From a virus, in the IMG/VR virus record IMGVR_UViG_3300005533_000002, positions 1 through 64,000 of that record: a stretch of 64,000 nucleotides of DNA; one strand, written 5' to 3'. This document shows, in pieces, positions 1 through 64,000 of the stretch. The translations under genes were made by a program, and so were the position numbers. The number at the start of each line of letters is the position of its first letter. The stretch's first letter is position 1. Below the pieces are notes generated by a model. It did not search any database. It was given only the letters and a program-made list of their open reading frames with translations, and was not told the origin of the DNA.

Positions 1-309
1 GCGTTTGATTTCGTCCGTGGTTTCCTTGTACATTTCGCGGACATTCTTCACGCTGTCGGACTGGGCGACATTCATTCCGCCCATGCTGCCGCTAACCTTG
101 TTCCGCAGCTGGCCTTCAAGAACCATCAGCAGATGTCGCTTGGTGTACAGGTATTGCAGGAATGGGAAGATGCTCGCCTTCACTGCATAGAAGCTCCACC
201 ACAGCGGGATGTTCGGGGTCAGCACATCCAGTTCCGGACGCGAACGAGCGTCCAAAGTCGCGCCGACTTCAAGGAGAATCGAGTTTTGCCAGTCGGTTGC
301 GACGGGCAT
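1..309 (-). CDS. Hypothetical head-tail region protein (3' end outside window)
   Basis: The frame opens with ATG at 309-307 and stays open to the window edge, so at least 103 residues are encoded and the C-terminus is missing. The visible part begins MPVATDWQNSILLEVG, has an aromatic stretch (PLWWSFYAVKASIFPFLQYL) and then a charged helical region. It is the gene after the 70-residue protein in the capsid operon, where head completion or connector proteins usually lie. I do not recognise the family; a connector role is inferred from position only. Confidence 0.7.
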   Translation of the reverse strand, partial: MPVATDWQNSILLEVGATLDARSRPELDVLTPNIPLWWSFYAVKASIFPFLQYLYTKRHLLMVLEGQLRNKVSGSMGGMNVAQSDSVKNVREMYKETTDEIKR

Positions 310-320
310 GGTTCCACCGA

Positions 321-533
321 TTAATGCGGGGCGCCGATCTGGCCAACCGTTCCCCTGCCATTCAAGTTTTCGCCCACATACACCTTGACGACATGACCGC
401 TGGCCGTTTTAAAAAACATCTCGTCGGGATGGCCGCCAGCCGATTCGCCGCGCACAGCCGAAGACAAAGCGGAACCGTCTACCGGGTCCGTAAAACCTGC
501 TTTGGCTGTCGCGAGGCGGACGTTGCTGATCAT
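321..533 (-). CDS. Small hypothetical protein in head operon
   Basis: A 70-residue frame with an AGGTGAG ribosome site a few bases before its ATG. It is tightly packed between the coiled-coil protein (8 bases upstream) and the protein running off the left edge. The middle (FFKTASGHVVKVYVGENLNG) looks like a small beta-rich fold. No family is recognised. Being in the capsid operon it is probably a minor head or connector component. Confidence 0.7.
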   Translation of the reverse strand: MISNVRLATAKAGFTDPVDGSALSSAVRGESAGGHPDEMFFKTASGHVVKVYVGENLNGRGTVGQIGAPH

Positions 534-540
534 GGCTCAC

Positions 541-1164
541 CTACTTGGTGCCGTGGTTGACCTGCCGCGCCGGCGAGGGCTTCCCGCCTGGGGGCGGTTG
601 AAGATTGACACCAGTGCTCGTTTGCGGGGCCTCAACGGCCGGCGCCGCAGCGGCGGCGTTTGCTGCCTTGGTTTCCGTGATCGCGTGGGCAATAACGTTC
701 CGCTGCAACAGCTCGGACATCTGTTGCTTGAGGGCCTCGATTTCGGCTTGCTGCTGAGCGATTTTCTCTTCATTCGAACCAACCAAGGCCGTGCTCACCG
801 GCTTCTCTAGATCGAGCCGTTCCGATTGGGATTCGTGGGCGGTCGCCGGACGAATGGCTCCGAGAATCTGAAGGCGATGGATGGCCGCCAAGCATTCCTG
901 TTCGTTCAGGCGCCGCTCCTCCGTGATGAGATGCTCGAAACGCCCCGTGTCCTTGTTCAGAACCTTCTTCGTCACCTGGATGACTTGACGGTCATCGGTG
1001 AAGAAGCGCGTTCCTTCAACAACGTCCCCGCGCGCCCACAGCGGACCGACACCGCTATGCAGCACCACATACTTGGCCGTCAGAACTGGATGGCTGAAAG
1101 ACTGGACGGCCGGCGCCTGGGCGATGGCGTCGGCCGTCGCAACTTGTTGACTCGTCGCCTGCAT
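541..1164 (-). CDS. Coiled-coil head-operon protein
   Basis: A 207-residue protein downstream of the major capsid gene and of a tRNA-like sequence. Residues about 20-100 form a compact domain (KYVVLHSGVGPLWARGDVVE onward). Residues about 130-155 contain a clear heptad stretch (EEKIAQQQAEIEALKQQMSE), and the C-terminus is rich in Ala, Pro and Gln and probably disordered. It stops with TAG at 541-543, which shows that TAG is used as a normal stop in this genome. Function unknown; likely structural or connector. Confidence 0.75.
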   Translation of the reverse strand: MQATSQQVATADAIAQAPAVQSFSHPVLTAKYVVLHSGVGPLWARGDVVEGTRFFTDDRQVIQVTKKVLNKDTGRFEHLITEERRLNEQECLAAIHRLQILGAIRPATAHESQSERLDLEKPVSTALVGSNEEKIAQQQAEIEALKQQMSELLQRNVIAHAITETKAANAAAAAPAVEAPQTSTGVNLQPPPGGKPSPARQVNHGTK

Positions 1165-1183
1165 GGAAAACCCCTTTGTTGCT

Positions 1184-1256
1184 TGGAGGCCGGAGCTGGG
1201 TTCAAACCAGCAACCATTCCCTTATCAGGGACCGCTCTCCCTTGGCGTACCCGGCC
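1184..1256 (-). tRNA. tRNA-Ile(GAT)-like gene between capsid genes
   Basis: Read on the minus strand, a 7-bp acceptor (GGCCGGG with TCCGGCC, one G-U) encloses a T-arm GCTGG-TTTGAAC-CCAGC and an anticodon loop CTGATAA (anticodon GAT, Ile). CCA is encoded at the 3' end (1184-1186). It begins 5 bases after the capsid stop codon. The anticodon stem is weak (three good pairs, or a 4-bp stem with a 6-base loop), the D-arm is short, and the T-loop has T where C56 is expected. A degenerate or diverged phage tRNA is the best reading. Confidence 0.6.
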
Positions 1257-1261
1257 GTTGG

Positions 1262-2293
1262 TTACACGTTCATCACGACGATTGCGCTGGGGAAGTAAAT
1301 AACCGGGCCTCCGTTGTGGCCGTCATGAATTTCAATCAGACGCGGCACCTTCACCTCACCCCAGTCCACGACTTTCATGTACGGACCGGCGGCCACGTCA
1401 GCGTTGTTCGCATTGCGAACCATGCGGTACTCACCGATAACCTGCCCGGCGGGTCGTTCGCCTACCACGATGACGGTGTTCTTCGGGATGAAGGTCTGGA
1501 AGTTGCCAAACTCATCGAAGTAGCCGTCATCGTAGACGTAGATTTCCGGCAGGTCGTCACCCGTGAGCAGTTGGTTGATGCCCTGCAAATTATTGAACGT
1601 CCCGAGTCCAGCGGTGCGGCGGCCGTAGATATCGGCGTTGTTCGTATTGGCCCGAAGGTTGTTGAACGTCTGCCGATTCATGTATGCCTTGGCCACGGCG
1701 CCAAAGTCCACGCTGTGGCCACGGTGCAGAAGCTGCACGGTCGAGAAGTCGGCCAACGGCGTTGAGCTGGCTGCCGTGGCCCACGTTGTGGCCGCTGTGA
1801 AAGTCTGAATCGGGAAGCTGTCCGTATGGACGATCGGGCTGCCGCCCGCAACGCTGGGGGCCGCAGGAACCGAGAACGTGCCCGTGGCGAGCAACGTCCA
1901 GATGATGTACTCGACTCGGTCGAGCCGGCGCTGCAAAAGCTGGTCTTGCCGCTCCAGGACCAAATCGCTGATGTTGATCGGGGTGCCGAACGTGCCAGGA
2001 GCACGCCGCTGCGTGATCTCCTGCTCGTTGATCGGGATGTACTCGCCGTAGTAACCGGGAGCGTAGATGTACTGCTTGAGGCCGACCGGTTGCACCTTCG
2101 GGGGCGCACCGTTGAGGCCGCGAATCTGCTGAAGGCCACGGAAGTTATCGAGCTGCTCCCACGTCAGGAAAGCAGCGTCCAGCGTTCGGATCGGGAAGAA
2201 ATCGAACACCGGGCGATCGGCGGTCAATCGCGGCATTTTGTCCTGCGCGATTGCCATGATTTCTTGGTTCGTTGGATACGTGAATGCTGCCAT
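1262..2293 (-). CDS. Major capsid protein (gpE-like family)
   Basis: A 343-residue protein that matches the lambda gpE-type capsid family in length and layout: an N-terminal arm (TYPTNQEIMAIAQDKMPRLT), a helix with LVLERQDQLLQRRLDRVEY typical of the spine helix, and a C-terminal beta region with PKNTVIVVGERPAGQVIGEY. It follows the decoration protein and protease in the operon, the usual order. It should self-assemble as hexamers and pentamers of the head. Family call is by eye from motif and context. Confidence 0.88.
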   Translation of the reverse strand: MAAFTYPTNQEIMAIAQDKMPRLTADRPVFDFFPIRTLDAAFLTWEQLDNFRGLQQIRGLNGAPPKVQPVGLKQYIYAPGYYGEYIPINEQEITQRRAPGTFGTPINISDLVLERQDQLLQRRLDRVEYIIWTLLATGTFSVPAAPSVAGGSPIVHTDSFPIQTFTAATTWATAASSTPLADFSTVQLLHRGHSVDFGAVAKAYMNRQTFNNLRANTNNADIYGRRTAGLGTFNNLQGINQLLTGDDLPEIYVYDDGYFDEFGNFQTFIPKNTVIVVGERPAGQVIGEYRMVRNANNADVAAGPYMKVVDWGEVKVPRLIEIHDGHNGGPVIYFPSAIVVMNV

Positions 2294-2367
2294 TGCTGCT
2301 TTCTCCGGTGGGCGAAGGGCGCCAGGTTTTCAAGGCCTGGCACCCTCCGGGGGCGATGTTCCTCTGG

Positions 2368-3438
2368 TTACGTGAGCCGAATGATTCCGCCGTTCGGTGC
2401 GGCGATGTCGCCTTGCACCAATCGGCCCAACAGGTTGACTGCGTTCATGTCCAGGCCAACAAGATCCTGTGTGCGGAAGTAGCCCTTGAAGAACGCCGGG
2501 CACGTCTTTGCTGTCTGGCCAAACCCGCCTGCGCCTTGGCCGCCGGTCTGCCAGCCGAAAGTAAGGTTGCCGTTGGCGTCCGAAGCCACGTCGAATTGCA
2601 GGATGCACTTGGGAATCTGGCTGCCGTCGCTATTGCTGGCGTTGTAGGCCGCGTACTGGCCCGGTGTGCCAGCGGCTCCGGTAGTCGTGTGCGTGTTGAT
2701 GACTGCCGGCGAACTGGTGCCAGTCAGGGCCGACGCCACAGTCATGGCCGTCACCGACTGATTGCCCAGAGCGTTTTGGAAGTTGACAACCACGGGGGTT
2801 CCGGGCAAAGCGCCGCCTGTACAGGAGACGTTCGACGGACCGCCAGGACCGACCTGAGTTAGAGTCGCCGTACCGGCACCCTGAAGCTGAGTCGTATTCA
2901 GCCCAAGGTTCGGCACAAACTGGTTGGCCAAGTTGCCCTGGAACGTGATGGTGACGGCCGTCGTGTTGAGGGCGCCGCCTGTACACGTCACGTTGCCGGA
3001 ACCGATGTTCGGCAGAGCGGCCAGAGCCGTTTGTACCGTAGAGGCGGCGGCGTTGTAAGCAATGGGCGCCGTCGCGTTGCTGCCGAGCGACAGGATGATG
3101 TTCCCGCCGGTGAAGCTGGACAGCGAGAGCGATTGGACATTGTTCGAACCAAGATTGGGCAGGGCCAGCAGTGCCGCCTGAACTTGGGCTGCCGTGGCGT
3201 TCCAGTTGAGCGCCGACGTGGTGTAAGAGCCAAGCGTCAAGGTGAACGTGCCGCCCGTGGCTGTGCCCGTGACAGACAGCGTCTGCACATCGTTGTTGCC
3301 GATCTGCTCGCCAAGCACGGTTCCCTTGGTCAGGGTTTGGCTGGGTGCAAGCGTGATGGGCAGGACTTCGGCTTCATTCTGGTCATACGCCGGAATGACG
3401 CCAGTTTGGAAGAAATAATTGCTCGGTGCGAGAGGCAT
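2368..3438 (-). CDS. Head decoration protein, gpD-like, with large repeat insertion
   Basis: Residues 1-50 (EAEVLPITLAPSQTLTKGT, VLGE) and about 256-356 (DGSQIPKCILQFDVASD, ACPAFFKGYFRT-like end, DLVGLD) look like the two ends of a lambda gpD-type decoration protein, normally a little over 100 residues. Between them lie about 200 extra residues in four beta-rich modules: two carry the motif A-x-VQxAL-x-ALPN-x-GS-x-NV and two begin CTGGAL. GGAG lies 7 bases before the ATG. It should sit as trimers on the capsid surface, so the insertion is probably displayed outward. The insertion point is an inference. Confidence 0.82.
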   Translation of the reverse strand: MPLAPSNYFFQTGVIPAYDQNEAEVLPITLAPSQTLTKGTVLGEQIGNNDVQTLSVTGTATGGTFTLTLGSYTTSALNWNATAAQVQAALLALPNLGSNNVQSLSLSSFTGGNIILSLGSNATAPIAYNAAASTVQTALAALPNIGSGNVTCTGGALNTTAVTITFQGNLANQFVPNLGLNTTQLQGAGTATLTQVGPGGPSNVSCTGGALPGTPVVVNFQNALGNQSVTAMTVASALTGTSSPAVINTHTTTGAAGTPGQYAAYNASNSDGSQIPKCILQFDVASDANGNLTFGWQTGGQGAGGFGQTAKTCPAFFKGYFRTQDLVGLDMNAVNLLGRLVQGDIAAPNGGIIRLT

Positions 3439-3451
3439 GGAAGGTCTCCGG

Positions 3452-4792
3452 TTAGTTCTTGCTCCCTGCCAGGATGGACATTCCCAGCGGAGTCAAACCC
3501 AGAAGTTCGCGCTTGCGTTCGTCGCTCATGTTGGCGTTGCTCTTGTCCGGCGTACCAGCCTGCGACAGCAGCACCTGGACGTTCTGATTGTTGCCGAGAA
3601 GCTCTTGCGTCAGCTTGTGCGGCAACCGTGCCGCATAAGCGCCCTGCAGGGCTGCCACACGAGAGGTCTTGCCGCCGTTGAAATCGACCGTGCCACCAAG
3701 CTTGTGATCGGCCTCGGCGGCTAGCTTGTACAAGTCGATGAGATGCTGCTTTTCCGCCGGCATGGCTCGGTTTTCGGCGATGGTCGTATCGGCGAAATGG
3801 ACGGCGTCGGCTGCGATTTTCTCGGTTCGCAGCTTCTCGAATTGGGCCGCTTGCTCAGTTTTTGCCTTCTCCGCTTCGGCAAGCTGGGCTCTGAGGGCGA
3901 GCACCGCCGGGTTTTGTTCGTCTTCAGCAGAGAACTGATAGCCCTTCTGGCCGGCGCTTACTGTGCTGGTCGCCATCGCTGGCGTACCCGTTTGCAACGG
4001 CTTGCCATTTTCATCAACCCTGACCGGTTGGAAATTGCACTTTGCGCCCACCTTGCTGGAAGCATCGTGGATCACCTGGAGAGCATCGCGCTCGGAACCG
4101 TGCATAAACATGGCTTGGCACAGGGCCGCGAAGTCCGCCGGGTCATCAACAGACATATCGCTACGGGTCTTGCCCGAGCCCTTTTCGTCGGCATCCTTGG
4201 AACTCGACTTGTTCTCGCCGCCGCCAGTGTCCTCGACTTCGGCCGGCGTCTTGCAGAGCGAGCCATGATGCGCCGTGAGATCGTGGATCTGCTGCAAGGC
4301 CATCTGGCCGTGCTCGGTCCGGTAGCCGTCGTCAGCCTTCTTGAACTCGGCAAAGGCGACATCCAGGTCCGGCGTTGCCGCAGCGCCCTCTACACGCGGC
4401 TTGGTGACGAGGCCAACATGGGCGATACGCTTGGTGGCCCGATCCCACGAAACCGAGAGCGGAATGGGCTGATCCTTGTACAGATCGTGCAGCCACCGGG
4501 GCAGCAACACTTTGCCGGACATGGTTGCTTCTTTGTCGCCGTCCTGATACTCGGCCCGAATAAACTCGCCCAGCTTGCCATCCAGGATGCTGTCTTTGTG
4601 CTCGATTTTCAGGGGGGCTGGCTTTTTGAAGTCGGCTATGGCTAGCCGTAGCTCGTCCTTGGTCATGCTGAAGTTCTTGTCCGGATAGTTGCCCGACTTG
4701 AACACAAGAGGCGCCCGGCGGATGACGTAGCGGCCATACGGAACGGCGGACTGGGCATCGGCCGCGAAATCAACTTGTGCGAACTCGCTCAT
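3452..4792 (-). CDS. Prohead protease/scaffold fusion
   Basis: About 446 residues from ATG 4792, chosen because GAGGA lies 8 bases upstream; an in-frame ATG-less extension to 4825 lacks a site. The first 150 residues resemble Mu gpI-type capsid maturation proteases (PLKIEHKDS, DGKLGEFIRAEYQDG, then PLSVSWDR). The middle is Ser/Lys/Asp rich, and residues about 290-350 form a coiled coil (LRAQLAEAEKAKTEQAAQFE), as in scaffold domains. It precedes the decoration and capsid genes. Cleavage of head proteins and scaffolding are inferred from the family. Confidence 0.8.
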   Translation of the reverse strand: MSEFAQVDFAADAQSAVPYGRYVIRRAPLVFKSGNYPDKNFSMTKDELRLAIADFKKPAPLKIEHKDSILDGKLGEFIRAEYQDGDKEATMSGKVLLPRWLHDLYKDQPIPLSVSWDRATKRIAHVGLVTKPRVEGAAATPDLDVAFAEFKKADDGYRTEHGQMALQQIHDLTAHHGSLCKTPAEVEDTGGGENKSSSKDADEKGSGKTRSDMSVDDPADFAALCQAMFMHGSERDALQVIHDASSKVGAKCNFQPVRVDENGKPLQTGTPAMATSTVSAGQKGYQFSAEDEQNPAVLALRAQLAEAEKAKTEQAAQFEKLRTEKIAADAVHFADTTIAENRAMPAEKQHLIDLYKLAAEADHKLGGTVDFNGGKTSRVAALQGAYAARLPHKLTQELLGNNQNVQVLLSQAGTPDKSNANMSDERKRELLGLTPLGMSILAGSKN

Positions 4793-4815
4793 GAATGGTG
4801 TCCTCGTGCCAGTCC

Positions 4816-4839
4816 AGTTGCTCAAGGTTTTGAGTGACT
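4816..4839. promoter_or_regulatory. 24-bp palindrome, copy a
   Basis: Matches the pattern AGT-N2-CTCAA-N4-TTGAG-N2-ACT. It lies 24 bases upstream of the protease start codon, with further half-like sequence (AGTTACTCA) next to it. One of six copies in the window, all just upstream of minus-strand genes. Likely an operator. Confidence 0.75.
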
Positions 4840-4949
4840 CAGTTACTCATTTTGTTTTCTCAGAACAAAGTCGGTGGTTCAATGCCTCGACAAACCCGGC
4901 GCCGCTTTCCACACAATGGCAAAGTGGCTCCTGGCGAATACAACTGTCC

Positions 4950-4978
4950 CTGGACGACAGAAAATGAACTGGTATAAT
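4950..4978 (+). promoter_or_regulatory. Promoter of plus-strand HTH island
   Basis: TATAAT at 4973-4978 with a weak -35 (CTGGAC, 17-base spacing). The proposed ATG of the next gene is at 4985, at or next to the expected transcription start, so the transcript may be leaderless. Confidence 0.6.
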
Positions 4979-4984
4979 TTGTCT

Positions 4985-5188
4985 ATGTCCAAAGTCAGCC
5001 ACAATGAACCAGATAATCACGAAGGCTTCGTGACAGTCCGAGAGGCTGCCACATATCTCCACCTGGGAATCAATTCGGTTTACCGACTAATCCAATCTCG
5101 ATTGTTGCCATCGGCGCGATTCGGTTCGCGCTCGGTGCGGATTCCACGCAAAGCGCTGTACGAATACGCGGAGAAGAGCTTGCAATGA
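4985..5188 (+). CDS. Excisionase-family helix-turn-helix protein
   Basis: 67 residues. FVTVREAATYLHLGINSVYR followed by LIQSRLLPSARFGSRSVRIP is the winged-helix pattern of the excisionase/MerR-like HTH_17 family: recognition helix then a basic wing. It opens a plus-strand island inside the head module and overlaps the next gene by four bases (ATGA), so the two are translationally coupled. The ATG sits right after the -10 box, suggesting leaderless translation; a longer frame from 4874 has no better start. It could be Xis or a local regulator. Confidence 0.8.
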   Translation: MSKVSHNEPDNHEGFVTVREAATYLHLGINSVYRLIQSRLLPSARFGSRSVRIPRKALYEYAEKSLQ

Positions 5189-5676
5189 GCACTGAAGGTA
5201 GCGACGTGCGCATCCGCGAAATGGACAGGCCGCTGCAAATCTGGTCTTGCATCTACTTCCTTGTTGGAAATAGCAAGCTTATTTACATCGGCAAGGCCAC
5301 AGAGTTGTATCGGCGCGTCCTGTGCAGCAATCACCACGTATTCCGGGAAGATAAGGTAGACCGCATATTCTACATCCAGATCCCCGGAGCCAACGGCGCG
5401 GAGCTGGAAGCGATCGAGAGGGTTTTGATTCGGCGATTCGCTCCCATAGAAAACACAACGGTTTCCAGGGCCGGACCAAAAGACGTTGCGGTGTACCATT
5501 CCCTGGTAGGCGACTGGGCGATAGACCAGCTCATGAAGATGTTCAAAGAACACGCAATCGACCCCTTTTCAACAGACAAGCATCTTTCCTTCAAAGAGAT
5601 CGGAGAGATAGCAAAGTTAATGGCCGCAAAACAAAAAGCGGAAGATGCTATTGAACAGATAGAGGAGAAACATTGA
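5185..5676 (+). CDS. GIY-YIG domain endonuclease
   Basis: 163 residues. The N-terminal half has the GIY-YIG core: IYFLVGNSKLIYIGKATELY, an arginine pair after it (YRRV), and a conserved Glu in ELEAIERVLIRRFAP. The C-terminal third is helical with a coiled-coil end. Located just downstream of an HTH gene in an island inserted in the head operon, which fits a free-standing homing-type nuclease. Its cleavage target is unknown. Ends overlapping the next start (TGATG). Confidence 0.85.
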   Translation: MSTEGSDVRIREMDRPLQIWSCIYFLVGNSKLIYIGKATELYRRVLCSNHHVFREDKVDRIFYIQIPGANGAELEAIERVLIRRFAPIENTTVSRAGPKDVAVYHSLVGDWAIDQLMKMFKEHAIDPFSTDKHLSFKEIGEIAKLMAAKQKAEDAIEQIEEKH

Positions 5677-5858
5677 TGCTCTGGCAAGTCTTCAGCGGCG
5701 AACAGTACCTCGGACTAGTCTTTGGGGACGATGACGACGAAGCCATTCGCCGAGCATCCGGCAAATGGGCGATGGCCGGACTGACGGTACGTCCCGTCCT
5801 CTATCGGCACGAGAACAAAGCGGAATACGAACCCGTCCTGCCGGTCTACGAAGCATAA
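5676..5858 (+). CDS. Small hypothetical protein
   Basis: 60 residues from ATG 5676, which overlaps the previous stop as TGATG and follows AGAGGAG. Short acidic protein with the run FGDDDDEAIRRASGKWA and an aromatic C-terminus. No family recognised. Third gene of the plus-strand island. Confidence 0.65.
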   Translation: MLWQVFSGEQYLGLVFGDDDDEAIRRASGKWAMAGLTVRPVLYRHENKAEYEPVLPVYEA

Positions 5859-5881
5859 TCCGCACTAGCGGCATTTCTGAC

Positions 5882-5909
5882 TTGACTTCACCAATCGATG
5901 AGTTACAAT
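5882..5909 (+). promoter_or_regulatory. Promoter with overlapping operator-like half-sites
   Basis: TTGACT (5882-5887), 16-base spacer, TACAAT (5904-5909). GTTAC and GTAAC flank the -10, and TTGAGTAAC (5910-5918) matches one half of the 24-bp palindrome found elsewhere, so the same regulator may act here. Confidence 0.65.
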
Positions 5910-5931
5910 TTGAGTAACAGGAGAGTCAAAC

Positions 5932-6063
5932 ATGCCGCACGCAACCGAAATCGTTCTGCCGGAACCAATCGAAACTCAAGTTGACGAGCGCATTGCCAGC
6001 CGCACGGCCGAACGTTTTGAAAGCCTCGTGGCTGACTTAGCGTCTATTTGGGAAGGAGAGTAA
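5932..6063 (+). CDS. Very small acidic protein
   Basis: 43 residues, ATG preceded by CAGGAGAG. Helical and acidic (ETQVDERIASRTAERFESLV, ending SIWEGE). Its stop is three bases before the next ATG, so it is the leader gene of the membrane-protein pair. Too short for a family call. Confidence 0.6.
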   Translation: MPHATEIVLPEPIETQVDERIASRTAERFESLVADLASIWEGE

Positions 6064-6066
6064 TTC

Positions 6067-6378
6067 ATGCTCGCTCTCAGAATTGTGCTGACGACTATTC
6101 TGCTCTCTACGCGCGTAGTGGACTTCGTCTGTACGAGGTATCTGCTTTTGTCGATGCCGCAGGACGCCACAGAAGCCAATCCACTGGCAAATGCCGTGCT
6201 GCAAAGTTTTGGCTGGTTCGGACTGGCCATCTACGTGGCCGCCGGGGCGATGTCGGCAACCGTCGTCTTCTGGTATGCCTGCGCCAAGCGGCCCGCGACC
6301 GGATACGTGGGACTGGCCATCGCAACGGGAGTATCGTTCGGGGTAGCCTGTTACCAGATGTGCCTACTGTCGATATGA
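6067..6378 (+). CDS. Small integral membrane protein
   Basis: 103 residues with about three hydrophobic segments (residues about 3-22, 45-68 and 78-100). AAGGAGAG lies before the ATG. It overlaps a possible start of the next gene (ATGA). Could be a superinfection-exclusion or holin-like moron, but nothing in the sequence decides this. Confidence 0.7.
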   Translation: MLALRIVLTTILLSTRVVDFVCTRYLLLSMPQDATEANPLANAVLQSFGWFGLAIYVAAGAMSATVVFWYACAKRPATGYVGLAIATGVSFGVACYQMCLLSI

Positions 6379-6386
6379 GGTGCGCT

Positions 6387-6674
6387 ATGCAGCCATCGGT
6401 CGAGCAGCTCGCCTACCGAGAAGCATTAGAGATGCACGAACGCGAACAGACAGACGCACGCTTCGTCGCACTCACAATGGCCGAAACCAACCTCCTCCGA
6501 TGGGCGCAGAAAGCCATTGCAGCGATGCCAGGGCCGCCCGAGCTGCGTCGGCAATCGATGTTCGCCTTCGCGGCCGCGTGCGTTCCCGAGCTTCGTGGCG
6601 AGCTGATTGAATTCTGCGCCAAACTTGATGCCGTGTGGCTAGATCCAGAAATTGCGGCAAGGTATCAGCGTTGA
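6387..6674 (+). CDS. Hypothetical helical protein
   Basis: 95 residues from ATG 6387, chosen because GAGG precedes it; an in-frame ATG at 6375 overlapping the previous stop is the alternative. Mostly helical and charged (EQLAYREALEMHEREQTDAR), with a hydrophobic middle. Last gene of the island, followed by a strong hairpin terminator. Family unknown. Confidence 0.65.
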   Translation: MQPSVEQLAYREALEMHEREQTDARFVALTMAETNLLRWAQKAIAAMPGPPELRRQSMFAFAAACVPELRGELIEFCAKLDAVWLDPEIAARYQR

Positions 6675-6720
6675 GCTGTCTCCTGGGCACGCTTGTTGCG
6701 TGTCGGGGTGGCAGGAAGTG

Positions 6721-6754
6721 GGCCGGTGGGCTGGCGAGCCTCACCGGCCTTTTA
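6721..6754. terminator. Bidirectional terminator between convergent genes
   Basis: GGCCGGTG (6721-6728) and CACCGGCC (6742-6749) form an 8-bp stem followed by TTTTATTT. It sits between the ends of the plus-strand island and the minor head gene. Confidence 0.75.
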
Positions 6755-9700
6755 TTTCGCCATTTTCGATGAACGGGCAACAGCAATCCCATAGCGAATA
6801 TACTTGTTGCCATCGATATCCTTATCGTGCCAGTTGTCCAGGAACTTGGACTCTTCAATCATTACGCGGCCCGGCGCCTGGATGCTGCCGCTCTTGCGCG
6901 TGACGTTGTCCTCGCTGGAATCTTGGCAAAACACCAAGCCCAAATTTACGCCGATGACGGTTAGATAGTGTCCGTAAGCGAACTTCGCTTGGGCGGGAAC
7001 TTCGGGGCCGTAGTCCTGAACCGGGCAGATCACAGGCATGCCGGCAAGCCAGTAGCGGCGAAGATCCTCTAAAGTCAAACCGTCGCGAGCCTCAACGCTC
7101 AAGCCAAGTGATTGGAGCACTTCCACGATGGCTGCCGGCCTCGTGGACTGTTCAACGTTCGTGCCCAGAAGCTTCTTCCACTCTTCAAGCGTTGCCGGTC
7201 CGACGCCGAAGTAACGGCCCACACACATGGTCGCAGCCGCTCCGCAATTGCTAATGCAGACATTATTGACTACAATCCATCCAAGAGGAGACTCAAAATC
7301 GTACACGGGGCCGCTGTAATGGAAATTCCTAATCTCGACAATCTCATCCAAGAATATTTGTCCGGAATCTCCCTCGAGAAGCTTGCTCGCCAACACGGCA
7401 TCGGGGAGAAGGCTTTGTCCAGCGCATTCCGAAAGCGCGGCGTTCAGCTCAGAAGCTGGGCCGAAGCAGGCCGCTTGGTGTGGCGCAGAATGAGCCAAGC
7501 CGACAGGAAGAGGCAAGTTGCTGCCGCCCACCAAGCGACCAGGGGTAGCGTTCGATCCTTGGAAAGCAGACTTCAGGCCGCCGCCACATTGCAAAGAACA
7601 CTTGCGCGCACCGGAAACAACGAGATCACCTTGGCCGAATCGCTTAGAAGCCTCGGATATGACGTTGTTCGTCAATTTGCTGTAGGAACCTACAACTTGG
7701 ATATTGCCATCGAATTGCTTGGCGTCGCCGTGGAAGTCGAAAGCAAAAGCTGTAGCTTCAACTGGAAAAACTACCCCGGAGATGTTGAGGAGCGTACCAA
7801 ATACCTTCTCAACAACGGCTGGAGCGTGTTGTTTGTGGTTACTCGCGGATGCGGCCTCATCTTTCCCAACATAGTGCAAAAGACTCTGTCCTTTTTTGAG
7901 TTGGCCGGCAGGAACAAACCCTTCAACGGTCAGTATGGGATGATTAGGGGTAACGGAAAGAATCGCGCCGGAAACAGTTTTGAATTCAACGGTTTGCCCC
8001 GTGTACCTGGCTTTTGAACCGCCGATCACGCGCCCCTGCAACTCTTGGCCGGGCAAAATGCAGCTGTAATGATCGTGCTGGACGATGTCTGGAACGTTGA
8101 GAATGGCTGGACTGCCAGCGGCAAACGGCGCCTCTTCTAGCTCGCGGCGAGGTTTCTTGGCCCAGCTCTTTTCCTTGCCCGCCCTAGAGCCATGCTCAGC
8201 CAAGTGATTGAAGGCTTGCTCGTATGCTTCGGATTCGGTCATCTTTTGTGGATTGCCACGAACCAGCATGTCAAACAACTTGCTCTCTGCCTTCTCGGCG
8301 TCAGTGCCAAGTATATGCGGATAGCTGTTCATCATGCTGCGTGTGAGAAGATCAAATCCCTTCAGCTTGCTTGGGTCCAGATTGCCGCCGGCGTTTCGCA
8401 TTGCCAAGCCCGTAACATCGCCAATGTCCCGAGCCTTGGAAATTTTTCTGGCCTCTTGAAGCATCTTGGCCACGTCACTGTTTGCTTCGGCGTCGTGAGC
8501 CAACATATCGGCCGCGAGCTGGTGTAAGTGCCGCGGGTTGAGTCCCTCTTGCCGAGCCCTTTTGCCCCATCTTGCCCTATCGTATTCGGCCGATTGCTTC
8601 TTTTCGGCGCGGCCCGACTGCTCTTCCGCCGGCTCTTTGAGGGCATCGATTTTTCGTCCGACCAGTCCGGGCGCACCCTTGGTTATCCGCCCGTCCTTGA
8701 TAAAGACGTGCGTTCCACCGCCCTTCTCGTCGCCTTGTCCCGAAGCACCAATTGTGATCCACTGACCATCTTCGTTGTCGGCGGAAAACTCTTTCCGATA
8801 GCCAAGCCTGTCTGGGTGCGGCAATGGTTTATTCAAGTCGCCATATTCCGGCCCGAACGATGTTACCCGCCACTTCTGGCGAGCGGCATCCGCCTTTTCT
8901 TCGCGGACGGCCCTCTTGAACATCTTTTGCGCTTTCTTTTGGGCCGAATCCTGGTTTCTGGCAAATTGCGAATCCTGTTCGATTCCATTGATGTACAGGC
9001 TCACCCAGTGACCCATCTGCAATTCGTCGGGATCGTCATCCAATCCGCCAGCCCTGGTGTGAACTTCAATTTGGGTTTCTGGACGAGTGAACCCCCGAAG
9101 AGAAAAACCAGGAACAGTAATCGCACGGCTGGTAACTGCTTCGCTTTCAGAGCCCGAAGGCTTTTCCGCTTCGCCTCCCGTCGCCGTCCACTTGCCATCT
9201 TCATCGCGCGGCTGATCATCCGAGTAGAAAGAGACCAACTTAGAGAACAACTCGGCCAAGTTCGTCTCGCCGCGTATAAACGCGGTTGCCATTCTTTCCA
9301 ATTCTTCTTCGGTAGGCGCGAAATGGCTGCCGTGCTCGTATGCCTTCTTGAACAAATACCCTTTAAGGGATTCCTTGACGCGCTGGTGCAGGTCCGAGCC
9401 GGGCTCGGCAATCGTTCGCTTGCCCGAAGGCAGATGGAATGACTTGTCAAGTTTCTTGTCAGAACAACTGGTGTATTTTTCTGACAGCAACTGCTCGTAA
9501 TACTCGAAAGCGTCACTGGTTAGCGGATACGGGGTCTGATGCTGGCCGAAATGAACCAAGCCGGCTTCCAGCATAATAATTTGCTCATCGCTAAAGCCGA
9601 GCCATTCCCTCAGATACTTCCATACTTTGCTGGGCATAGACTGGCGCGGTTCGCGTCCTGGCTTGGCAGCGGAAACGGGAACGTGGGCGGCCTGGACGCG

Positions 9701-10417
9701 CTGATTCGCCGGGGTCGCCTTCGCCTTGGTAGCCACGCCGCCGCCGGTAGGCTCATAGTCCCATGAGCCATTCGAGTGAATCCGAATCAGCTTGCCAGCC
9801 TTCTGGCTGCCGCCCGGACTCAAAGTGTAAGGCAGCTGGATAGTAGCCACGGTGGTTTCTTCTGGCTCTTCTTCGGGCGCTTTCTCGGCGGAAGAAAATT
9901 CGAATTCGCAGCCGCAGTTGGTCAAACACTGCGACTCACCAATTTTTGGAAGCGTACCACGTGGCTGCCAGCCCAATGCAGCCGCGTCAAGGCAATCTTG
10001 GCAATGTTCCGTTGGCCCTAATACTCTACGCTCCCATTTCGCATCATCCCCCGCAGCTCCACGCTTAGAGTTCTGGTAAGTCGCATTAGCTGCGTCTGCG
10101 TACATTCCAATCCGCGTCAGCATGGAATTATCGCGCGGCGCGTTACCGCTCGACACCTGTCCGGCGAAGCGAAAGAGGTATTCAATCTGCTTGGCGATCA
10201 GGCTATTCACATGTTCGCGGGCTGCATCATCCAGCTTGTGGCCATAGCCGGCAACGCCGGCGCGACTGTGTAGCGTCGTGATGATTTCGGCCGCCTGCTT
10301 CTGCCACTGTTTGAGCGAGATGCCACCGCCCTCGACGAGGTCTTGCGTCAGATAAACCAACTCGTCGCGCGCCTCATCGATCAGCTTTTTGACGGCCTTG
10401 GTAGCTGTGGTGGGCAT
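6752..10417 (-). CDS. Minor head protein fused to C39-like peptidase, interrupted by an intein
   Basis: 1,221 residues before splicing and 949 after. Residues 1-190 look like a Mu gpF-type minor head protein ending in a zinc-type motif (HCQDCLDAAALGW, then CLTNCGCEFEF). A long linker and helical region follow. Residues 780-785 plus 1058-1221 form a C39_2-like cysteine peptidase: Cys1058 in CGAAATMCVGRYFG, His in YGHYLTVIGV, Asp in CQDSS, and a WHDKDIDG ending. Residues 786-1057 are an intein placed directly before the catalytic Cys. It follows the portal gene; it may act in head assembly or cell-wall entry. Peptidase substrate is unknown. Confidence 0.85.
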   Translation of the reverse strand: MPTTATKAVKKLIDEARDELVYLTQDLVEGGGISLKQWQKQAAEIITTLHSRAGVAGYGHKLDDAAREHVNSLIAKQIEYLFRFAGQVSSGNAPRDNSMLTRIGMYADAANATYQNSKRGAAGDDAKWERRVLGPTEHCQDCLDAAALGWQPRGTLPKIGESQCLTNCGCEFEFSSAEKAPEEEPEETTVATIQLPYTLSPGGSQKAGKLIRIHSNGSWDYEPTGGGVATKAKATPANQRVQAAHVPVSAAKPGREPRQSMPSKVWKYLREWLGFSDEQIIMLEAGLVHFGQHQTPYPLTSDAFEYYEQLLSEKYTSCSDKKLDKSFHLPSGKRTIAEPGSDLHQRVKESLKGYLFKKAYEHGSHFAPTEEELERMATAFIRGETNLAELFSKLVSFYSDDQPRDEDGKWTATGGEAEKPSGSESEAVTSRAITVPGFSLRGFTRPETQIEVHTRAGGLDDDPDELQMGHWVSLYINGIEQDSQFARNQDSAQKKAQKMFKRAVREEKADAARQKWRVTSFGPEYGDLNKPLPHPDRLGYRKEFSADNEDGQWITIGASGQGDEKGGGTHVFIKDGRITKGAPGLVGRKIDALKEPAEEQSGRAEKKQSAEYDRARWGKRARQEGLNPRHLHQLAADMLAHDAEANSDVAKMLQEARKISKARDIGDVTGLAMRNAGGNLDPSKLKGFDLLTRSMMNSYPHILGTDAEKAESKLFDMLVRGNPQKMTESEAYEQAFNHLAEHGSRAGKEKSWAKKPRRELEEAPFAAGSPAILNVPDIVQHDHYSCILPGQELQGRVIGGSKARYTGQTVEFKTVSGAILSVTPNHPILTVEGFVPAGQLKKGQSLLHYVGKDEAASASNHKQHAPAVVEKVFGTLLNISGVVFPVEATAFAFDFHGDAKQFDGNIQVVGSYSKLTNNVISEASKRFGQGDLVVSGARKCSLQCGGGLKSAFQGSNATPGRLVGGSNLPLPVGLAHSAPHQAACFGPASELNAALSECAGQSLLPDAVLASKLLEGDSGQIFLDEIVEIRNFHYSGPVYDFESPLGWIVVNNVCISNCGAAATMCVGRYFGVGPATLEEWKKLLGTNVEQSTRPAAIVEVLQSLGLSVEARDGLTLEDLRRYWLAGMPVICPVQDYGPEVPAQAKFAYGHYLTVIGVNLGLVFCQDSSEDNVTRKSGSIQAPGRVMIEESKFLDNWHDKDIDGNKYIRYGIAVARSSKMAK
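7247..8062 (-). other. Intein (Hint domain) inside the minor head/peptidase gene
   Basis: 272 residues. Block A is CILPGQELQG (Cys1). Block B is LSVTPNHPIL with T38-x-x-H41. Block F is PVYDFESPLGWIVVNN, and the end is CISN followed by Cys+1, which is the peptidase nucleophile. The residue before the terminal Asn is Ser rather than the usual His. The middle has a DFHGDAKQF motif I associate with phage Hint domains and no LAGLIDADG endonuclease in this frame. The endonuclease is instead on the opposite strand. Confidence 0.85.
7319..8017 (+). CDS. Antisense homing endonuclease nested within the intein
   Basis: 232 residues, wholly inside and opposite to the intein, in the phase where each codon is the reverse complement of an intein codon. 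Residues 5-45 are a helix-turn-helix (IQEYLSGISLEKLARQHGIG). Residues 105-190 fit the Vsr/DUF559 PD-(D/E)xK fold: D128 in YNLDIAI, E139-V-E141-x-K143 in VAVEVESK, then ERTKYLLNNGWSVLFV. The ending GQYGMIRGNG is also typical of these homing nucleases. The start is uncertain: ATG 7319 has only a distant AGAGGAG; the frame extends up to 7112. Confidence 0.8.
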   Translation: MEIPNLDNLIQEYLSGISLEKLARQHGIGEKALSSAFRKRGVQLRSWAEAGRLVWRRMSQADRKRQVAAAHQATRGSVRSLESRLQAAATLQRTLARTGNNEITLAESLRSLGYDVVRQFAVGTYNLDIAIELLGVAVEVESKSCSFNWKNYPGDVEERTKYLLNNGWSVLFVVTRGCGLIFPNIVQKTLSFFELAGRNKPFNGQYGMIRGNGKNRAGNSFEFNGLPRVPGF

Positions 10418-10426
10418 GGCTAACCC

Positions 10427-10597
10427 TTAACGACTTGGCTTTTTCTTGCGTCCACTGCGGCGCCGCATTGCGATCAAAGCCGCTAGCTGCTGCTTGGCCC
10501 GCTTGAAGTAGGTCTCGCCGCCGATGGTTTCCTGGCGTAGCTCGGCAAGGAAAATCATGCGCGCCGGCAAGACTAGAGGCTTGTCTTGTTCATTCAT
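10427..10597 (-). CDS. Small basic protein in head operon
   Basis: 56 residues; the ATG overlaps the previous stop (TAATG). Basic C-terminus (MRRRSGRKKKPSR) and a short helix before it. Sits between the zinc-ribbon protein and the minor head gene, so translational coupling is likely. Could bind nucleic acid; no family recognised. Confidence 0.65.
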   Translation of the reverse strand: MNEQDKPLVLPARMIFLAELRQETIGGETYFKRAKQQLAALIAMRRRSGRKKKPSR

Positions 10598-10797
10598 TAC
10601 CCAGCCCTCGGAATGCCCGTGCGCACCAGCGGCGCCAGGTCGCCACGCCTGGCAACCGGCGTTTCCCTTCGAATGCGATGGCCAGCCTCGCAGGTAGCAT
10701 CAAACATGATTACGTTTCGAGACCGATCTAAATCCGCCTTGACGTGAACATAGCTTCGGCCGCATTCCGGGCATAGAAACGTTCGCGTTACCATCAT
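10597..10797 (-). CDS. Small zinc-ribbon-like protein
   Basis: 66 residues. CPECG near the N-terminus and a later Cys/His (ATCEAGH) can form a zinc site. Two tandem ATGs overlap the stop of the upstream gene. Part of the portal-minor head operon; function unknown. Confidence 0.65.
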   Translation of the reverse strand: MMVTRTFLCPECGRSYVHVKADLDRSRNVIMFDATCEAGHRIRRETPVARRGDLAPLVRTGIPRAG

Positions 10798-11189
10798 GAG
10801 TTGTCCCCCTTTGCGTACCGTCCCTTCGATTGCTTGCGGTTGCTGCTGTCACCGATCGCTGCCGCGTACTCGCCGGTTCGTCGGTTGTCGCGCGTGCCAT
10901 CCCTTCCGCGCGGCGTGGTGTTGTCGCGCGATTCGTTTTGCTTTAAGCCGGCCGAGTCGGTGGCATCATTCCGCCCACCGTCCCGATAGTTCTTGACCAA
11001 CGGCTCCGCGTTCTTGCGGTTTGTCTCGTTCTGGCCATCGGCAATCGCCTTGGCGTACTGCTGCGCGGCCGTCGCACTGACCACCGAAGGCGACAGCGCC
11101 GTAAGCTGTTTCTGCTGCTCGTGCAAGTCAGAGTCGCGCAGAACGGCCGCTTGACCCACTTTGCGGCTGCGTGGCTTACGGTTGAACAT
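10794..11189 (-). CDS. Hydrophilic head-operon protein
   Basis: 131 residues from ATG 11189, preceded by a G-rich site and overlapping the portal 3' end by 14 bases. Highly polar, rich in Arg, Asn, Asp and Lys, probably disordered. An upstream in-frame start at 11216 is less likely. Family not recognised. Confidence 0.6.
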   Translation of the reverse strand: MFNRKPRSRKVGQAAVLRDSDLHEQQKQLTALSPSVVSATAAQQYAKAIADGQNETNRKNAEPLVKNYRDGGRNDATDSAGLKQNESRDNTTPRGRDGTRDNRRTGEYAAAIGDSSNRKQSKGRYAKGDNS

Positions 11190-13053
11190 TCGCCGCCCCC
11201 CGCCGCTGCGGCACAAACCTCTTAATCCTCGCGAGTGAGCGCAACAGTGCCTTGGCCCGCAATTCCTCTTCTGGCGTCAGCCGATATTTGGCCTTGATGT
11301 CATCCAGGCTGAACCCAAGCGTTTCCGCGTCCCCTTCGTCCTCAGAGAATGGCGAGTTGTCGCCGGGTTGCTTCTTGCCGCTCTTGGTGGGCGTTTGGTT
11401 GTTGTCCTTGGGGCTCTTCTCTTTGTTCTTGCTTCCCGGCTTTGGTGCCGGGGGCGATTCACTCGGAGTTGCGCTGCCACCGGCGGCCGCATTCTTCATG
11501 CCCGCAATTTGCATCCCTTGGTCCGCTTCCTTCTCAGCCAAAGAAGCATCAGTCCGTACCGGTAGGCCAAGCTTCTCATCCAAAGCGGCGAATTGGCTTG
11601 GGCTGAGGAACTTGGATGTGACGAGCTTGGCGATGCTGTCCGCGTCCGTGTGCCAGTCGTTTTCTTCAGTGCCGCCGAATGACGCCTTCGGCGTAAGCCG
11701 CCGGGCCGCGTCCTCGCCGTAGTTGTACAGCGTCAGGTAATAGTACACGTCGCGGCGCCAGGTGGTTGCCAACTGCTGCTTCACGTGAGCAATGGGCAAG
11801 TCGAGGATGTCCTTGTGCGTCTCGCTGCTGGCGCGAGCTTGATGCTGACCCTCCATCGTGGCCAGCCGCTGCAAGAGAACTCCCTGCACAATCTGAAAGT
11901 CAAAAGTCTCGATGGCCGAGCGAAACGGCGAACCATCGCCCTGCGCCTGCACCAGCATCACTTCCGAGCCATATGGGAATGCGGCAGCCGAGTGATTGCG
12001 CAGCTGGGCCAGGGCGTTGCTCATGGCCTGTTCTGGCGTTATGAGTGGGGCAGAAGTTGGATTGCCAAGGCTATCAGCCGGCGGCGCCGTCACGGCGTCT
12101 TGCGGCGTGAAGCCGATGTAACTCGGGCTGCCGTGCAGAGCCAGGTAACGGATGTACTCGGGCCAAACTTGTTGCTTCAGCCACCACGGGGTATAGATGG
12201 ACCGCAAAAGACTATTGCCGCGTGGGTCGCCGTTCTTCGGGTTGTACGTGAAGATGACGAACTTTTCGCGCGGTAAAAGATTGGGCAGCACCGATGGATT
12301 GGCCACGATGCTGCCCACCAAGACGGGAAAGCCTTGGCCCGGAATCAAACCAAGCAGACCCACGACGTTCATGTAAGCATCGACCACAAAGCCCGTCGCT
12401 TCGCGGGGCTTTACTTTGATGCTCTTGAGAACCAGCTTGCCCTTGTCTTCGCCCTGTCCGGGGCCGTAGACCTTCTCGCCGATCTTGTGTCCAAGGTAGA
12501 TGCCGGCCAACAGCTCCCAGCAGACCTGCTCGACGGGCTGAAAATCAAGATTCTGGTCGCAACGGCCACAGAACTCGGCAATCTCTTCAGCCAGTGGGTA
12601 ATCTTCGTCGTCCTTATCGTCAATCGCCGGCAACGCCTTGATTCCTTCGGCGAGCACAGAAAGCATGAGCAGGGTAATAGACGAGTAGACTTGCGCGTCG
12701 AGCATCATGCGTTCGTAGATGTCGGAACCGAAATCGCGCGAGAGGTCATCGACGTAATGGGGGAGCGCCTTGAGATAATTGCTAAGGAAAGGAAAATTTT
12801 GGCCGGCGACGTACTCTTGCGTTGGGACCGCTTGCCGGCTTCCGTAAACCTGTGCATGTGGCGCCACAACGGGTGGCCCCTGCGCATCGACGGGAATAGT
12901 CTGCGGTTTTCCCAGCGGCGACTTCTCCGGCTCGCCATCCTGCCAGTCAGTCGCTGCCTGCTGGTCTCTCTTCTTCACTTTAACAGTGTCGGCAGCGGTA
13001 GCGGCTGGATATGCGAATTGCGCCTGATCGGGCTGCTTTGATTCTTCGGCCAT
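11176..13053 (-). CDS. Portal protein (DUF935/Mu gp29-like)
   Basis: About 625 residues from ATG 13053, chosen for a GGAG 9 bases upstream; the open frame reaches 13128 but that stretch holds the palindromic operator. Core features include DIYERMMLDAQVYSSITLLM, the WELL helix, NPKNGDPRGNSLLR and a TMEGQHQARASSETHKDI segment typical of this portal family. The C-terminus has a long low-complexity PAPKPGSKNKEK tail and ends in a basic helix. It forms the DNA entry ring and sits directly before the minor head genes. Confidence 0.88.
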   Translation of the reverse strand: MAEESKQPDQAQFAYPAATAADTVKVKKRDQQAATDWQDGEPEKSPLGKPQTIPVDAQGPPVVAPHAQVYGSRQAVPTQEYVAGQNFPFLSNYLKALPHYVDDLSRDFGSDIYERMMLDAQVYSSITLLMLSVLAEGIKALPAIDDKDDEDYPLAEEIAEFCGRCDQNLDFQPVEQVCWELLAGIYLGHKIGEKVYGPGQGEDKGKLVLKSIKVKPREATGFVVDAYMNVVGLLGLIPGQGFPVLVGSIVANPSVLPNLLPREKFVIFTYNPKNGDPRGNSLLRSIYTPWWLKQQVWPEYIRYLALHGSPSYIGFTPQDAVTAPPADSLGNPTSAPLITPEQAMSNALAQLRNHSAAAFPYGSEVMLVQAQGDGSPFRSAIETFDFQIVQGVLLQRLATMEGQHQARASSETHKDILDLPIAHVKQQLATTWRRDVYYYLTLYNYGEDAARRLTPKASFGGTEENDWHTDADSIAKLVTSKFLSPSQFAALDEKLGLPVRTDASLAEKEADQGMQIAGMKNAAAGGSATPSESPPAPKPGSKNKEKSPKDNNQTPTKSGKKQPGDNSPFSEDEGDAETLGFSLDDIKAKYRLTPEEELRAKALLRSLARIKRFVPQRRGAANVQP

Positions 13054-13091
13054 TCTGGGCGACTCCGAAAGTAGGCCAAACTCCATCATAT

Positions 13092-13115
13092 AGTTGCTCA
13101 ATTGTTTGAGCAACT
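13092..13115. promoter_or_regulatory. 24-bp palindrome, copy b (most symmetric)
   Basis: AGTTGCTCAA-TTGT-TTGAGCAACT is a perfect inverted repeat with 10-bp arms, 39 bases upstream of the portal ATG and touching the stop codon of the ribbon-helix-helix gene. Confidence 0.8.
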
Positions 13116-13315
13116 CATACCGTCTCATCCGCGCCTTGAGCCGACCGCGCCGCCAGTACGATTATCCCATCCCGCAGCTCGCTTTCCATGACCAGGCGCA
13201 CCGCCCGGCGCACATAGCCGCTGACACTCAACCCGCTGGCCCTGGCAGCCTGCCGAAGTTGCTCCCGATCGTCTACCGTGAATTGGATGATGCGTGACTT
13301 GTCACGTGCTGCCAT
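13115..13315 (-). CDS. Ribbon-helix-helix DNA-binding protein
   Basis: 66 residues; GGAGGG lies before ATG 13315. The pattern RIIQFTVDDREQLRQAARAS followed by GLSVSGYVRRAVRLVM is a beta-strand plus two helices as in Arc/CopG/MobC-like proteins. The gene sits next to a perfect 24-bp palindrome, so it is one candidate for the factor binding that repeat family. A relaxosome-like role is an alternative. Confidence 0.72.
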   Translation of the reverse strand: MAARDKSRIIQFTVDDREQLRQAARASGLSVSGYVRRAVRLVMESELRDGIIVLAARSAQGADETV

Positions 13316-13383
13316 AGCACCCTCCGAGATATTTGACTGAATTGTACAGATAGAGTTACGGAACATGCAAGTCAAAAGTACCA

Positions 13384-13413
13384 TTGCGTGTACCAGCACA
13401 ATGAGGGTATATT
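13384..13413 (+). promoter_or_regulatory. Promoter of zinc-finger gene
   Basis: TTGCGT (13384-13389), 18-base spacer, TATATT (13408-13413), about 85 bases before the gene start. Confidence 0.45.
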
Positions 13414-13498
13414 GGAATTGTTGGGCCGACAATGGCGGTCGGGGCTGGTGGGCGACAGCTCCGACCGCTCCTCTTTTTCTCGCCCCTGGAGATTGCGA

Positions 13499-13810
13499 AT
13501 GCGTAGTACTTTCGACAGGTCCGAAGATGTCATGAGGCATGGAACCATCTGCCACCAGTGCCAGGGTTCGGGCAAGGCCAAGAACCCAGCATACTCCCAC
13601 TGGGAAATTTACGTCGGCGCCTATCTGCCTTGGATCATCGCTTCCGACCCGGCCCGCAACGGCACATGGGAGGAACAGGCGGACTGGGATATGCGGGCCG
13701 GCGCTCCACCACGGAGAATCGATTGCTCCAGGTGCCACGGTGAAGGGTACGTACTGCCCACACGCCGCCGCCGCGATAATTATCAAGCTGCGCTCTACGC
13801 TGGCGGATAA
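13499..13810 (+). CDS. DnaJ-type zinc-finger protein
   Basis: 103 residues from ATG 13499 (TGGAG upstream). Two CxxC knuckles, CHQCQGSGKAK and CSRCHGEGY, resemble the DnaJ cysteine-rich repeats. Between them are PWIIASDPARNG and DWDMRAGAPPRRI. The GAPPR-x-I-x-C-x-RC module recurs in the zinc protein at 50,687. An isolated plus-strand gene among minus genes, ended by a hairpin. Role unknown. Confidence 0.7.
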   Translation: MRSTFDRSEDVMRHGTICHQCQGSGKAKNPAYSHWEIYVGAYLPWIIASDPARNGTWEEQADWDMRAGAPPRRIDCSRCHGEGYVLPTRRRRDNYQAALYAGG

Positions 13811-13821
13811 CCAGCCATTTC

Positions 13822-13843
13822 AACCCGTCAACGAAGACGGGTT
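13822..13843. terminator. Hairpin between convergent genes
   Basis: AACCCGTC and GACGGGTT form a perfect 8-bp stem with a 6-base loop, between the ends of two convergent genes. The T-run after it is short. Confidence 0.6.
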
Positions 13844-13845
13844 CA

Positions 13846-14229
13846 TTATCCATCCCTCAACAGGCCAAACCGTGTCGCCGTAATGGTGAGCGACTCACGC
13901 AAGCAGAGTATGTCGTCCACGGCCTGGTTGAACAAGATTTTTCCGGACCGTAGCTTGCGGCACGTCACGCAAATCAAGCCGTCCGTTCCGTCCGTAAGCG
14001 AATCGATAACCCCCATCTCATCCTGGCTCAGGGGCGACGTATGGCCGCGTCCAATCATAGCGGCTTGCGTATGGCTGCGCCGTAGCTCGGTAATCGCGCC
14101 GGCCTCGAACTCAGCCAGTGGAATGGACTTGTTGTACAGTTGGTCGAACAGGTCAAGCAGAACGTCGCGACAGCTCGCGTTGAGTTGGTCGAGCGCGGAC
14201 AGCTTGGCATGAGCGGTTGGGCGACTCAT
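13846..14229 (-). CDS. Hypothetical protein of packaging-head region
   Basis: 127 residues from ATG 14229. Contains RRSHTQAAMIGRGHTSPL and a CxxC pair (LICVTCRKL) late in the protein. It lies upstream of the portal in the minus operon. No confident family. Confidence 0.6.
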   Translation of the reverse strand: MSRPTAHAKLSALDQLNASCRDVLLDLFDQLYNKSIPLAEFEAGAITELRRSHTQAAMIGRGHTSPLSQDEMGVIDSLTDGTDGLICVTCRKLRSGKILFNQAVDDILCLRESLTITATRFGLLRDG

Positions 14230-14254
14230 GGTACACCCGCCCCATTGCAACATC

Positions 14255-14557
14255 TCAGGAAACCAGATTCCGGGTTGTTTCCCCGTCTTTGCTGCACTTC
14301 TCGTCCTTGCCCTCGCCAAGCACCTTGGGCGCTTTGCCGGAATCCCTGCCGCTGGTTTTGCCTTTGCGGCGCGCGCTGTTGGAGCCATCAGCTTGGCGAT
14401 TCTTGGCTTCGAGCACGTCACGCCGAGCCTTGATGACTGACTGGCCCAGCTGGGTTTGGCTCAGCAGAAACTCCCGCCGTTCCGGCGTCATTTCGCTGGC
14501 GTCGGCCCGCTGCTGGTTCGCCGCATTCACGTTTTGCTTTTCAGCTTTCCCGCTCAT
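14255..14557 (-). CDS. Polar hypothetical protein
   Basis: 100 residues, rich in Lys, Arg, Asn and Ser, with a helical stretch RREFLLSQTQLGQSVIKARR and a disordered tail. Next to the gene above; possibly a structural accessory or DNA-binding protein. Family not recognised. Confidence 0.6.
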   Translation of the reverse strand: MSGKAEKQNVNAANQQRADASEMTPERREFLLSQTQLGQSVIKARRDVLEAKNRQADGSNSARRKGKTSGRDSGKAPKVLGEGKDEKCSKDGETTRNLVS

Positions 14558-14580
14558 GATGCTGCTCCGAGTTTGTGGTG

Positions 14581-14601
14581 GGCTCGGCGTGGGGCCGAGC
14601 C
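14581..14601. other. Intergenic hairpin
   Basis: GGCTCGGC and GCCGAGCC form an 8-bp stem with a 5-base loop between the methyltransferase stop and the next gene. No T-run on the minus strand, so an RNA-stabilising or weak terminator hairpin. Confidence 0.5.
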
Positions 14602-14623
14602 GAGCTATGCCGTTATTTTAGAG

Positions 14624-15169
14624 TCATGCCGGCTTGCGCACAATGCACTCTATCGAGTATTCGCCCTGTGGGTGCTCGTTACCGATGCGCCTGTAGCCTT
14701 CATCAAGCACCCGGAACGACACAATCTCACCGTTGGCCAGCGTCTGATACACCGTCTGGAACAACCCGAGCGTATGCGGGTTCTCGGCCCGGTGTGGCAG
14801 GTAAAACCACTTGTGGTCTGGATTCCACTGGCTGGGCAGCTTTTTGCGGCATTCGTACAGATCCCGGTGTGGCACCACGACGATAAGATGTCCGCCCTTG
14901 GCCAGAATACGCCACCAGTTTTGCAAAGCGATGCGCGGCTGCGTCAAGTGCTCAAGAACGTGACTGGCGTAGACAGTCGTGTACGTCTCGTTCTTGACGC
15001 CAGTCATTAACGTGGCATCGCCGTTGCCAAGCTGATAATCCCACTTGCCGAATGTGCTGTGCAGCGGGTCGGCGCCGCAACCGATATCGATGCCCGGCTT
15101 GTCGGCCGGAGCGTACCGATCGTACCAGCCTTCGACGAACCGGCGAGCATGCGACTTAGCGGTTTCCAT
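14624..15169 (-). CDS. Class I SAM-dependent methyltransferase
   Basis: 181 residues. SAM-binding motif I is GIDIGCGADPLHS. YASHVLEHLTQPRIALQNWW and LAKGGHLIVVVPH match the Methyltransf_11 post-I and motif III pattern. It overlaps the TPR glycosyltransferase gene by 14 bases, so both may modify the same surface glycan or peptide. Substrate not visible in the sequence. Confidence 0.8.
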   Translation of the reverse strand: METAKSHARRFVEGWYDRYAPADKPGIDIGCGADPLHSTFGKWDYQLGNGDATLMTGVKNETYTTVYASHVLEHLTQPRIALQNWWRILAKGGHLIVVVPHRDLYECRKKLPSQWNPDHKWFYLPHRAENPHTLGLFQTVYQTLANGEIVSFRVLDEGYRRIGNEHPQGEYSIECIVRKPA

Positions 15170-16553
15170 GCTTCATTACCTCTAATTGAAGGTTGCAAAC
15201 TACTTCATGAATTACCGATTCCCAATCGCCATAACGCGGCTGCCGGAACAGCCGCACGGTTGGATACCAAGGCGAATCCGATCGGTCTAGCAGCCAGCGC
15301 CAATCGGGCGCGCAGATGATCAGATTCCAGACGGGACGGCCCATCGCTCCGGCCAGGTGGACCAAGGACGTATCCACCGAGATGATGAGGTCGAGCGCCG
15401 CACAGGCCCCGGCAGCGTCCTCAAATGTCGAGAGATCAAAGCGCCCGCCCCAGTCACGCATCAGCAAGCTGGCCACGCCGGCTTCCAGAGGCTCTTTCGA
15501 CTCGGGACCAGTCTGGAGACTGAAGAAGCGAACACCGGGCAGCCGAAGCAGCGGCTCGAATGTTTGCACGGGCACAGACCGGTCGCGGTCGCGACCGTGA
15601 ACCGGATTGCCGCGCCACTTGAGGCCAACGTTCAGGCTTCGGTGGCTGTGGTCCAGCTCATTGCGCCATTTCGCGGCGGCCGCCTCAGTGGCATGCAGGT
15701 ATGGCACCCCGCCCGGAATCGTCTCCAGCGTCGTGCCGAGAGCGCCAGCGAGGTTGATCAGGCTGCATGACGCATCGAACTTGAAGGCGTGCTTGCCGTA
15801 CGGTACATAGTCATCGACCCAAGGATACGTTCGCCTGAACAGAGGGATAAGGGCCGCCTCGGTGACGAAGATTATCCGCGCCGGATTCTTGGCCTTAACC
15901 AACGGCAGGTAGCGGACGAATTGAATCGTATCGCCCAAGCCCTGTTCCGAGTTGATGAAGATGGTTTTGCCCGTGAGATCGGAGCCATCCCATTGCGGTT
16001 CGCAAATGACGCCCAGCTTGGTATCGCTGCACTTCCACCGCCATTCGTATTGGCCGAAACCACGTCGCAAATCACCTTGCACGAGTCGCAAAATTGCGAT
16101 GTTCCGATGGGCTTCCGGATACACCGGATTGATGGCCAAGGCCATGCTGTAGGCTGCCATCGCCTCATCGTAGTTGCCCAGATAACTGTGAATAACACCG
16201 ATGCCGCAATGAGCCTCGACGTAGCGCGGCCGAAGGCGTAACGCCGCTTGAAAACACTCCATGCCGGCATCATATTCCCCGAATGTCGTCAGGACCGCCC
16301 CAAGGTTGCGGTGCGGGTCCGGGTAATCTGGCTTGATCTTGATGGCCCGGCGAAAGTGGCCGGCGGCCTCGGTGAAGCGCCTCTCGTTACTCAGCATGAC
16401 GCCAAGGTTGTTGTGGCATTCCGGATTGTTCGGATCGGTGCGCATAGCTCGTTCGTAAGCCGCGATTGAATTCGGCGCGTCGCCCTTGCTGGCCATGACA
16501 TTGGCCTTGGCAATGGTAACAGCGTGGGACAAGGCTCGTGCTTTCCGTGACAT
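15156..16553 (-). CDS. TPR-repeat glycosyltransferase (GT9-like)
   Basis: 465 residues. Residues about 25-175 hold four TPR repeats (PECHNNLGVMLSNERRFTEA and similar at 34-residue spacing). The C-terminal half has the GT-B pattern of heptosyltransferase-like enzymes: FINSEQGLGDTIQFVRYLP early, then LKWRGNP, and LDLIISVDTSLVHLAGAMG near the end. This architecture is common in bacteria as an O-GlcNAc-transferase-like or cell-surface enzyme but unusual between portal and terminase. It may glycosylate virion or host surface proteins. Confidence 0.82.
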   Translation of the reverse strand: MSRKARALSHAVTIAKANVMASKGDAPNSIAAYERAMRTDPNNPECHNNLGVMLSNERRFTEAAGHFRRAIKIKPDYPDPHRNLGAVLTTFGEYDAGMECFQAALRLRPRYVEAHCGIGVIHSYLGNYDEAMAAYSMALAINPVYPEAHRNIAILRLVQGDLRRGFGQYEWRWKCSDTKLGVICEPQWDGSDLTGKTIFINSEQGLGDTIQFVRYLPLVKAKNPARIIFVTEAALIPLFRRTYPWVDDYVPYGKHAFKFDASCSLINLAGALGTTLETIPGGVPYLHATEAAAAKWRNELDHSHRSLNVGLKWRGNPVHGRDRDRSVPVQTFEPLLRLPGVRFFSLQTGPESKEPLEAGVASLLMRDWGGRFDLSTFEDAAGACAALDLIISVDTSLVHLAGAMGRPVWNLIICAPDWRWLLDRSDSPWYPTVRLFRQPRYGDWESVIHEVVCNLQLEVMKHGNR

Positions 16554-16559
16554 AAAAAT

Positions 16560-16591
16560 GGGGCCGGCCGCATGCTACGACAGCCGGCCCC
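16560..16591. other. GC-rich intergenic hairpin
   Basis: GGGGCCGGC and GCCGGCCCC form a 9-bp stem, 7 bases upstream of the TPR glycosyltransferase start. Possibly a terminator for the upstream gene or an mRNA processing structure. Confidence 0.55.
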
Positions 16592-16646
16592 GCGCAAGGA
16601 GAGTGTCTATGAGACCGTGGTTACGACGCCACTCACGGCTTGGCGG

Positions 16647-17156
16647 CTATCCTCCAGATTCGATCTGCGGCACATGGCCATTGTGTTGCGGCTTCGGCGG
16701 CAACTTCACCGGGTGATTCTTCTGCTCTGGCTGCATCAGCAGGTCCAGCTCTTCGAGCTTGCCGAGCCAGTGCCGAAGCAGTCCCGTGTACTCTTTGAGC
16801 CGCTCCCGAAGCGGGCGCAGATTGTCGAATTCGACCACTTCGGGATGCTGGCGGATGAACTCGACCATATTTTCTAGCCTGGTTGGATCAAGACGGGCCG
16901 GCATGTGGTTGAGATACATCACGCCAAACTCTACGCCGAACTCGTAAGGCTTACCGACATTAGACGCCAAGAAGTCTTCGAACTCGGCAATCGCCTTGGC
17001 CTGGTCTTCGTTCTGTGCCACTGCCGGCATGCCGGTGAGAATGGCGATGAGTTCCCGCTTGAGATTGGTTTCGCTCACCTTGAACTTAAGCGTGCAGAAG
17101 CCGCTGCCCGAGACGAAGCACTCATTCGGATCGATATCTACGTTAAGCTGACCCAC
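16647..17156 (-). CDS. Hypothetical protein
   Basis: 169 residues from GTG 17156, chosen for AAGGAG 9 bases before it. N-terminal part is beta-rich (QLNVDIDPNECFVSGSG); the rest is helical with LRERLKEYTGLLRHWLGKLE. C-terminus is Pro/His/Gln rich. No family recognised; it follows a secreted-protein cluster. Confidence 0.6.
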   Translation of the reverse strand: MGQLNVDIDPNECFVSGSGFCTLKFKVSETNLKRELIAILTGMPAVAQNEDQAKAIAEFEDFLASNVGKPYEFGVEFGVMYLNHMPARLDPTRLENMVEFIRQHPEVVEFDNLRPLRERLKEYTGLLRHWLGKLEELDLLMQPEQKNHPVKLPPKPQHNGHVPQIESGG

Positions 17157-17176
17157 TGTTTCTGCTCCTTGTTTTA

Positions 17177-17683
17177 TTACGGTGCCGGCCACGCGCCAGC
17201 GTAGTAAGCTTCCGGACCGACGATGCAACGCAAGCGATACAGGCATTCGCGACGCCGGCACCAGAAGTTAGATTCCTCTTGGGCATCGGCCGCCGTACGC
17301 CAGAATTCCGCAAGCTTGCGATCGTTAGCTAGTGCTAGGTCCGCCCAGTCCATCAAGTATAACCGCTCGTGCCGCACCGCTTCCAGCCATATTTGCCGCT
17401 CGGTGACGAAGACGAGGCGTTGCAAACAGGTGGCCTGCGAGGGCAACCGGCGGCAATCGGCAATAGACGGATAGCCAAAGCATTCCCAATAGCGGTTGCG
17501 GACCCAGCAAAGCTCGGACCGGAAGTTGGGCATCCACCTACAGTTCGGCCCGGAAACTTCCAGGTCGTTAGCCACGTCTTTAAGGGCATCCCAGCAGTAT
17601 GCCGGCGCATCGACAGGGATGGCGGATTCCGGGATGCCACAGCAGGGGGCTGTGATCAGGACGAGAATCAAGTATTTGATCAT
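17177..17683 (-). CDS. Secreted Cys-rich protein
   Basis: 168 residues from ATG 17683. MIKYLILVLITAPCCG looks like a signal peptide, possibly a lipobox (TAPC). The mature part has many Cys and Trp residues (YCWDAL, NCRWMPN, LCWVRNRYWECFG, FWCRRRECLYRLRC), suggesting several disulfides. First of a run of exported proteins. Function unknown. Confidence 0.7.
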   Translation of the reverse strand: MIKYLILVLITAPCCGIPESAIPVDAPAYCWDALKDVANDLEVSGPNCRWMPNFRSELCWVRNRYWECFGYPSIADCRRLPSQATCLQRLVFVTERQIWLEAVRHERLYLMDWADLALANDRKLAEFWRTAADAQEESNFWCRRRECLYRLRCIVGPEAYYAGAWPAP

Positions 17684-17699
17684 GGCAGTTCGCCACTCC

Positions 17700-18116
17700 C
17701 TAGTAAGTGCCGCTGCCAGTCGCGATCGTCGTTCGGTTCCAATTGGTGTCATACCAGTAGATGGTAACGGTGGCACTATCGCCGGGAGCCAAGCCAGCCG
17801 AACCAGGCTCATTCACGGAGTAAGACCCAGTCACGTAACCAAAATCCCAAGGAATATACGTTCCCTGAGGTAGAGGCGCCGAATAGATCCAGGACGTACC
17901 GTTGGCCTGGAATGTCTGCACGGTGATCCAATAGCCATTGCCGCTGCCATTGTCGATGAGATACGGATCAATGATCCCGTAGATGTGGACCGAGCCATCC
18001 TGATTAGCCGCAAACTTGACCGAGACGGTTGTCTGTCCGTTGCCGGCTCGGACAAGAGGCGAGGCCGGACATGCGGCCAACGCCATGACAAAAAACCACA
18101 GAAGAAGACGCTTCAC
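17700..18116 (-). CDS. Secreted beta-rich protein
   Basis: 138 residues from GTG 18116 with GGAGGG 7 bases upstream. Residues 1-24 form a signal peptide (VKRLLLWFFVMALAACPAS, possible lipobox AAC). The mature part is beta-rich with Gly, Tyr and Trp (HIYGIIDPYLIDNGSGNGYW). No family recognised. Confidence 0.68.
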   Translation of the reverse strand: MKRLLLWFFVMALAACPASPLVRAGNGQTTVSVKFAANQDGSVHIYGIIDPYLIDNGSGNGYWITVQTFQANGTSWIYSAPLPQGTYIPWDFGYVTGSYSVNEPGSAGLAPGDSATVTIYWYDTNWNRTTIATGSGTY

Positions 18117-18135
18117 GAAAAAACCCTCCAAACAC

Positions 18136-18169
18136 TTGACTTTGAACAGGGGAAAGCTAAGCTTTCCCC
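18136..18169 (+). promoter_or_regulatory. Promoter overlapped by a perfect palindrome
   Basis: TTGACT (18136-18141), 16-base spacer, TAAGCT (18158-18163). GGGGAAAGCT-A-AGCTTTCCCC (18149-18169) is a perfect inverted repeat over the -10, so it looks like an operator. Confidence 0.6.
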
Positions 18170-18184
18170 CAAAGGAGAAAAACT

Positions 18185-18634
18185 ATGCGAATCAACCGAA
18201 GAAGGGCTTTGGGTATCCTGGCCGCAGCGCTGGCCGTCCCCAGTGCAGCCCTCACGTATTTCTTCAGACAGCGTCCAAAGCGGAAACTGGACTGCCACGA
18301 TGTCGCCATCGAGTATGCCCGCGCCCTCCTTGGATTCGAAAACGGCAGGCCGACTACTCCGCAAGATTGCTGTTCTCCAGCGCCTCCAGCCGGACTATCT
18401 GAAGAGCAGGCTATCACGATTGGTTGCGTGATAGGTGCTACAAACCGAATATGCGATTCTTCCAATCCATCCGAAGCAGAAATTACAAAACGATTTTTCC
18501 GCGAATACGTTGTGCCACGGGCACGCAAGGCGAAACTTGAAAAATTCATATACGAGATTAAGGATCTTGCCACCAATGCGTACGCTGACAAAATCAAGAA
18601 ATACGGTTTCACTCTCGAACCGTGGCATTACTGA
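18185..18634 (+). CDS. Exported protein with Tat-like leader
   Basis: 149 residues; AAAGGAG before the ATG. MRINRRRALGILAAALAVPS resembles a twin-arginine-type leader (RRR then a hydrophobic stretch). The mature part has six Cys, several paired (QDCCSPAP, GCVIGATNRIC). Runs convergently into the Ig-like giant, overlapping by 7 bases. Function unknown. Confidence 0.68.
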   Translation: MRINRRRALGILAAALAVPSAALTYFFRQRPKRKLDCHDVAIEYARALLGFENGRPTTPQDCCSPAPPAGLSEEQAITIGCVIGATNRICDSSNPSEAEITKRFFREYVVPRARKAKLEKFIYEIKDLATNAYADKIKKYGFTLEPWHY

Positions 18635-21600
18635 ACTTTGATCATCGCCGTTGCGGTTGCGCGGCCCCAAGAACCCTGAGCCTCGAATTCTGCCATGCAG
18701 AGGTACGTTCCGGGCGGAAGACTCCACAAAGTGAATTTGGTCGTTCCGTCTGAATTCAGAACGTGGGGGAATGCTTGGTTGTTCTGGAATCCGCTGTAAG
18801 ACATCGTCAGCGTTCCCCGTGGGATTGTACCATCCGAAGACGACACACTCACGTTTAGCGTCGGATCTTTTTGGTTGCCCGAATAGATCGGCGAAAGAGG
18901 AGCAGAGATGGTAATGGTAGTTACCTGGCTCCCCCCCCCTCCAGAAGGCTCCACAATTAAATCGCCCCGACCTTTGCTAGTCTGGAAGTTTCCAGTCGGA
19001 ACAAAAGTAGCGTCTAGAGTGTAATCACCAGGTCCGCCCGTAGGATGCAAGTTGTAGCTGGCGATTCCGCGCGAATCAAGACTGGCGACAATAGGGATTC
19101 CACCACTCACGGATAACTTGACGCTACCAGTGGGAGTGCCGCTGTTCGAAGTCACGCTGACGTTGACAATCGCATTCGAACCGTCCGTCACCGACGGCGC
19201 ACTGATTGACAGCGTTGTGGCGATCGGCCCGCTCCCGCCCCCGCCGTTGCCAAACGGATTGACAGTTAGGTCAGCATGGGCGGTGCAGCCTTGGAAGTTT
19301 CCAGTCGGTACGTAGGTAGCGTCCAGCGTGTAATCACCTGGGCCGCCAGTCGGGAGCAAGTTGATGCTGGCCGTGCCGCTTCCACCCAGCGTAAGCGGGA
19401 ATGGCTTTCCGCCGCTGACAGACATCTGCACAGTTCCGATCGGTGTGCCGCCAGCCGATTGCACCGTTACCGTAACCGTAGCAATCGAGCCGTCCGTGAT
19501 CGGCGGAGCCGAAATAGACATTGTCGTTGCTGCCGGGCTTCCGCCGCCTCCGCCCGTAGTGACGACTTTGATTTGCTGCTTCGTGCTGTCGATCTCGCCG
19601 ATTGAGTTCTGTGCTGGATACTCAGCCCAGACCCTATAGGTGATGCCGGGAGGCTGCATGACGAGACTGGCGAAGTGATAGACCGTCTGGCCGTTGCCAT
19701 CCAGCGTGTGCTGGAAAGGCGAGCCGGGGAAGCCGTCGATATGGAGCCAGACGTTTCCCGACAGTGGGTTGCCCCTGCCGTCCGTCACAGTCACGGTGGC
19801 TGTGGGGTCCTGTCCCGCTATCATCGTGGCCGGGATAGGAGAGACGGATACAGAAGGCACAGCGGGTGCCGGCGGGGGCGGCGAATCGACCAGAATAGAG
19901 CTTATTGGACCATCGTTGGAGCCGGCGTACTTGGTGTCATCGTCGGGCGAGAAGTTAGCGTCGAAACCCACAGCTACGCCCCCGGTTCCCCACGTGTCGA
20001 GCCAATTGTCTGCTGCATTGCCAAATTGTGATGGAAAGAAGGCGAATTGAGATTGGTCCGGATAGTGAAACGAAGCCACCGATAACGCGGCAACGTTCCC
20101 AAAGAGAACCACATCCGTTACTGTCACGGTTCCCGGCGGCGTTGAGCCATCGTCCGCCGTTACCTGAACGGACCCAGTCCGCTGTGTATCGTCTCGGTAA
20201 ATCGGATTCGGCACAGTCAGCTTTATGTGCGTAGGTACCACGCTGGAAACCACGCCCGGATAGACCACCAATGTCTGCGGGCCGCTGTCGCTTTCCTGGT
20301 AGTCGCCTTGAGCGGGAAAGTTGGCGTCTAACTGGTAGGTGCCGGGTGCTAGGCCGCTGAGATCAAAGGCTGCTTGGTTTTGGGTGAATTCAACCGTGCC
20401 AAGAACCAATCCGAACGGGCTACCAGTGAGCGGCGAGAAGTTGCCCGTCTTGGGGTCTTGCACCGAAATGCTCAGATTCACCTTGAAGCCAGCCAGGTTG
20501 GCGCCGTCGTTGGCGTTGGTTTGAACATACGCCGACACTGGCACCACAGGGCCGGCGGTAAAGCTTGACGGAAGCTGCAAGGTTGTCTGAGTCGGAACTG
20601 TTTTGCCAATCACTTCTGTATCGCGCCATCCGGTGCAGCGGCTACTATATCCGTTCTGTCGATCGTAATATGCCATAAGTATCCAGTGCTGCCTTCCAAG
20701 CGACGAGAGATCAAAGTTGGCGTCTCCATTGCTGTCAAGATCCTGGTAAAGAGATAGGCTTTGCCCGTCATCTCCAGTACATACCAATTCCACTGTTCCC
20801 GCCGGACTAGACCAATCAATCGCGTCAACATGCGCCGTTATCGTGGAGCCGCTGTCAGCATAGTATATGTCAGGCGGCTCCAAGGTGATTTCTGTTGCGA
20901 CCTCCTCCTGAACTGTCAGTTCGTATACGTCACTCTGCGCGTCGGCAAAGCCGTTGTCACTGTGGTATCGGAGCTGAATCTGATACACTCCAGGATCGAA
21001 ATCTTGTGAAAACGAGGCGGCCGCCGATTCGTTCAAATTGCAGGTTGTATAAAGTTTTCCATTAACTATAACGTCCACCTTACCCTGTGGCACCGGGTCG
21101 CCATCGTCGTCAGATTTCAAATACATGTAAGCAGTTGGAACCGGTACAGGAATGCTACGAAATTTAGGAATTATCGGAGGAGCTTTCAGCCTTAATTTGA
21201 GTCCTTTCTGCAAAGCTCCGGGAAGTCCGTGCTCAAGCGGAATGCTTATGTCCAATTCCAATTCAAAATTGAGATGTCCAAGGGGGAACGGGTTTGGTAT
21301 TCTTATCTTCTCCTTCTTGTTCTTAAGGTTATTGACGGTGTACCCCCAACGTTCCCCGTTTCCAAAAATCCATGCAGCAACAGCCTTGTCTTTGTCGCAC
21401 GGCCGGTATTTGCTCCACTTAGGAAAGCTGGTTCCTATTTCCAGTTTCGGGTTCGGGTCAAGCTCTGCCCAGCAGCCACCAAAGGTGTTGAGTATCTTTG
21501 CCCCCACGGGGGCTAGAACAAATGGCGGTCCTTTTGCCGACCCAAAAGTAGCGGGCTGATCTATCATGCTGCTGCCGTTGGCATACCAGAACCATTTCTG

Positions 21601-22287
21601 TCGAGTTGTAAAAAGCGGCTGCTCTCTTAGGTGATGATCTGTGCCAATCCAAGGCTCGCCTTCTCTCGCTTTGTCGAAATACATCCATTCTCCCTGTGCA
21701 TACTGAATGGAATACTGTTTCAGCGTGAGCTTTGGCGCGTAGGTGGTTTGGATAATTTGACACCACTGATACAGAGAGCGAGGAATCGTCGTTCCGACCG
21801 AACCAATGGACAGCCTAGCTCCAGAGATTCCGTAATCGTCCTCGTACGGATCTAGGATCGGAATTGGTCGCCAGTCACGCTGGTTCAGGCCTAGGGAAAC
21901 GCCGTTAACGTCTGGGATTCCTGTCTCGGCATACACGCCGTAGCGTACAGGCATAAGGAAGGAACCGATGGCTCCTTGAGCGTTGCGTGGCTCCGGATCT
22001 ATCAGTAAATATGGCACCGGTTTGTCAAGAGGCCCCCGTGGCATATAGAAAAGCTTTTGATACGTCAAGAAAGTGAATTTTGGAAACAGAATGTCTCCCC
22101 CACCCGGATCAGATAACTGAATCCATTCGCTACGGTACGGGGTTGCGGTAACTACAATTTGGTTTCCGTCTGGACCCGCCGGCCCAATTGCTTGGGCCGG
22201 ACTGGCAACCATCGTGCTGACTCTTTGCGCCTGTGCAATCCCAACAGAGAATAGAAGAATGATGGCTGCGAGGGTAAGGTTTCTCAA
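18628..22287 (-). CDS. Giant secreted protein with Ig-like repeats
   Basis: 1,219 residues with a clear signal peptide (MRNLTLAAIILLFSVGIAQA). The first about 370 residues form a unique domain. Residues about 390-1,219 are a series of roughly 90-100-residue Ig-like (Big_3_5-type) domains. The last ones are nearly duplicated, each with TxSISAP, GTPxGxV, SVSGG and GPGDYTLDATxVPTGNFQ, separated by Gly-Gly-Gly linkers. Such repeats mediate adhesion. As a phage-encoded exported protein it may change the lysogen surface. Exact role unknown. Confidence 0.82.
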   Translation of the reverse strand: MRNLTLAAIILLFSVGIAQAQRVSTMVASPAQAIGPAGPDGNQIVVTATPYRSEWIQLSDPGGGDILFPKFTFLTYQKLFYMPRGPLDKPVPYLLIDPEPRNAQGAIGSFLMPVRYGVYAETGIPDVNGVSLGLNQRDWRPIPILDPYEDDYGISGARLSIGSVGTTIPRSLYQWCQIIQTTYAPKLTLKQYSIQYAQGEWMYFDKAREGEPWIGTDHHLREQPLFTTRQKWFWYANGSSMIDQPATFGSAKGPPFVLAPVGAKILNTFGGCWAELDPNPKLEIGTSFPKWSKYRPCDKDKAVAAWIFGNGERWGYTVNNLKNKKEKIRIPNPFPLGHLNFELELDISIPLEHGLPGALQKGLKLRLKAPPIIPKFRSIPVPVPTAYMYLKSDDDGDPVPQGKVDVIVNGKLYTTCNLNESAAASFSQDFDPGVYQIQLRYHSDNGFADAQSDVYELTVQEEVATEITLEPPDIYYADSGSTITAHVDAIDWSSPAGTVELVCTGDDGQSLSLYQDLDSNGDANFDLSSLGRQHWILMAYYDRQNGYSSRCTGWRDTEVIGKTVPTQTTLQLPSSFTAGPVVPVSAYVQTNANDGANLAGFKVNLSISVQDPKTGNFSPLTGSPFGLVLGTVEFTQNQAAFDLSGLAPGTYQLDANFPAQGDYQESDSGPQTLVVYPGVVSSVVPTHIKLTVPNPIYRDDTQRTGSVQVTADDGSTPPGTVTVTDVVLFGNVAALSVASFHYPDQSQFAFFPSQFGNAADNWLDTWGTGGVAVGFDANFSPDDDTKYAGSNDGPISSILVDSPPPPAPAVPSVSVSPIPATMIAGQDPTATVTVTDGRGNPLSGNVWLHIDGFPGSPFQHTLDGNGQTVYHFASLVMQPPGITYRVWAEYPAQNSIGEIDSTKQQIKVVTTGGGGGSPAATTMSISAPPITDGSIATVTVTVQSAGGTPIGTVQMSVSGGKPFPLTLGGSGTASINLLPTGGPGDYTLDATYVPTGNFQGCTAHADLTVNPFGNGGGGSGPIATTLSISAPSVTDGSNAIVNVSVTSNSGTPTGSVKLSVSGGIPIVASLDSRGIASYNLHPTGGPGDYTLDATFVPTGNFQTSKGRGDLIVEPSGGGGSQVTTITISAPLSPIYSGNQKDPTLNVSVSSSDGTIPRGTLTMSYSGFQNNQAFPHVLNSDGTTKFTLWSLPPGTYLCMAEFEAQGSWGRATATAMIKVQ

Positions 22288-22310
22288 GAAACTTCTCCCG
22301 TTAAAGCGAT

Positions 22311-22340
22311 ATGGGCTCGGGCCGCAAAGCCCGAGCCCAT
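22311..22340. terminator. Strong GC hairpin between secreted-protein genes
   Basis: ATGGGCTCGGGC and GCCCGAGCCCAT form a 12-bp stem with a 6-base loop (CGCAAA) between two minus-strand genes. AT-rich sequence flanks it, more terminator-like on the plus strand. Confidence 0.6.
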
Positions 22341-22351
22341 AAATAAAATGA

Positions 22352-22909
22352 CTAGTCAGGAATCACGGCGACATGGAAGGTCCACGAACCGGGATGGTTA
22401 TTCCACCCAGTCGCCCACTTGGCACGAATCCGCCGGCCGATGCCCCACTGGTTGATGTTGTTCCCGGCAAGACTGCCGTCCGAATTCGTTTGCGGAATAA
22501 CCGGCCACGTCGCCGAGGATGGGTCGGCAAGGGCCAGCGGCACGCAGACCGTCATCGTGTTTGTGAACGAAGCGAACGAAGCCGTGTACGAAGCAAAGTC
22601 GTTCCAGGTTTGCCCATTGTCGGCGCTGCTTTGGAAGTAAACCCACAGCGTTCCGTTTTGTGGCGCCGACGAAATCTGAATCAGCCCCATCAACTTCTTG
22701 TTGAATTTCACGTCTACGCCGTGGGCTCTTGGTGCAACATTTGGCGTAGACCCGAGGCCAATACCAGCATTCCAAATGGACGTTGGCGGAATCAGCTCGA
22801 CCTGACGGCCCATGCCCTGCGTGGAAGAGTACTGGGCATACGACAGGGCAACCAGTGAAGAGGCACCCACCAAAGCGAGAACGGCTAAGATTACTAGCCA
22901 TTTCTTCAT
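22352..22909 (-). CDS. Secreted protein, paralog of the next gene
   Basis: 185 residues with signal peptide MKKWLVILAVLALVGASSLV. The mature domain has TSIWNAGIG, LWVYFQSSADNGQTWNDF and ends SWTFHVAVIPD. The neighbour at 22,923 shares length, YYQYSVDGGMTWQDF and the NWTFQAFVTPD ending, so the two come from a tandem duplication. Function unknown; secreted or virion-associated. Confidence 0.75.
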   Translation of the reverse strand: MKKWLVILAVLALVGASSLVALSYAQYSSTQGMGRQVELIPPTSIWNAGIGLGSTPNVAPRAHGVDVKFNKKLMGLIQISSAPQNGTLWVYFQSSADNGQTWNDFASYTASFASFTNTMTVCVPLALADPSSATWPVIPQTNSDGSLAGNNINQWGIGRRIRAKWATGWNNHPGSWTFHVAVIPD

Positions 22910-22922
22910 GAGGCACCCCCTT

Positions 22923-23456
22923 TCAGTCCGGCGTCACAAATGCCTGGAACGTCCAGTTGCCGGTAGACGTGCCGTAGCTGGTCGAGTATTTGATTCGCAG
23001 CATGTCGCCGATGGGGCCTTGGACAATCGTGTTCGCGCCAAGAGCGCCGTCGCTCGGCGTAGGAACCGAAGTCGAGCCGGCCGTGATGACGCTGACGGGG
23101 ATGTACCAGGTGCCGGTTGCGGATACCTGAAGGTGGGAGAAATCTTGCCACGTCATGCCGCCGTCAACGGAATACTGATAGTACACGTCAAGAAGTTGGC
23201 CGCTGCCGCCGGTGGGGGCCGCCGTTACCTTCACGAAGCCAAGAAGACGCTGGAAAGCCTTGATGGCCTTGCCGAGCGGCACGGGAGCGATTCCGGTCTG
23301 GGCAACGCTCGAAGTGATGGGAGGAACCAGTTCGATGGCACCCGAATTCGGTACGGTGCGAATCTGAGCCTGAGCCCGGTCGTACGAGATTGCTCCGCCA
23401 ATCGCCAACGCCATTACTAACAGCCCGCACAGGGCAACACGCGACTTCTGCATCAT
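22923..23456 (-). CDS. Secreted protein, paralog of the previous gene
   Basis: 177 residues from ATG 23456 (TTGGAGGTCTG upstream); a longer frame to 23531 lacks a site. Signal peptide MMQKSRVALCGLLVMALAIG with an AQA cleavage region. Beta-sandwich-like mature part with VYYQYSVDGGMTWQDF and a TPD C-terminus. See the neighbouring gene for the duplication evidence. Confidence 0.72.
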   Translation of the reverse strand: MMQKSRVALCGLLVMALAIGGAISYDRAQAQIRTVPNSGAIELVPPITSSVAQTGIAPVPLGKAIKAFQRLLGFVKVTAAPTGGSGQLLDVYYQYSVDGGMTWQDFSHLQVSATGTWYIPVSVITAGSTSVPTPSDGALGANTIVQGPIGDMLRIKYSTSYGTSTGNWTFQAFVTPD

Positions 23457-23527
23457 CAGACCTCCAAAAAGGAAAATGGGAACATCGTGTTCCTTGAAAA
23501 CACAAAACGAGCAATCGCTACGCTGAT

Positions 23528-23776
23528 TCATTTTTTGCCGCCGCGTATGGCCAGCCAGGTGCCAAGGGCGTACCCGGCGGCCGACGGCAGAAGCGTCGAA
23601 TGACTGCTAAGAAACAGCAGGAACGACAGCGATCCAACAATCGGGCACAAGCCAGAGTAAATGCAAGCCGGCAGCACAGCGCGACGAGAAACGCAAATAA
23701 CCCAACGTGCATGGACCACGTCACTCGCGATGGCAAAGGCAAAGGCTGCGGCCCAGAGGGCGATTTGCTGGAGCAT
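23528..23776 (-). CDS. Small membrane protein, holin-like
   Basis: 82 residues with two or three hydrophobic segments (about 5-20, 40-58, 64-78) and a short basic C-terminus (RGGKK). AAGG lies close before the ATG. It has its own strong promoter and a 24-bp palindrome in its leader. Size and topology would suit a holin, but no sequence signature proves it. Confidence 0.65.
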   Translation of the reverse strand: MLQQIALWAAAFAFAIASDVVHARWVICVSRRAVLPACIYSGLCPIVGSLSFLLFLSSHSTLLPSAAGYALGTWLAIRGGKK

Positions 23777-23802
23777 CCTTCAGTCCTCATAAATTCGCCC
23801 TG

Positions 23803-23826
23803 AGCAACTCAAAACATTGAGCGACT
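23803..23826. promoter_or_regulatory. 24-bp palindrome, copy c
   Basis: AGCAACTCAA-AACA-TTGAGCGACT read on the plus strand, 27 bases upstream of the membrane protein start and downstream of its promoter. This copy sits where an operator would block the start of the transcript. Confidence 0.72.
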
Positions 23827-23850
23827 GAAGGAGTCGCGTCCAGTGGTATT

Positions 23851-23879
23851 ATTGTAGAGGCGTCAGTTTTGAGTGTCAA
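23851..23879 (-). promoter_or_regulatory. Near-consensus promoter (minus)
   Basis: On the minus strand TTGACA (23879-23874), 17-base spacer, TACAAT (23856-23851). The best sigma70-type promoter seen in the window, driving the membrane protein and perhaps the downstream secreted proteins. Confidence 0.78.
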
Positions 23880-23905
23880 GGGCCAGCGTGTTCGCCGACA
23901 TTCCG

Positions 23906-23916
23906 TGTGCTATAAT
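23906..23916 (+). promoter_or_regulatory. Extended -10 promoter (plus)
   Basis: TGTGC-TATAAT gives an extended -10 element 30 bases before the next plus-strand ATG. No good -35. It is divergent from the minus promoter above. Confidence 0.6.
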
Positions 23917-23946
23917 TCAAGAGGTCACACACAAAGGAGCACAATC

Positions 23947-24243
23947 ATGGGTCCTGGACCGGGCTTGGCAGTGGCGCTGGCAGCGATGCATCAACCTTCA
24001 TACGCCGAATCCGTCAAAGCGCATCTCGCGACTATTCCGCCTGGAAAATTCGCCTTGGTGGGCTGTCTGACTACTGGATCGCGCATGTCCTACAACCCGG
24101 CCAATCACACGCACGTCTTTGAAACAGAGGCTGCGGCTCATGCCTGGTGGAAAGAGCGGTACGCTCACCCGAAGGGCTATCGCGTCTACCATCGCGACGC
24201 AAACGGCACAATAACTCAAGTGTTCGGCGAGCCACTCGACTAA
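23947..24243 (+). CDS. Hypothetical protein
   Basis: 98 residues with AAAGGAG 8 bases before the ATG. The second half (HVFETEAAAHAWWKERYAHP, then YRVYHRDANGTITQVFGEP) looks like a small alpha-beta domain. Monocistronic with its own promoter, overlapping the end of the opposing gene by 4 bases. No family recognised. Confidence 0.7.
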   Translation: MGPGPGLAVALAAMHQPSYAESVKAHLATIPPGKFALVGCLTTGSRMSYNPANHTHVFETEAAAHAWWKERYAHPKGYRVYHRDANGTITQVFGEPLD

Positions 24244-25769
24244 CGCGGTGTCCACACGTCCAGCACAACGGGCACACCAGCTTTTGCAGCAAGTCCGGGA
24301 ACTGCTAGAGCAAGGCGAAGCTGCGGATTGTCTCGAACTGTCTGAAACGTCAGATACTCGTACACGTATCCAAGCTGAGATATCTGGATTGGGGTAATGG
24401 TTTCCGTGCCGTGAAATGGCAGCCACCCTTGCTGTGAAATGTATCCGCTATCCGATGGCGTCGGCTTGAGCGTGGAAGCGTCGGCCGCGATTGCCGCGTT
24501 CAGCAGCGATCCAGTCGAGGCTGAGCCCGGAAGCTGCGGCGGGAAGAGCACGATGAGCGGACGTACAATCCCATCCGTGCAAGTAACCGTCTGGGCCAAT
24601 TGCGACTGCGTTGGCGGTACGGTGGAAACAGAGCAATCATCCGTGCTTCTGGCCCCCAGGCTGAAAATCAGATACCGCAATGGCCCAGTAGGACTATCGA
24701 ACGTCGTCGGAAGGCTCGTCGGCGCAAAGTTTTGATCCAGCCAACATCCGGTGAAAAGTCCGTAAATGTTCAGGGCTGGGGGCAACTCTGAAGAGGCCGT
24801 AGGGGTATCGATAAACCACTGGGGCGTGGCCGTCGCATGCGTCTGGCTCGGCGGAGGAGCGCCAAGAGGGTGAGGCGTATCGTAAAATGGGTCAAGGGGG
24901 TCGCCGGCGTTATCCATCGACCAGTACAGGCCAAGAGAATCGGCCACCGTTGTTACGGCAGCGTCCCCATTCGTCTCAACCAGGTTTTGTCTGCTGGTGC
25001 TGCCAATGACTTGAATCCAATGAGATGTATCGTATCCGGGGTCATTTCCCTTGGGCGTGTAATGCGCCCCAAAGCGCAACCCGCCATAAGACGGCGCGAT
25101 CGGAAAATTCCTGAGTGTATTCCGTGGCATTGCAATTCCGCCGCCATTGGGATCGAGGTAGGGACCGCGCTTGCCAAGTCGTAGAGCATTCGAAATTGCT
25201 GGCAGAGGCGATCCGCCCACCTGAACAGTCGGACTGGCATCCATGCTGCTCAACAGACTTGCCGGCTCAGAAAATGCGTAGTTATTGATTTGGTCAGTGT
25301 ACACCTGGTAGAAGTCAACAATCATGTTGCCGACTATTGGCTTGATGTTTTGGCCGCTGCTTGGCGGTTTGACTCCCGGAACCAGGCCAAGAGCCGCAGC
25401 GAAACCGGCGGCTATAGGGACCGCCGTATTGAATCCAGCCGTCTGGCCAGATGGTGGGCCGAGATTGGCAATCATCGGCGCCAGCAGTCGTTGCACATAG
25501 ATCCCACCGTCATCAAGTTGGAAACTCTTCGAAAATTGATCTGGCTGCTTCGAGAAGAAATTTGACAGGGCATCGGAAATGGGGCCGCTCAGTTTGTACT
25601 GCGAACCCTTTTGTCCACTTCCGCCTGCGTTGATAATGCCGTTGTGCGTGACATCGGTTGTGCATTGCCACTGGATTGTTTGCGTGGCATCGCCAACGAC
25701 TACCGGCGTCAACGTTATCGGCGAGATGCCATCGACGGGACAAATAAGACCGGGCTTAGTGATGGACAT
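24240..25769 (-). CDS. Hypothetical large protein, likely virion-associated
   Basis: 509 residues from ATG 25769 (AGAGA upstream). The N-terminal 50 residues (GLICPVDGISPITLTPVVVG, WQCTTDVTHNG) are duplicated as the separate 79-residue gene just upstream. The rest is rich in Pro, Ser and Gly with mixed beta character. It has no signal peptide. Position after TerL suggests a virion or accessory protein; no family recognised. Confidence 0.7.
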   Translation of the reverse strand: MSITKPGLICPVDGISPITLTPVVVGDATQTIQWQCTTDVTHNGIINAGGSGQKGSQYKLSGPISDALSNFFSKQPDQFSKSFQLDDGGIYVQRLLAPMIANLGPPSGQTAGFNTAVPIAAGFAAALGLVPGVKPPSSGQNIKPIVGNMIVDFYQVYTDQINNYAFSEPASLLSSMDASPTVQVGGSPLPAISNALRLGKRGPYLDPNGGGIAMPRNTLRNFPIAPSYGGLRFGAHYTPKGNDPGYDTSHWIQVIGSTSRQNLVETNGDAAVTTVADSLGLYWSMDNAGDPLDPFYDTPHPLGAPPPSQTHATATPQWFIDTPTASSELPPALNIYGLFTGCWLDQNFAPTSLPTTFDSPTGPLRYLIFSLGARSTDDCSVSTVPPTQSQLAQTVTCTDGIVRPLIVLFPPQLPGSASTGSLLNAAIAADASTLKPTPSDSGYISQQGWLPFHGTETITPIQISQLGYVYEYLTFQTVRDNPQLRLALAVPGLAAKAGVPVVLDVWTPR

Positions 25770-25785
25770 TGGGCGATCTCTTTCA

Positions 25786-26025
25786 TTATCCGAAATGCCG
25801 AGCGGGTGGGGCGGTATTGGGCAACACCGAGGCTGCGTTGCTGGCAACGCCAACCGGTATGGCTGGAGCATCAAGCGGCAGGTTGCCGTTGTGAGTCGGG
25901 TCGTTAACACACTGCCAATCAACCTGTTGCACGTCGATGGCTCCGGGAATCGACGTAACGAACAAGCAGATGGGATACAAACGATCAATCGGACACACAA
26001 GATCAGGAATGGTTGGTGTGATCAT
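25786..26025 (-). CDS. Small paralog of the downstream gene's N-terminus
   Basis: 79 residues. LVCPIDRLYPICLFVTSIPG and VDWQCVNDPTHNGN align by eye with the start of the 509-residue protein (CPVDG, WQCT-x-D-x-THNG). The start overlaps the TerL stop (ATGA). Its stop lies just before the next gene. Likely a duplicated module with CP-[VI]-D and C-x-D-THNG motifs. Confidence 0.72.
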   Translation of the reverse strand: MITPTIPDLVCPIDRLYPICLFVTSIPGAIDVQQVDWQCVNDPTHNGNLPLDAPAIPVGVASNAASVLPNTAPPARHFG

Positions 26026-27545
26026 ACCTGAAAATCCCTCATGCGGCCCTTCGGCTCGATGCCGGGCTGCTGAAAATTCGTCACCGCCGGATCGCGTTCG
26101 CCGCTGATGGCAGCCGCGCCAGCCCGCGTCATGGCTAACATATTAAATGCGCCAGATGAAGAGTCTACGATATCATCATGAGTTCCGTTCGGGAACGAAC
26201 ACAACTCATCCAGGAACGCCTTGTTCCAATCGGCCGTCAGAAGCTTAACGTTGCCAGCCTTGGCTTGGCCGCTGAGAGGGTCGGCGCGCTGAATCTTGTT
26301 GTGCCGCCCCAGCGAAGTGGTGCTCATCGTGCCGGCGGGATCGGCGAATACCGGATAGCCGGCCAGAACGTTCACAATGAGGTTGCGAACGGCGATTTTG
26401 GCGCCGGCGCCTGGCTCTTGTTCGATCCAGGTTCGCACTGGCGAGCCCACCACAGATACAGGAAGTCGGGCATCCTCAGCCGCCACACGCTGAATGGTAG
26501 ATTCGACTTGGCCCGGATCGCCCCGGAATCGACAAACATCAAGTACCCAGTACATGCCATTCTTGTCCACTCCCATGAGTACGCCAACCGTGTAATCGGG
26601 GTCGCGTGAAGTCAATGCCGACGTGGCCGCCAGGTCCCAATAACGCACCGCACGAACGCACGGCGGCGCCGTCAGTGAAACGGTGAACCAATTGCGTTGA
26701 AAGATGCCGCCGCCCTCTGGGGCTGGCCGCTGCTGATAGAGGGCGTTCCAGTGGCGCGGCCCCTCGACAATTTCGATTTCGCGAAGCTTGTCGATGGGGT
26801 AACGCTCGGGCCAAAGGGCTTCGCCACGCTGCCGGCCCATGCCGTAGGGAAATGGTGGCTCGTCTTGTTCGGCGATGGCCGGCAGATTGAGAACTGTCCA
26901 CTTCTGGCCACCGCCCTCGGCATCGCGAAGCAACCGGCCCACGAGGTCATCTTCGTGCCAGCGAGTCATGATTATGCAGAACACGCAGCCCGGCTCCTGG
27001 CGTGTGTATACCGTACCGCGAAACCAGTTGTCCGTCTTCTCGCGGTAGACGGGCGAGTCGGCCTCTTCGTCGTTTTTCACGGGGTCGTCGATGACGATTA
27101 TGTGTGCGCCCTTGCCAGTAATCTGGCCCCCAACTCCAGACGTGAACATGTTGCCGCCGCCGGCCAGGGAGAAGTTGTAGCCGCGCCTTGCTTTAAACGT
27201 GAGCTGCGATGCCGGCCCAAAGAGATGGCCATGCTCTTTGAGGACGGCCTTGGCTTGCTCGGCCCAGCTGGCGGCGAAGTCGGCGCCGTAGCTCGTGACA
27301 AGAACGTTGTGCTCTGGAAAGGTGCCGAGATACCAAGCAGCGAAGTATTTCGAGATAATGGTACTCTTTCCGTGACGGGGCGGGACGGTGACCACGAGAT
27401 GCGTTACACTTCGTCCGGCAAGGTCGAGCAGATACCGGTTGAGAAGCATAAGATGCCGGGCCGGTCGCCACGCGCCCCGCGAAGCGAACGCAGCCAGCTT
27501 CGCGGGGCTGGATAGATGCACGAACCAGGGATCAACCTGGCTCAC
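26022..27545 (-). CDS. terL: Terminase large subunit
   Basis: 507 residues. Walker A PPRHGK (residues 55-60), Walker B IIVIDDP (149-155), coupling segment MTRWHEDDLVGRL (193-205), and RNase H-like nuclease residues in YWDLAAT (302-308) and HDDIVD (456-461). It cuts and pumps DNA into the prohead through the portal. Preceded by TerS and small genes. Overlaps both neighbours by 4 bases, indicating coupled translation. Confidence 0.93.
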   Translation of the reverse strand: MSQVDPWFVHLSSPAKLAAFASRGAWRPARHLMLLNRYLLDLAGRSVTHLVVTVPPRHGKSTIISKYFAAWYLGTFPEHNVLVTSYGADFAASWAEQAKAVLKEHGHLFGPASQLTFKARRGYNFSLAGGGNMFTSGVGGQITGKGAHIIVIDDPVKNDEEADSPVYREKTDNWFRGTVYTRQEPGCVFCIIMTRWHEDDLVGRLLRDAEGGGQKWTVLNLPAIAEQDEPPFPYGMGRQRGEALWPERYPIDKLREIEIVEGPRHWNALYQQRPAPEGGGIFQRNWFTVSLTAPPCVRAVRYWDLAATSALTSRDPDYTVGVLMGVDKNGMYWVLDVCRFRGDPGQVESTIQRVAAEDARLPVSVVGSPVRTWIEQEPGAGAKIAVRNLIVNVLAGYPVFADPAGTMSTTSLGRHNKIQRADPLSGQAKAGNVKLLTADWNKAFLDELCSFPNGTHDDIVDSSSGAFNMLAMTRAGAAAISGERDPAVTNFQQPGIEPKGRMRDFQV

Positions 27546-27907
27546 GACAATCCCTCCCCTTCGCTCGCCTCGACGATGACCTTGACGCAGGCGACCCGAA
27601 CTTTTGTGGCCGCTTCTGTGTCGGCATCTTCGCGAGTATCGTGGAAGAATGCTTCCGTCGGGCCGCTATTTGGATAATGGTAAACATTGGCCCACTGCTC
27701 AACTCGAAAACGACGCCGCTCATTGGCGATTGACACTGGCCCGCGCAACGGATTGCCCTCCATATCCCACTGGTCGGAAATCCATTGCTCGTGCATCTTG
27801 CTCCAAAATGCGCCGTGAATCGGATGCGTGCCGCCGCCGCTCAGGTTGTAGACCATGAACTCAGTGGCGATGCTGGCCAGCAACGGCCTCTGAAGATCCA
27901 AAGTCAT
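27542..27907 (-). CDS. Hypothetical protein upstream of TerL
   Basis: 121 residues from ATG 27907 (GGAGGGG upstream). Contains HPIHGAFWSKMHEQWISDQW and an acidic, helical C-terminus. It overlaps TerL by 4 bases, so the two are co-translated. No family recognised. Confidence 0.68.
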   Translation of the reverse strand: MTLDLQRPLLASIATEFMVYNLSGGGTHPIHGAFWSKMHEQWISDQWDMEGNPLRGPVSIANERRRFRVEQWANVYHYPNSGPTEAFFHDTREDADTEAATKVRVACVKVIVEASEGEGLS

Positions 27908-27908
27908 G

Positions 27909-28226
27909 TCAGTACCCCTCCCGTGTGGCTTCAATGTTCTTGGATTGATACAACTCGTCGCCAGAACTCTTGTGCTTACGAACCGATCGCTTTACTGCTA
28001 CCGACTGCGCTGTTACGTGAAGTTTAATCGCGGTGGGCTTTTCGCGGCCACAAGAGTAGGCGCCGCGTGCCAAGGATGCCGGACGCTCGCCAGGCACCAA
28101 ACAATAGTGCCACCCGCAATAGTGATAGTCATGTCCGTTGACGCATCGGCTTGGCAGATACGGCAATCCAGAAGGTACGTATTCAAGCGAAGGCGCCGCG
28201 CCGCATGTCGGACACTTGGTTGTCAT
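27909..28226 (-). CDS. Cys/His-rich zinc-binding-like protein
   Basis: 105 residues from ATG 28226, overlapping the previous stop. CPTCGAAP, RCVNGHDYHYCGWHYC and a later SCG could hold one or two zinc ions. C-terminus is basic. Between TerS and TerL genes. Role unknown. Confidence 0.65.
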   Translation of the reverse strand: MTTKCPTCGAAPSLEYVPSGLPYLPSRCVNGHDYHYCGWHYCLVPGERPASLARGAYSCGREKPTAIKLHVTAQSVAVKRSVRKHKSSGDELYQSKNIEATREGY

Positions 28227-28357
28227 GGAATGGCCAGCAAGAAAGCATGGTAAACAATCCAAGCGAACAACATCGCCGCCAACGCCATGCCAATTCCCTG
28301 GACGAACAATTCTATGAACCGATCGCCGCTGTGCTGCTCTCGTTCACGAAGGCTCAT
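28223..28357 (-). CDS. Single-pass small membrane protein
   Basis: 44 residues. Polar N-terminus (SLREREQHSGDRFIELF) then a single transmembrane helix (GMALAAMLFAWIVYHAFLLA). Start overlaps the previous gene, stop overlaps the next ATG. Too short for a family. Confidence 0.6.
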   Translation of the reverse strand: MSLREREQHSGDRFIELFVQGIGMALAAMLFAWIVYHAFLLAIP

Positions 28358-28589
28358 TTTCCCAATCCTCTGCAGTGTGGCCGCCGCACTTGGGACAGCG
28401 ATCGGGTTGCATGTTGGCATGGATACTCTCCAGCGCCATGCCAGCATCAGAGAGATCGCCCATGACGCAATTCAAGGCATCGTGCTCAAGATCCTCATTT
28501 ATTCCCTGAAGAATTCTGTGCAGATCGTCCATCCGGATCTGCATGTGATTCAAGTGGTCGAATACCATCGCCAGATTCGGCTTGTTCAT
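28344..28589 (-). CDS. Small helical protein with CxxC
   Basis: 81 residues, helical (VFDHLNHMQIRMDDLHRILQ) with a C-terminal RCPKCGGHTAE knuckle. It lies largely out of frame over the 3' end of the TerS gene (95-base overlap). No family recognised. Confidence 0.6.
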   Translation of the reverse strand: MNKPNLAMVFDHLNHMQIRMDDLHRILQGINEDLEHDALNCVMGDLSDAGMALESIHANMQPDRCPKCGGHTAEDWENEPS

Positions 28590-29073
28590 TGCTCCCCTCG
28601 TTGTGCGCTTCTTCTAGCTCGGCCAGCTCACACGAGGCCAGCCGAGCGTCAGGATTGCCAAGCATCCGCTGAATCAGGGCCGACACCGTTGGCGAAGTCG
28701 CCTCAACGCCAGTCGTCAAGACAATGGCACTTTCCGGCGCGTCGAGCCCGAGCAGCCGAGCCCGACGCGCCTGGATTTTGAGGACGATATCGGCTGCTTT
28801 TTCATCCCCAGCTCTTGCCAGCGGATACCATGTCTCAAGCAGGCCATCAAGCCTATCCAATTCAAGCGGCCTTAACTTTTCTGCCGGCTCTCGAATAGTC
28901 TCATCCATTGCCGACATAACTGCCTTATAAGAGCCGGCCGTGCCGCTATAACCAAGCTCATCGGCAATCTTTTGATAGCTAGCCCCAGCAAGGCGCATTT
29001 CCATAGCACGGCGTTGCTTTAGCCTTGCCTCAACGCGCCTTTTACTCGCTTTGCTCTCGCCTTGGCCTGCCAT
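28495..29073 (-). CDS. Terminase small subunit (probable)
   Basis: 192 residues. N-terminal basic helix then an HTH (QRRAMEMRLAGASYQKIADE, LGYSGTAGSYKAV), a central helical oligomerisation region (LDRLDGLLETWYPLARAGDE) and an acidic variable tail. This matches the small terminase layout, and the gene lies four genes upstream of TerL. DNA recognition for packaging is inferred from family and position. Confidence 0.8.
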   Translation of the reverse strand: MAGQGESKASKRRVEARLKQRRAMEMRLAGASYQKIADELGYSGTAGSYKAVMSAMDETIREPAEKLRPLELDRLDGLLETWYPLARAGDEKAADIVLKIQARRARLLGLDAPESAIVLTTGVEATSPTVSALIQRMLGNPDARLASCELAELEEAHNEGSNEQAESGDGIRPLESHADPDGRSAQNSSGNK

Positions 29074-29093
29074 ATCGGCATCCTACCATACCT

Positions 29094-29195
29094 CTACCAT
29101 CCCGGAAAGGCAAGTTTGAGCCACGCGAGGGTTGCCAGGGCTGTGAGTGCGAAGACGGCCATCACGCCGCACCAAGCGTAGAGGACGGTTCTCAT
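29094..29195 (-). CDS. Tiny membrane protein
   Basis: 33 residues, one transmembrane helix (GVMAVFALTALATLAWLKLA). ATG overlaps the previous stop (ATGA) and AAGGTGA lies upstream. Ends with a natural TAG. Found by reading the gap; plausible but very short. Confidence 0.55.
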   Translation of the reverse strand: MRTVLYAWCGVMAVFALTALATLAWLKLAFPGW

Positions 29196-29704
29196 GGTGT
29201 CACCTTAACGGAAAAAATTCTGGCGTTCGCTTGTCCGCCGATCTGGCCTGGCTGCGAGCCGGTATCGAGTACAAGGAATTGCACGGATACCTTTTCGCCA
29301 GCATGCACAAGCCGTCCCGTGCCCGCCGGGAAGAACTCGGCAGTAGCGGCGCAGTCGTACATCGTAACAGGGTTTTCCTTGTGCGGACCACGCAGAAAGA
29401 GCTGCGTGCCGTTGTGAATAAGAATGAAGTGTGATTCCAGCACAGATCCCTTGCCGTAGCCGATCCAAGGCGACCAACCGATAAGGTAGCGGTCCTCTGG
29501 CCAAGTGAGATCGGCGTTTTCTGTCTGGATTTGTCCCAGCGCCGGTTTGAGTACATCGGTGCCGAGAATATCGACCTCGACGGACTGCATCGACTGCACG
29601 GGCGCCACTGCGGTTGTCCGCGTCTTGGGATGCGTTGGCGCCCCATCCAGAACCGGGCCGAGCGAGGCCCCGAGCAGGAAGAGAGACAGATAGACAAATT
29701 TCAT
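29192..29704 (-). CDS. Secreted protein
   Basis: 170 residues with signal peptide MKFVYLSLFLLGASLGPVLD. The mature part contains YLIGWSPWIGYGKGSVLESH and beta-rich sequence to the end. Coupled to the tiny membrane gene after it. No family recognised. Confidence 0.68.
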   Translation of the reverse strand: MKFVYLSLFLLGASLGPVLDGAPTHPKTRTTAVAPVQSMQSVEVDILGTDVLKPALGQIQTENADLTWPEDRYLIGWSPWIGYGKGSVLESHFILIHNGTQLFLRGPHKENPVTMYDCAATAEFFPAGTGRLVHAGEKVSVQFLVLDTGSQPGQIGGQANARIFSVKVTP

Positions 29705-29715
29705 GGTTGAGTCTC

Positions 29716-30261
29716 CTACGCTTTCAGATTACCGTGCCGGTATGGGCGAAGCTGGTTGAATGCGTTTTTGGCGGCGATGGCGCCAGCCAAGTCGATGTGA
29801 AGATATTCTGCCAAGTCCATGATGCGAATCACGGCATCGGCCAGCTCGATGGCGAAGCCATCCGGTTTGGGCATCCCCGTTTTGCGATCTACCTTAGGCA
29901 CCCACTCGCCTTTGCGGTTGCGAAAACCAGCCGCAAAGACTTCGTACAGCTCATGTCCTTCGTTGCCTGTCCGGAAGAACTCGACGGCTTCGCTGATCTC
30001 GGAATGGACCAGTATAAGCATTTCCAGGATGTTGCGCGATACTTTTCCTGTGCCGGCACATTCGCCGCACTGGAAGCCAAATTCCGGGCTGCCGCTCCAA
30101 CCGGAGCCCTCGCAGACCTGGCAATCGTGCCAACCTTTTTCTTTGGAAAGGGCGTGAACCCGCTTCTGCCATTCGCGAATTGAATCGTCTGGAACGATGT
30201 CGCCACCAGCGCCAGGGTTGAGAGTGACGCTCTGATAGCCGCCAATGTCATTCGCGCTCAT
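29716..30261 (-). CDS. MazG-like NTP pyrophosphohydrolase with zinc-finger insertion
   Basis: 181 residues from ATG 30261. Residues about 95-165 carry MazG-type helices: EISEAVEFFR and, after a spacer, IELADAVIRIMDLAEYL, giving the metal-binding E-x-x-E and E-x-x-D set. Before it, CQVCEGSGWSG and FQCGECAGTG form a DnaJ-like zinc finger, an unusual insertion into the N-terminal part. It probably cleans or reshapes the dNTP pool. Next to a nucleotidase gene. Confidence 0.78.
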   Translation of the reverse strand: MSANDIGGYQSVTLNPGAGGDIVPDDSIREWQKRVHALSKEKGWHDCQVCEGSGWSGSPEFGFQCGECAGTGKVSRNILEMLILVHSEISEAVEFFRTGNEGHELYEVFAAGFRNRKGEWVPKVDRKTGMPKPDGFAIELADAVIRIMDLAEYLHIDLAGAIAAKNAFNQLRPYRHGNLKA

Positions 30262-30797
30262 AATTCGCCCCCTTGTTGTGCAGCGAGAAGACTGAGAAAA
30301 GAACGCACGCACTGAGCCGCATTCATGCCCCGCAGCATGTTCCACGGCCTTGGAACCAAGATTGCTTGGCCACCGCTGCGCAAGAACTCGATAACGTTCT
30401 TGTCGCTATCGTCAATCAGCACCCGGCCCGGACCAGAGCAGAAATGCTTCGCTGGACCCATGAGATAGCGCCGACCGTAGTTCGGCATGTGGATGTTGAT
30501 CCAAGCAAGCTTCCCCTCAAGGCACCCCCTGGTGAGACAGGGCGAGGTAAGTAAACAGACGTTTTCCGAGCCGAAGCAATCTTCGACAAGGCTGAGAATT
30601 TGCCGTCCGTCTGGTGTCTAGTCGAGCCCGGCCCAAAATTCTTCGTCACATTCATCCCAGAATTCCGCCGGACTTACCGGTAGATTCCGGTCAAAATCCC
30701 ACGTTTCCACCGTGATGCCGAAGCGCTTCTCGACGGCTTCCGTAAACCCCACCAAGACGCCATCCATGTCGAGAAGGCATTGCATTTTCTTGTTCAT
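30258..30797 (-). pseudogene. HAD-family 5'-nucleotidase with in-frame amber codon
   Basis: From ATG 30797 the frame reads a HAD start (QCLLDMDGVLVGF), then stops at TAG (30620-30618) after FWAGLD. The same frame continues at once as TPDGRQILSLVEDCFGSENV, then NVCLLTSPC, LAWINIHMPNYG, VLIDDSDKNVIEF, to a stop at 30258. The two halves make one complete deoxyribonucleotidase-like protein of 179 codons. Start overlaps the previous stop (ATGA) with GGGGG upstream. Either a nonsense mutation, a sequencing error, or amber readthrough. Confidence 0.8.
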
Positions 30798-31360
30798 TCC
30801 ATGTCCCCCTTTGCCACCGTGAATTTGATCCGCTTCCGAGCGAAGCGGTGCTTTGACCCTCCTAGCCCATCTGCTTCTCGGGGGCTTCTGTACAGGTAGG
30901 CCGAGCCATCCTCATGAACGTTGATCCAAGCCTCAATCGTAAGTTTTTTGAGCTTGGAAGCCAGATCGGTTTTAGGCTTGGACTTCAGCTCTCGGAAAAG
31001 TTGCAGAGAAATCATCGTGTAGGTCGCCAGATCAAGCAGTGAATCCTCTAAAGATTCGTTTTCAAGACGGCCGTTCTTGATGACACTTTTGATGCGCGTC
31101 ACCTTGTCGTTGGCCCGGATCATGGCGCCGACCCACGCCGGCGTGGCGAACTCTTCACTGGCTCGGATATTGGCCAATGGATTCTCGTCCGTACCGTAGT
31201 CCTTGGACTTCTTGGCGTGAATCGCAATGATCTCGTTGGCTATTTCCATGAATCCATTGCGATCCGAAGAGAAAACGGTAACGGGAACAAGAACCTCTTC
31301 TGGGCCCATGCACCCATCAACAAGTACCGTTCTTTTGGGAGCGAATTCATCTTGTGCCAT
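30794..31360 (-). CDS. Nucleotide-modification-associated domain protein
   Basis: 188 residues. The N-terminal domain (EIIAIHAKKSKDYGTDENPL, ANDKVTRIKS, LEDSLLDLATYTMI) resembles the DUF1599/nucleotide modification associated domain 1 family seen in phages. A C-terminal 50-residue module (WINVHEDGSAYLYRS, RFARKRIKFTV) resembles the end of the protein at 40,809. It precedes the nucleotidase and MazG genes, suggesting a nucleotide-metabolism operon. Confidence 0.75.
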   Translation of the reverse strand: MAQDEFAPKRTVLVDGCMGPEEVLVPVTVFSSDRNGFMEIANEIIAIHAKKSKDYGTDENPLANIRASEEFATPAWVGAMIRANDKVTRIKSVIKNGRLENESLEDSLLDLATYTMISLQLFRELKSKPKTDLASKLKKLTIEAWINVHEDGSAYLYRSPREADGLGGSKHRFARKRIKFTVAKGDME

Positions 31361-31417
31361 GTCCCGTCCTTTCTGTTAAGTAGCGGAAAACCCTTGATAA
31401 GCAGAAAAAGCCGATAG

Positions 31418-32206
31418 TCATCGATCGAATTGGGACTGATGGTTAGTTGCATAAGCCATCAATCTCTTGTGTAGAATTCTAAAAGCAAACGCAGCTTGCA
31501 ACGCCACAACTCCATTGCCGGCTGCCCTGAGCTGATCAACCCGATATTGGTCTATTGCCACCTTTTTAAGGCGTTCCGTCTTCCCAACTCTGCCAGGCAT
31601 TCGGCGCCGCAAACCTTGGTAGTCCTCTTTATGGGAAGAAATTCCTGTTGGCAAATCAGGCACTGTTTCACTTTTCTCTTCGGCTGACTTCCAATTGCCT
31701 GGTCCTCTACGCGATGGCATTGACTGCATAGAACTCTCACCATATCCGGTTGATTGGCAATGTCCGGATGATGTCTTTGCAAACTGTCTGTAGATCCACA
31801 AAGCTCGCACGAAATCAACGTCACCGCTCGCTGAGCGCGCTTCCTGGATGCACGCTTGGATGGCTTCAACAGCTTCTTGGCTTCCCCGTGGCACTTCCGA
31901 GAGCAGTATTTGACTTTCTTCCAATCCTTGCTCTCGATTGGCAACGAACAGTTCAAGCAGACTTTCATTAATTCTTCTCCAGTTATCAAAGTCCACCAAC
32001 TTGGCAATCCCATCATCCAGGAAACGAATGCCGGGTTCAGTCGCCGGCGCGAGGTCCGGACGTTCTCGCAAGATTTCTGCCCAGACGGATGATACTGATG
32101 GGCCTGGAGGGAAAGCGGCGTTCCGCCCTGAGAAAACCTCTTGTAACCGGCTTTGGCCTCTGTGGCTGTCGGAGTTGTCCACATTAGACATTGTTCGCCA
32201 GGGGGG
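31418..32206 (-). pseudogene. C5 cytosine methyltransferase, C-terminal part (out of frame)
   Basis: Continues the methyltransferase in the frame entered if one C is removed from a C7 run (32201-32207). It contains FPPGPSVSSVWAEI, PDLAPATEPGIRFLDDGIAK and, after an insertion of about 140 codons, RVDQLRAAGNGVVALQAAFA, the GNGVV being motif X of C5 methyltransferases. The insertion holds an HNH gene in another frame, yet this frame stays open through it. Likely inactive unless frameshifted. Confidence 0.75.
31552..31968 (-). CDS. HNH homing endonuclease nested in the methyltransferase gene
   Basis: 138 residues from ATG 31968 with GGAG 8 bases upstream. A CLNC...YCSRKC zinc knuckle, an HNH core (CELCGSTDSLQRHHPDIANQ, VLCSQCHR) and a second CLICQQEF...VCGAEC knuckle. 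It fills almost exactly the extra segment between DGIAK and RVDQLR of the methyltransferase, in a different frame. No intron-like flanks seen. A mobile nuclease that entered without breaking the host frame. Confidence 0.82.
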   Translation of the reverse strand: MKVCLNCSLPIESKDWKKVKYCSRKCHGEAKKLLKPSKRASRKRAQRAVTLISCELCGSTDSLQRHHPDIANQPDMVRVLCSQCHRVEDQAIGSQPKRKVKQCLICQQEFLPIKRTTKVCGAECLAELGRRNALKRWQ

Positions 32207-32876
32207 GCGTGAGTTCTTCTCCAGGGTTTCGCGACTGGCCTCTCCCGATTTGTAATCTCTTGAACTCGGTGTCGCCCACCATACTACTGCCGTTTCCAGG
32301 GACAAGTCGTGATGATTCTTGTGCCGCTCCCGTATTGCTACTCTGCCACCATTGGGCACCTTGCAAGTGGGCCAAAATAAAGACTCTCTTGCGGATATGC
32401 GGGGCGCCGATCTGGGCAGCCGAGAAAGTTTCCCAGCAAGCATCATACCCGAGCGCGGCCAGCGACCCGCAAACGGAGTCGATTCCTCGAACAAGGAGGG
32501 CGTCAACGTTTTCCACGAAGACGTAAGATGGTCGAACTTCGCCAACGATTCGAGCCATTTCGTACCAGAGACCGCTTCGCTCGCCACGGATGCCGGCCAT
32601 CTTGCCGGCGTTGCTGATGTCCTGGCACGGGAAGCCGCCAACGACGCAATCCACAACTCCGCGCCACGGTTTGCCGTCGAAGGTTCGGATATCTGACCAA
32701 ATAGGGAACGGAGCCAAGCAGCCTTCTTGCATGCGTTGTACCAGTAAGGCGCAGGCATAAGCCTCCCTCTCCACGCCGCAGACGACGCGAGAGTTTGTAA
32801 CGGCCAACTCGACTCCAAAGTCAAGTCCGTAGCAGCCGCTGAAGAGGGACAGCACGTTAAAGGCATGTGAATCCAC
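32184..32876 (-). CDS. C5 cytosine methyltransferase, N-terminal part
   Basis: 231 codons. Motif I LFSGCYGLDFGVEL, catalytic loop FPCQDIS (motif IV), FVENVDAL (motif VI, ENV) and QIGAPHIRKRVFILAH (motif VIII, QRR-like). The frame ends at TAA soon after the run of seven C at 32201-32207. Loss of one C restores a protein of about 485 residues with the C-terminal part. It methylates cytosine in host or phage DNA, probably as an anti-restriction enzyme. Confidence 0.85.
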   Translation of the reverse strand: MDSHAFNVLSLFSGCYGLDFGVELAVTNSRVVCGVEREAYACALLVQRMQEGCLAPFPIWSDIRTFDGKPWRGVVDCVVGGFPCQDISNAGKMAGIRGERSGLWYEMARIVGEVRPSYVFVENVDALLVRGIDSVCGSLAALGYDACWETFSAAQIGAPHIRKRVFILAHLQGAQWWQSSNTGAAQESSRLVPGNGSSMVGDTEFKRLQIGRGQSRNPGEELTPPLANNV

Positions 32877-32900
32877 ATTACTCCGCTCGCTCGTTAAAAA

Positions 32901-33797
32901 TCACGTTGTTGCAGTAATATCGAACATCACTAACTTACCCTGTTCCGCACAGCGCCTCGTTGCCAGATCGATCTGTGACTGCCTGATATCGATGCCGATT
33001 CCGTTTCGTCCCAGCCTGTCTGCCACAGCAACCGTAGTGCCGCTACCCGAGAACGGGTCGAGAACTGTCCCGCCCGGCGGACAGAAGCTTTTGATGAAAA
33101 ACTCAACCAGCTTCTCGGGGAATGGGGCTTCATTCTGCGAGGCATACTCATCTCCGCCCATGAGGCCGCATCCAACTGGTACGCTAATGATGTTGCCGGG
33201 GTTAGAAATATGGGGATGGATGTATCCATTTGAATCCAGCTTTAATTTTCCTTCTTTACCCCTGCTTCCGCAAGTTGTTGTTTTGTTGCCGATTCTTCGC
33301 CCATCTGGCAAGCGGTGGCTAGCCGCGCCGCCGCTCTGGTATTTCGGCTCATGGCCACATGCCGTGTTGTCCGAGTACGGCAGCTTTCCTTTTCGGGTAA
33401 CGCAGATGATAAATTCGTAATCGTTACGCAGCCAATCCGGGCCGCCAGAGCCTGGTATGCCAACGCGACGGAATATCGGTGGCTTGCGCAGATTGAAGCC
33501 GGCTCCGTGCAAGTCAGCCATCAGTAGGGCTGGCGTGGCGGACCAGCGGAACTTAGTCGTCTTCCCCTCGATGACGCACGCGATCAGACCCCGACAGACG
33601 CGCGCGCATTCGCCAAACACTTTCATCATCCAGGCAACGTATTCCTCGCCGCGCAGATTGAATCCGATCCCGTATGTCCGAGCGTCCTCGTAAGGCGGAG
33701 AAAACATACACAGGTCTACCGAGTCGGCCGGCATCGTCCTTATGACTTCAAGGCAGTCGCCACAGTGGAAGTTCCAGGACACAGGCAGTTCCCCCAT
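32901..33797 (-). CDS. DNA methyltransferase, N4-cytosine/N6-adenine type
   Basis: 298 residues from ATG 33797; an in-frame GTG at 33803 is an alternative. Catalytic motif FSPPYEDARTYG (SPPY, typical of N4-C enzymes) near residue 34, and the SAM motif DPFSGSGTTVAVADRLGRNG near the end, so the order is beta class. A 24-bp palindrome covers its leader. With the C5 enzyme it forms a second modification activity. No nuclease partner nearby, so probably orphan. Confidence 0.85.
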   Translation of the reverse strand: MGELPVSWNFHCGDCLEVIRTMPADSVDLCMFSPPYEDARTYGIGFNLRGEEYVAWMMKVFGECARVCRGLIACVIEGKTTKFRWSATPALLMADLHGAGFNLRKPPIFRRVGIPGSGGPDWLRNDYEFIICVTRKGKLPYSDNTACGHEPKYQSGGAASHRLPDGRRIGNKTTTCGSRGKEGKLKLDSNGYIHPHISNPGNIISVPVGCGLMGGDEYASQNEAPFPEKLVEFFIKSFCPPGGTVLDPFSGSGTTVAVADRLGRNGIGIDIRQSQIDLATRRCAEQGKLVMFDITATT

Positions 33798-33803
33798 GTT
33801 CAC

Positions 33804-33827
33804 AGTTACTCAAAACTTTGAGCAGCT
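33804..33827. promoter_or_regulatory. 24-bp palindrome, copy d
   Basis: AGTTACTCAA-AACT-TTGAGCAGCT read on the plus strand, only 7 bases upstream of the methyltransferase ATG, where bound protein could block transcription or initiation. Confidence 0.75.
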
Positions 33828-33831
33828 CACC

Positions 33832-34077
33832 CTAATCGAACGGCTCTGATCCACGGCAGCCACGTCCCACGCGCACCATGCTTTTTGTCATCCGGCTAAA
33901 CGGCGTGTTTGAGAACTGGCATTCTTCGGCGGCACACTCTGTGCAGCGACGGCGCATGCTGCCTTGCCTGACGCCAGCAACGGAATGGCCGCACGAGAGC
34001 AAGTACAGCTGCAAGCCCTTGGGCAGATTCTGTAGGACGCGAACGACAGTGCGGAATGGATGCAGTTTCCTGGACAT
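33832..34077 (-). CDS. Small Cys/His protein
   Basis: 81 residues from ATG 34077. LLSCGHSVAGVRQGSMRRRC and CTECAAEEC could bind zinc; the rest is basic. Promoter-like sequence lies about 70 bases upstream. An in-frame ATG at 34113 is possible. Family unknown. Confidence 0.6.
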   Translation of the reverse strand: MSRKLHPFRTVVRVLQNLPKGLQLYLLSCGHSVAGVRQGSMRRRCTECAAEECQFSNTPFSRMTKSMVRVGRGCRGSEPFD

Positions 34078-34141
34078 TGAGTGTCTTCGCTTTGAAAGTG
34101 GTTTGATTGTCATCGCCTGATTTTGAACCGCCCGTACCGTA

Positions 34142-34169
34142 ATTATAGCAAACCTGTCTTCCAAGTCTA
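34142..34169 (-). promoter_or_regulatory. Minus-strand promoter
   Basis: On the minus strand TAGACT, 16-base spacer, then an extended -10 (TGC-TATAAT). It lies at the 3' end of the nuclease gene and would feed the small Cys/His protein and the methyltransferases. Confidence 0.6.
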
Positions 34170-34508
34170 TGATGCGGACCCAGTAGATTTGCAAAATGCT
34201 GACCCGAGTAGAGCCAGTGCCTCGCCAGAGCGAATCATGTCTGCGGTGGCACGAATGACGACCCAACCACAGATAGCAGCCTCGCTGTACTTCTGGCAAT
34301 CGTTGGCGTAACCCTTGCCGCGAACGTGGCGCCCACCGGTCCAGGTTGCGCCCTCACGCTCAAAGGCAATCCGCTGCTCAGGCCATGCAAAATCAAAGCG
34401 CCACTTACGCTTGCCGCTAAGACCTGTAAACAGATACTCAGCATGCGGCTCGGGAATGCCACATGCCGCAAATATAACCGCCAGTTTACAGCTCGCCGTT
34501 TTCGCCAT
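34167..34508 (-). CDS. PD-(D/E)xK nuclease, Holliday-junction-like
   Basis: 113 residues. KWRFDFAWPEQRIAFEREGA gives the D-x(n)-E-x-E core; then TWTGGRHVRGKGYANDCQKY and GWVVIRATADM follow, a set seen in phage recombination nucleases. It overlaps the helicase gene by 23 bases, so they are likely made together. A role in resolving or trimming branched DNA is inferred. Confidence 0.78.
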   Translation of the reverse strand: MAKTASCKLAVIFAACGIPEPHAEYLFTGLSGKRKWRFDFAWPEQRIAFEREGATWTGGRHVRGKGYANDCQKYSEAAICGWVVIRATADMIRSGEALALLGSAFCKSTGSAS

Positions 34509-36024
34509 GTGATACTACTTTCTTGATTTTGCCGATTTGTGTCCCAGCCTGTTTCTTGGTCATTCCCTCGACCCATGTCCCGTGCATCCTTAGGAAGAAC
34601 TCTTGCTTGCTGGTGGCCGGCGCCGGAAATGTCTGTTCGTAGGCAATGGCCTGGTCTAATAGATACGCTGCTTCGCCCTTGGTGGGGTAGCGAGCTATCT
34701 TTAGTCCGAAGCCGGCCAGTGCCTGTAGCTGCTTCTCGCTGGCGTCGTCATTGTGCCAATTGCGGGTTGCTCGATATCCATCCAGGGAAGGCAACTCGGG
34801 CCACGGACACACGCTTTTGAGTCGCCATTTCACAATGCCGTTGCAACTCTCTTCCCAAACTCTTTCTTGCCGTTCCTTTTCCTCGCGCTCTTCCTGGGCC
34901 AGTACTTCTGTAATACTGATACCTTCCGCGCTCTTTCTCTTGGCCCCAAGAAGAGAAGTAACGGTAATCAGTTTGTGCCGCTTGCAGTTGTCCGTGATGT
35001 CCAGAATCAAGCAATCGCGCTTCTCGTGATTGTGTTTGGGCCGGCGTAGACCCCTGCCGATGCACTGCGTGTAAAAAGCTCGGCTCTCGGTCGGACGGGC
35101 CATGATAATGCACGAGCAATCGGGGTCGTCAAAGCCCTCGGTAAGTATCTCGCAATTGACTAGCACCTGTACTCGGCCAGCAGCGAACCGATGGAGCCAG
35201 TCACGTCTTTCCTCGAGAGCCATCCTGCCGCTCACGCACGCAGAGGCGAAGCCGGCCTCAGAGAATTCGAGAGCCAGATTGTGCGCGTGGGACAGATTCA
35301 CCGCAAACACGATAGCCCTTCTGCTGCCGCCACGCTTCCGGAACGCCTGGACAATGGCTCGATTTCGCGCATGCGTGTTGACCGCTTCAGCAAGCTCGCC
35401 TTCGGCGAAATCGCCCATCCTGGTGGAAACGGTATCCAAGTCGGTTTCCGTCTCAATCTGATACTGGACGATATCCACTAGGTGCTTTTCGCGAATAGCC
35501 TGGATGAGCGGATAGACGTAGACAGGTTCATTCCCGAACCACTTGGCTAAGCCTTTCCCATCTAGACGTTCCGGGGTCGCCGTCACACCGAGCTTGTAGC
35601 CGGCATCGAAGTAAGCGAACGCCCGGTCAAACGTCGGCGCTGGCACATGATGGCATTCGTCAATTATCAATACTCCGAAACGGTCTTTCGGAATCCGTTC
35701 CAATCGTTTAAGCCCGAGGCTCTGTATGGAAGCAACCACTACATCCCCATAATCTTCGTGCCGGTCTGCCTTGATGATTCCGGTAGTTGCCGTTGGCCAC
35801 AGCTCGCATACCGTCCTGATGGTCTGATGGATCAGCTCATCGCGATGCACCATGACCAAGGTCGGCAGCCCGAGCAGACGAGCCAGCTCGGCGAACACAA
35901 ACGTCTTGCCGCAGCCGGTGGGCAGAACGATGAGACCACGCCGTTTCTTATCCAGGATAGCCTCAAGAGCCCTCTCGATTGCCTGGCGTTGGTACGACCT
36001 CAACAGGGGGTTGAGTGCGGCCAT
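34486..36024 (-). CDS. SF2 DEAD/DEAH-box helicase
   Basis: About 512 residues from ATG 36024 (the frame extends to 36234 over the previous gene). Motif I PTGCGKT, motif II DECHH, motif III VTATPERLDG, motif VI QCIGRGLRRPKH. Q-motif-like start LRSYQRQAIERALE. Architecture resembles SSL2/UvsW-type phage helicases. A C-terminal extra region contains LAGFGLKIARYPTKGEAAYL. It overlaps the nuclease gene; both belong to replication/recombination. Confidence 0.88.
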   Translation of the reverse strand: MAALNPLLRSYQRQAIERALEAILDKKRRGLIVLPTGCGKTFVFAELARLLGLPTLVMVHRDELIHQTIRTVCELWPTATTGIIKADRHEDYGDVVVASIQSLGLKRLERIPKDRFGVLIIDECHHVPAPTFDRAFAYFDAGYKLGVTATPERLDGKGLAKWFGNEPVYVYPLIQAIREKHLVDIVQYQIETETDLDTVSTRMGDFAEGELAEAVNTHARNRAIVQAFRKRGGSRRAIVFAVNLSHAHNLALEFSEAGFASACVSGRMALEERRDWLHRFAAGRVQVLVNCEILTEGFDDPDCSCIIMARPTESRAFYTQCIGRGLRRPKHNHEKRDCLILDITDNCKRHKLITVTSLLGAKRKSAEGISITEVLAQEEREEKERQERVWEESCNGIVKWRLKSVCPWPELPSLDGYRATRNWHNDDASEKQLQALAGFGLKIARYPTKGEAAYLLDQAIAYEQTFPAPATSKQEFFLRMHGTWVEGMTKKQAGTQIGKIKKVVSHGENGEL

Positions 36025-36514
36025 CCGCCATCTGGATGGTTCCGTTGACGACATAGGCAATCGGCGGCAACTCTCCTTCGTATCGAAGAGAGTGTTCTGT
36101 TTTGAGTAGTTGTTTGTAGAGAGATTCCCACTCATCATAACTCTCGCATTTAACAGACGCAAGGTTAGACAACTCTTTTTTTGCTTGCGGGCTCCACGCG
36201 GTCGCCTGCCGTCTGTATACCGAATCCATCTCAAGGCGCCACTCCTGTTGCCAGTCGATAGGATATTCCGGCTTGGGCTGGGGCCGAAGTAGGGCCATGA
36301 GATTGAATTTGTGTTTCTTGATCTTGGCCCGCAAATCGTCAGAAAGGCCCCCAGGAGACACTTTCACCTGTTCCCCGTCCAAAATGGCTTGGAAGCCGTT
36401 TCGGTGCAATTCCATCAGAACCGTGAGGGCTGTTTCGCCATTCTCTGCTCGGAGCCTGGAAAGGATGTCCGCTGCTCGGGAACGAAGGATGGTGGACCAG
36501 TCATTTTGAGGCAT
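35963..36514 (-). CDS. TubC-N-like docking-domain protein
   Basis: 183 residues. The first about 75 residues (ALTVLMELHRNGFQAILDGE, then LSDDLRAKIKKHKFNLMALL) resemble the TubC N-terminal docking fold often attached to primases and plasmid replication proteins. The remainder is charged and helical. It lies between the iteron region and the helicase, so it may help assemble the replication complex. Overlaps the helicase start by 62 bases. Confidence 0.7.
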   Translation of the reverse strand: MPQNDWSTILRSRAADILSRLRAENGETALTVLMELHRNGFQAILDGEQVKVSPGGLSDDLRAKIKKHKFNLMALLRPQPKPEYPIDWQQEWRLEMDSVYRRQATAWSPQAKKELSNLASVKCESYDEWESLYKQLLKTEHSLRYEGELPPIAYVVNGTIQMADGRTQPPVEVVPTPGNREGS

Positions 36515-36537
36515 TGCGGTTCTTTCCTATGATTGTT

Positions 36538-36809
36538 TGTCGCACTTGTCGCAACTCGTCGCAACTTTTTTGCGACACATTTAACCCGTTATTTTTCAAT
36601 GGTTTAGATTCGTTTTCCTGTACCTTGTCGCAGTGTCGCAAGGGTTGACTCCCCAAATCTCAGTTTTCACTTTTGTGTGAAAACATGCTCTTTTTTATCC
36701 TTCTTAGTTGCGACATGCGACAAACAGACACAAAAACATCTAAGTGATTGTTATAAGAGACGTTACGACTCAAGAACGTTGCGACAAATCTTTGCGACAA
36801 GTTGCGACA
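36538..36809. repeat. Iteron cluster TGTCGCA/TGCGACA, origin candidate
   Basis: Ten exact copies and one near copy of a 7-bp word: TGTCGCA at 36538, 36547, 36626, 36634; CGTCGCA at 36557; TGCGACA at 36571, 36709, 36716, 36780, 36793, 36803. An AT-rich block and a hairpin (GTTTTCAC with GTGAAAAC, 36663-36684) lie between. The last three copies are within the end of the primase gene. Typical of a replication origin or replicase operator. Confidence 0.7.
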
Positions 36810-39052
36810 GCCTTCGCCAATGCAAATTCGCCTGTTTCTTGTACGCTGCCAATCCCTCGGTCTTCCAAATCCTTGATGATGCTCTTGGCATGACTGGCCT
36901 TTTTGGCGAAGTGGGCGCGCTGAAGGTCCCTGGGTTTGCATTTACCTTGTCCTTTTTCTTTAATCCACTCGATGATTTCTTGCATCCGCTTATCACCCTC
37001 ATCCGCCTTCATGGATTGGTACGTCCGCCTACAGTGTGCTTTGAAGTAGTCTATAGCCAGCCAGGCCCCCATTGCTGCACCCACACCCACATACCGAGCG
37101 TCACAGCCCTCGGTGACATGAGCAAGGAAATGCAGCACCAGGGCTATTCGGTAGTAGTAAGCTTTCATCTTCGCCCACGGTCCGACCATGTTCAGCGGGA
37201 AGTCTTTCGCGTTACGCTCTCTCGCATGTTCGGCGAACCATAGTTCTGATATCTTCTGGCCCTCTGGGTCGAAGTACACAGTGGTCGGAATTTCGGTGCC
37301 GTTGCGACCGATTTCCGGTTCTAGCTGATACAGGCGATTGACGGCATCCCGCCAACTTTCTTCAGCGTCTTCCGAGAGCGGCTCGCCAATCCTTTCCGGC
37401 CATCTCTTGGATGCCGGATAACTGAAGAGGATACGGTGAATGAACCCATCCTCTCTAGCTCTTTCATCACAGAGCATGCCGATCATGTCGGGCTGGATGT
37501 TGCCAAATACGGTTACAAATGGCCGATGGACAATCACCGGACCACTTTCGCCCTGGTTCTTCCTATCCACCTTCGCTTGGCCGCCGCTCCAGCAGCTCAA
37601 CCAGAATTGCCGGTCATTACCCTTGCCGCCGGCCTTGTACTGATTCATCGAACTGACCCAGCTCGTCACTTCGTCCTTCATCATGGCGAAGCCGCGTGGT
37701 GTTTCCTGAAGCATGCAAGCCATCGCTTCGGTGGTCGCATCGCTCGTGTAGACGTGCGGGTAACGCGGCTTGCTTGGGCGCTGCCGGACTATAACTTTCG
37801 AACCCGGCTTTCGCGACATTTGGCGCTCGGCCTCGTAGTGAGCCAATTCATCTTCGTATTGCTGCTTCCTGAACTCGAAATCCCTGGACAGAATCTCTTG
37901 CCGTTCGTACAGAGGTTCGCACACTATGTCGAGCGCCGGGCTTTTTGCTTCGCCGGGGTCCGCCACGAGGGCAAGATACAGCCGTGCGCATTCCCGCCAT
38001 TTCCGGGAAACGTAAATCGCCCTGGACGTGCCAATAGCGGTTGCTGCCACGCCCAGCACAAACAGGGCCGGGAAATCCATCGGACAAGACAGCGATTGCG
38101 AAACTTCGCGCACAAAACGCTGAATAACCGGCGGGAAGATTTCTATTGGCCAATCCGGCACTGGAATCTTGGGAAGCGGCTCAATCGGAACGCCATCGTC
38201 TATGGGTTCGGGTTGGTAGCGGCCGACGCTACGCGCAATCCGCTCAATATCCGCCAATGATAGCGGCGGGTCGCACACCGCCTCATTCATCGCGGCAATG
38301 GCTCTGGCAATCATTGCCGCCGAAGCGCCGTGCCGGCGCATCAAGCCGGCTTGCCGGGTTAGGAAATCGTCGCGCCCACCCTCGGCAATTCTTTGCAGCT
38401 CGCCGAAGACTGGTGCGGCACTTTGTGATTGACTGTCTGGTGTTAATTCTCGCAGTAACCAAGCTGGGGCTGGCGCGGTCTTGGTTTCTTGCGGACTGCG
38501 TCCTGGCTTCCATTCGTACCGGCGTCCGCTTGCGTGCCGCGATGGCGGCAGGACTGTTTGGGCGCCTGTCGCCTGAATACGGACCTCGGACCCTTTGCCC
38601 TGTTGCTCGCTGGTTGTGCGGCAACGGAAACCCGGCGGAATGGCGTACAGCAGCCCGCGCCCGCCGACCTCGCGACCACTGCTAAACTCTAAGGTGCCTG
38701 GCAAATCGCCTTCACTCATTCTCTGTAGAGCGATTTCACCTGCTTCGCCCTCTATGTCGATGCGCACCAGTCCGCTCACTGCGCCCAGAGCGATACCAAC
38801 GTTGGCGTTTGGGTTCTGGTGCCAGCGGTCACGTAGTTCCTCTTCCGTGGGCAAGCGTTCCTGAAATTCCTTCCAAAGCCCGAGCGGCCTTTTGCCGGGA
38901 CTGGAACAGGTTTTGCCATGATCGCGCCCGACGCCAACATGGTCCGGCGGACAGATGGCCAGCGGCGACCAGCCAAGCGAAAGGTAAAAAAGGGCCGCCT
39001 CCAAGCAATCGTTTCCGTCTTGGAGACGGCCCCCTACTCCTGCATCCGTCAT
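36770..39052 (-). CDS. Primase-polymerase plus DUF3987 helicase-like replicase
   Basis: 760 residues. The N-terminal 210 residues form a bifunctional primase/polymerase: GWSPLAICPPDHVGVG, a PGKRPLGLWKEFQ segment, NVGIALGAVSGLVRIDIEGE (acidic metal residues) and GAQTVLPPSRHASG. A linker helix follows, then DUF3987 (LFVLGVAATAIGTSRAIYVS, ALVADPGEAKSPALDIV with a Walker-A-like turn, TVFGNIQPDMI). The last residues are overlaid by iterons. Likely the main replication initiator. Confidence 0.85.
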   Translation of the reverse strand: MTDAGVGGRLQDGNDCLEAALFYLSLGWSPLAICPPDHVGVGRDHGKTCSSPGKRPLGLWKEFQERLPTEEELRDRWHQNPNANVGIALGAVSGLVRIDIEGEAGEIALQRMSEGDLPGTLEFSSGREVGGRGLLYAIPPGFRCRTTSEQQGKGSEVRIQATGAQTVLPPSRHASGRRYEWKPGRSPQETKTAPAPAWLLRELTPDSQSQSAAPVFGELQRIAEGGRDDFLTRQAGLMRRHGASAAMIARAIAAMNEAVCDPPLSLADIERIARSVGRYQPEPIDDGVPIEPLPKIPVPDWPIEIFPPVIQRFVREVSQSLSCPMDFPALFVLGVAATAIGTSRAIYVSRKWRECARLYLALVADPGEAKSPALDIVCEPLYERQEILSRDFEFRKQQYEDELAHYEAERQMSRKPGSKVIVRQRPSKPRYPHVYTSDATTEAMACMLQETPRGFAMMKDEVTSWVSSMNQYKAGGKGNDRQFWLSCWSGGQAKVDRKNQGESGPVIVHRPFVTVFGNIQPDMIGMLCDERAREDGFIHRILFSYPASKRWPERIGEPLSEDAEESWRDAVNRLYQLEPEIGRNGTEIPTTVYFDPEGQKISELWFAEHARERNAKDFPLNMVGPWAKMKAYYYRIALVLHFLAHVTEGCDARYVGVGAAMGAWLAIDYFKAHCRRTYQSMKADEGDKRMQEIIEWIKEKGQGKCKPRDLQRAHFAKKASHAKSIIKDLEDRGIGSVQETGEFALAKAVATCRKDLSQRS

Positions 39053-39090
39053 TGGTGGGGAGTCCTATTTTGCGTTGTAACGTTGGCCGG

Positions 39091-39624
39091 CTAGAAGACT
39101 TCTTCGGCGGGACCGTTGGGGCAACTGGCGCCGTAGTTCGCCTTTGGCTGGCTCTTCGCGCCCGCTGCTTCCTTGGCCGCTTTGAGCTTATCGGCGAACA
39201 GGGCGTTCAGGCGTGAAATGTTGTCCTGCCCAAGCTTGGCGCCCGCCGGCCCCCCGCCCCAGTACAGGTCCCATCGTTCCTTGTCTTCGCCCTTGTACTC
39301 TTCGTGTTTGCAGGTGACGGTGATTTGCTTTCCGGCAAACACAAACGCTTGCGGATGGTTCGGGTCCAGGTATTCGAAGCCTTCCCGGTCGTACCCCAGA
39401 TTTTGCAAATCCCGCAAAACGAAATCGATGGTTTCCGGCGTGATGTACCGGTACAAGGTGCGTTCGAACGCGGGGCACTTGATTGGCTTGCCGTCGCCGC
39501 CGATCTCGTTGAGAAGTGTAAAGGTGAAGAACACGAATGGGGTCTTCTTTTCTTTGGACTCGCCTAGGCCCGAGCTGACGATTTTGGCGAGATACTTTCC
39601 CTCAGATACCACTGCACGCGGCAT
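39091..39624 (-). CDS. ssDNA-binding-like replication protein
   Basis: 177 residues. KYLAKIVSSGLGESKEKKTP, VFFTFTLLNE and a beta-rich core followed by an Ala/Lys tail ending EEVF are reminiscent of phage proteins paired with Sak4-type ATPases. The acidic C-terminal tail fits an SSB-like protein. Family call is tentative; context (recombination ATPase upstream, primase downstream) supports it. Confidence 0.65.
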   Translation of the reverse strand: MPRAVVSEGKYLAKIVSSGLGESKEKKTPFVFFTFTLLNEIGGDGKPIKCPAFERTLYRYITPETIDFVLRDLQNLGYDREGFEYLDPNHPQAFVFAGKQITVTCKHEEYKGEDKERWDLYWGGGPAGAKLGQDNISRLNALFADKLKAAKEAAGAKSQPKANYGASCPNGPAEEVF

Positions 39625-39639
39625 GATTCGTACCTTTCA

Positions 39640-40539
39640 TTAAAACGGTGGTTGATTTGGATCGACTTCGGCAACGGGTTCTTGACTGGTTGTCATGGGC
39701 AGCGTTGCGGGAGGATTCTCGGGCTCGGGCTGCGCCTGTCCGGCAGCCCTCGCGCCCTTGATGGCCGCCACAAAATTCGCCCAGCTTTCGTGCGGCTCCT
39801 TCCCCATGCTGATGCGCTCGGGCAATCCGTGCCTGTTCTTGGCGTCGAATGCGGCCGTCCTGGTCGTATACATCGTCCTGCCGCCGGCGCTCTTGCCCTT
39901 GGCCTTCAGCTCGCCCCGCCCCTTTTCTGCCAGCACGTCGAAATTGCCGAACAGGATGATGTCCGCCCACTTGGCCACATGGCCCCAAGTCTTCTCGTGC
40001 ATCTCGGCCGCGTAGCGGTCGTAATCATCTCCCAAAGGGTTTTTGAACGTCTTAATTTTGGAATGAGCCAGAAGAACGAGCATAACCTTTTGCTCTTGCC
40101 TCAGACGGCCGAGCTTTTCGAGCAGCTCGGGCCAAAACTCGTTGGCGGCGATGTCCGGTCCCTTGCCGTAGCTGATGAACTTCTCCCAATCGCCTTGGTA
40201 TTTTATACCGGCAATGTGCTCGAAGCACAAGCGCTCCGCTCCGTTGACCGTGTCGAGTACGACGGTTTTATTACCGCGCGGGTTCTGGATGAGGTAATCG
40301 ATGGACCGAAGCAAATCGGGCCAGTCCATAATCTCGTCGAAATGGTCCGTCGGTGGCACCAAGCCGTTGTCAATCAACGTCAACAGGCCGGTTTCGCCGC
40401 GAGTCATCAAGAAGATCGGCTTTGGAGCGAATGCCGCGTAACTGCTCTTCCCGATCCCCTCCACGCCATGCAGTACAATCCTGCTTGGCAATCCGCCGCC
40501 GCCCCGGCTAATCACCGGGGCCGAATGTCCGTTGAACAT
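39640..40539 (-). CDS. RecA-fold recombination ATPase (Sak4-like)
   Basis: 299 residues from ATG 40539 (GAGAGGG upstream; the frame goes to 40569). Walker A HGVEGIGKSS near residue 27, Walker B-like NKTVVLDTVNGAER, sensor region MLVLLAHSKIKTFKNP. C-terminus is Pro/Glu rich. This matches the Sak4 single-strand-annealing-associated ATPase group of phages. Likely promotes recombination-dependent replication with the neighbouring ssDNA-binding-like protein. Confidence 0.78.
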   Translation of the reverse strand: MFNGHSAPVISRGGGGLPSRIVLHGVEGIGKSSYAAFAPKPIFLMTRGETGLLTLIDNGLVPPTDHFDEIMDWPDLLRSIDYLIQNPRGNKTVVLDTVNGAERLCFEHIAGIKYQGDWEKFISYGKGPDIAANEFWPELLEKLGRLRQEQKVMLVLLAHSKIKTFKNPLGDDYDRYAAEMHEKTWGHVAKWADIILFGNFDVLAEKGRGELKAKGKSAGGRTMYTTRTAAFDAKNRHGLPERISMGKEPHESWANFVAAIKGARAAGQAQPEPENPPATLPMTTSQEPVAEVDPNQPPF

Positions 40540-40593
40540 GATTTTCCCTCTCACGGGTGATCCATCCATAACAACAACTCACAAAAACCACAG

Positions 40594-40673
40594 TAGGGCC
40601 GGCACGAATCGAACGTGCCTTCGCCGACTGGTGTACGGCCAGCCGACTTGTCGCGCGTAGCGCCAGCAGCCCC
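40594..40673 (-). tRNA. tRNA-like sequence, possible tRNA-Tyr(GTA)
   Basis: On the minus strand: acceptor GGGGCTG with CGGCCCT (two G-U), T-arm GCACG-TTCGATT-CGTGC, and anticodon stem GCTGG/CCAGT with loop CCGTACA (anticodon GTA). Weak points: C at position 33 instead of T, no GG in the D-loop, no encoded CCA. Probably a diverged or decaying tRNA. Confidence 0.5.
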
Positions 40674-40730
40674 AGATGGCCGCTACGTCTACCAGCGGTC
40701 GAGCCATTCAGTTTGTTGCGCCATTGGCGC

Positions 40731-40800
40731 CCATGCCTAACCATGCCTCACCATGCCTTGCCAGGCCGGGCCAGACCGTACCCCGCCAAGCCAAGATGGA
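40731..40800. repeat. Degenerate 10-bp tandem repeats
   Basis: Seven units in perfect 10-bp register: CCATGCCTAA, CCATGCCTCA, CCATGCCTTG, CCAGGCCGGG, CCAGACCGTA, CCCCGCCAAG, CCAAGATGGA, with decay left to right. Non-coding gap upstream of the tRNA-like sequence and the Sak4-like gene. The period is near one helical turn. Confidence 0.7.
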
Positions 40801-40808
40801 CATCGCCA

Positions 40809-41159
40809 TCACTCGAATTCGCCCTCTCGGAACGTCACGGTCAAGTGTTTGCAGGCCACACGACGCAGCGACCCCCAAGCCACCGCCGCATGACTCGTCG
40901 GATGCACCGAGACGCTTTGGTCTGAGTACACATTCAGCCACACATCGACCGTTCTTTCCGGTGCAGGCTTCGGGACCAGGTCGTAGGGGTGGTGTCCGTC
41001 ACCTCCTGAAAAGGCGCCGTCTTCGTTCCAATCCACATTAAACCAACCGCCGATGGGCGCTTCGGCTTCCCCGATAATCGGAAACACTCCCTTCGCTTTG
41101 GTCGTGTAGATCCTGAAATCGAAGCCCCCGCGCGTCTGGACTTTGTCCGGGTCGATCAT
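40809..41159 (-). CDS. Hypothetical protein with shared C-terminal module
   Basis: 116 residues. N-terminal half is beta-like (FDFRIYTTKAKGVFPIIGEA). The C-terminal half (VDVWLNVYSDQSVSVHPTSH, LRRVACKHLTVTF) resembles the C-terminal module of the protein at 30,794 (W-[IL]-NV then [KH]-[IL]-[KT]-[FV]-TV). Starts overlapping the previous stop (ATGA). Function unknown. Confidence 0.65.
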   Translation of the reverse strand: MIDPDKVQTRGGFDFRIYTTKAKGVFPIIGEAEAPIGGWFNVDWNEDGAFSGGDGHHPYDLVPKPAPERTVDVWLNVYSDQSVSVHPTSHAAVAWGSLRRVACKHLTVTFREGEFE

Positions 41160-41644
41160 CGGCCCTCCCCTTTTTCTTCCACGATGATACGCGGTGTGCC
41201 GCGCGGCTCCTGCTTGGCGCCGAGTAGTAGGGACCGGAACTCTTGAAAATCTTCGTCGCCACTCTCGTTGACGAGCTTCTTGGTTTCGATGGCACGTGTC
41301 CTGAGCCGGTCAATCGCGAGATATTGTGTGGCCAGATCGGGCCAAGTTGTCCAGATTTCCCTTAGCACCGATTGGTCCCAATGATAGTCTGGCCACTCAA
41401 CGCGGATGCGAACCCGATCACCCCGAAGCCTGGTGGTACGGCAACCGTCCTGCGTCATTGGCGCCCGCCTGGCGATGGCCGCAGCAAGCTGTATACGAGC
41501 ATTGTGGGCCGCGTCCTCGACGACCCTCTGCTCTTCGTACAGCTGCACCAACTCGTCAACTGGCATGCTGTCTATCCGGCTCATGTCGATCTGCATCTGC
41601 CTGACCACTTCGCCGGCGTCCGGGTCGATCAACTCGTTTCCCAT
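41156..41644 (-). CDS. Hypothetical replication-region protein
   Basis: 162 residues with GAGGA before the ATG. Acidic N-terminal helix (DMSRIDSMPVDELVQLYEEQ), a central RLRGDRVRIRVEWPDYHWDQ and a charged end. It follows a 24-bp palindrome by 16 bases. No family recognised; perhaps an anti-nuclease or accessory recombination factor, but that is only inference from position. Confidence 0.65.
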   Translation of the reverse strand: MGNELIDPDAGEVVRQMQIDMSRIDSMPVDELVQLYEEQRVVEDAAHNARIQLAAAIARRAPMTQDGCRTTRLRGDRVRIRVEWPDYHWDQSVLREIWTTWPDLATQYLAIDRLRTRAIETKKLVNESGDEDFQEFRSLLLGAKQEPRGTPRIIVEEKGEGR

Positions 41645-41847
41645 TGTTCTTCCTCTTCTAGTGGCTCAAAACTTTGAGTTACTGAGTACACTTCCGGAAC
41701 GGTTCCAAGAACCGCCTCGGCGCACATCTGGCACAGACGTAGGCCGTTTACTACGTGAGTGGCAGTCTTCGGGCATTGGCCCACCTTGCCGTGCTCGACG
41801 GACAGCATCCGGCATCTGGCGAATCCCTGCGGCGTGTCATTTACCAT
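41629..41847 (-). CDS. Small CxxC protein
   Basis: 72 residues. CRMLS, GQCPKTATHVVNG and LCQMCAEA could form a treble-clef-like zinc site. The C-terminal codons contain palindrome copy e. Overlaps both neighbours. Family unknown. Confidence 0.62.
   Translation of the reverse strand: MVNDTPQGFARCRMLSVEHGKVGQCPKTATHVVNGLRLCQMCAEAVLGTVPEVYSVTQSFEPLEEEEQWETS
41660..41683. promoter_or_regulatory. 24-bp palindrome, copy e
   Basis: AGTGGCTCAA-AACT-TTGAGTTACT read on the plus strand, 16 bases upstream of the ATG at 41644. Unusual in lying inside the end of a coding sequence. Confidence 0.72.
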
Positions 41848-42232
41848 GCCGCGCCCCCTTCCCTGAAGCCTGGTGCCGACGAATCTTTCGGAGCGTTGGC
41901 GTCGATGGCTGCCGCAGCGTTCGCAGGAACATGCGGGCCGCTATGGAACTCTGGAAGACGAGCCGCTGTATAACGCCAAGGTGATCGTCAATCAGCTCAA
42001 AGGGGCCGCCCTGTCGCAGCGCCCGAATCGATCCCTTGGGCAAATTCCGTTGATCAGGTGGAAGAAGATTCCCCTTGGCATCGCGCGGCGGCATGGCCAG
42101 CCGCATCAAGACTTCGATCTCCTCTTGCCGACAGCAGCCCTCAGACATGTCACGATGGTTGTGGCTGCGTTCGGTGGTGTATGTTTCGGCATAGAACCCT
42201 CTGCGGCGGTACTTGGTTGTGATTTCTTGCAT
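41837..42232 (-). CDS. Basic hypothetical protein
   Basis: 131 residues from ATG 42232 (GGAG 8 bases upstream). Rich in Arg and Lys (QEITTKYRRRGFYAETYTTE; LRKIRRHQASGKGARHGK at the end). It is the first gene after the structured intergenic region. Family not recognised. Confidence 0.62.
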   Translation of the reverse strand: MQEITTKYRRRGFYAETYTTERSHNHRDMSEGCCRQEEIEVLMRLAMPPRDAKGNLLPPDQRNLPKGSIRALRQGGPFELIDDHLGVIQRLVFQSSIAARMFLRTLRQPSTPTLRKIRRHQASGKGARHGK

Positions 42233-42254
42233 GGACGATTCTCCGATTAGTGAG

Positions 42255-42441
42255 AAAACCGGTGCGGCGTGCTGGCGAAGCTCCCGATTCTCCAGCACGC
42301 GCTTGCGCGACCCCTGACCACAAGTCAGCATCATCGGGACCGCACCGGATGAAAATTAAAAAGCTCGCCGCAGGCGCCCAGTTTGAATCTGCCTCTCGCA
42401 ACGAGCGAGTCCCCGGAACAGTAGCGGGGAACGGCGAGCCC
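42255..42441. ncRNA. Structured RNA candidate
   Basis: The gap holds nested complementary segments. Domain 1: 42259-42267 with 42340-42348 (9 bp), enclosing 42268-42275 with 42292-42299 (8 bp) and 42314-42318 with 42324-42328. Domain 2: 42363-42369 with 42433-42439 (7 bp), enclosing 42372-42375/42391-42394, 42395-42399/42405-42409 and 42410-42415/42425-42430, a cloverleaf-like multiloop. It fails tRNA rules (5-base loop, no TTC loop). Strand not determined; minus fits the operon. Confidence 0.6.
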
Positions 42442-42448
42442 GAAGAGG

Positions 42449-43354
42449 TTATTCATCAAGCCGCAGCACCCAAGCCAAGACTTCCATCTCTCGCTTGTCT
42501 GCGGCATCCGTCTTGCTTGTATTCTCAAACTCGCTGACAAGTTGGTCGTATCGCTGGCGAACATCCCTGTACTTGCGAACGCGCCTGCGCTCGACACCGG
42601 AGGCGGCGCCTTCCGTGGCGCCGGCGTTTCCTCCGGCTTCCCCATCACCCTCAACATCATCCCCACCTTTGCGAAGAAGCTCCAGAGCTTTGGACATGGT
42701 CAGATTGCCGGAAGCTACGGCTTTCTGCTGTTTCGCTGTCAACTCCAGGAGCCGAAGACGGTTCTTGATGGTCTGTTCCGAGCAACCTTCTCGTTCCGCG
42801 ATTTCTGCCGTGGTACTGCCGCCGTTGACGGCCAGCTGGATGGACCCGGCTCGTTCCATCAGGTTCGGCGCTTTGCGGCATGAGTTCTCCGAGATGCTGC
42901 GATAGAAGTTCTCGGAGTTGCAATCCTTGTTGACGCTGGCCTCGATGTATGGCCGACCGGCACCTTTCAGGAAGTTGAACCAGGTTGCCCAGAATCGGCG
43001 CTCGCCGGCCACGATACTGAACGTCTCGCCGCCACGGTTTTCGCGAAGGACAATCGGGTTGATTGGGCCATTGGCCAAAATCTGGTGCGCCAGTGTTCGG
43101 ATGCCATCCTCGCCTGACTCGTACTGCCCAATCAGCTCCAGGAAGAGAGCGTGGTCCGCCTCGTCTCCCGTAACCAACTCGTAAAGAGTCTTGGCGTCTG
43201 TGTCTGGATCGGCAATCCGGGTGGCGCGCCCGGCGGCCTGCATTTCAGCAGAAAGTGGGTTGCGGCTGTTGTCCGAGTGTGTGATGACTTCCAAGGGCAC
43301 CCGCCACAGTTTGCGCTGCGATTCGCTTCGGGAAGTCGATTGGGCCCTCGCCAT
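42449..43354 (-). CDS. ParB/Srx-family DNA-binding protein
   Basis: 301 residues from ATG 43354 (GGAG upstream; the frame goes to 43429). ParB box: FSIVAGERRFWATW. HTH: STTAEIAEREGCSEQTIKNR. The rest is helical with an acidic GGDDVEGDGEAGG stretch. It could partition a plasmid-like prophage or act as a regulator/nuclease; no ParA gene is visible nearby, so partition is doubtful. Confidence 0.82.
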   Translation of the reverse strand: MARAQSTSRSESQRKLWRVPLEVITHSDNSRNPLSAEMQAAGRATRIADPDTDAKTLYELVTGDEADHALFLELIGQYESGEDGIRTLAHQILANGPINPIVLRENRGGETFSIVAGERRFWATWFNFLKGAGRPYIEASVNKDCNSENFYRSISENSCRKAPNLMERAGSIQLAVNGGSTTAEIAEREGCSEQTIKNRLRLLELTAKQQKAVASGNLTMSKALELLRKGGDDVEGDGEAGGNAGATEGAASGVERRRVRKYRDVRQRYDQLVSEFENTSKTDAADKREMEVLAWVLRLDE

Positions 43355-43365
43355 TGGTGAATCTC

Positions 43366-43611
43366 CTATCTGGTGGCCACCATTTCCTTGCTGGCTCGGT
43401 GGTAGTTCACGTAGTTCACCAATACCCATTCAATGATTTCAGCCCGCTCCTCTCGGGTCATGGTCTGCATGGACAGCTCGTAGCGTTGCAGGTTGTAAAC
43501 CTGCACCTGGCAGCCGTAGATGCTGCGAATCGCCGCGATGACATTGTTGATTTGCCAACTATTCCCGAGCCGGCGAAGTGCCGCAACCACGGTGACGATG
43601 CGATGGCTCAT
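43366..43611 (-). CDS. Small hypothetical protein upstream of ParB
   Basis: 81 residues with AAGGAGAG before the ATG. Mostly helical (VVAALRRLGNSWQINNVIAA, IRSIYG), ending in MVATR. First gene after the regulated minus promoter. Family unknown. Confidence 0.65.
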   Translation of the reverse strand: MSHRIVTVVAALRRLGNSWQINNVIAAIRSIYGCQVQVYNLQRYELSMQTMTREERAEIIEWVLVNYVNYHRASKEMVATR

Positions 43612-43655
43612 GGCTTTCTCTCCTTGTTATGTTTGACTCGACTACCGACACTTTC

Positions 43656-43684
43656 ATACTAGGCTACCAGTAACAGGTAGTCAA
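43656..43684 (-). promoter_or_regulatory. Regulated minus promoter with GCTACYRGTA operators
   Basis: TTGACT (43684-43679), 17-base spacer, TAGTAT (43661-43656). GCTACCAGTA (43663-43672) is inside the spacer and GCTACTGGTA (43687-43696) just upstream of the -35. Same decamer as near the integrase and att site. Confidence 0.75.
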
Positions 43685-43710
43685 GAGCTACTGGTAGTGA
43701 ACATTTGATT

Positions 43711-43739
43711 TTGCTTCGTATACCAATCCGTGCTAGGAT
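43711..43739 (+). promoter_or_regulatory. Divergent plus promoter
   Basis: TTGCTT (43711-43716), 17-base spacer, TGC-TAGGAT (-10 at 43734-43739). Back to back with the minus promoter; both share the operators. Confidence 0.65.
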
Positions 43740-43781
43740 GAACGCATTGCTTCGTGTGTACAGAAAAGGGGAGAAACGCAG

Positions 43782-43970
43782 ATGAAGAAGCGTGACAACG
43801 AAGGCCAGAAGACCTCGACTGTGCGCGTCCGACTCGACATTCTCAATAAGGCGCGCACGGTAGCCATCTGGCGCGGCATGGAAATTTCGGAGTATGTGGA
43901 CTGCATCTTGCGCCCCGTGGTCGAAAAGGAATTTGGCGAGTGGGTACACGCCGCCGCCAAGAAGTCATGA
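43782..43970 (+). CDS. Small ribbon-helix-helix-like regulator
   Basis: 62 residues. STVRVRLDILNKARTVAIWR then GMEISEYVDCILRPVV fits beta-helix-helix of Arc/CopG proteins. GGGGAG precedes the ATG. Its divergent promoter region carries paired operators, which is typical of an autoregulated phage switch protein. Ends by overlapping the opposing gene by 6 bases. Confidence 0.72.
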   Translation: MKKRDNEGQKTSTVRVRLDILNKARTVAIWRGMEISEYVDCILRPVVEKEFGEWVHAAAKKS

Positions 43971-44156
43971 ATCCAGGAAGAAGACCGCGTGTTCGGTAAC
44001 GAATGCTTCGCCGGCCTCAAGGTCTGCGATGATATTCTCTTCGTTTTCGTCGCAACCATTGGCCCGGAGATTGGCTACAGCGGCTTCCATGTCCATATAG
44101 TTCTTCGTACCGTCGCGTTTCCACTGCCTGGTAATTTTGATCTTGGCCAGTCCCAT
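43965..44156 (-). CDS. Small hypothetical protein
   Basis: 63 residues from ATG 44156, preceded by GGAGAG and just after the TAG of the HTH gene. KIKITRQWKRDGTKNYMDME then an acidic helix (NEENIIADLEAGEAF). No family recognised. Confidence 0.6.
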   Translation of the reverse strand: MGLAKIKITRQWKRDGTKNYMDMEAAVANLRANGCDENEENIIADLEAGEAFVTEHAVFFLDS

Positions 44157-44157
44157 G

Positions 44158-44379
44158 CTACGCACTCTCCACCAAACAGCCCGTGAGCCGCTCGGCGATA
44201 TGGCTTGTTCCCAAAAATGCCTGAACGTCGTCCAGGCGATACCATTCCTTGTTCGCATAGGGTCGGTAGGCCGGAATAAAGCCACGGCTGGACCAGATAT
44301 CAACCTGCTGGACGGCGGTTCCGGCGGCTCGGGCAAACTCAAACCTGTCGATATGCACTACGCCCGCGATCCTCTTCAT
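44158..44379 (-). CDS. MerR/excisionase-like HTH protein
   Basis: 73 residues. FARAAGTAVQQVDIWSSRGF followed by IPAYRPYANKEWYRLDDVQA matches a winged HTH of the excisionase/MerR type with the wing around RPYANKEW. Lies in the regulator cluster upstream of attP; candidate recombination directionality factor or regulator. Ends with TAG. Confidence 0.72.
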   Translation of the reverse strand: MKRIAGVVHIDRFEFARAAGTAVQQVDIWSSRGFIPAYRPYANKEWYRLDDVQAFLGTSHIAERLTGCLVESA

Positions 44380-44428
44380 CTCTTCCGCTCCCTTGGGGAG
44401 TTGACTAAGAGAATCCTACGGTGCGTAG

Positions 44429-44466
44429 ACTAGTAGCATCAATGCGAAGTTGCAAAGCTACTAGTA
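44429..44466. repeat. Inverted pair of GCTACTAGT sites
   Basis: GCTACTAGT on the minus strand (44437-44429) and GCTACTAGTA on the plus strand (44457-44466). Overlaps the 3' end of the winged-helix gene, upstream of the HTH gene, so it is a likely operator pair. Confidence 0.6.
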
Positions 44467-44882
44467 TCACTGCCATTCCATTGGACCAAACCGTAGCCGC
44501 GCGGTTCCACGTCCTGGCGATTGTCGATGATTCCCAGCGCGATGAGATGCTTCAGGTATCTCTTGATGGTCTGCGGGTGTGGCCGGCGGCCGCGTTCTGA
44601 TAGAGCCAGCACAAGCGGCTTGAACGTGACACGATGGTTGATTTCCTGAAGGGTTTCGACGATGGCCCGATCGTAGACAGAAGTGGCTGTCGAGCCATTC
44701 GCCGAATTGGGTTGTTGGCGGATCTGCTTGCCGATGGCGAAGTGCTGGCTCATTTCGGAGATGCTGCGCTTCATGCGTTTCAGTTCAGAAATGCTCTCTA
44801 GTAGAGCATTTTCGAGCCGTTCAATCGTGCGAACGATGTCCACTTCCGGCGAAGTGGCAGTGGTAGCGATACTGGGCTGCAT
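44439..44882 (-). CDS. Winged-helix DNA-binding protein
   Basis: 147 residues. N-terminal coiled coil (ERLENALLESISELKRMKRS) then a winged HTH (VTFKPLVLALSERGRRPHPQ, TIKRYLKHLIALGIIDNRQ). Own promoter just upstream. Likely a dimeric repressor or activator in the lysogeny region, an inference from position and fold. Confidence 0.72.
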   Translation of the reverse strand: MQPSIATTATSPEVDIVRTIERLENALLESISELKRMKRSISEMSQHFAIGKQIRQQPNSANGSTATSVYDRAIVETLQEINHRVTFKPLVLALSERGRRPHPQTIKRYLKHLIALGIIDNRQDVEPRGYGLVQWNGSDTSSFATSH

Positions 44883-44940
44883 TCTCTGCTCCTGGTGGAA
44901 ACCGCATTGTTGTGGGGAGCTTCTCTGATGATGTATCCGA

Positions 44941-44969
44941 ATTCTATCTCGTTTTGGTCATATCGACAA
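44941..44969 (-). promoter_or_regulatory. Promoter of winged-helix gene
   Basis: On the minus strand TTGTCG (44969-44964), 17-base spacer, TAGAAT (44946-44941), 59 bases before the ATG. Confidence 0.6.
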
Positions 44970-44980
44970 GGAGAAGTACG

Positions 44981-45187
44981 CTACTGGTTTGCATCTTTTG
45001 CGCCCGGTGGCTGAACGCCCCGAGCCCGGCGGGCGCGCTCTTCGATGGCGGGAAGAAATTCAACAATCAGTAGCCGCAGCAACGTAGATACATCCACGGT
45101 GAGCATGTTTGCGCAATCTTCGAGCCGATCGGCCAAGTCAAGTGGAATCCGAAAACCCATTTGCCGGTTGCCGCTTTTCTTCTTCAT
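44981..45187 (-). CDS. Small RHH-like DNA-binding protein
   Basis: 68 residues from ATG 45187. MGFRIPLDLADRLEDCANML then TVDVSTLLRLLIVEFLPAIE resembles a CopG/Arc-like fold. Basic N-terminus (KKKSGNR). Among the regulators; target unknown. Confidence 0.65.
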   Translation of the reverse strand: MKKKSGNRQMGFRIPLDLADRLEDCANMLTVDVSTLLRLLIVEFLPAIEERARRARGVQPPGAKDANQ

Positions 45188-45447
45188 GCGGCACACCGTA
45201 ACGTCACGGAGGGAACCCGTCCAGGGCTTCTGGCGGGCCGTCAAACAGCACCAAGCTGCATGACGACAAAAGGATAGCTTATGTTTTGCACCGCAAACCA
45301 AGTGTCCAACATTGTTCCGAACACCAGCACATCAATATATGTCAGCTGAACAGAATAATTTGCAAAAAGTAAGTATCACGGGCTGGTGCGCACATCAAAA
45401 AAAGGATAATGAAGGTGGCACAAAAAACTCGGCACAGAGGAATGAAC

Positions 45448-45750
45448 ATGTCTGAAGTTGTTTATAGGTGGTGGTATCTGGTGGCCACAGAGTTGGGGAT
45501 TGAAGTGCTGCCCGACTACGAGGAGGGGGCTTTCCGTGGGGGTCTCGTTTTTGATCCCGGCATCGATGCCGACGACGCAAAACTACCGCTGTACATTCGC
45601 GTCGGCCTCAAGGGACGCAGAGTATTCTCCATCCAGGAAATGAAGGCTTGGGGCGCGAGGGTCTACGTCCCCGGATCAGAGTTACCGGAATGGCTCGTTT
45701 TTGCAACGCAAGAAGAAGCCATCGGTTATATCAGAAAGCATCCTGCCTAA
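45448..45750 (+). CDS. Hypothetical protein
   Basis: 100 residues from ATG 45448 with AGAGG 7 bases upstream. Aromatic N-terminus (SEVVYRWWYLVATELGIEVL), then beta-rich, ending EEAIGYIRKHPA. The 260-base gap before it shows only weak promoter-like sequences. Meets the opposing gene with a 4-base overlap. Confidence 0.68.
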   Translation: MSEVVYRWWYLVATELGIEVLPDYEEGAFRGGLVFDPGIDADDAKLPLYIRVGLKGRRVFSIQEMKAWGARVYVPGSELPEWLVFATQEEAIGYIRKHPA

Positions 45751-47147
45751 GCTTCCAACTCTTTGGGCTGTTTTGCTGCACGCACAGACGCCAGTCGGTC
45801 GATGGCCAGTTGGGCGAGACGTGGGGATTGTTCGATGCCAAGGTAGCGGCGCCCGCCCAGCTCCAGGCAGACAACGCCAGCGGTTGCGGCCCCGGCGAAA
45901 AGCTCCACAACCATATCGCCTGGCTCCGAGTGCGCTTCGACGATGGGACGCGCCAGGGCGAGGGGCATTTGTTGCGGAAAATCAAGGATGCGTTCGGCCG
46001 AGTTGTCCGCCAGTAGGCGGATTTCCTGGTCGATACCCCAAACGTCGTTCCAGATTTTTCCGGTTTCCAGGGTGAATGGCGCCGGGTTGAACACGAAGCG
46101 CTTGTTATTCACGCGACAGCGCAGCACCGCCAAGTAGCTGTCGCTGAAGTCGCCACCGCGCGGCTTGCCGTAGGTGTAGTACCACGGGAAGAGTCGCGTT
46201 GTCATGCCGATGCGGTCTGCGATGGTACGGAAACGATGCTCGATAGCCGGATCACACACAATCCACATGGACCCGTCTGGCGTCAAACAGCGGAATGATT
46301 CCCCCATCCACTGTTCGGCCCATTGCCAGCGGCCGGGATCTTTTGGCGGACTGCCGTATTGTGTGAATGGCGGTTCGGTGATGACAAGACGAACCGTAGC
46401 CTTCTCAAGGCTATTGAGGGCCTGAATTACGTCCGAAACTTCGATCTTGTAGGATGGTTTGCCCTTGGTCCGCACCACTTCCTTGGCAGCCTTTCGGAGC
46501 TGGGCTTTCTTCTGTTTGCGCCTCATGAGTTTTTTGGCGTCGGTGATCGCCATTTCGCCGTCAAGCACAGACTGGAACAGCCGCTCACTGTACTGCTTGA
46601 TTCGCTTCACATCGTGGACGTACTGGCGATTAGTGCCGGCGATGCGTGCCGCCTGCTCGGCTGCCGCCCCAGCGGCCTTGGCTTCTTTTCCTTCCACCAA
46701 AACCGGTTCTTCTGACTCGGCGCCCTGTTGACCATCCGGCGCTTCCACTCGTGCCTTCGGCTTGGGCTGGCCACGAAGCTTCAAATTCGCCCTACCAGCA
46801 GCTTCTTGACGCGCCTTGGCCTCTTTGGCCAACTCGGGCTCGATAAGCAGGGCGAGAGCGGCCTTCTGGGCACTGCTAAGATGCCGGCGCGGCAGGTTCC
46901 ATGAGACGACGGCCCCTACGACGGACTGCGCCGGTTCTGGCCGCCATTCCTCTACGATCGGCTCTCGGCCCAGTTCCTCGCAGACCCGATAGCGCGTCCA
47001 GCCGTCGATTACTTTTCCCTCGTACAGTCTGATCGGCTCAAGCTGCCCCTTGGCAGAAATGTCCGCCTTGAGAGACTCGTAATCCTGCTCGTTGGCCGGT
47101 GGGATAAATTTGGCAACGGGGTGCTGCTGGTATTTTGGAGACGCCAT
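45747..47147 (-). CDS. ParB-like domain fused to DNA methyltransferase
   Basis: 466 residues from ATG 47147 (AAGG upstream). Residues 1-90 form a ParB/Srx-type domain (VIDGWTRYRVCEELGREPIV). A basic, Ala-rich linker with a second helical part follows. Residues about 235-455 form a methyltransferase with catalytic-like TEPPFTQYG and SAM-like VVELFAGAATAGVVCLELGG. The EPPF and FAGAATAG versions deviate from DPPY and FxGxG, so activity is uncertain. Such fusions occur in phages as modification enzymes. Confidence 0.8.
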   Translation of the reverse strand: MASPKYQQHPVAKFIPPANEQDYESLKADISAKGQLEPIRLYEGKVIDGWTRYRVCEELGREPIVEEWRPEPAQSVVGAVVSWNLPRRHLSSAQKAALALLIEPELAKEAKARQEAAGRANLKLRGQPKPKARVEAPDGQQGAESEEPVLVEGKEAKAAGAAAEQAARIAGTNRQYVHDVKRIKQYSERLFQSVLDGEMAITDAKKLMRRKQKKAQLRKAAKEVVRTKGKPSYKIEVSDVIQALNSLEKATVRLVITEPPFTQYGSPPKDPGRWQWAEQWMGESFRCLTPDGSMWIVCDPAIEHRFRTIADRIGMTTRLFPWYYTYGKPRGGDFSDSYLAVLRCRVNNKRFVFNPAPFTLETGKIWNDVWGIDQEIRLLADNSAERILDFPQQMPLALARPIVEAHSEPGDMVVELFAGAATAGVVCLELGGRRYLGIEQSPRLAQLAIDRLASVRAAKQPKELEA

Positions 47148-47165
47148 CAAACCTTACCTCTGTCT

Positions 47166-47226
47166 TTGGACTCAAGGGCGCTGGTACGGTAAACTATAGA
47201 GGTTGCTACCGGTTTATGCTACTGGT
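47166..47226 (+). promoter_or_regulatory. Integrase promoter with GCTACYGGT operators
   Basis: TTGGAC (47166-47171), 18-base spacer, TAAACT (47190-47195). GCTACCGGT (47205-47213) and GCTACTGGT (47218-47226) lie just downstream, 13 bp apart, and could block or regulate integrase expression. Confidence 0.65.
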
Positions 47227-48299
47227 TCTTGTGGGGTATTTGCAGCGATGGCCAGCATCTGGCGTCCCATCTACACCGCTTCTGACGGCACAAGGCGACG
47301 TAGCCCAGTGTGGCGTATCGCGTATTTCGACGAGAACGGCGAACGGCACCAGATAGCAGGATTCCGGTCGAAGTCAGAAACTCTTGAACTGGCGAACAAA
47401 ATCGAGCAAGATATTAAGCGGGCCAAGCATGGCCTGCCGGCGGCAGCCAACGCCAACCTGCTCAAAACGGTGGATGAGGCCATCGAAGAGTATCTCGGCG
47501 AGCTGAAGCGTCTGGGACGGTCTAAATCACACTTAGCCAACGAACGCGGCTTTCTCGCCCGGCTGGCTTTCGCCTGCAACTGGAACGTACTGGGAAACCT
47601 ACGTGAGAGCCATTTGCTGGCGTACCTGGCGAAGCTGCACGATGAGGGCAAATCCCCCCGGACCCAGAATGCCTACCGGGACGCTGCATCGGCATTCGCG
47701 GGGTTCCTTGTGCGCAGGAAATGGCTGCCAGAGAATATGTTTCGTGCTGTGCCGAAGGCGAAACTAGCCGGGCGTAGACCCCGGCAGCGACGTGCCTTCA
47801 CGCAGGAAGAGTTCAGTAAACTAGCCGCTGTGCATCCGCAACGCGGCCCGGTGTACCAGGTTGCTGGATTGTCCGGGCTGCGGCGTGAAGAGCTAACGCT
47901 GCTGGAGTGCCAGGATTTTGTTCTCGGCGACTCGCCGCAGTGGCGCGTCCGTGGGGAAATCACGAAGGGGAAGCGTTATGAGATAGTGCCGATGCTGCCC
48001 GAGTGCGCAGAGATACTGGCGCGAATCTGCGCCGGCAAGGCCGCGACGGATCGGGTTTTCGCCAGCGTACCCATCCCGCGAACCTTTAACCTGGATTTGA
48101 CTCGGGCCGGCATCAAGAAGAGAGACGAACGCGGACGGCAGGCCGATTTCCACGGGCTGCGGTACTTCTTCTGCACGTTGGCGGGGCGAAAGCTGGCGAT
48201 TCAAGTTGTGCGGGCTCTGATGCGCCATCGTGATATCCGCACTACCTGCAATCTCTACATGGACCTTGGAATTGAAGACGTGGCACAGGCAGCTTGGAA

Positions 48300-48590
<291 letters not shown>

Positions 48591-48648
48591 GGGCGGTAGC
48601 TGCGCCTGGTAGCGAAAGATCGATTTGTAATTCTAGATGTAACTCGTA

Positions 48649-48677
48649 TTGACTTACAAGTGGCGGTAGTCTAGGAT
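48649..48677 (+). promoter_or_regulatory. Promoter of plus-strand accessory genes
   Basis: TTGACT (48649-48654), 17-base spacer, TAGGAT (48672-48677), about 50 bases before the first ATG. Confidence 0.7.
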
Positions 48678-48726
48678 AGAGTGTGTGTGGAAGAGGAGTC
48701 AAAAGTAACACAACGGAGACTCAAAA

Positions 48727-48930
48727 ATGGAATCAGAAATCAAACTTGTTACGATTCTCGATACAGAAGAGACGGCAGAGCCTTTTGCCGAGGTCCACCT
48801 GATTGGCAAGGAACACGAGATTTACTGCGGCCCAGTGCATAGATGGGCTGGCAGATTGTGGATTAGTTACAAAAACGAGCCCCTGGAAGTGGCTTGGCTT
48901 CATGGGAACCAATACGAGGAACGTAATTAA
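48727..48930 (+). CDS. Small hypothetical protein
   Basis: 67 residues with CGGAG before the ATG. Beta-rich (KLVTILDTEETAEPFAEVHL, GPVHRWAGRLWISYKNE). First gene of the plus-strand early-type cluster. No family recognised. Confidence 0.68.
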   Translation: MESEIKLVTILDTEETAEPFAEVHLIGKEHEIYCGPVHRWAGRLWISYKNEPLEVAWLHGNQYEERN

Positions 48931-48960
48931 CCGATCTGATAGAAATTTTGAGGATCACAA

Positions 48961-49146
48961 ATGCCTACCAAGTCAAACGCGCCGCGAACCCCCGAAAACC
49001 TGTCTCGGGACAAACAGTATGCAGCGATGGACTTTCGCCTGTTCTGTGCATCTCGGCTCGCACGTCGGCCCCGCCGTGAGTGCGGTTACGACCGGAAGCG
49101 AGTCGGAACTTCCCACTGCCCGTATTGCGGCAAGGACCCAAGGTGA
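48961..49146 (+). CDS. Small CxxC zinc protein
   Basis: 61 residues, GAGG before the ATG. LFCASRLARRPRRECGYDRK and HCPYCGKDPR give a C-terminal zinc-knuckle-like motif. Basic overall, so may bind nucleic acid. Family unknown. Confidence 0.65.
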   Translation: MPTKSNAPRTPENLSRDKQYAAMDFRLFCASRLARRPRRECGYDRKRVGTSHCPYCGKDPR

Positions 49147-49172
49147 AACCTGTGATTGAAAGGAAAAGAGCG

Positions 49173-49463
49173 ATGGCAGCACGCAAGAAGAAAGTCGAAA
49201 AGGCAATGAGATTGCCGTCTGAGGAGCTGAGGGAACTAGTTGAGCTAGCTAAGACTCTCAACGTATCAGAGGATACGTTCGAGGGCGAGATTGAGGATTG
49301 TGCCAATGATGACGCGAAAATGATGGCCGAAGAAATCAACGGCGGCACTTGGTACACGAAGCTTGAGTTCCTCTTTTCTCACGGCTTCCGTATGGAAAGA
49401 CTGCGGGGGCTTTTGCAAGAGAACGCCCCGAAGCAGGGCGGGCAAGGAGAAGAGAAGCAATGA
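49173..49463 (+). CDS. Charged helical protein
   Basis: 96 residues from ATG 49173 (AAAGGA upstream). Basic start (ARKKKVEKAMRLP), acidic centre (EDTFEGEIEDCANDDAK) and a helical end. Overlaps the next gene by 4 bases, so coupled to the MutS-like protein. Family unknown. Confidence 0.65.
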   Translation: MAARKKKVEKAMRLPSEELRELVELAKTLNVSEDTFEGEIEDCANDDAKMMAEEINGGTWYTKLEFLFSHGFRMERLRGLLQENAPKQGGQGEEKQ

Positions 49464-49759
49464 CGCCAACTTTGAAAAACTTCCGCCAAGCCAAGAAACG
49501 TTACTCGGACATGCTCGTCCTCATGCTTGTGGACGATTTCTGTGAAACGTTTGACGAAGACGCCCGAACGGTTTCTCGGGAACTTGGCCTATCCGTCATT
49601 GCAAGGGACGGGGTGGATGCGACGGTTGGCTTTCCCCAACGAAACCTAGAAACATACCTGGGGAAACTTTTGAAGGCCGGCCATCGCGTAGCCGTGTGCG
49701 AACCGGTCACAAAAACCAAGATTCCCAAAAATAAAATCACTCGGCAGGTGATCGAATGA
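49460..49759 (+). CDS. Stand-alone MutS domain I-like protein
   Basis: 99 residues. LVLMLVDDFCETFDEDARTV, SRELGLSVIARDG, FPQRNLETYLGKLLKAGHRV and AVCEPVTKT follow the order of the MutS mismatch-recognition domain I (DFYE-like, then LG-x-x-LTSR, then YL-x-x-LV-x-AG-x-VA-x-CEQ). The rest of MutS is absent. Starts and ends with 4-base overlaps. It might bind mismatched or branched DNA alone or interfere with host MutS; this is inference. Confidence 0.8.
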   Translation: MTPTLKNFRQAKKRYSDMLVLMLVDDFCETFDEDARTVSRELGLSVIARDGVDATVGFPQRNLETYLGKLLKAGHRVAVCEPVTKTKIPKNKITRQVIE

Positions 49760-50127
49760 TTTACCTACTCCATTTTGACCGGCCGCTAGCCCACGCATCC
49801 CACTATCTGGGATACACCAAGGACGGACAGTCTTTGGAGGCTCGCCTTGAGCAACATCGGTCCGGGCGCGGCGCCCGTCTGATGGCCGTCATCAAGGAGG
49901 CCGGCATCGGCTTTACGCTGGTGCGGACGTGGGAAGGCGGCCGTACAGAGGAACGGCTACTCAAAAAACTGAAATGCGGACCAAGGCTTTGCCCGATCTG
50001 TAACCCAAAAGTCTCAACAGAAGGAGAGCAACCGCGCAACGAACAAAAACCAAAACTGGCCGCCGGTACGGCGTTGACCCGGCAACCACAAAGCGCGAGT
50101 ACAGTGAGCGAGAGTTTGAGTTTTTGA
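49756..50127 (+). CDS. GIY-YIG-like nuclease
   Basis: 123 residues. IYLLHFDRPLAHASHYLGYT gives the two-strand core, RLEQHRSGRGARLM the Arg-bearing helix, RTWEGGRTEERLLKK the catalytic Glu region, and CPICNP ends the domain. The last about 35 residues look unrelated and overlap another possible frame. Second GIY-YIG protein of the phage. Translationally coupled to the MutS-like gene. Confidence 0.75.
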   Translation: MIYLLHFDRPLAHASHYLGYTKDGQSLEARLEQHRSGRGARLMAVIKEAGIGFTLVRTWEGGRTEERLLKKLKCGPRLCPICNPKVSTEGEQPRNEQKPKLAAGTALTRQPQSASTVSESLSF

Positions 50128-50132
50128 AGGCG

Positions 50133-50261
50133 ATGCAGCGATACAAAACCGAGAACCGCCGCCCATTCCCGACACTCAGCGAGACGCTCGAAGTCCTGCA
50201 CGCCATCGGATATCGCAAAGTGGCCGAGCCCGAGCAACTGCCAGGGTTGTGTCGGCCGTGA
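50133..50261 (+). CDS. Small phage protein, start uncertain
   Basis: 42 residues from ATG 50133, but the frame is open upstream and the part before it (KREYSEREFEFLKAM) looks like real protein. RPFPTLSETLEVLHAIGYRK resembles a small phage protein family I recall without a known function. AAGGAGAG at 50021 has no ATG, GTG or TTG in range. The start codon may have been lost or lies over the previous gene. Confidence 0.5.
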   Translation: MQRYKTENRRPFPTLSETLEVLHAIGYRKVAEPEQLPGLCRP

Positions 50262-50278
50262 CAGAGTGGAGGTTGACA

Positions 50279-50620
50279 ATGAGTTGGGAAATTGAAACTG
50301 AGGCTGAAGCCGAAGCGAGACGAAAAACCGGAGCCATCGACGGCCGCTTTCAGGTTTGTCATCCAGCCGCCGGCTTTGTAGATTCGGCCAATACGCTCGC
50401 TGAGGCGTTTGAGATTGCAGACCGGTACGCGGCACGCAAGATGCCAGATGGCGGGCTTTTTCTTGGCGATCCGTTCGAAATTGAAGTGTATGACCGAATG
50501 GCTAGGCGCGGGAGGGCAAGAACATGGAGAAGGCGGCCAAAAAACGGCACCTACTCAGTCAAGTATGGAGACAAGTTTAGCAAGGACGCCTTTTGGCAAT
50601 GCGTAGATATTCGCAACTAG
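50279..50620 (+). CDS. Hypothetical protein
   Basis: 113 residues from ATG 50279 (GGAGGT upstream). Acidic start (SWEIETEAEAEARRKTGAID), then an alpha-beta region with FEIADRYAARKMPDGG and a basic RARTWRRRPKN stretch. No family recognised. Followed by a strong hairpin. Confidence 0.68.
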   Translation: MSWEIETEAEAEARRKTGAIDGRFQVCHPAAGFVDSANTLAEAFEIADRYAARKMPDGGLFLGDPFEIEVYDRMARRGRARTWRRRPKNGTYSVKYGDKFSKDAFWQCVDIRN

Positions 50621-50625
50621 AAGTT

Positions 50626-50656
50626 GGGCCGGCGGCCGTGTCAGCGGCCCCGGCCC
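50626..50656. terminator. Long GC hairpin
   Basis: GGGCCGG (50626-50632) with CCGGCCC (50650-50656), and inner GGCCG with CGGCC, form an extended stem between two plus-strand genes. No T-run, so a structural or partial terminator. Confidence 0.55.
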
Positions 50657-50686
50657 GTGGACTCAAACCGCAATGGAGTTTGAATC

Positions 50687-51358
50687 ATGAGCAAGTCTAC
50701 CAGCGATTGGACTGAACGTCACCCCGAAGATATCGTCATCACCGATACCGAAGACGACTTGTGCGCCCTCTGCGGCGGCGAAGAGTGCATTCTGAACCCG
50801 GATTACATTACCTGGGAAGAAACCGAGTGCGAGCGGCTTCCCTGGTGGGTACAGAACGATTCACGCCGGCATGGGCCGTGCGGCGGCCAACGACAGTGGG
50901 ACGAAGACGTTGGCGCTCCGCCGCGATACATCCCTTGCCCCCGTTGCGGCAGTCCGAGCACCATGCCGGAAGCGGCCCGCAAGGTTTGGCGTGAAGGTAT
51001 CCTGCCCAATATAAGCACCGAAGGATTGCAGGCGCTACGGTTGGCCTTACTCAAGGATGACAAAGCGTTGATTCAAGGTGCCACCACGAACCCGCCGGCG
51101 TTCCAATCGTTCCTGGAATGCCCAGTGCACGGATGCTGCCTGATCTGCTACACCGGCTGGAAAGGGCTCGGGCTCGATACGATTGCCGATGTCGAAGATT
51201 ACTTTTCCGGACTGTGCCACGCGGCCGAAGAGCGCTTGGGCGAGCCGGCGGTCACCCGCTACCTCATGAGCTGGTACGACGAAACGCCACGAGAGCAGAT
51301 GCTGGCAACCATGCTGGCAGAAGTCCACGCAAACCTTGCTGAGCGTGCCAAATCGTAG
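50687..51358 (+). CDS. Zinc-ribbon protein
   Basis: 223 residues. CALCGGEEC near residue 26, GAPPRYIPCPRCGSPST near residue 88 and ECPVHGCCLICYTGWKG near residue 145 give three metal-binding groups. The middle (WWVQNDSRRHGPCGGQRQWD, then GAPPR-x-I-x-C-x-RC) parallels the zinc-finger protein at 13,499. The C-terminal third is helical. Function unknown. Confidence 0.7.
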   Translation: MSKSTSDWTERHPEDIVITDTEDDLCALCGGEECILNPDYITWEETECERLPWWVQNDSRRHGPCGGQRQWDEDVGAPPRYIPCPRCGSPSTMPEAARKVWREGILPNISTEGLQALRLALLKDDKALIQGATTNPPAFQSFLECPVHGCCLICYTGWKGLGLDTIADVEDYFSGLCHAAEERLGEPAVTRYLMSWYDETPREQMLATMLAEVHANLAERAKS

Positions 51359-51364
51359 TACACT
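51336..51364 (+). promoter_or_regulatory. Promoter of RHH gene
   Basis: TTGCTG (51336-51341), 17-base spacer, TACACT (51359-51364), within the end of the previous gene. Confidence 0.6.
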
Positions 51365-51400
51365 GTGGGTGCCAAAATGCAACACGAAAAGGGGGAACAC

Positions 51401-51622
51401 ATGGCAGGGCACCCAAGGGAAGATTCGCCAATGTTTGAACATGGCCGGGAAAATCTCTCGAAGACTGTAAGCGTCAGGATGACAGAACGGGAGTTTGACT
51501 TTCTGAACAAAGAGGCCGAGCGGACTGGGCTGGGCAAGGCGGATATCCTTCGCCGGGCGCTCGGACTGCTGTACAACATGGCGCATGGTGAGATCGACAA
51601 AATCCTAAAGAGGAGAAAGTGA
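51401..51622 (+). CDS. Ribbon-helix-helix-like regulator
   Basis: 73 residues from ATG 51401 (GGGGGA 5 bases upstream). LSKTVSVRMTEREFDFLNKE then RTGLGKADILRRALGLLYNM matches the RHH pattern. Own promoter. One of four such small proteins in the window; any could bind the palindromic repeats. Confidence 0.7.
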   Translation: MAGHPREDSPMFEHGRENLSKTVSVRMTEREFDFLNKEAERTGLGKADILRRALGLLYNMAHGEIDKILKRRK

Positions 51623-51623
51623 A

Positions 51624-51824
51624 ATGCTGTTCTTCAAGTGGATTAGGGACCAGATACGCCAAGCCGTAGTGGCCGGCTTCCAGGACGGCATGGAAGACCT
51701 GAACAACATGGCCGCCGCGAACGCTCCAGCGACGTCCGATAAGCTACTCGGGCGGTTCGACCGAGTTCTTTCCATGACCGCTACGGAAGCGGCGGGGCCG
51801 GTCGAGAAGAAGGCGAAAAGATGA
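51624..51824 (+). CDS. Small amphipathic helical protein
   Basis: 66 residues; AGAGGAG before the ATG. Starts LFFKWIRDQIRQAVVAGFQD, an amphipathic helix; Ala-rich and basic at the end. Last gene of the plus-strand cluster, followed by a strong terminator. Confidence 0.65.
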   Translation: MLFFKWIRDQIRQAVVAGFQDGMEDLNNMAAANAPATSDKLLGRFDRVLSMTATEAAGPVEKKAKR

Positions 51825-51854
51825 GTGGCTTGATTGGGGCGCCAGTTGGCGAAC

Positions 51855-51894
51855 AAAAGGGGCCGCAGCAGATATTCTGCTGCGGCCCCTTTTT
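51855..51894. terminator. Strong bidirectional terminator
   Basis: A near-perfect 18-bp inverted repeat with a 3-base loop, GC-rich in the stem and with A-run before and T-run after. It serves both the plus-strand cluster and the minus-strand cluster that converge here. Confidence 0.9.
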
Positions 51895-51913
51895 GTTGTG
51901 GCGATCTGCTTGG

Positions 51914-52225
51914 TTAGCGATGGTGATGGTGCCAGCGGTATCCGTGCCACGGACGATAGTAAAGCGGCGCCCAGAAGCCAACTGGTCCCACGCGAATGCC
52001 GACTGCCGGGGCAGGTGCCACCACTACCGGCGGAGCAGCCGGGACAACCAGGACCGGCGGTTGGCAATCGCAGCGTGGATTACATTGGTACGCCGGCCCG
52101 CACTGGCACTGCGGACCGCATGGGCAGCCGGGGCAGCATTCACAGCCGGCACTGGCGATTCCGGCACCAGCCAACAGCAACGCGGCAAGCATGGCTAAGA
52201 CAGTCAAAATTTTGACAGACTGCAT
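51914..52225 (-). CDS. Secreted Cys/Pro-rich protein with His tail
   Basis: 103 residues from ATG 52225. Signal peptide (QSVKILTVLAMLAALLLAGA). The mature start is Cys/Gly/Pro rich (GCECCPGCPCGPQCQCGP), then Pro/Val, ending in Trp/His-rich YRPWHGYRWHHHHR. Might bind metal or coat the surface. No family recognised. Confidence 0.68.
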   Translation of the reverse strand: MQSVKILTVLAMLAALLLAGAGIASAGCECCPGCPCGPQCQCGPAYQCNPRCDCQPPVLVVPAAPPVVVAPAPAVGIRVGPVGFWAPLYYRPWHGYRWHHHHR

Positions 52226-52238
52226 ATCGGAACCTCCT

Positions 52239-52487
52239 TCAGATTGAGAACTGTTTGCGAAGCTCGGCAATGTGTTGTTCGAGTGCCTGCCTGGCACGCT
52301 CGGCGGCCACGTCGGCATCGGCCTTCTTCTTGGTCGCGTCCTGATGCGCAACATGAAGCCTGCCGAGCTGCGTTGCCAGGTCGTTCAGCGGCTTGGGAAT
52401 TTTCTCCATAATGCCAGCTCCCGTCTCGATGCCAATAACCAAGGCAACACAGCACGCGCCGATCATGAGCAGCAAATCAACGTTCAT
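52239..52487 (-). CDS. Membrane-anchored coiled-coil protein (spanin-like topology)
   Basis: 82 residues from ATG 52487, overlapping the previous stop (ATGA). One N-terminal transmembrane helix (LLLMIGACCVALVIGIETGA) then a long coiled coil (ATKKKADADVAAERARQALE). This is the topology of an inner-membrane spanin subunit; no outer partner is proven. Located in a likely lysis/cargo group. Confidence 0.65.
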   Translation of the reverse strand: MNVDLLLMIGACCVALVIGIETGAGIMEKIPKPLNDLATQLGRLHVAHQDATKKKADADVAAERARQALEQHIAELRKQFSI

Positions 52488-53326
52488 CGGGCTGCCGGCC
52501 ACAACGCCGGCCTCCAGCCGCTGAACTTCTGGTATCCGGCTGGCGGGCCATTGGCGGATGCCGGCGGCACACCGAGCGGAATGGACTGAAGCGGACTACC
52601 TTGGGGAGTAGGCGCTGGGCTCGCTTGCGGAGTGGGCGCCGGTTCAGCCTTGGGCATTTGCGGCACTGGAACCGGTTGCGGCTGCTGCGGAGTTGGTGCC
52701 GGCACAGGAGATGATTGGCTTGGTGGCACCAGCGGAATAATCTGCTGCGGCCCCTGGCCCAACGGGATGTTTTGCTGGGGAAGCGTCCCAATAGGAATGT
52801 TTTGAATCGGTGGTCCGCCCAGTGGGATATCTTGGCGCGGTGGTCCGCCCAGCGGGATGTTTTGCAACGGCGGACCGCCTAGCGGGATGTTTTGCAACGG
52901 CGGATACTGCGGGTTGAATTGCGGCTGCGGCGCCGGCTGATTGATGATAATCGGCGGCAACTGTTGCGGATGCGCCTGCTGCTGAAGCTGGTTGATCTGA
53001 TTCTGAAGCTGCTGTTCCAACTTCAATAGACGCTGCTCATGGTTGGCCCGGAATGGCAACACAAAGCCGCGCGATTGGGCCGATGCCATTCCGGGCAACA
53101 GAAGCAAGCAGAGCAAGATTCCAGTCGCCTTGATGGCCGCGCTCGGCGGTTGGTCTTTCGGATCTTTGATCGGTGACGGCAGCAGATGCGTCAAAATGGC
53201 ATAGAGACAGCCAAGGACGGCCGCCGGCGTCGGATTCTGTGCCAAATACTGTTGGATCTGAGTGCTGTACGCGGTAGCAACCATCACTAGGACTGGCAAG
53301 ACAGAGGGAAGCCAATTCGTGTTCAT
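52484..53326 (-). CDS. Membrane protein with proline-rich repeat tail
   Basis: 280 residues from ATG 53326 (GGAG upstream). Two transmembrane helices near the N-terminus (PSVLPVLVMVATAYSTQIQQ, then AAVLGCLYAILTHLLPSPI) and a third (GILLCLLLLPGMASAQ) resemble small phage holin-like proteins. Then a Gln-rich coiled coil and an imperfect 11-residue repeat, P-x-Q-[ND]-IP-[LI]-G-x-x-P, about seven times. Holin-like identity is tentative. Confidence 0.65.
   Translation of the reverse strand: MNTNWLPSVLPVLVMVATAYSTQIQQYLAQNPTPAAVLGCLYAILTHLLPSPIKDPKDQPPSAAIKATGILLCLLLLPGMASAQSRGFVLPFRANHEQRLLKLEQQLQNQINQLQQQAHPQQLPPIIINQPAPQPQFNPQYPPLQNIPLGGPPLQNIPLGGPPRQDIPLGGPPIQNIPIGTLPQQNIPLGQGPQQIIPLVPPSQSSPVPAPTPQQPQPVPVPQMPKAEPAPTPQASPAPTPQGSPLQSIPLGVPPASANGPPAGYQKFSGWRPALWPAAR
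52741..52905. repeat. 33-bp tandem repeats encoding PLQNIPLGGPP
   Basis: Five imperfect 33-bp units inside the gene above, each encoding an 11-residue unit such as PLQNIPLGGPP. Further decayed copies continue on both sides of the block. Confidence 0.7.
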
Positions 53327-53370
53327 GGGCGATACTCCTGCCCCGCACGGGGGCAATGCGTTGTCTATCG

Positions 53371-54108
53371 TCAGCCGCCGCCGGGGCATGGCTGTGGTCG
53401 AAAGTATTGACGCTCCGGCTGCCATATCGGTTGCAGTGGCTGCTGTTGCTGGTTCTGCTGTGCGTTGTGCTTGGCCCGGTAGCGATCCAAAAAGTTGTGG
53501 ATTGTGGCAAGGTCTACATACATCCCTCGCCGGCTTGGGGAAGAGTAAGGAGTCTCGTATCCTTGACATGTTCCGATGAGCTGCCCCTTCGTGATATCGA
53601 TCAGTCCGCCGCCGCTGCGGCCGTGCCACGGCTTTTCGCGCGTGTACCACGTCCCGCCCTCATCGCTGAGAATCGTCGTGGGCACCTGGTGCATGGGGAA
53701 TTCCATCTTGTCGAAGCCGCACGAGAGAATGTTGTCCCCAGACGGATTGAATCCGCGCGGCGCCACGGGGGCAACATACTCAAGCGGACCATCGTTGAGC
53801 AGCACAAGCGACAGATCGGCCTCGTAGTCCAGAAACACCAGTTTCGAGCCTACTTGCTTCGGCGGCCCCTGGTTCGCCCGGCAGATATCGAAGACCATCG
53901 GTTTGTTGCGACTGCTTCCTTGGTAAGCGTGGCCACAGCCGAGAATCCAGCTGTAGCCCTGTGCGGTATCGATTACCGTTGCCGATGCTCCATGCGAAGG
54001 GATGCGCACAACCGCATACTGCTCGTTGGCGGCATTGGCAACTTGGGCAATGACGCCAACGAGCACCGCAGCCAGCGAAGTGGCCAGCAGGGGGGCAGAG
54101 AATTTCAT
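53371..54108 (-). CDS. Secreted trypsin-like serine protease
   Basis: 245 residues with signal peptide (MKFSAPLLATSLAAVLVGVI). Triad by motif: His60 in GCGHAY, Asp98 in YEADLSLVLL, Ser165 in GRSGGGLID. C-terminus is Gln/Pro rich. Phage-encoded secreted proteases are unusual; it may act on host envelope proteins during lysis or lysogeny. Family call (S1-like) by motif. Confidence 0.82.
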   Translation of the reverse strand: MKFSAPLLATSLAAVLVGVIAQVANAANEQYAVVRIPSHGASATVIDTAQGYSWILGCGHAYQGSSRNKPMVFDICRANQGPPKQVGSKLVFLDYEADLSLVLLNDGPLEYVAPVAPRGFNPSGDNILSCGFDKMEFPMHQVPTTILSDEGGTWYTREKPWHGRSGGGLIDITKGQLIGTCQGYETPYSSPSRRGMYVDLATIHNFLDRYRAKHNAQQNQQQQPLQPIWQPERQYFRPQPCPGGG

Positions 54109-54135
54109 GGGCGAAACCTCGGCGTTGAGGTTGTC

Positions 54136-54567
54136 TTATCCAGCGGCAGCGCCAGCCAGGGCGCCGCTCACGGCTTGAGCCACACCGGCAACCGTGCTGG
54201 CGATTTGCGACACTTGGCCAACCGCCGTTCCCAGTGGAATCGGATTGGAGCTGACCGGGCCGGACGGAGCCGACGTAGCCGGCGGCGATGCCGGACCGAC
54301 TGGCTTGGCCGGCGCGGGAATCGGGGTCACAACGGGCTTCGGCAGCACTGGATCGGGCCAGATTCCAGTTTGGTCCTGGAACGCCTGGAGCAAGACGGCA
54401 TAGAAAATCTTCGCGCCTTCGTACAGCGCGACGTTCTTCGACTGCTCGGCCGCGTCCTTAAACGTCGGGTCTACGTTGACCGGACTGGCGCCGAATTCGG
54501 CGGCCGCCAGGACGCACGATGCGTTCATCAGCATCGCTTTAATTTGTGCGGTTGGAAGATCAGTCAT
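54136..54567 (-). CDS. Hypothetical Pro/Ala-rich protein
   Basis: 143 residues. The first 70 are helical (FKDAAEQSKNVALYEGAKIF); then a Pro-rich linker and a hydrophobic Ala/Gly/Val C-terminus (STVAGVAQAVSGALAGAAAG), possibly membrane-active. No family recognised. Next to the phosphatase-fold gene. Confidence 0.65.
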   Translation of the reverse strand: MTDLPTAQIKAMLMNASCVLAAAEFGASPVNVDPTFKDAAEQSKNVALYEGAKIFYAVLLQAFQDQTGIWPDPVLPKPVVTPIPAPAKPVGPASPPATSAPSGPVSSNPIPLGTAVGQVSQIASTVAGVAQAVSGALAGAAAG

Positions 54568-54582
54568 GGGCGATACTCCTCG

Positions 54583-55521
54583 TTAGCGAGACACTTGCGG
54601 AAAGCGGTTAGCCATGAGTCCAGGAACGTTCTGGGCCGCCGGCTGAATGTGCTGAACTGGCGGTTGTGCCAGCATTGTCGGGTTCGACTCAACAGCAATG
54701 GCTTGCTTCGGTGGATTTTTGGTCTCTTGCAGCCATATGGCATATTCGGTCAATCCGACCAGGAAGAACGGATTCGGATTCGTTGCCGAACGTTTGGCCC
54801 GAACCATTGACAGGGCCTGGTCGCGATTCCAGCCGCATGATTTCATGTGGTACGCCACATCCACGAGGCCGGCGCGACTCTGGCCATCCGAGCAGTGAAC
54901 CAGGACGGTCCAGCCGTGCGAACGCCATGCAGCAATCGTGTCAACAGCGGCGTCCAGCCAGTCAATGCCGGGGAATTGATGGTCTTGGATTGGCATCCAG
55001 ACAAACGCGCGGGGCGCGTGCGTCGGATAGAAGGTGTCCTGCCGCTCGTTGGCCAGGCTCATGATGGCCTGCACGCTATCCGGCATGGACTGGATGAAAC
55101 CGCTGGTCATGATGCCGTCATCGACGAATTCCGGGGAAACTTCGATTGTGGCAGTATCAGGGCACGGCTGCTGACTGATGATTGGTTGCATTGGTGTCGC
55201 TTCGACTTGCGGGGGTTTTTGCTCAGCCAGAGGCGGCGTGTTGTTCGGCCAGTGCCAAGAGTTGACCTCGTTGCAGCGTGCGCTATAGCGTGCGCTACGA
55301 GCGATCTGCAACGCACCAGATTGGTGGTGAACGTTCACAACCGGATCAGCGGTCGGATCAATCATCACGTGGCAGTCGATCACGCCGTCAACGTGGTCAA
55401 GAACCTTACTGATCCAGGCCGCACGGATTTCGCCATTCGAAAGAACGTATCGAATTTCCCGCCCAATTTGAATTGGAAATGGTTGGAACGGATTGGAGAG
55501 CCTGCTCGGCAAATTGTTCAT
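54583..55521 (-). CDS. Dual-specificity phosphatase-fold protein
   Basis: 312 residues. The P-loop HCSDGQSRAG (Cys210, Arg216) fits HC-x5-R of dual-specificity phosphatases, and Asp180 in PIQDHQFPGID is the likely general acid. The N-terminal 95 residues form a separate beta domain (REIRYVLSNGEIRAAWISKV) common in phage proteins. The C-terminus is low complexity. It could dephosphorylate host proteins or RNA ends; target unknown. Confidence 0.8.
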   Translation of the reverse strand: MNNLPSRLSNPFQPFPIQIGREIRYVLSNGEIRAAWISKVLDHVDGVIDCHVMIDPTADPVVNVHHQSGALQIARSARYSARCNEVNSWHWPNNTPPLAEQKPPQVEATPMQPIISQQPCPDTATIEVSPEFVDDGIMTSGFIQSMPDSVQAIMSLANERQDTFYPTHAPRAFVWMPIQDHQFPGIDWLDAAVDTIAAWRSHGWTVLVHCSDGQSRAGLVDVAYHMKSCGWNRDQALSMVRAKRSATNPNPFFLVGLTEYAIWLQETKNPPKQAIAVESNPTMLAQPPVQHIQPAAQNVPGLMANRFPQVSR

Positions 55522-55532
55522 GGTTCCCCCCG

Positions 55533-55856
55533 TTATTTCTTGTTTTGCTGATTGAGCATGGCGGCCAGCATGCCGTTTTGGCCGTCTTTCTCAATCAACT
55601 CTTCGACCCACGCCGGACTGAAACCGGCACGCCGCAGCTTTTCCGCCATGTCGAGTACAGCTTCGCCGTGTCGCACAAAAGCGTTGACGATGCTGGCCCA
55701 TTTCAGACCGAGCGTAATGGCGCGCGAAACGCAGTAGTTCAAGTCGTGATGCTCGGCCGCAACTGCGGCCTCGACTGGGGCCTGCGTTTGGCCCGGCGGA
55801 CCGTCGGCGCCGCGCCCACTATCGACCGCCACAAAGTTCTTGACTTCTTCACTCAC
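55533..55856 (-). CDS. Helical hypothetical protein
   Basis: 107 residues. YCVSRAITLGLKWASIVNAF, then VLDMAEKLRRAGFSPAWVEE, a compact helical domain. Overlaps the previous gene by 8 bases. No family recognised. Confidence 0.65.
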   Translation of the reverse strand: MSEEVKNFVAVDSGRGADGPPGQTQAPVEAAVAAEHHDLNYCVSRAITLGLKWASIVNAFVRHGEAVLDMAEKLRRAGFSPAWVEELIEKDGQNGMLAAMLNQQNKK

Positions 55857-56151
55857 CCGTTTTCCCCTTTGTGTTGCGAATTACCGTAGCCACTTCCTCA
55901 AGAAATATGCGCCCCTGCACGATGGCAGCGTGATTATCTGCAATGCACCGCCTGAGATCGTCGCACATTTCCTTGTGATGGGCCTGAATCGTACCAAGCG
56001 ATTGCAGGTAGCCCCTTCTGTCCGCGCTCGACTCTTCGCGTTGCTCTTGCAGCTCGGAAAACAGCCGGCGCACCACCCACGAGAGCAACCCCATGAGCAT
56101 GAGGAAGCCAGAGGCAAAGGCCCCAACCAAGCTGACGTTGACGTTTTCCAT
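55849..56151 (-). CDS. Single-TM coiled-coil protein
   Basis: 100 residues from ATG 56151 (GGAG upstream). One N-terminal transmembrane helix (VGAFASGFLMLMGLLSWVV) followed by a coiled-coil region (LFSELQEQREESSADRRGYL). Lysis or membrane accessory role is possible. Family unknown. Confidence 0.65.
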   Translation of the reverse strand: MENVNVSLVGAFASGFLMLMGLLSWVVRRLFSELQEQREESSADRRGYLQSLGTIQAHHKEMCDDLRRCIADNHAAIVQGRIFLEEVATVIRNTKGKTGE

Positions 56152-56209
56152 TGTTGGGCGCTCCAATGGTTCACTACATGATAGCGAAACTCTGCCATTT
56201 TTGACAAGT

Positions 56210-57460
56210 CTACATCCTACTAACGGTTGCGTTGGACTCGTAGCCGAAGCCGCCGTCCTGGCAAAGGAGATTCTTGTTTGGCCCGAGAATGTCTTGAGGG
56301 GTCCAGGTTGGGCCGACGAATTGCGTGGGGTCAAAAACCCCCTGCACCAGCGCCACTACATTGCCGACGCACGGGCCGCCGCTATTCCAACCAAGAACAA
56401 AGCTGGCCGCAAACATCCCATTCACACCGATGACGGCAGTTGGCGTGCCAGTGGCCGTCAGAATGGTTCCTGTCTGCATGCCGTTGTAAGGTGCTCCCAC
56501 GGACGGGAAGTACGCCGAATCGCATGTTGCCGGGCCAGCAACTACCTGTTGCCCCTGTGGGCTCGTGTAGAACAGCCAAAGCTGTAGCGCCAGCCTGTCG
56601 AAAGAATCAAAATCGACGGCGCCCGGCACGGGCAGGTTGCTAGCCCGGCTGTTGGCATCTGCGGCGCCTGGATAGTACATCATGCACGCCGAGATCGTGG
56701 AATTGTCCGGACGGGCCATGCCGCCGTACCAGGCCACTACGCCCGACTTGGACATGAGAGCGTCGTTGAAATCCTGGACTGTAACAATGCTGGCAATATC
56801 CTTGTTGGGCGAACCGTAGTACCCGGACAGCACTAGAAACGGGATGGTATTGTATAGTGGCTCCAGGTATGGCCCCGGCGTCTGGAATTGGCCGAAATCG
56901 AGCTGGATTTGCGTCCCCGCGACAGCCGCGCACCCGAACAGATTGGACAGGGTCAATACCAGTCTGGTCGGAAAGCACGCCGGACCGAGTTGCTGCTGCG
57001 AGCCGAATGGCGGTGGAACCGGCGTGTTGACACTGTAGTCGCTCGGGTAGCCGAGTGGATCGGCGGCGCTCGCCAAACTGAAATCGAAAACGTTGCCGGG
57101 GTCCGGCCATTGGTAGGACATAAGCGGCACGTTCGGATTGTTGTTCAGCTCTTTGACGGTAATCGATCCAGAGCCCACGTTAATGGTGCCGTCACTGTTG
57201 AGGACAACCGGAACAGCGGTGTATTGCGGCTGGCCAAATCGGTCGGTTCCCGTGCCGGTAATCTGCACGGGCGTTTGGCCGAGTGTGCCGCCGGCCCCAC
57301 CCGTTGTCTTGAGCCGCAGCGTCACGCCGCGCGAATCGCGCCACACCTTGAATGGCGGAGCGACGTTGACCATTGCGTTGCGCCGCTGCTGCTCCAGCAT
57401 GGCATTCAGGTCTGCGGCCGTTACTGGCGTCTTGCCGCCGACGTAGTTGGGGTAGGTCAT
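56210..57460 (-). CDS. Tail or virion structural protein
   Basis: 416 residues from ATG 57460 (GGGGG upstream). Begins TYPNYVGGKTPVTAADLNAM, a pattern of phage tail proteins that start after an assembly helix, then beta-rich with Gly and Asn. The length and position in the tail operon suggest a distal tail or fibre component. No family recognised. Confidence 0.7.
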   Translation of the reverse strand: MTYPNYVGGKTPVTAADLNAMLEQQRRNAMVNVAPPFKVWRDSRGVTLRLKTTGGAGGTLGQTPVQITGTGTDRFGQPQYTAVPVVLNSDGTINVGSGSITVKELNNNPNVPLMSYQWPDPGNVFDFSLASAADPLGYPSDYSVNTPVPPPFGSQQQLGPACFPTRLVLTLSNLFGCAAVAGTQIQLDFGQFQTPGPYLEPLYNTIPFLVLSGYYGSPNKDIASIVTVQDFNDALMSKSGVVAWYGGMARPDNSTISACMMYYPGAADANSRASNLPVPGAVDFDSFDRLALQLWLFYTSPQGQQVVAGPATCDSAYFPSVGAPYNGMQTGTILTATGTPTAVIGVNGMFAASFVLGWNSGGPCVGNVVALVQGVFDPTQFVGPTWTPQDILGPNKNLLCQDGGFGYESNATVSRM

Positions 57461-57645
57461 TCCCGTGCACCCCCACAGCACCCACCAGAGCGGCGAACGA
57501 TATCTTGGCTGACTGCCAGGGCCGCGTATTCTTGTGCCGTAAGTTGCCGGCCTTCGCAACGGGCACGATAGCGCACGTCGGTCTCGTATAGCCGACAGAA
57601 CTTGCAGGTTCCCGAATACTCGCAAAGACAAGGTCCAGGTCTCAT
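57457..57645 (-). CDS. Small Cys-rich protein
   Basis: 62 residues from ATG 57645, overlapping the previous stop. CLCEYSGTCKFC, RCEGRQL and GGCCGG suggest a zinc or disulfide site. Wedged between two tail genes. Family unknown. Confidence 0.62.
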   Translation of the reverse strand: MRPGPCLCEYSGTCKFCRLYETDVRYRARCEGRQLTAQEYAALAVSQDIVRRSGGCCGGARE

Positions 57646-58598
57646 TGATGCACCGTAGCGGTTATATCCCCATTGCAGCCCAATCCGAAGCCGGCGAGAT
57701 CGAAGGAAACGTTTAGCGGCGGCCCGCAATTGGCTGACAGGATGCTTCCGGCGTTGGGTGAGCCACCGTTAGGACAGAGCCAGGAAAAACAGAAGCTGCC
57801 GGCGGGTGTAAAGTTGCAGGGCGCTGGATCAGAGCCCGTACAGCAGCGGAACGCAAACGGCGCCAGGATATTGTTCGATGGCGGATTGTCTTCCCACTGG
57901 CCATCGGTGCTGTTGAACACGAGGGCAATGCCCGACTCATTCGCGCCGGCAAAGTCCCCGGTGCCACCGGCCAAATCCAGGGTTAGGGTATTGGGAAGCT
58001 GGCCGGGACAGCAACCAGTCATCTGGCCACCGCCAGTAATCTGCACGCTGGCCGAGTCCCGGCCCTGGCCGCGTTCGGTATCAATTACCTGCCGCGCGTT
58101 TGGCGCGTAGGCGTCAAACCACCAAACGCCCGTGGGGTTGCCGTGATTGTCGAGAACCGGATAGAGCAATACAACCTGGTTAACCTTCGTGGTGGGAACG
58201 CTGGCTGATGGCGCCAGTCCATCTTGATCGAAGAATGCGTTCCCTGCATTCAACGCGAATGCTGCCGTGTCGCCAAACGGCGTAGTGGATTCGCCGTGCA
58301 TCAGGATGGTCCGGTGGCCACCCGGCTTCGGAACGAAATCGTGGCGAACCTCATCGTACTCGACTTCGATGAAATCAAAGGGGGCAAAACCAATGGCTGC
58401 GCCAGTCTGGAAGCGATGCAGCCTGGCTAAGACGCGCTGCGACGCGACAACGCCGGCCAGCTTGGCCTTGAGCCGCATGGCGTCCGGCAGGTTGAGCGAG
58501 TCGAGCGGCGGCGCGGACCATAGCCGGTTCCGGCGCATCATTTCTTGGCGAAACCGCTGGAAGAAATCTGGAGTCAGTTCGTCGCCCGGCGAAATCAT
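57642..58598 (-). CDS. Tail-operon protein
   Basis: 318 residues. N-terminal helical part (FFQRFRQEMMRRNRLWSAPP), then mixed beta with Gly/Asp rich segments and many Cys late (TGCCPGQ, FRCCTGSDPAPC, SWLCPNG, ANCGPP). Likely a virion protein. No family recognised. Confidence 0.7.
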   Translation of the reverse strand: MISPGDELTPDFFQRFRQEMMRRNRLWSAPPLDSLNLPDAMRLKAKLAGVVASQRVLARLHRFQTGAAIGFAPFDFIEVEYDEVRHDFVPKPGGHRTILMHGESTTPFGDTAAFALNAGNAFFDQDGLAPSASVPTTKVNQVVLLYPVLDNHGNPTGVWWFDAYAPNARQVIDTERGQGRDSASVQITGGGQMTGCCPGQLPNTLTLDLAGGTGDFAGANESGIALVFNSTDGQWEDNPPSNNILAPFAFRCCTGSDPAPCNFTPAGSFCFSWLCPNGGSPNAGSILSANCGPPLNVSFDLAGFGLGCNGDITATVHQ

Positions 58599-58600
58599 GG

Positions 58601-59083
58601 TCAGCTCATCACAATGTTGGTGCCCTCGTAACCTTGGCCGTAGTCGGCCACCACGAAAGTAGTGGGCTGGCGTTCCTGATGGTAAAAGACCCAGCGAAAG
58701 CGATTGTACGTCGGCGAGAACACGCGCATCAACTCAACTGGTGTGCCGGCCGCAATGTTAGCCCGCCCGTTCTGCTCGATGGCCGGATCAGTATTCACGT
58801 CGGATTGTAGGCCGCCGGGGCGCGGCACCAAGACACCGCCCTGAACAATCTGTTCAGTCCAAGCGTACACGTTGCCGTTGGACGCACCGAGTCGAGCCGA
58901 GAGCGTGCCAGCATCCTGATTGGTCGGTGAGCTGGCCAGTCGAATAAGCCAGCCGAAGCTTCCGAAAATTGCGTGGATTGGAGGTGCCGGACTGACGATG
59001 CTTTGGCGGCGCAAGTCGGCAACGGCCCGGTTCAGCTCTTCGGCTGTGGGAATGGGCGCATCATTGTTCAGATTCCAGGGCAT
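58601..59083 (-). CDS. Tail-operon protein
   Basis: 160 residues. Starts with NNDAPIPTAEELNRAVADLR, a short helix typical of tail proteins, then beta-rich to YGQGYEGTNIVMS. Overlaps the previous gene by 23 bases. Family unknown. Confidence 0.68.
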   Translation of the reverse strand: MPWNLNNDAPIPTAEELNRAVADLRRQSIVSPAPPIHAIFGSFGWLIRLASSPTNQDAGTLSARLGASNGNVYAWTEQIVQGGVLVPRPGGLQSDVNTDPAIEQNGRANIAAGTPVELMRVFSPTYNRFRWVFYHQERQPTTFVVADYGQGYEGTNIVMS

Positions 59084-59450
59084 GGGCTCTTCCGATAATG
59101 TTTTCAGCGTCCTGGTAGGCCACGGCCCGATTGTCGCCGACTAACAGCCAGTCCCCCGGAAGAATGGGTCTCGATGAATTGCCTATTGCTGCTCCAGGCT
59201 TCAGCCACGCAGAGCAACCCACGCTATCTGCCGGGACAGCAAAAACAAGTTCGTAGGGTCCGGCATACCACTCGTCCTTACGAGCATCCCAACGGTAAGC
59301 GTCCGGATTGGTGGCAAGAAGATTCCTGACCATGTCGAGCTGATGGTGATTTTTGCAGCGCACAACCACGATAATATATCCGTTGGCGCGCCGGTCCGAT
59401 GTACCATAGCCCTCGGGATGCCGGTTCCTGGCAAAGACTGCGAGAATCAT
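59061..59450 (-). CDS. Tail-operon protein
   Basis: 129 residues. RRANGYIIVVVRCKNHHQLD and a beta-rich second half with PGDWLLVGDNRAVAYQDAEN. Between two tail genes. Function unknown. Confidence 0.68.
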   Translation of the reverse strand: MILAVFARNRHPEGYGTSDRRANGYIIVVVRCKNHHQLDMVRNLLATNPDAYRWDARKDEWYAGPYELVFAVPADSVGCSAWLKPGAAIGNSSRPILPGDWLLVGDNRAVAYQDAENIIGRAHALESEQ

Positions 59451-59459
59451 GCGTAAACC

Positions 59460-60668
59460 TCACAGGAAGTACAATAGCGGGGTGAAATCCGCAAGAGCGT
59501 AAATGAAGCCGTAGTCGTTTACGGCTATCCCGACGTTGTTTGTGTACGGACCGATTTGGCTGCCATCCGTCCACAGCAGCGGCGGCGATGGCTGCGTTTG
59601 CGACATGGCTGCCGGTGTGGCCAGCGAGCGGACGTACTGGTATCCAGGTTGCGTGGTGCCGGCCTTGCCATCGGGGTTCCCGTTGTAAAGGGACAGCCAC
59701 GAGTTGGGCTGAAATGATGTCTTGAACACAATATCCCACACCGGCGCACCGTTGAGCGTCCATGTGCGCCGCGCCTCCATGCCCACAACCAGTAATGTAC
59801 TCGGCTGAAAGCCAAGGAAGCTGGTGCTGTTGACAGCGCCAATTATCTGGGCAATGGGGGCGAAGTACGGTGCCGGCAGATAGTGCCGCGTCAGACTGAA
59901 CTCGCCGCCCGGAATGATCTTGCCAACATCTTCGGCCAGCGTCGTGTAGGCCGATGGATTCGTGGTGCCGTAAACATCCTGGAGTCCCTTGCGAATGTCG
60001 GTGCCCAGCCAGGCTAATTGCGTCGATGGCACAGACAGGATTTGCCCGCTCACGTTCAGGGTGACATCCATGTCGAGCGGCATGTACGTGGCCGTTATTT
60101 TGGCGCGTTCGTAATAGATGCGCGGCGTTAGCGGATCGGCATCGTAGCCGCGAATCAAGCCCTCGATGCCCTCAACTTCCAGCTCGCGGCAGAACATCCA
60201 CGGCATGCCGGCGGAAAACACGTCGGGCAGATAGTAGGTTGGCACGCCGCCGGACTGGTTGACTGAGTAACCGAGCAAAGCGTTGCCGAAGTCCATCCAC
60301 TGAAACCACGGCACTTCGAAAATGCGCGTCCCCTTCCAGCCCGATCGGTTATACGAAACCTTCCCCGAGCCGGCGTACTCCTTCATGCTGATGAAGGTGG
60401 ATAGGTAGCCATTACCCTGGAAATAGGGCACCCACACACCTACCGGCGGGGCGTTGCCCTGCTGGCCGCTGCTTGTCTGATAGAATACTTGGCCCGTGGG
60501 AACGCCCAGCGTGGCCGGTTGGATCTTGTCCGGGTCGTCTGGCGTCCCCGTTGGCGAAGGAAATGCTTGCGGCGGCTGCGGGATGACGCTCGGCTGAAGC
60601 GGGTAACTCTGCTGCTCGGGCGGGAACGTGCCGGGCACAATCAGGTTTTCGAAGTCGTTGAGCGGCAT
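59460..60668 (-). CDS. Tail structural protein
   Basis: 402 residues directly downstream of the tape measure, the usual place of a distal tail or baseplate protein. Pro-rich start (QPSVIPQPPQAFPSPTG), then a long beta-rich body with FEVPWFQWMDFGNALLGYSV and YGTTNPSAYTTLAEDVGK. No family recognised. Confidence 0.72.
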   Translation of the reverse strand: MPLNDFENLIVPGTFPPEQQSYPLQPSVIPQPPQAFPSPTGTPDDPDKIQPATLGVPTGQVFYQTSSGQQGNAPPVGVWVPYFQGNGYLSTFISMKEYAGSGKVSYNRSGWKGTRIFEVPWFQWMDFGNALLGYSVNQSGGVPTYYLPDVFSAGMPWMFCRELEVEGIEGLIRGYDADPLTPRIYYERAKITATYMPLDMDVTLNVSGQILSVPSTQLAWLGTDIRKGLQDVYGTTNPSAYTTLAEDVGKIIPGGEFSLTRHYLPAPYFAPIAQIIGAVNSTSFLGFQPSTLLVVGMEARRTWTLNGAPVWDIVFKTSFQPNSWLSLYNGNPDGKAGTTQPGYQYVRSLATPAAMSQTQPSPPLLWTDGSQIGPYTNNVGIAVNDYGFIYALADFTPLLYFL

Positions 60669-60674
60669 GAGCGA

Positions 60675-62162
60675 TTATCCGGCCACGGCCATGAGTTTCG
60701 GTTTCTTGGGGTCAAGCTTATCGGCGATCTTGTCGAGCTTGTTGTTCGTCTGCACCTGCTGATCGTATTGCTTCCGTGCCCAAATGGACGGGTCGTTGAT
60801 GGCTCCCTGCTGGAGCTTCTTCCAGAAGCCCGCCAAATCCGAGAATTCGGCCGGCTTGCCACCGCCTTCGATTTTCGGGACGTTAACCCTATCGCCCGTA
60901 GCGCCGTCTCCCGTTGCTCCGGTGGACTGGATGGAAGCTTTGAGGCGATCGAGCAGTGCCGTGCCGCCCGGAATCCACGCAGCAATCCGTTGCCAGAGAT
61001 TGCCCAGAACCTCCGTCAGCATGCGCACGCCCCCGACGACCCAGCCCATTACCGTGATAAGTCCCACGAAGCCAAAGTAGACCGCCGTGATAATGGGAAA
61101 CAGATAGGGCAGCAGTTTCTTGAGCGGCTCGATTAACTGACGGAAGTTGTCCACTCCGGCTGCCCGGTACAATTCCTTGACCATGTCCATGATGTTGCGG
61201 AGCGCATCGGCAAGAACTTCCAGGATGGCGACAAAGGCCGGACCAACCATCTTGCCAATTTCTTCGATAACCTGACCGAAGGACTTCTTTACCTGTTCGA
61301 ATTTGAAGCCGGATGTTTCGCGGTCGGCAGCGGCCATTGTCGAGCCCTGACCGGCGAACTTTTCCAGGATTTTGCGGACGGCGTCCGGGTTCTGCGCTTC
61401 GAGTAGCTCGGCACGCATTTCCGGTCCCAGTTGCCTTCCCAGACGCATCTTGGCCGGGGCGAAGCCGCCTGGCTGGCGCATCATTTCCAAGGCACCCTGA
61501 AGCGACTTGTTGACTTCGGCAATCCGTTCGGCGGATGGTGCGGTGCCGGGCTCGGCGAAACGATGGGCGAGCATGACGGCGACTTTGGCCCAGTCGGCAG
61601 CGTCCTTGTACGACTTGGCCACCTTCTCGTTTTCCAGGATGAGGCGCCGGGCCTCGCCCACGGACAGGCGCGTGCTTTGGGCCAGCTGGTAGGCCCCTTC
61701 GGAAACCTTGTCCATCTCGCCCGCACTCTTGCCCAGCGCGTCCAGCAGGGACTTGGAACGAATCATCTCATCGTTCCACTTGATGAACGCGGACGTGGCC
61801 ATTGTGATAAAGGCTATTTCCGCAACCAGTACAGCCAAGACTGCCACAATGGCAGTGGCCAGCAGAGCAGTGGCGCCGGCGGTGGCACTGAGGCCACTCG
61901 TCAAGGGTCCGAGAGCCTGGGTGAGGCTGCTACTCACGCCCAGCATGTTGGCCATCTTGCTGACGGATTGCTTGAGGCTTTCTTGGAGCGTTTCCAGCGC
62001 CTTGGTAGTCCGTTCGATTTCCTTCTTGTCGATGACGGGCGCTCTACCGAGCATTTGGAGCTTGTCTAGCTGCCGGTGTACGGCGTCAAGGGTAGGTTGC
62101 AACTTTCCCGTTTCGGTGACGAGGTTGACAACCAAACGCGCCAGCTCAAATGTAGGACCCAT
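60675..62162 (-). CDS. Tape measure protein (short)
   Basis: 495 residues, helical with hydrophobic segments (ATALLATAIVAVLAVLVAEI, FIKWNDEM) and a C-terminal membrane-like stretch (LFPIITAVYFGFVGLITVMG). Placed between the chaperones and the tail genes. About 0.15 nm per residue suggests a tail near 75 nm. Overlaps the chaperone extension gene by 17 bases. Confidence 0.85.
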   Translation of the reverse strand: MGPTFELARLVVNLVTETGKLQPTLDAVHRQLDKLQMLGRAPVIDKKEIERTTKALETLQESLKQSVSKMANMLGVSSSLTQALGPLTSGLSATAGATALLATAIVAVLAVLVAEIAFITMATSAFIKWNDEMIRSKSLLDALGKSAGEMDKVSEGAYQLAQSTRLSVGEARRLILENEKVAKSYKDAADWAKVAVMLAHRFAEPGTAPSAERIAEVNKSLQGALEMMRQPGGFAPAKMRLGRQLGPEMRAELLEAQNPDAVRKILEKFAGQGSTMAAADRETSGFKFEQVKKSFGQVIEEIGKMVGPAFVAILEVLADALRNIMDMVKELYRAAGVDNFRQLIEPLKKLLPYLFPIITAVYFGFVGLITVMGWVVGGVRMLTEVLGNLWQRIAAWIPGGTALLDRLKASIQSTGATGDGATGDRVNVPKIEGGGKPAEFSDLAGFWKKLQQGAINDPSIWARKQYDQQVQTNNKLDKIADKLDPKKPKLMAVAG

Positions 62163-62373
62163 ATCCCCTCGCTTCCATTATCTTCCTGGCGCGTTTCAGG
62201 GCATCTTCCGGACGTTGCTGCTGTCGCATGCGGCGCACCCACGCGGCGTATTCTTCCGGGGAACCGATCCGCACCCCCTGGCCATCCGCTTTGCTGGCCC
62301 GACTGATCGCCACAAGCTGAGCCGGTGTCATGCGGGCGATTTCGTCGGGCAGCTTCTTGAGCCCCTGCATCAT
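62146..62373 (-). CDS. Tail assembly chaperone, second frame
   Basis: 75 residues from ATG 62373, which overlaps the previous stop (ATGA). The reading frame is open upstream as PDWPKFFLEMMQGLKKLP, so it may be reached by -1 slippage at TTTCTTG rather than by its own start. Ends over the tape measure start. This matches the G/GT arrangement of siphoviruses. Confidence 0.72.
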   Translation of the reverse strand: MMQGLKKLPDEIARMTPAQLVAISRASKADGQGVRIGSPEEYAAWVRRMRQQQRPEDALKRARKIMEARGYGSYI

Positions 62374-62951
62374 TTCAAGAAAGAACTTGGGCCAATCGGG
62401 CTCGCCGGCCTCACCATTGCAATGTTCATCTCCGGCGGCGTCTCCGGCACCAGGCTCGCCGCCGGCTTCGTAGGGTTTGTGTCTGAACCCTTGACTTGCA
62501 TGCTGTCTTGCAGTAACTGAGCAATCCTGTCCACCTTCTGCTTGAGGCTGGCGATCGGCTCGGCCAAGACAAGCTCGCGAACCGTGTCGTAATCCAACGT
62601 AGGATGGTTCGGCCGCGCTGCCAGCCAGATGAGCAGTGCGACTCCTTCGCCCTCTTGCAGAAGCCTCAAGGCGCCGCTGGAGTCGATTCCACCCGCGCCG
62701 CTCTTGGCGTCGTCGTGCGCCGCGCGCAGAATCAGTTCAGAAGCGTCCTTGAGAACCTGCGGCGCAAGGCCACGCCCGGAAAGGCTCTTGAGCGCCTCTC
62801 CGGCAACTTCCCACGGATCGGGCAAGCGTTCCTTGAGCCATGCCCGGATCGTCCCAAGCGCGCCAACGCTGTACTGAGACAGAAACAGCGTGCGGCCACC
62901 CAGCTCGATGGTGCCGGCCGCACCGGTCATCGTATGCAACTCTACTCCCAT
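62370..62951 (-). CDS. Tail assembly chaperone, first frame
   Basis: 193 residues with GGAGGCG before the ATG. ELGGRTLFLSQYSVGALGTI, then LIWLAARPNHPTLDYDTVRE resemble the gpG-type chaperone. Ends with PSSFLK then TGA. Just before the tape measure gene. Palindrome copy f lies in its leader. Confidence 0.75.
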   Translation of the reverse strand: MGVELHTMTGAAGTIELGGRTLFLSQYSVGALGTIRAWLKERLPDPWEVAGEALKSLSGRGLAPQVLKDASELILRAAHDDAKSGAGGIDSSGALRLLQEGEGVALLIWLAARPNHPTLDYDTVRELVLAEPIASLKQKVDRIAQLLQDSMQVKGSDTNPTKPAASLVPETPPEMNIAMVRPASPIGPSSFLK

Positions 62952-62966
62952 ACCGTCGCCTCCATC

Positions 62967-62990
62967 AGTGGCTCAAAAAGTTGAGCCGCT
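62967..62990. promoter_or_regulatory. 24-bp palindrome, copy f
   Basis: AGTGGCTCAA-AAAG-TTGAGCCGCT read on the plus strand, 16 bases upstream of the chaperone ATG, between tail tube and chaperone genes. Confidence 0.75.
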
Positions 62991-62995
62991 CGCGT

Positions 62996-63448
62996 TTAGG
63001 CCGGATCAAGAATCGGGCCGCTGAAGCTGGCGGCCAGCCGCCAATCGACGGCACCGGAATTCGGATCTAGCACGACGCTGTTATCTTCCACAAAGATGGT
63101 GCCGACGTAGGCCGAACCGGGATCGGCGGCGTTGAGCCAGCCAGGGCGACGGACATACGCGGAAATCGCGTACAGGGCACCCTGGCGAAGCTGCGGCGGC
63201 GTGATGGGCTGGCCGACGCGCCAGTGGCCTTCGGCGGAAAGTGAACCCCCGGACGGACCGGGCGAATACTCTTGCCAAATCTGATTGACACCAGCAACGA
63301 CGGCGCCAGAGGTCGAACCGGTGACCTCGGTTTTCTTGGCCATTTTCTTGATTTCGACCTTGCTCATAGGCATTTCAGTCGAATTTACGAAGAGAGCCAC
63401 AGAAGCGCCGGTCAGGGTGACCGAACTCTGCTCAACTGGGGCTGCCAT
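62996..63448 (-). CDS. Tail tube protein (probable)
   Basis: 150 residues from ATG 63448 (AGAGGA upstream). Beta-rich: VTLTGASVALFVNSTEMPMS, KVEIKKMAKKTEVTGSTSGA. Ends in ILDPA. Directly before the chaperones and tape measure, the expected position of the major tail protein. Family by position and fold only. Confidence 0.75.
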   Translation of the reverse strand: MAAPVEQSSVTLTGASVALFVNSTEMPMSKVEIKKMAKKTEVTGSTSGAVVAGVNQIWQEYSPGPSGGSLSAEGHWRVGQPITPPQLRQGALYAISAYVRRPGWLNAADPGSAYVGTIFVEDNSVVLDPNSGAVDWRLAASFSGPILDPA

Positions 63449-63464
63449 AGGAGTATCCTCTTGG

Positions 63465-64000
63465 TTAGGCGACGAAGACAAACGGTTTGTCTGCCTTCAA
63501 TTGGTGTTTGCAAATACCACTAATCCTCTTTGACATCTGGCAGTTCAAACAAAGAACCTGGAGACCGTCAGCAGAAAACTCTCTCTTTAGTAGTCTCCTG
63601 TATAGGTGCATGCCCCCGGCCCGCCAGCCGTGCTCTCTCCGGTGCTTACCACCGTCGTTGTTGACATGATCAACGCTGAGAAAATCGATTTCGTCTTCTC
63701 CGCAACAGCGACAAAAACAACCCCCTAACAACTCAAAGCATCGCCTCTTTAGAGCCAGATGAGCGCGCTTGCCCGCACTTCTGAATTTATCCAGGCATCC
63801 TGAACACGCCTTTCGACCGGGAACGTCCAGTTCCGAACCGCAGTTTTTGCAAAGCCCCGCCTCCCGAAAACGCTGGCGTCTCGTTTTCAAATCGTTGCAC
63901 AAAACTGGAAGACAACAATCCAAGCAGAGCGCCCTCCGATAAACCTCGTTGGAGCCGCACTTCTGACATTTGCCATTTCCGAGCGGGCATCTTTCGTGCT
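63465..64000 (-). CDS. HNH endonuclease with zinc ribbons (5' end outside window)
   Basis: The frame is open to the right edge, so the start is not seen; at least 178 residues. Several knuckles (KCQKCGSNE, CKNCGSELD, CSGC) precede an HNH core: CRCCGEDEIDFLSVDHVNND, GWRAGGMHLYRRLLKREFSA, LCLNCQMSK. Like the nested HNH at 31,552 it looks like a free-standing homing nuclease, here next to the tail tube gene. Confidence 0.82.
   Translation of the reverse strand, partial: HERCPLGNGKCQKCGSNEVYRRALCLDCCLPVLCNDLKTRRQRFREAGLCKNCGSELDVPGRKACSGCLDKFRSAGKRAHLALKRRCFELLGGCFCRCCGEDEIDFLSVDHVNNDGGKHRREHGWRAGGMHLYRRLLKREFSADGLQVLCLNCQMSKRISGICKHQLKADKPFVFVA

Follow-up and report, generated by a model that had tools for sequence, protein, structure and literature searches.

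Known inteins carry a homing endonuclease within the same polypeptide or, in the case of split inteins, as a neighbouring gene. The locus described here raises the question of whether an intein can also carry such a gene on its opposite strand. It lies in a 64 kb stretch (hereafter the window) of a 77,116-base virus record. An initial annotation proposed that an intein in a phage head gene of the window has no endonuclease in its own frame, and that a plus-strand frame lying entirely within it encodes, codon for codon, a helix-turn-helix (HTH) and Vsr/DUF559 nuclease.

The head gene of the window is interrupted by an intein

The host head gene lies on the same strand as the terminase and portal genes (Table 1). 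Sequence searches of Pfam, NCBIfam and the PDB match its minus frame to inteins, and PHROGs returns a phage head protein; in such searches the sense frame of the intein gave no nuclease match. The criteria for a Hint domain are present: blocks A, B, F and G, Cys1 (8060-8062), the TxxH of block B, the terminal Asn272 (7247-7249) and Cys+1 (7244-7246, all on the minus strand). In block B, N40, H41, T45 and G48 are invariant and T38 and P39 nearly so (alignment A9). The best Foldseek match of the predicted intein structure is the Mtu RecA intein (E=1.3e-4). AlphaFold2 models both Hint ends with pLDDT >90, and residues 128-221 fall below 50 and are predicted to be disordered; rows from GenBank records were left out of the structure-prediction alignments.

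Excision of the intein would fuse HDHYS to CGAAATMC in the host protein. The joined exteins reach 24.7 bits with Peptidase_C39_2 (cutoff 24) and the unspliced protein only 14.1. Since only the joined form passes the cutoff, the intein sits at the putative catalytic Cys. We consider it very likely that the element is a true intein, splicing being inferred from conserved motifs in the sequence alone.

Table 1. Features of the intein locus and their positions in the window
Feature	Position	Strand	Remarks
Host gene, phage head-region polyprotein, 1221 aa	6752..10417	-	C-terminal C39-like peptidase domain interrupted by intein
Intein, 272 aa (816 nt)	7247..8062	-	Cys1 to Asn272, then Cys+1
Intein block A, CILPGQELQGRVI	8024..8062	-	From sequence; Cys1 invariant (alignment A9)
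Intein block B, LSVTPNHPILTVEG, including VTPNHPILT	7919..7960	-	Alignment A9
Intein block F, SGPVYDFE (motif GPVYDFES)	7292..7315	-	GHVY[DN]L[QE] in most relatives
Intein block G, VNNVCISN, then ^C	7247..7270	-	Complement in relatives holds -10 box
Antisense nuclease gene, 232 codons, ATG 7319 to TGA 8015-8017	7319..8017	+	Entirely within intein
HTH/helical DNA-binding region, residues 5-57	7331..7489	+	HTH_28 weak in window; helices in model
Nuclease core, Vsr/DUF559/MTES_1575 type, residues 97-198	7607..7912	+	Pfam, profile and Foldseek matches
Conserved Glu102	7622..7624	+	61/63 representatives
Putative catalytic Asp128	7700..7702	+	185/185 loci
Putative catalytic Glu139	7733..7735	+	184/185 loci, Asp in the remaining one
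Promoter-like site TTGCTA-17-TACAAT, 9 of 12	7248..7276	+	At intein end
AGGAG Shine-Dalgarno-like motif	7286..7290	+	28 nt upstream of ATG 7319

The opposite strand encodes a Vsr-like nuclease

The phase of the plus-strand frame is such that every nuclease codon is the reverse complement of one intein codon. The initial annotation had stated this relationship, the motifs and the limits of both frames, and all of these held. However, the openness of the frame by itself is not significant in this window: when 554 stretches of 232 codons were taken from the exteins of the same gene, 73 (13%) likewise lacked stops in the antisense phase in question, and open-frame length was therefore dropped as evidence for the window copy. 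The host-gene extein also contains a 304-codon antisense ORF (8528-9442, plus strand, same codon-aligned phase), which calls for the same caution, as codon bias yields long antisense frames here. Unlike length, homology to a nuclease family, itself under selection on both strands, is decisive for the window ORF.

In Pfam, the window nuclease weakly matches MTES_1575 (E=1.1e-4), DUF559 and HTH families, with scores under the curated cutoffs. Its relatives match MTES_1575 (1.5e-8 for locus L014), HTH_7 (3.4e-9), CENP-B_N (1.4e-7), Vsr and DUF559, and HTH families pass the cutoff among them. Against the PDB, the family profile retrieves 3hrl (6.6e-5), I-Bth0305I (3r3p, 1.1e-3) and Vsr (1cw0, 0.025). 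The AlphaFold2 model of the antisense nuclease has a mean pLDDT of 88, and Foldseek ranks I-Bth0305I first among PDB structures, with Vsr lower (E 0.025-0.1, probability 0.99 and 0.85). The ORF is the sole match to the nuclease-family profile in the window; its E value of 2.8e-80 is inflated because the window is among the 63 sequences from which the profile was built.

Besides Glu102, Asp128 and Glu139, the residues Y125, N126 and R159 are conserved among the 63 representatives, and all are kept in the window. The catalytic residues first proposed were thus correct only in part, as conservation across the family holds for D128 and E139 but not for E141 and K143. Concerning the EDxHD signature, E102 and D128 are conserved, and His146 occurs in 31 of the 63 representatives and is absent from the window. 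Overall, the proposal of an antisense HTH and Vsr/DUF559 nuclease within an intein devoid of a sense-frame nuclease is supported; its homing role and cleavage are inferred.

Two-strand inteins form a widespread family

A tblastn search detected 89 phage records with the nuclease and 124 with the intein. Most of these copies lie within head-morphogenesis or MuF genes of phages of Gordonia, Mycobacterium, Salmonella, Escherichia, Pseudomonas, Cronobacter, Vibrio, Idiomarinaceae and Aggregatibacter. Both frames were free of stops at 90 of 91 aligned loci, with Hint motifs around most of them. The pattern of the search behind this alignment was the complement of block B, which biased it towards inteins. 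Two further searches were therefore run, one with a motif from the nuclease core and the other with a motif from the sense Hint domain. When 35 diverse nuclease cores were aligned, they proved too variable for a pattern search, but a closer subset was usable. The nuclease-core search, which contains no intein-derived motif, gave at least 539 relatives, and the best 80 viral and 14 bacterial-genome loci were read: in 94/94 the nuclease lay antisense within a long open sense frame. In the reverse search with sense Hint block F, an antisense nuclease was present in 80/80. The nuclease stop falls within the intein at 87 of 98 loci. An antisense nuclease inside an intein is therefore a widespread family with hundreds of related copies. 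In every annotated GenBank phage stretch inspected, the nuclease gene on the antisense strand was unlisted.

Several further observations were made on family members. Bacterial genome assemblies (L172-L185) also hold the antisense intein, probably in prophages; the carriers include Lamprocystis, Micromonospora, Glycomyces, Scytonema, Ornatilinea, Rubellimicrobium and Firmicutes. Many members (L009, L176, L181) appear to carry an additional HTH repeat at the N terminus, giving ∼290 versus 240 codons, so that the DNA-binding part of the nuclease looks modular. L064 is the sole locus of the 91 with a stop of the nuclease frame in the matched region, and its nuclease may be decaying while the intein remains intact. 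Finally, a 297-aa viral protein model (BFVD A0A3G3BXE8) matches the nuclease model (E=3.4e-12) and may be an annotated member.

Both frames are under selection

Given the codon alignment of the two strands, sense position 3 corresponds to antisense position 1. Substitutions were counted by sense codon position in 15 pairs of relatives (Table 2). The exteins and the Hint regions show a third-position excess on the sense strand (1675 versus 960 and 330 versus 224, respectively; z about 4.5 for Hint), whereas in the core, linker and HTH taken together the excess is on the antisense strand (784 versus 440, z about 10). Thus, the freely varying codon position changes strand inside the intein, where the nuclease starts. 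These z-scores are not strict probabilities, as the loci of the family are related.

Table 2. Substitutions at each sense codon position in 15 pairs of relatives
Region	Position 1	Position 2	Position 3
N-extein	889	742	1516
Hint N	132	67	182
Nuclease core	315	99	182
Linker	245	101	130
HTH	224	95	128
Hint C	92	57	148
C-extein	71	52	159

The codons TTA, CTA and TCA, which in the nuclease frame would be stops in the sense frame, are absent from the nuclease frames of 151 loci (0 versus 591 expected from extein codon use). Read as complements, the nuclease motifs VAVEV and YNLD give the conserved mid-intein sense motifs DFHGD and VEVV; likewise, block B TPNHPVMT lies opposite the nuclease tail GHYGVIRG.

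These results show that both frames are under selection, in complementary parts of the DNA. The two genes split the territory, with Hint at both ends and the nuclease in the middle, where the sense frame mainly needs to remain open and, in agreement with this, is modelled by AlphaFold2 as largely disordered; blocks F and G are the main places where the DNA truly serves both genes. The initial annotation had expected the two halves to constrain each other's evolution, and this holds only in part, the constraint being unequal along the length and mainly a division of territory. It had also named two outcomes that would refute it, and neither occurred: the plus frame is not full of stops or neutral but is open in homologues with its own third-position pattern, and the minus frame does not lack Hint conservation, as the Hint blocks are conserved.

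Splicing motifs of relatives contain probable expression signals of the nuclease gene

The block F sequence of typical members is G-H-V-Y-[DN]-L-[QE] and its complement is like TTGGAGGTCATAAACATG, with a Shine-Dalgarno (SD) ∼eight bases upstream of an ATG. The Leu codon of block F is CTC in 73 of 89 cases (21.5 expected), and an SD motif precedes 69/94 block-F starts as compared with 64/677 control antisense ATG/GTG codons. Opposite block G (G-I-I-A-H-N), the strand reads TGTGCTATAAT, the -10. We resampled synonymous codons at local extein usage with the amino acids fixed in 76 nonredundant loci. All signals exceeded the resampled values: 68 versus 33.0 loci for ATG, 58 versus 16.5 for SD, 65 versus 19.7 for the -10 and 21 versus 3.5 for the extended -10, and ATG, SD and -10 occur jointly in 53 of the 76 loci (3.1 expected). 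This enrichment at synonymous codons directly indicates selection for antisense expression. The embedded signals are under synonymous selection in the relatives.

The window copy is a variant

In the window, block F reads GPVYDF, Pro replacing the His that yields the ATG in relatives, and neither ATG nor SD is present there. As this abolishes the canonical start, ATG 7319 is likely to be the start of the window nuclease, an assignment inferred from sequence alone. The promoter-like site at the intein end overlaps the region of the family-enriched -10, and is weak alone (chance mean 0.5 per 2 kb). The AGGAG motif has a spacing unusable for ATG 7319 and might be a relic. The copy retains the Hint residues together with E102, D128 and E139. 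A single-sequence search of viral contigs returned no match, and the window thus lacks a near relative among them. The activity of this copy rests on family membership, because the canonical start and ribosome-binding site (RBS) are missing and no close element-bearing relative was found. Among the closest relatives found, L012 also has the GPVYDF variant, with both frames intact.

Empty sites and recent mobility

An alignment with relatives lacking the element had been proposed as a check, and such relatives were found. Salmonella phages VSiA, VSiP and PhiSTP1 have an intein-free head gene of 348 codons (stop included), and the gene has 620 codons in the intein-bearing phages SE1, LL_sp9, SaI_NFG_5577, PhiSTP2 and W5_chr3; the difference is exactly 272 codons, at PPAHPN^C. 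For the window gene, an intein-free homologue in L186 is 66% identical and reads NHYYCGACAA. The inteins of PhiSTP2 and W5_chr3 are 99.6% identical and their exteins 86.2%; those of E. coli phage Snoke and Salmonella phages BPS11Q3, LP31 and ZCSE7 are 95-96% identical, with exteins at about 71%. Precise empty sites and near-identical inteins in divergent head genes indicate recent mobility, and demonstrate a sporadic distribution and a recent lateral transfer of the intein that are independent of the host gene.

Moreover, Hint and nuclease distances are correlated (Mantel r 0.42, with 0 of 2000 permutations as high), and therefore both parts have at least partly travelled together. Occupied and empty genes are less identical close to the site. 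For the occupied SE1 and the empty VSiA, identity is 76-82% within 100 bp either side of the site, and reaches 92-100% further out, at 150-300 bp on the upstream and 200-300 bp on the downstream side. This dip could reflect co-conversion, with which it fits without proving it.

A model for the two-strand intein and alternative explanations

The most probable interpretation by far is a compact mobile intein consisting of two genes on opposite strands of one DNA; splicing, transcription of the nuclease and its protein, and cleavage are inferred. According to this model, the host head gene would be translated through the intein on the sense strand, and the Hint N and C parts (about residues 1-66 and 238-272) would meet and excise the 272-residue intein. 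Joining of the exteins would restore the C39-like peptidase, as inferred from conserved motifs. A separate antisense mRNA, starting near the C-terminal end of the intein, would encode an HTH and PD-(D/E)XK-type (Vsr/EDxHD-like) nuclease. In typical members its -10 would be the complement of block G, its SD and ATG the complement of block F, and its stop would lie near Cys1. By inference, the nuclease would cleave alleles without the intein at its insertion site, and repair of the cut allele would copy in the whole 0.8-1 kb unit. A bolder reading, which we favour with less certainty, is that these are a widespread undescribed class of phage inteins, self-contained elements of ∼0.8-1 kb whose splicing motifs are bifunctional DNA, the complement of block G providing the -10 and that of block F the SD and start of an antisense homing nuclease.

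Three alternatives were considered. The nuclease could be real in the family while the window copy is decaying or no longer homing. In favour of this, the GPVYDF variant has lost its start and RBS, no close relative is available and the active site, without His146, is divergent. However, the 232-codon frame is intact with E102, D128, E139, Y125, N126 and R159, and L012, among the closest relatives found, shares GPVYDF yet has both frames intact, so that we regard decay as unlikely. Alternatively, the Hint module could be another autoprocessing domain (BIL/hedgehog-like), with a regulatory nuclease. Weak matches of this module to PT-HINT and to a bacterial intein-like domain point in this direction, but the Cys1 to Asn-Cys+1 arrangement, the exact empty sites and the reconstitution of conserved exteins, including the split peptidase active-site Cys, make it very improbable. 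Lastly, that the plus ORF is a non-coding mirror image, produced by codon bias and conservation of the sense intein, is all but excluded and is refuted for the family: the absence of stops in this phase from 13% of comparable extein stretches of the window, and the part of the nuclease-frame conservation (GHYGVIRG) that merely mirrors block B, speak for it, but independent nuclease and HTH homology, D128/E139 conservation, the antisense third-position signal, the selected SD, -10 and ATG, and the well-folded model speak against it.

Relation to known mobile elements

The two-strand intein resembles canonical endonuclease-containing inteins (LAGLIDADG/HNH) in that Hint is split by a homing endonuclease, the insertion is at a conserved residue and empty alleles exist. 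In those, however, the endonuclease is in the sense frame, whereas here it is a separate gene on the opposite strand, with its own signals, and outside the spliced-out polypeptide. The nuclease fold is shared with I-Bth0305I and the EDxHD Vsr-like homing endonucleases (top Foldseek match and profile match to 3r3p). In 'fractured gene' split inteins, the nuclease gene lies between the halves. Enzymes of the I-Bth0305I type and of 'fractured gene' systems are intron-encoded, free-standing or located between split halves; here, the intein is contiguous and overlaps the antisense gene over its full length.

Antisense His-Cys homing genes such as I-DsqI have been described in nuclear rDNA group I introns (PMC9548176), and likewise have a strand opposite to that of their self-splicing host element. 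However, that element is an untranslated RNA intron without two-frame overlap and with another nuclease, whereas both strands are coding here. In phage ShiLan, an out-of-frame HNH insertion in a methylase (PMC11855218) is also a hidden homing nuclease overlapping an open host frame, but on the same strand, without a splicing domain or detectable RBS; here the nuclease is antisense and Vsr-like, with Hint and embedded signals. Overlapping frames are frequent in actinobacteriophages (PMC11855218).

The initial annotation knew of no antisense homing gene in an intein, a claim that could be checked only in part. In the open-access literature searched, antisense homing genes are described only in group I introns (I-DsqI), and nothing was found on an intein with an antisense nuclease; Gorbalenya 1998 and doi 10.1101/2025.01.02.630785 were outside its reach. 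The latter (Gosselin, Arsenault and Gogarten 2025) is a preprint on the 'non-canonical architecture' of actinobacteriophage inteins, cited in PMC11855218 from the same group, and it might describe part of this arrangement, namely the actinophage members.

In this family, one stretch of DNA codes for two enzymes, one on each strand, and in most copies examined the best-conserved splicing motifs also serve as promoter and RBS. The homing gene could be expressed independently of the host gene. With hundreds of members, it constitutes a natural, alignable case of sense-antisense coding in which codon-level trade-offs are measurable, and the two-strand intein explains many large 'hypothetical' head-morphogenesis genes.

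Neighbouring features of the window

Plus-strand ORFs finish just before the convergent minus-strand head gene (6674-6752), and the intervening sequence holds an inverted repeat rich in G+C (ggccggtg...caccggcc) that precedes a T stretch and resembles a terminator. Read-through of the plus genes past this point might also carry transcription into the antisense nuclease. A plus-strand ORF of 163 aa (5185-5676), close to where the intein gene ends, weakly matches a PHROG endonuclease (phrog_1111, E=4.4e-4), and IYFLVGNSKLIYIGKA within it looks GIY-YIG-like.
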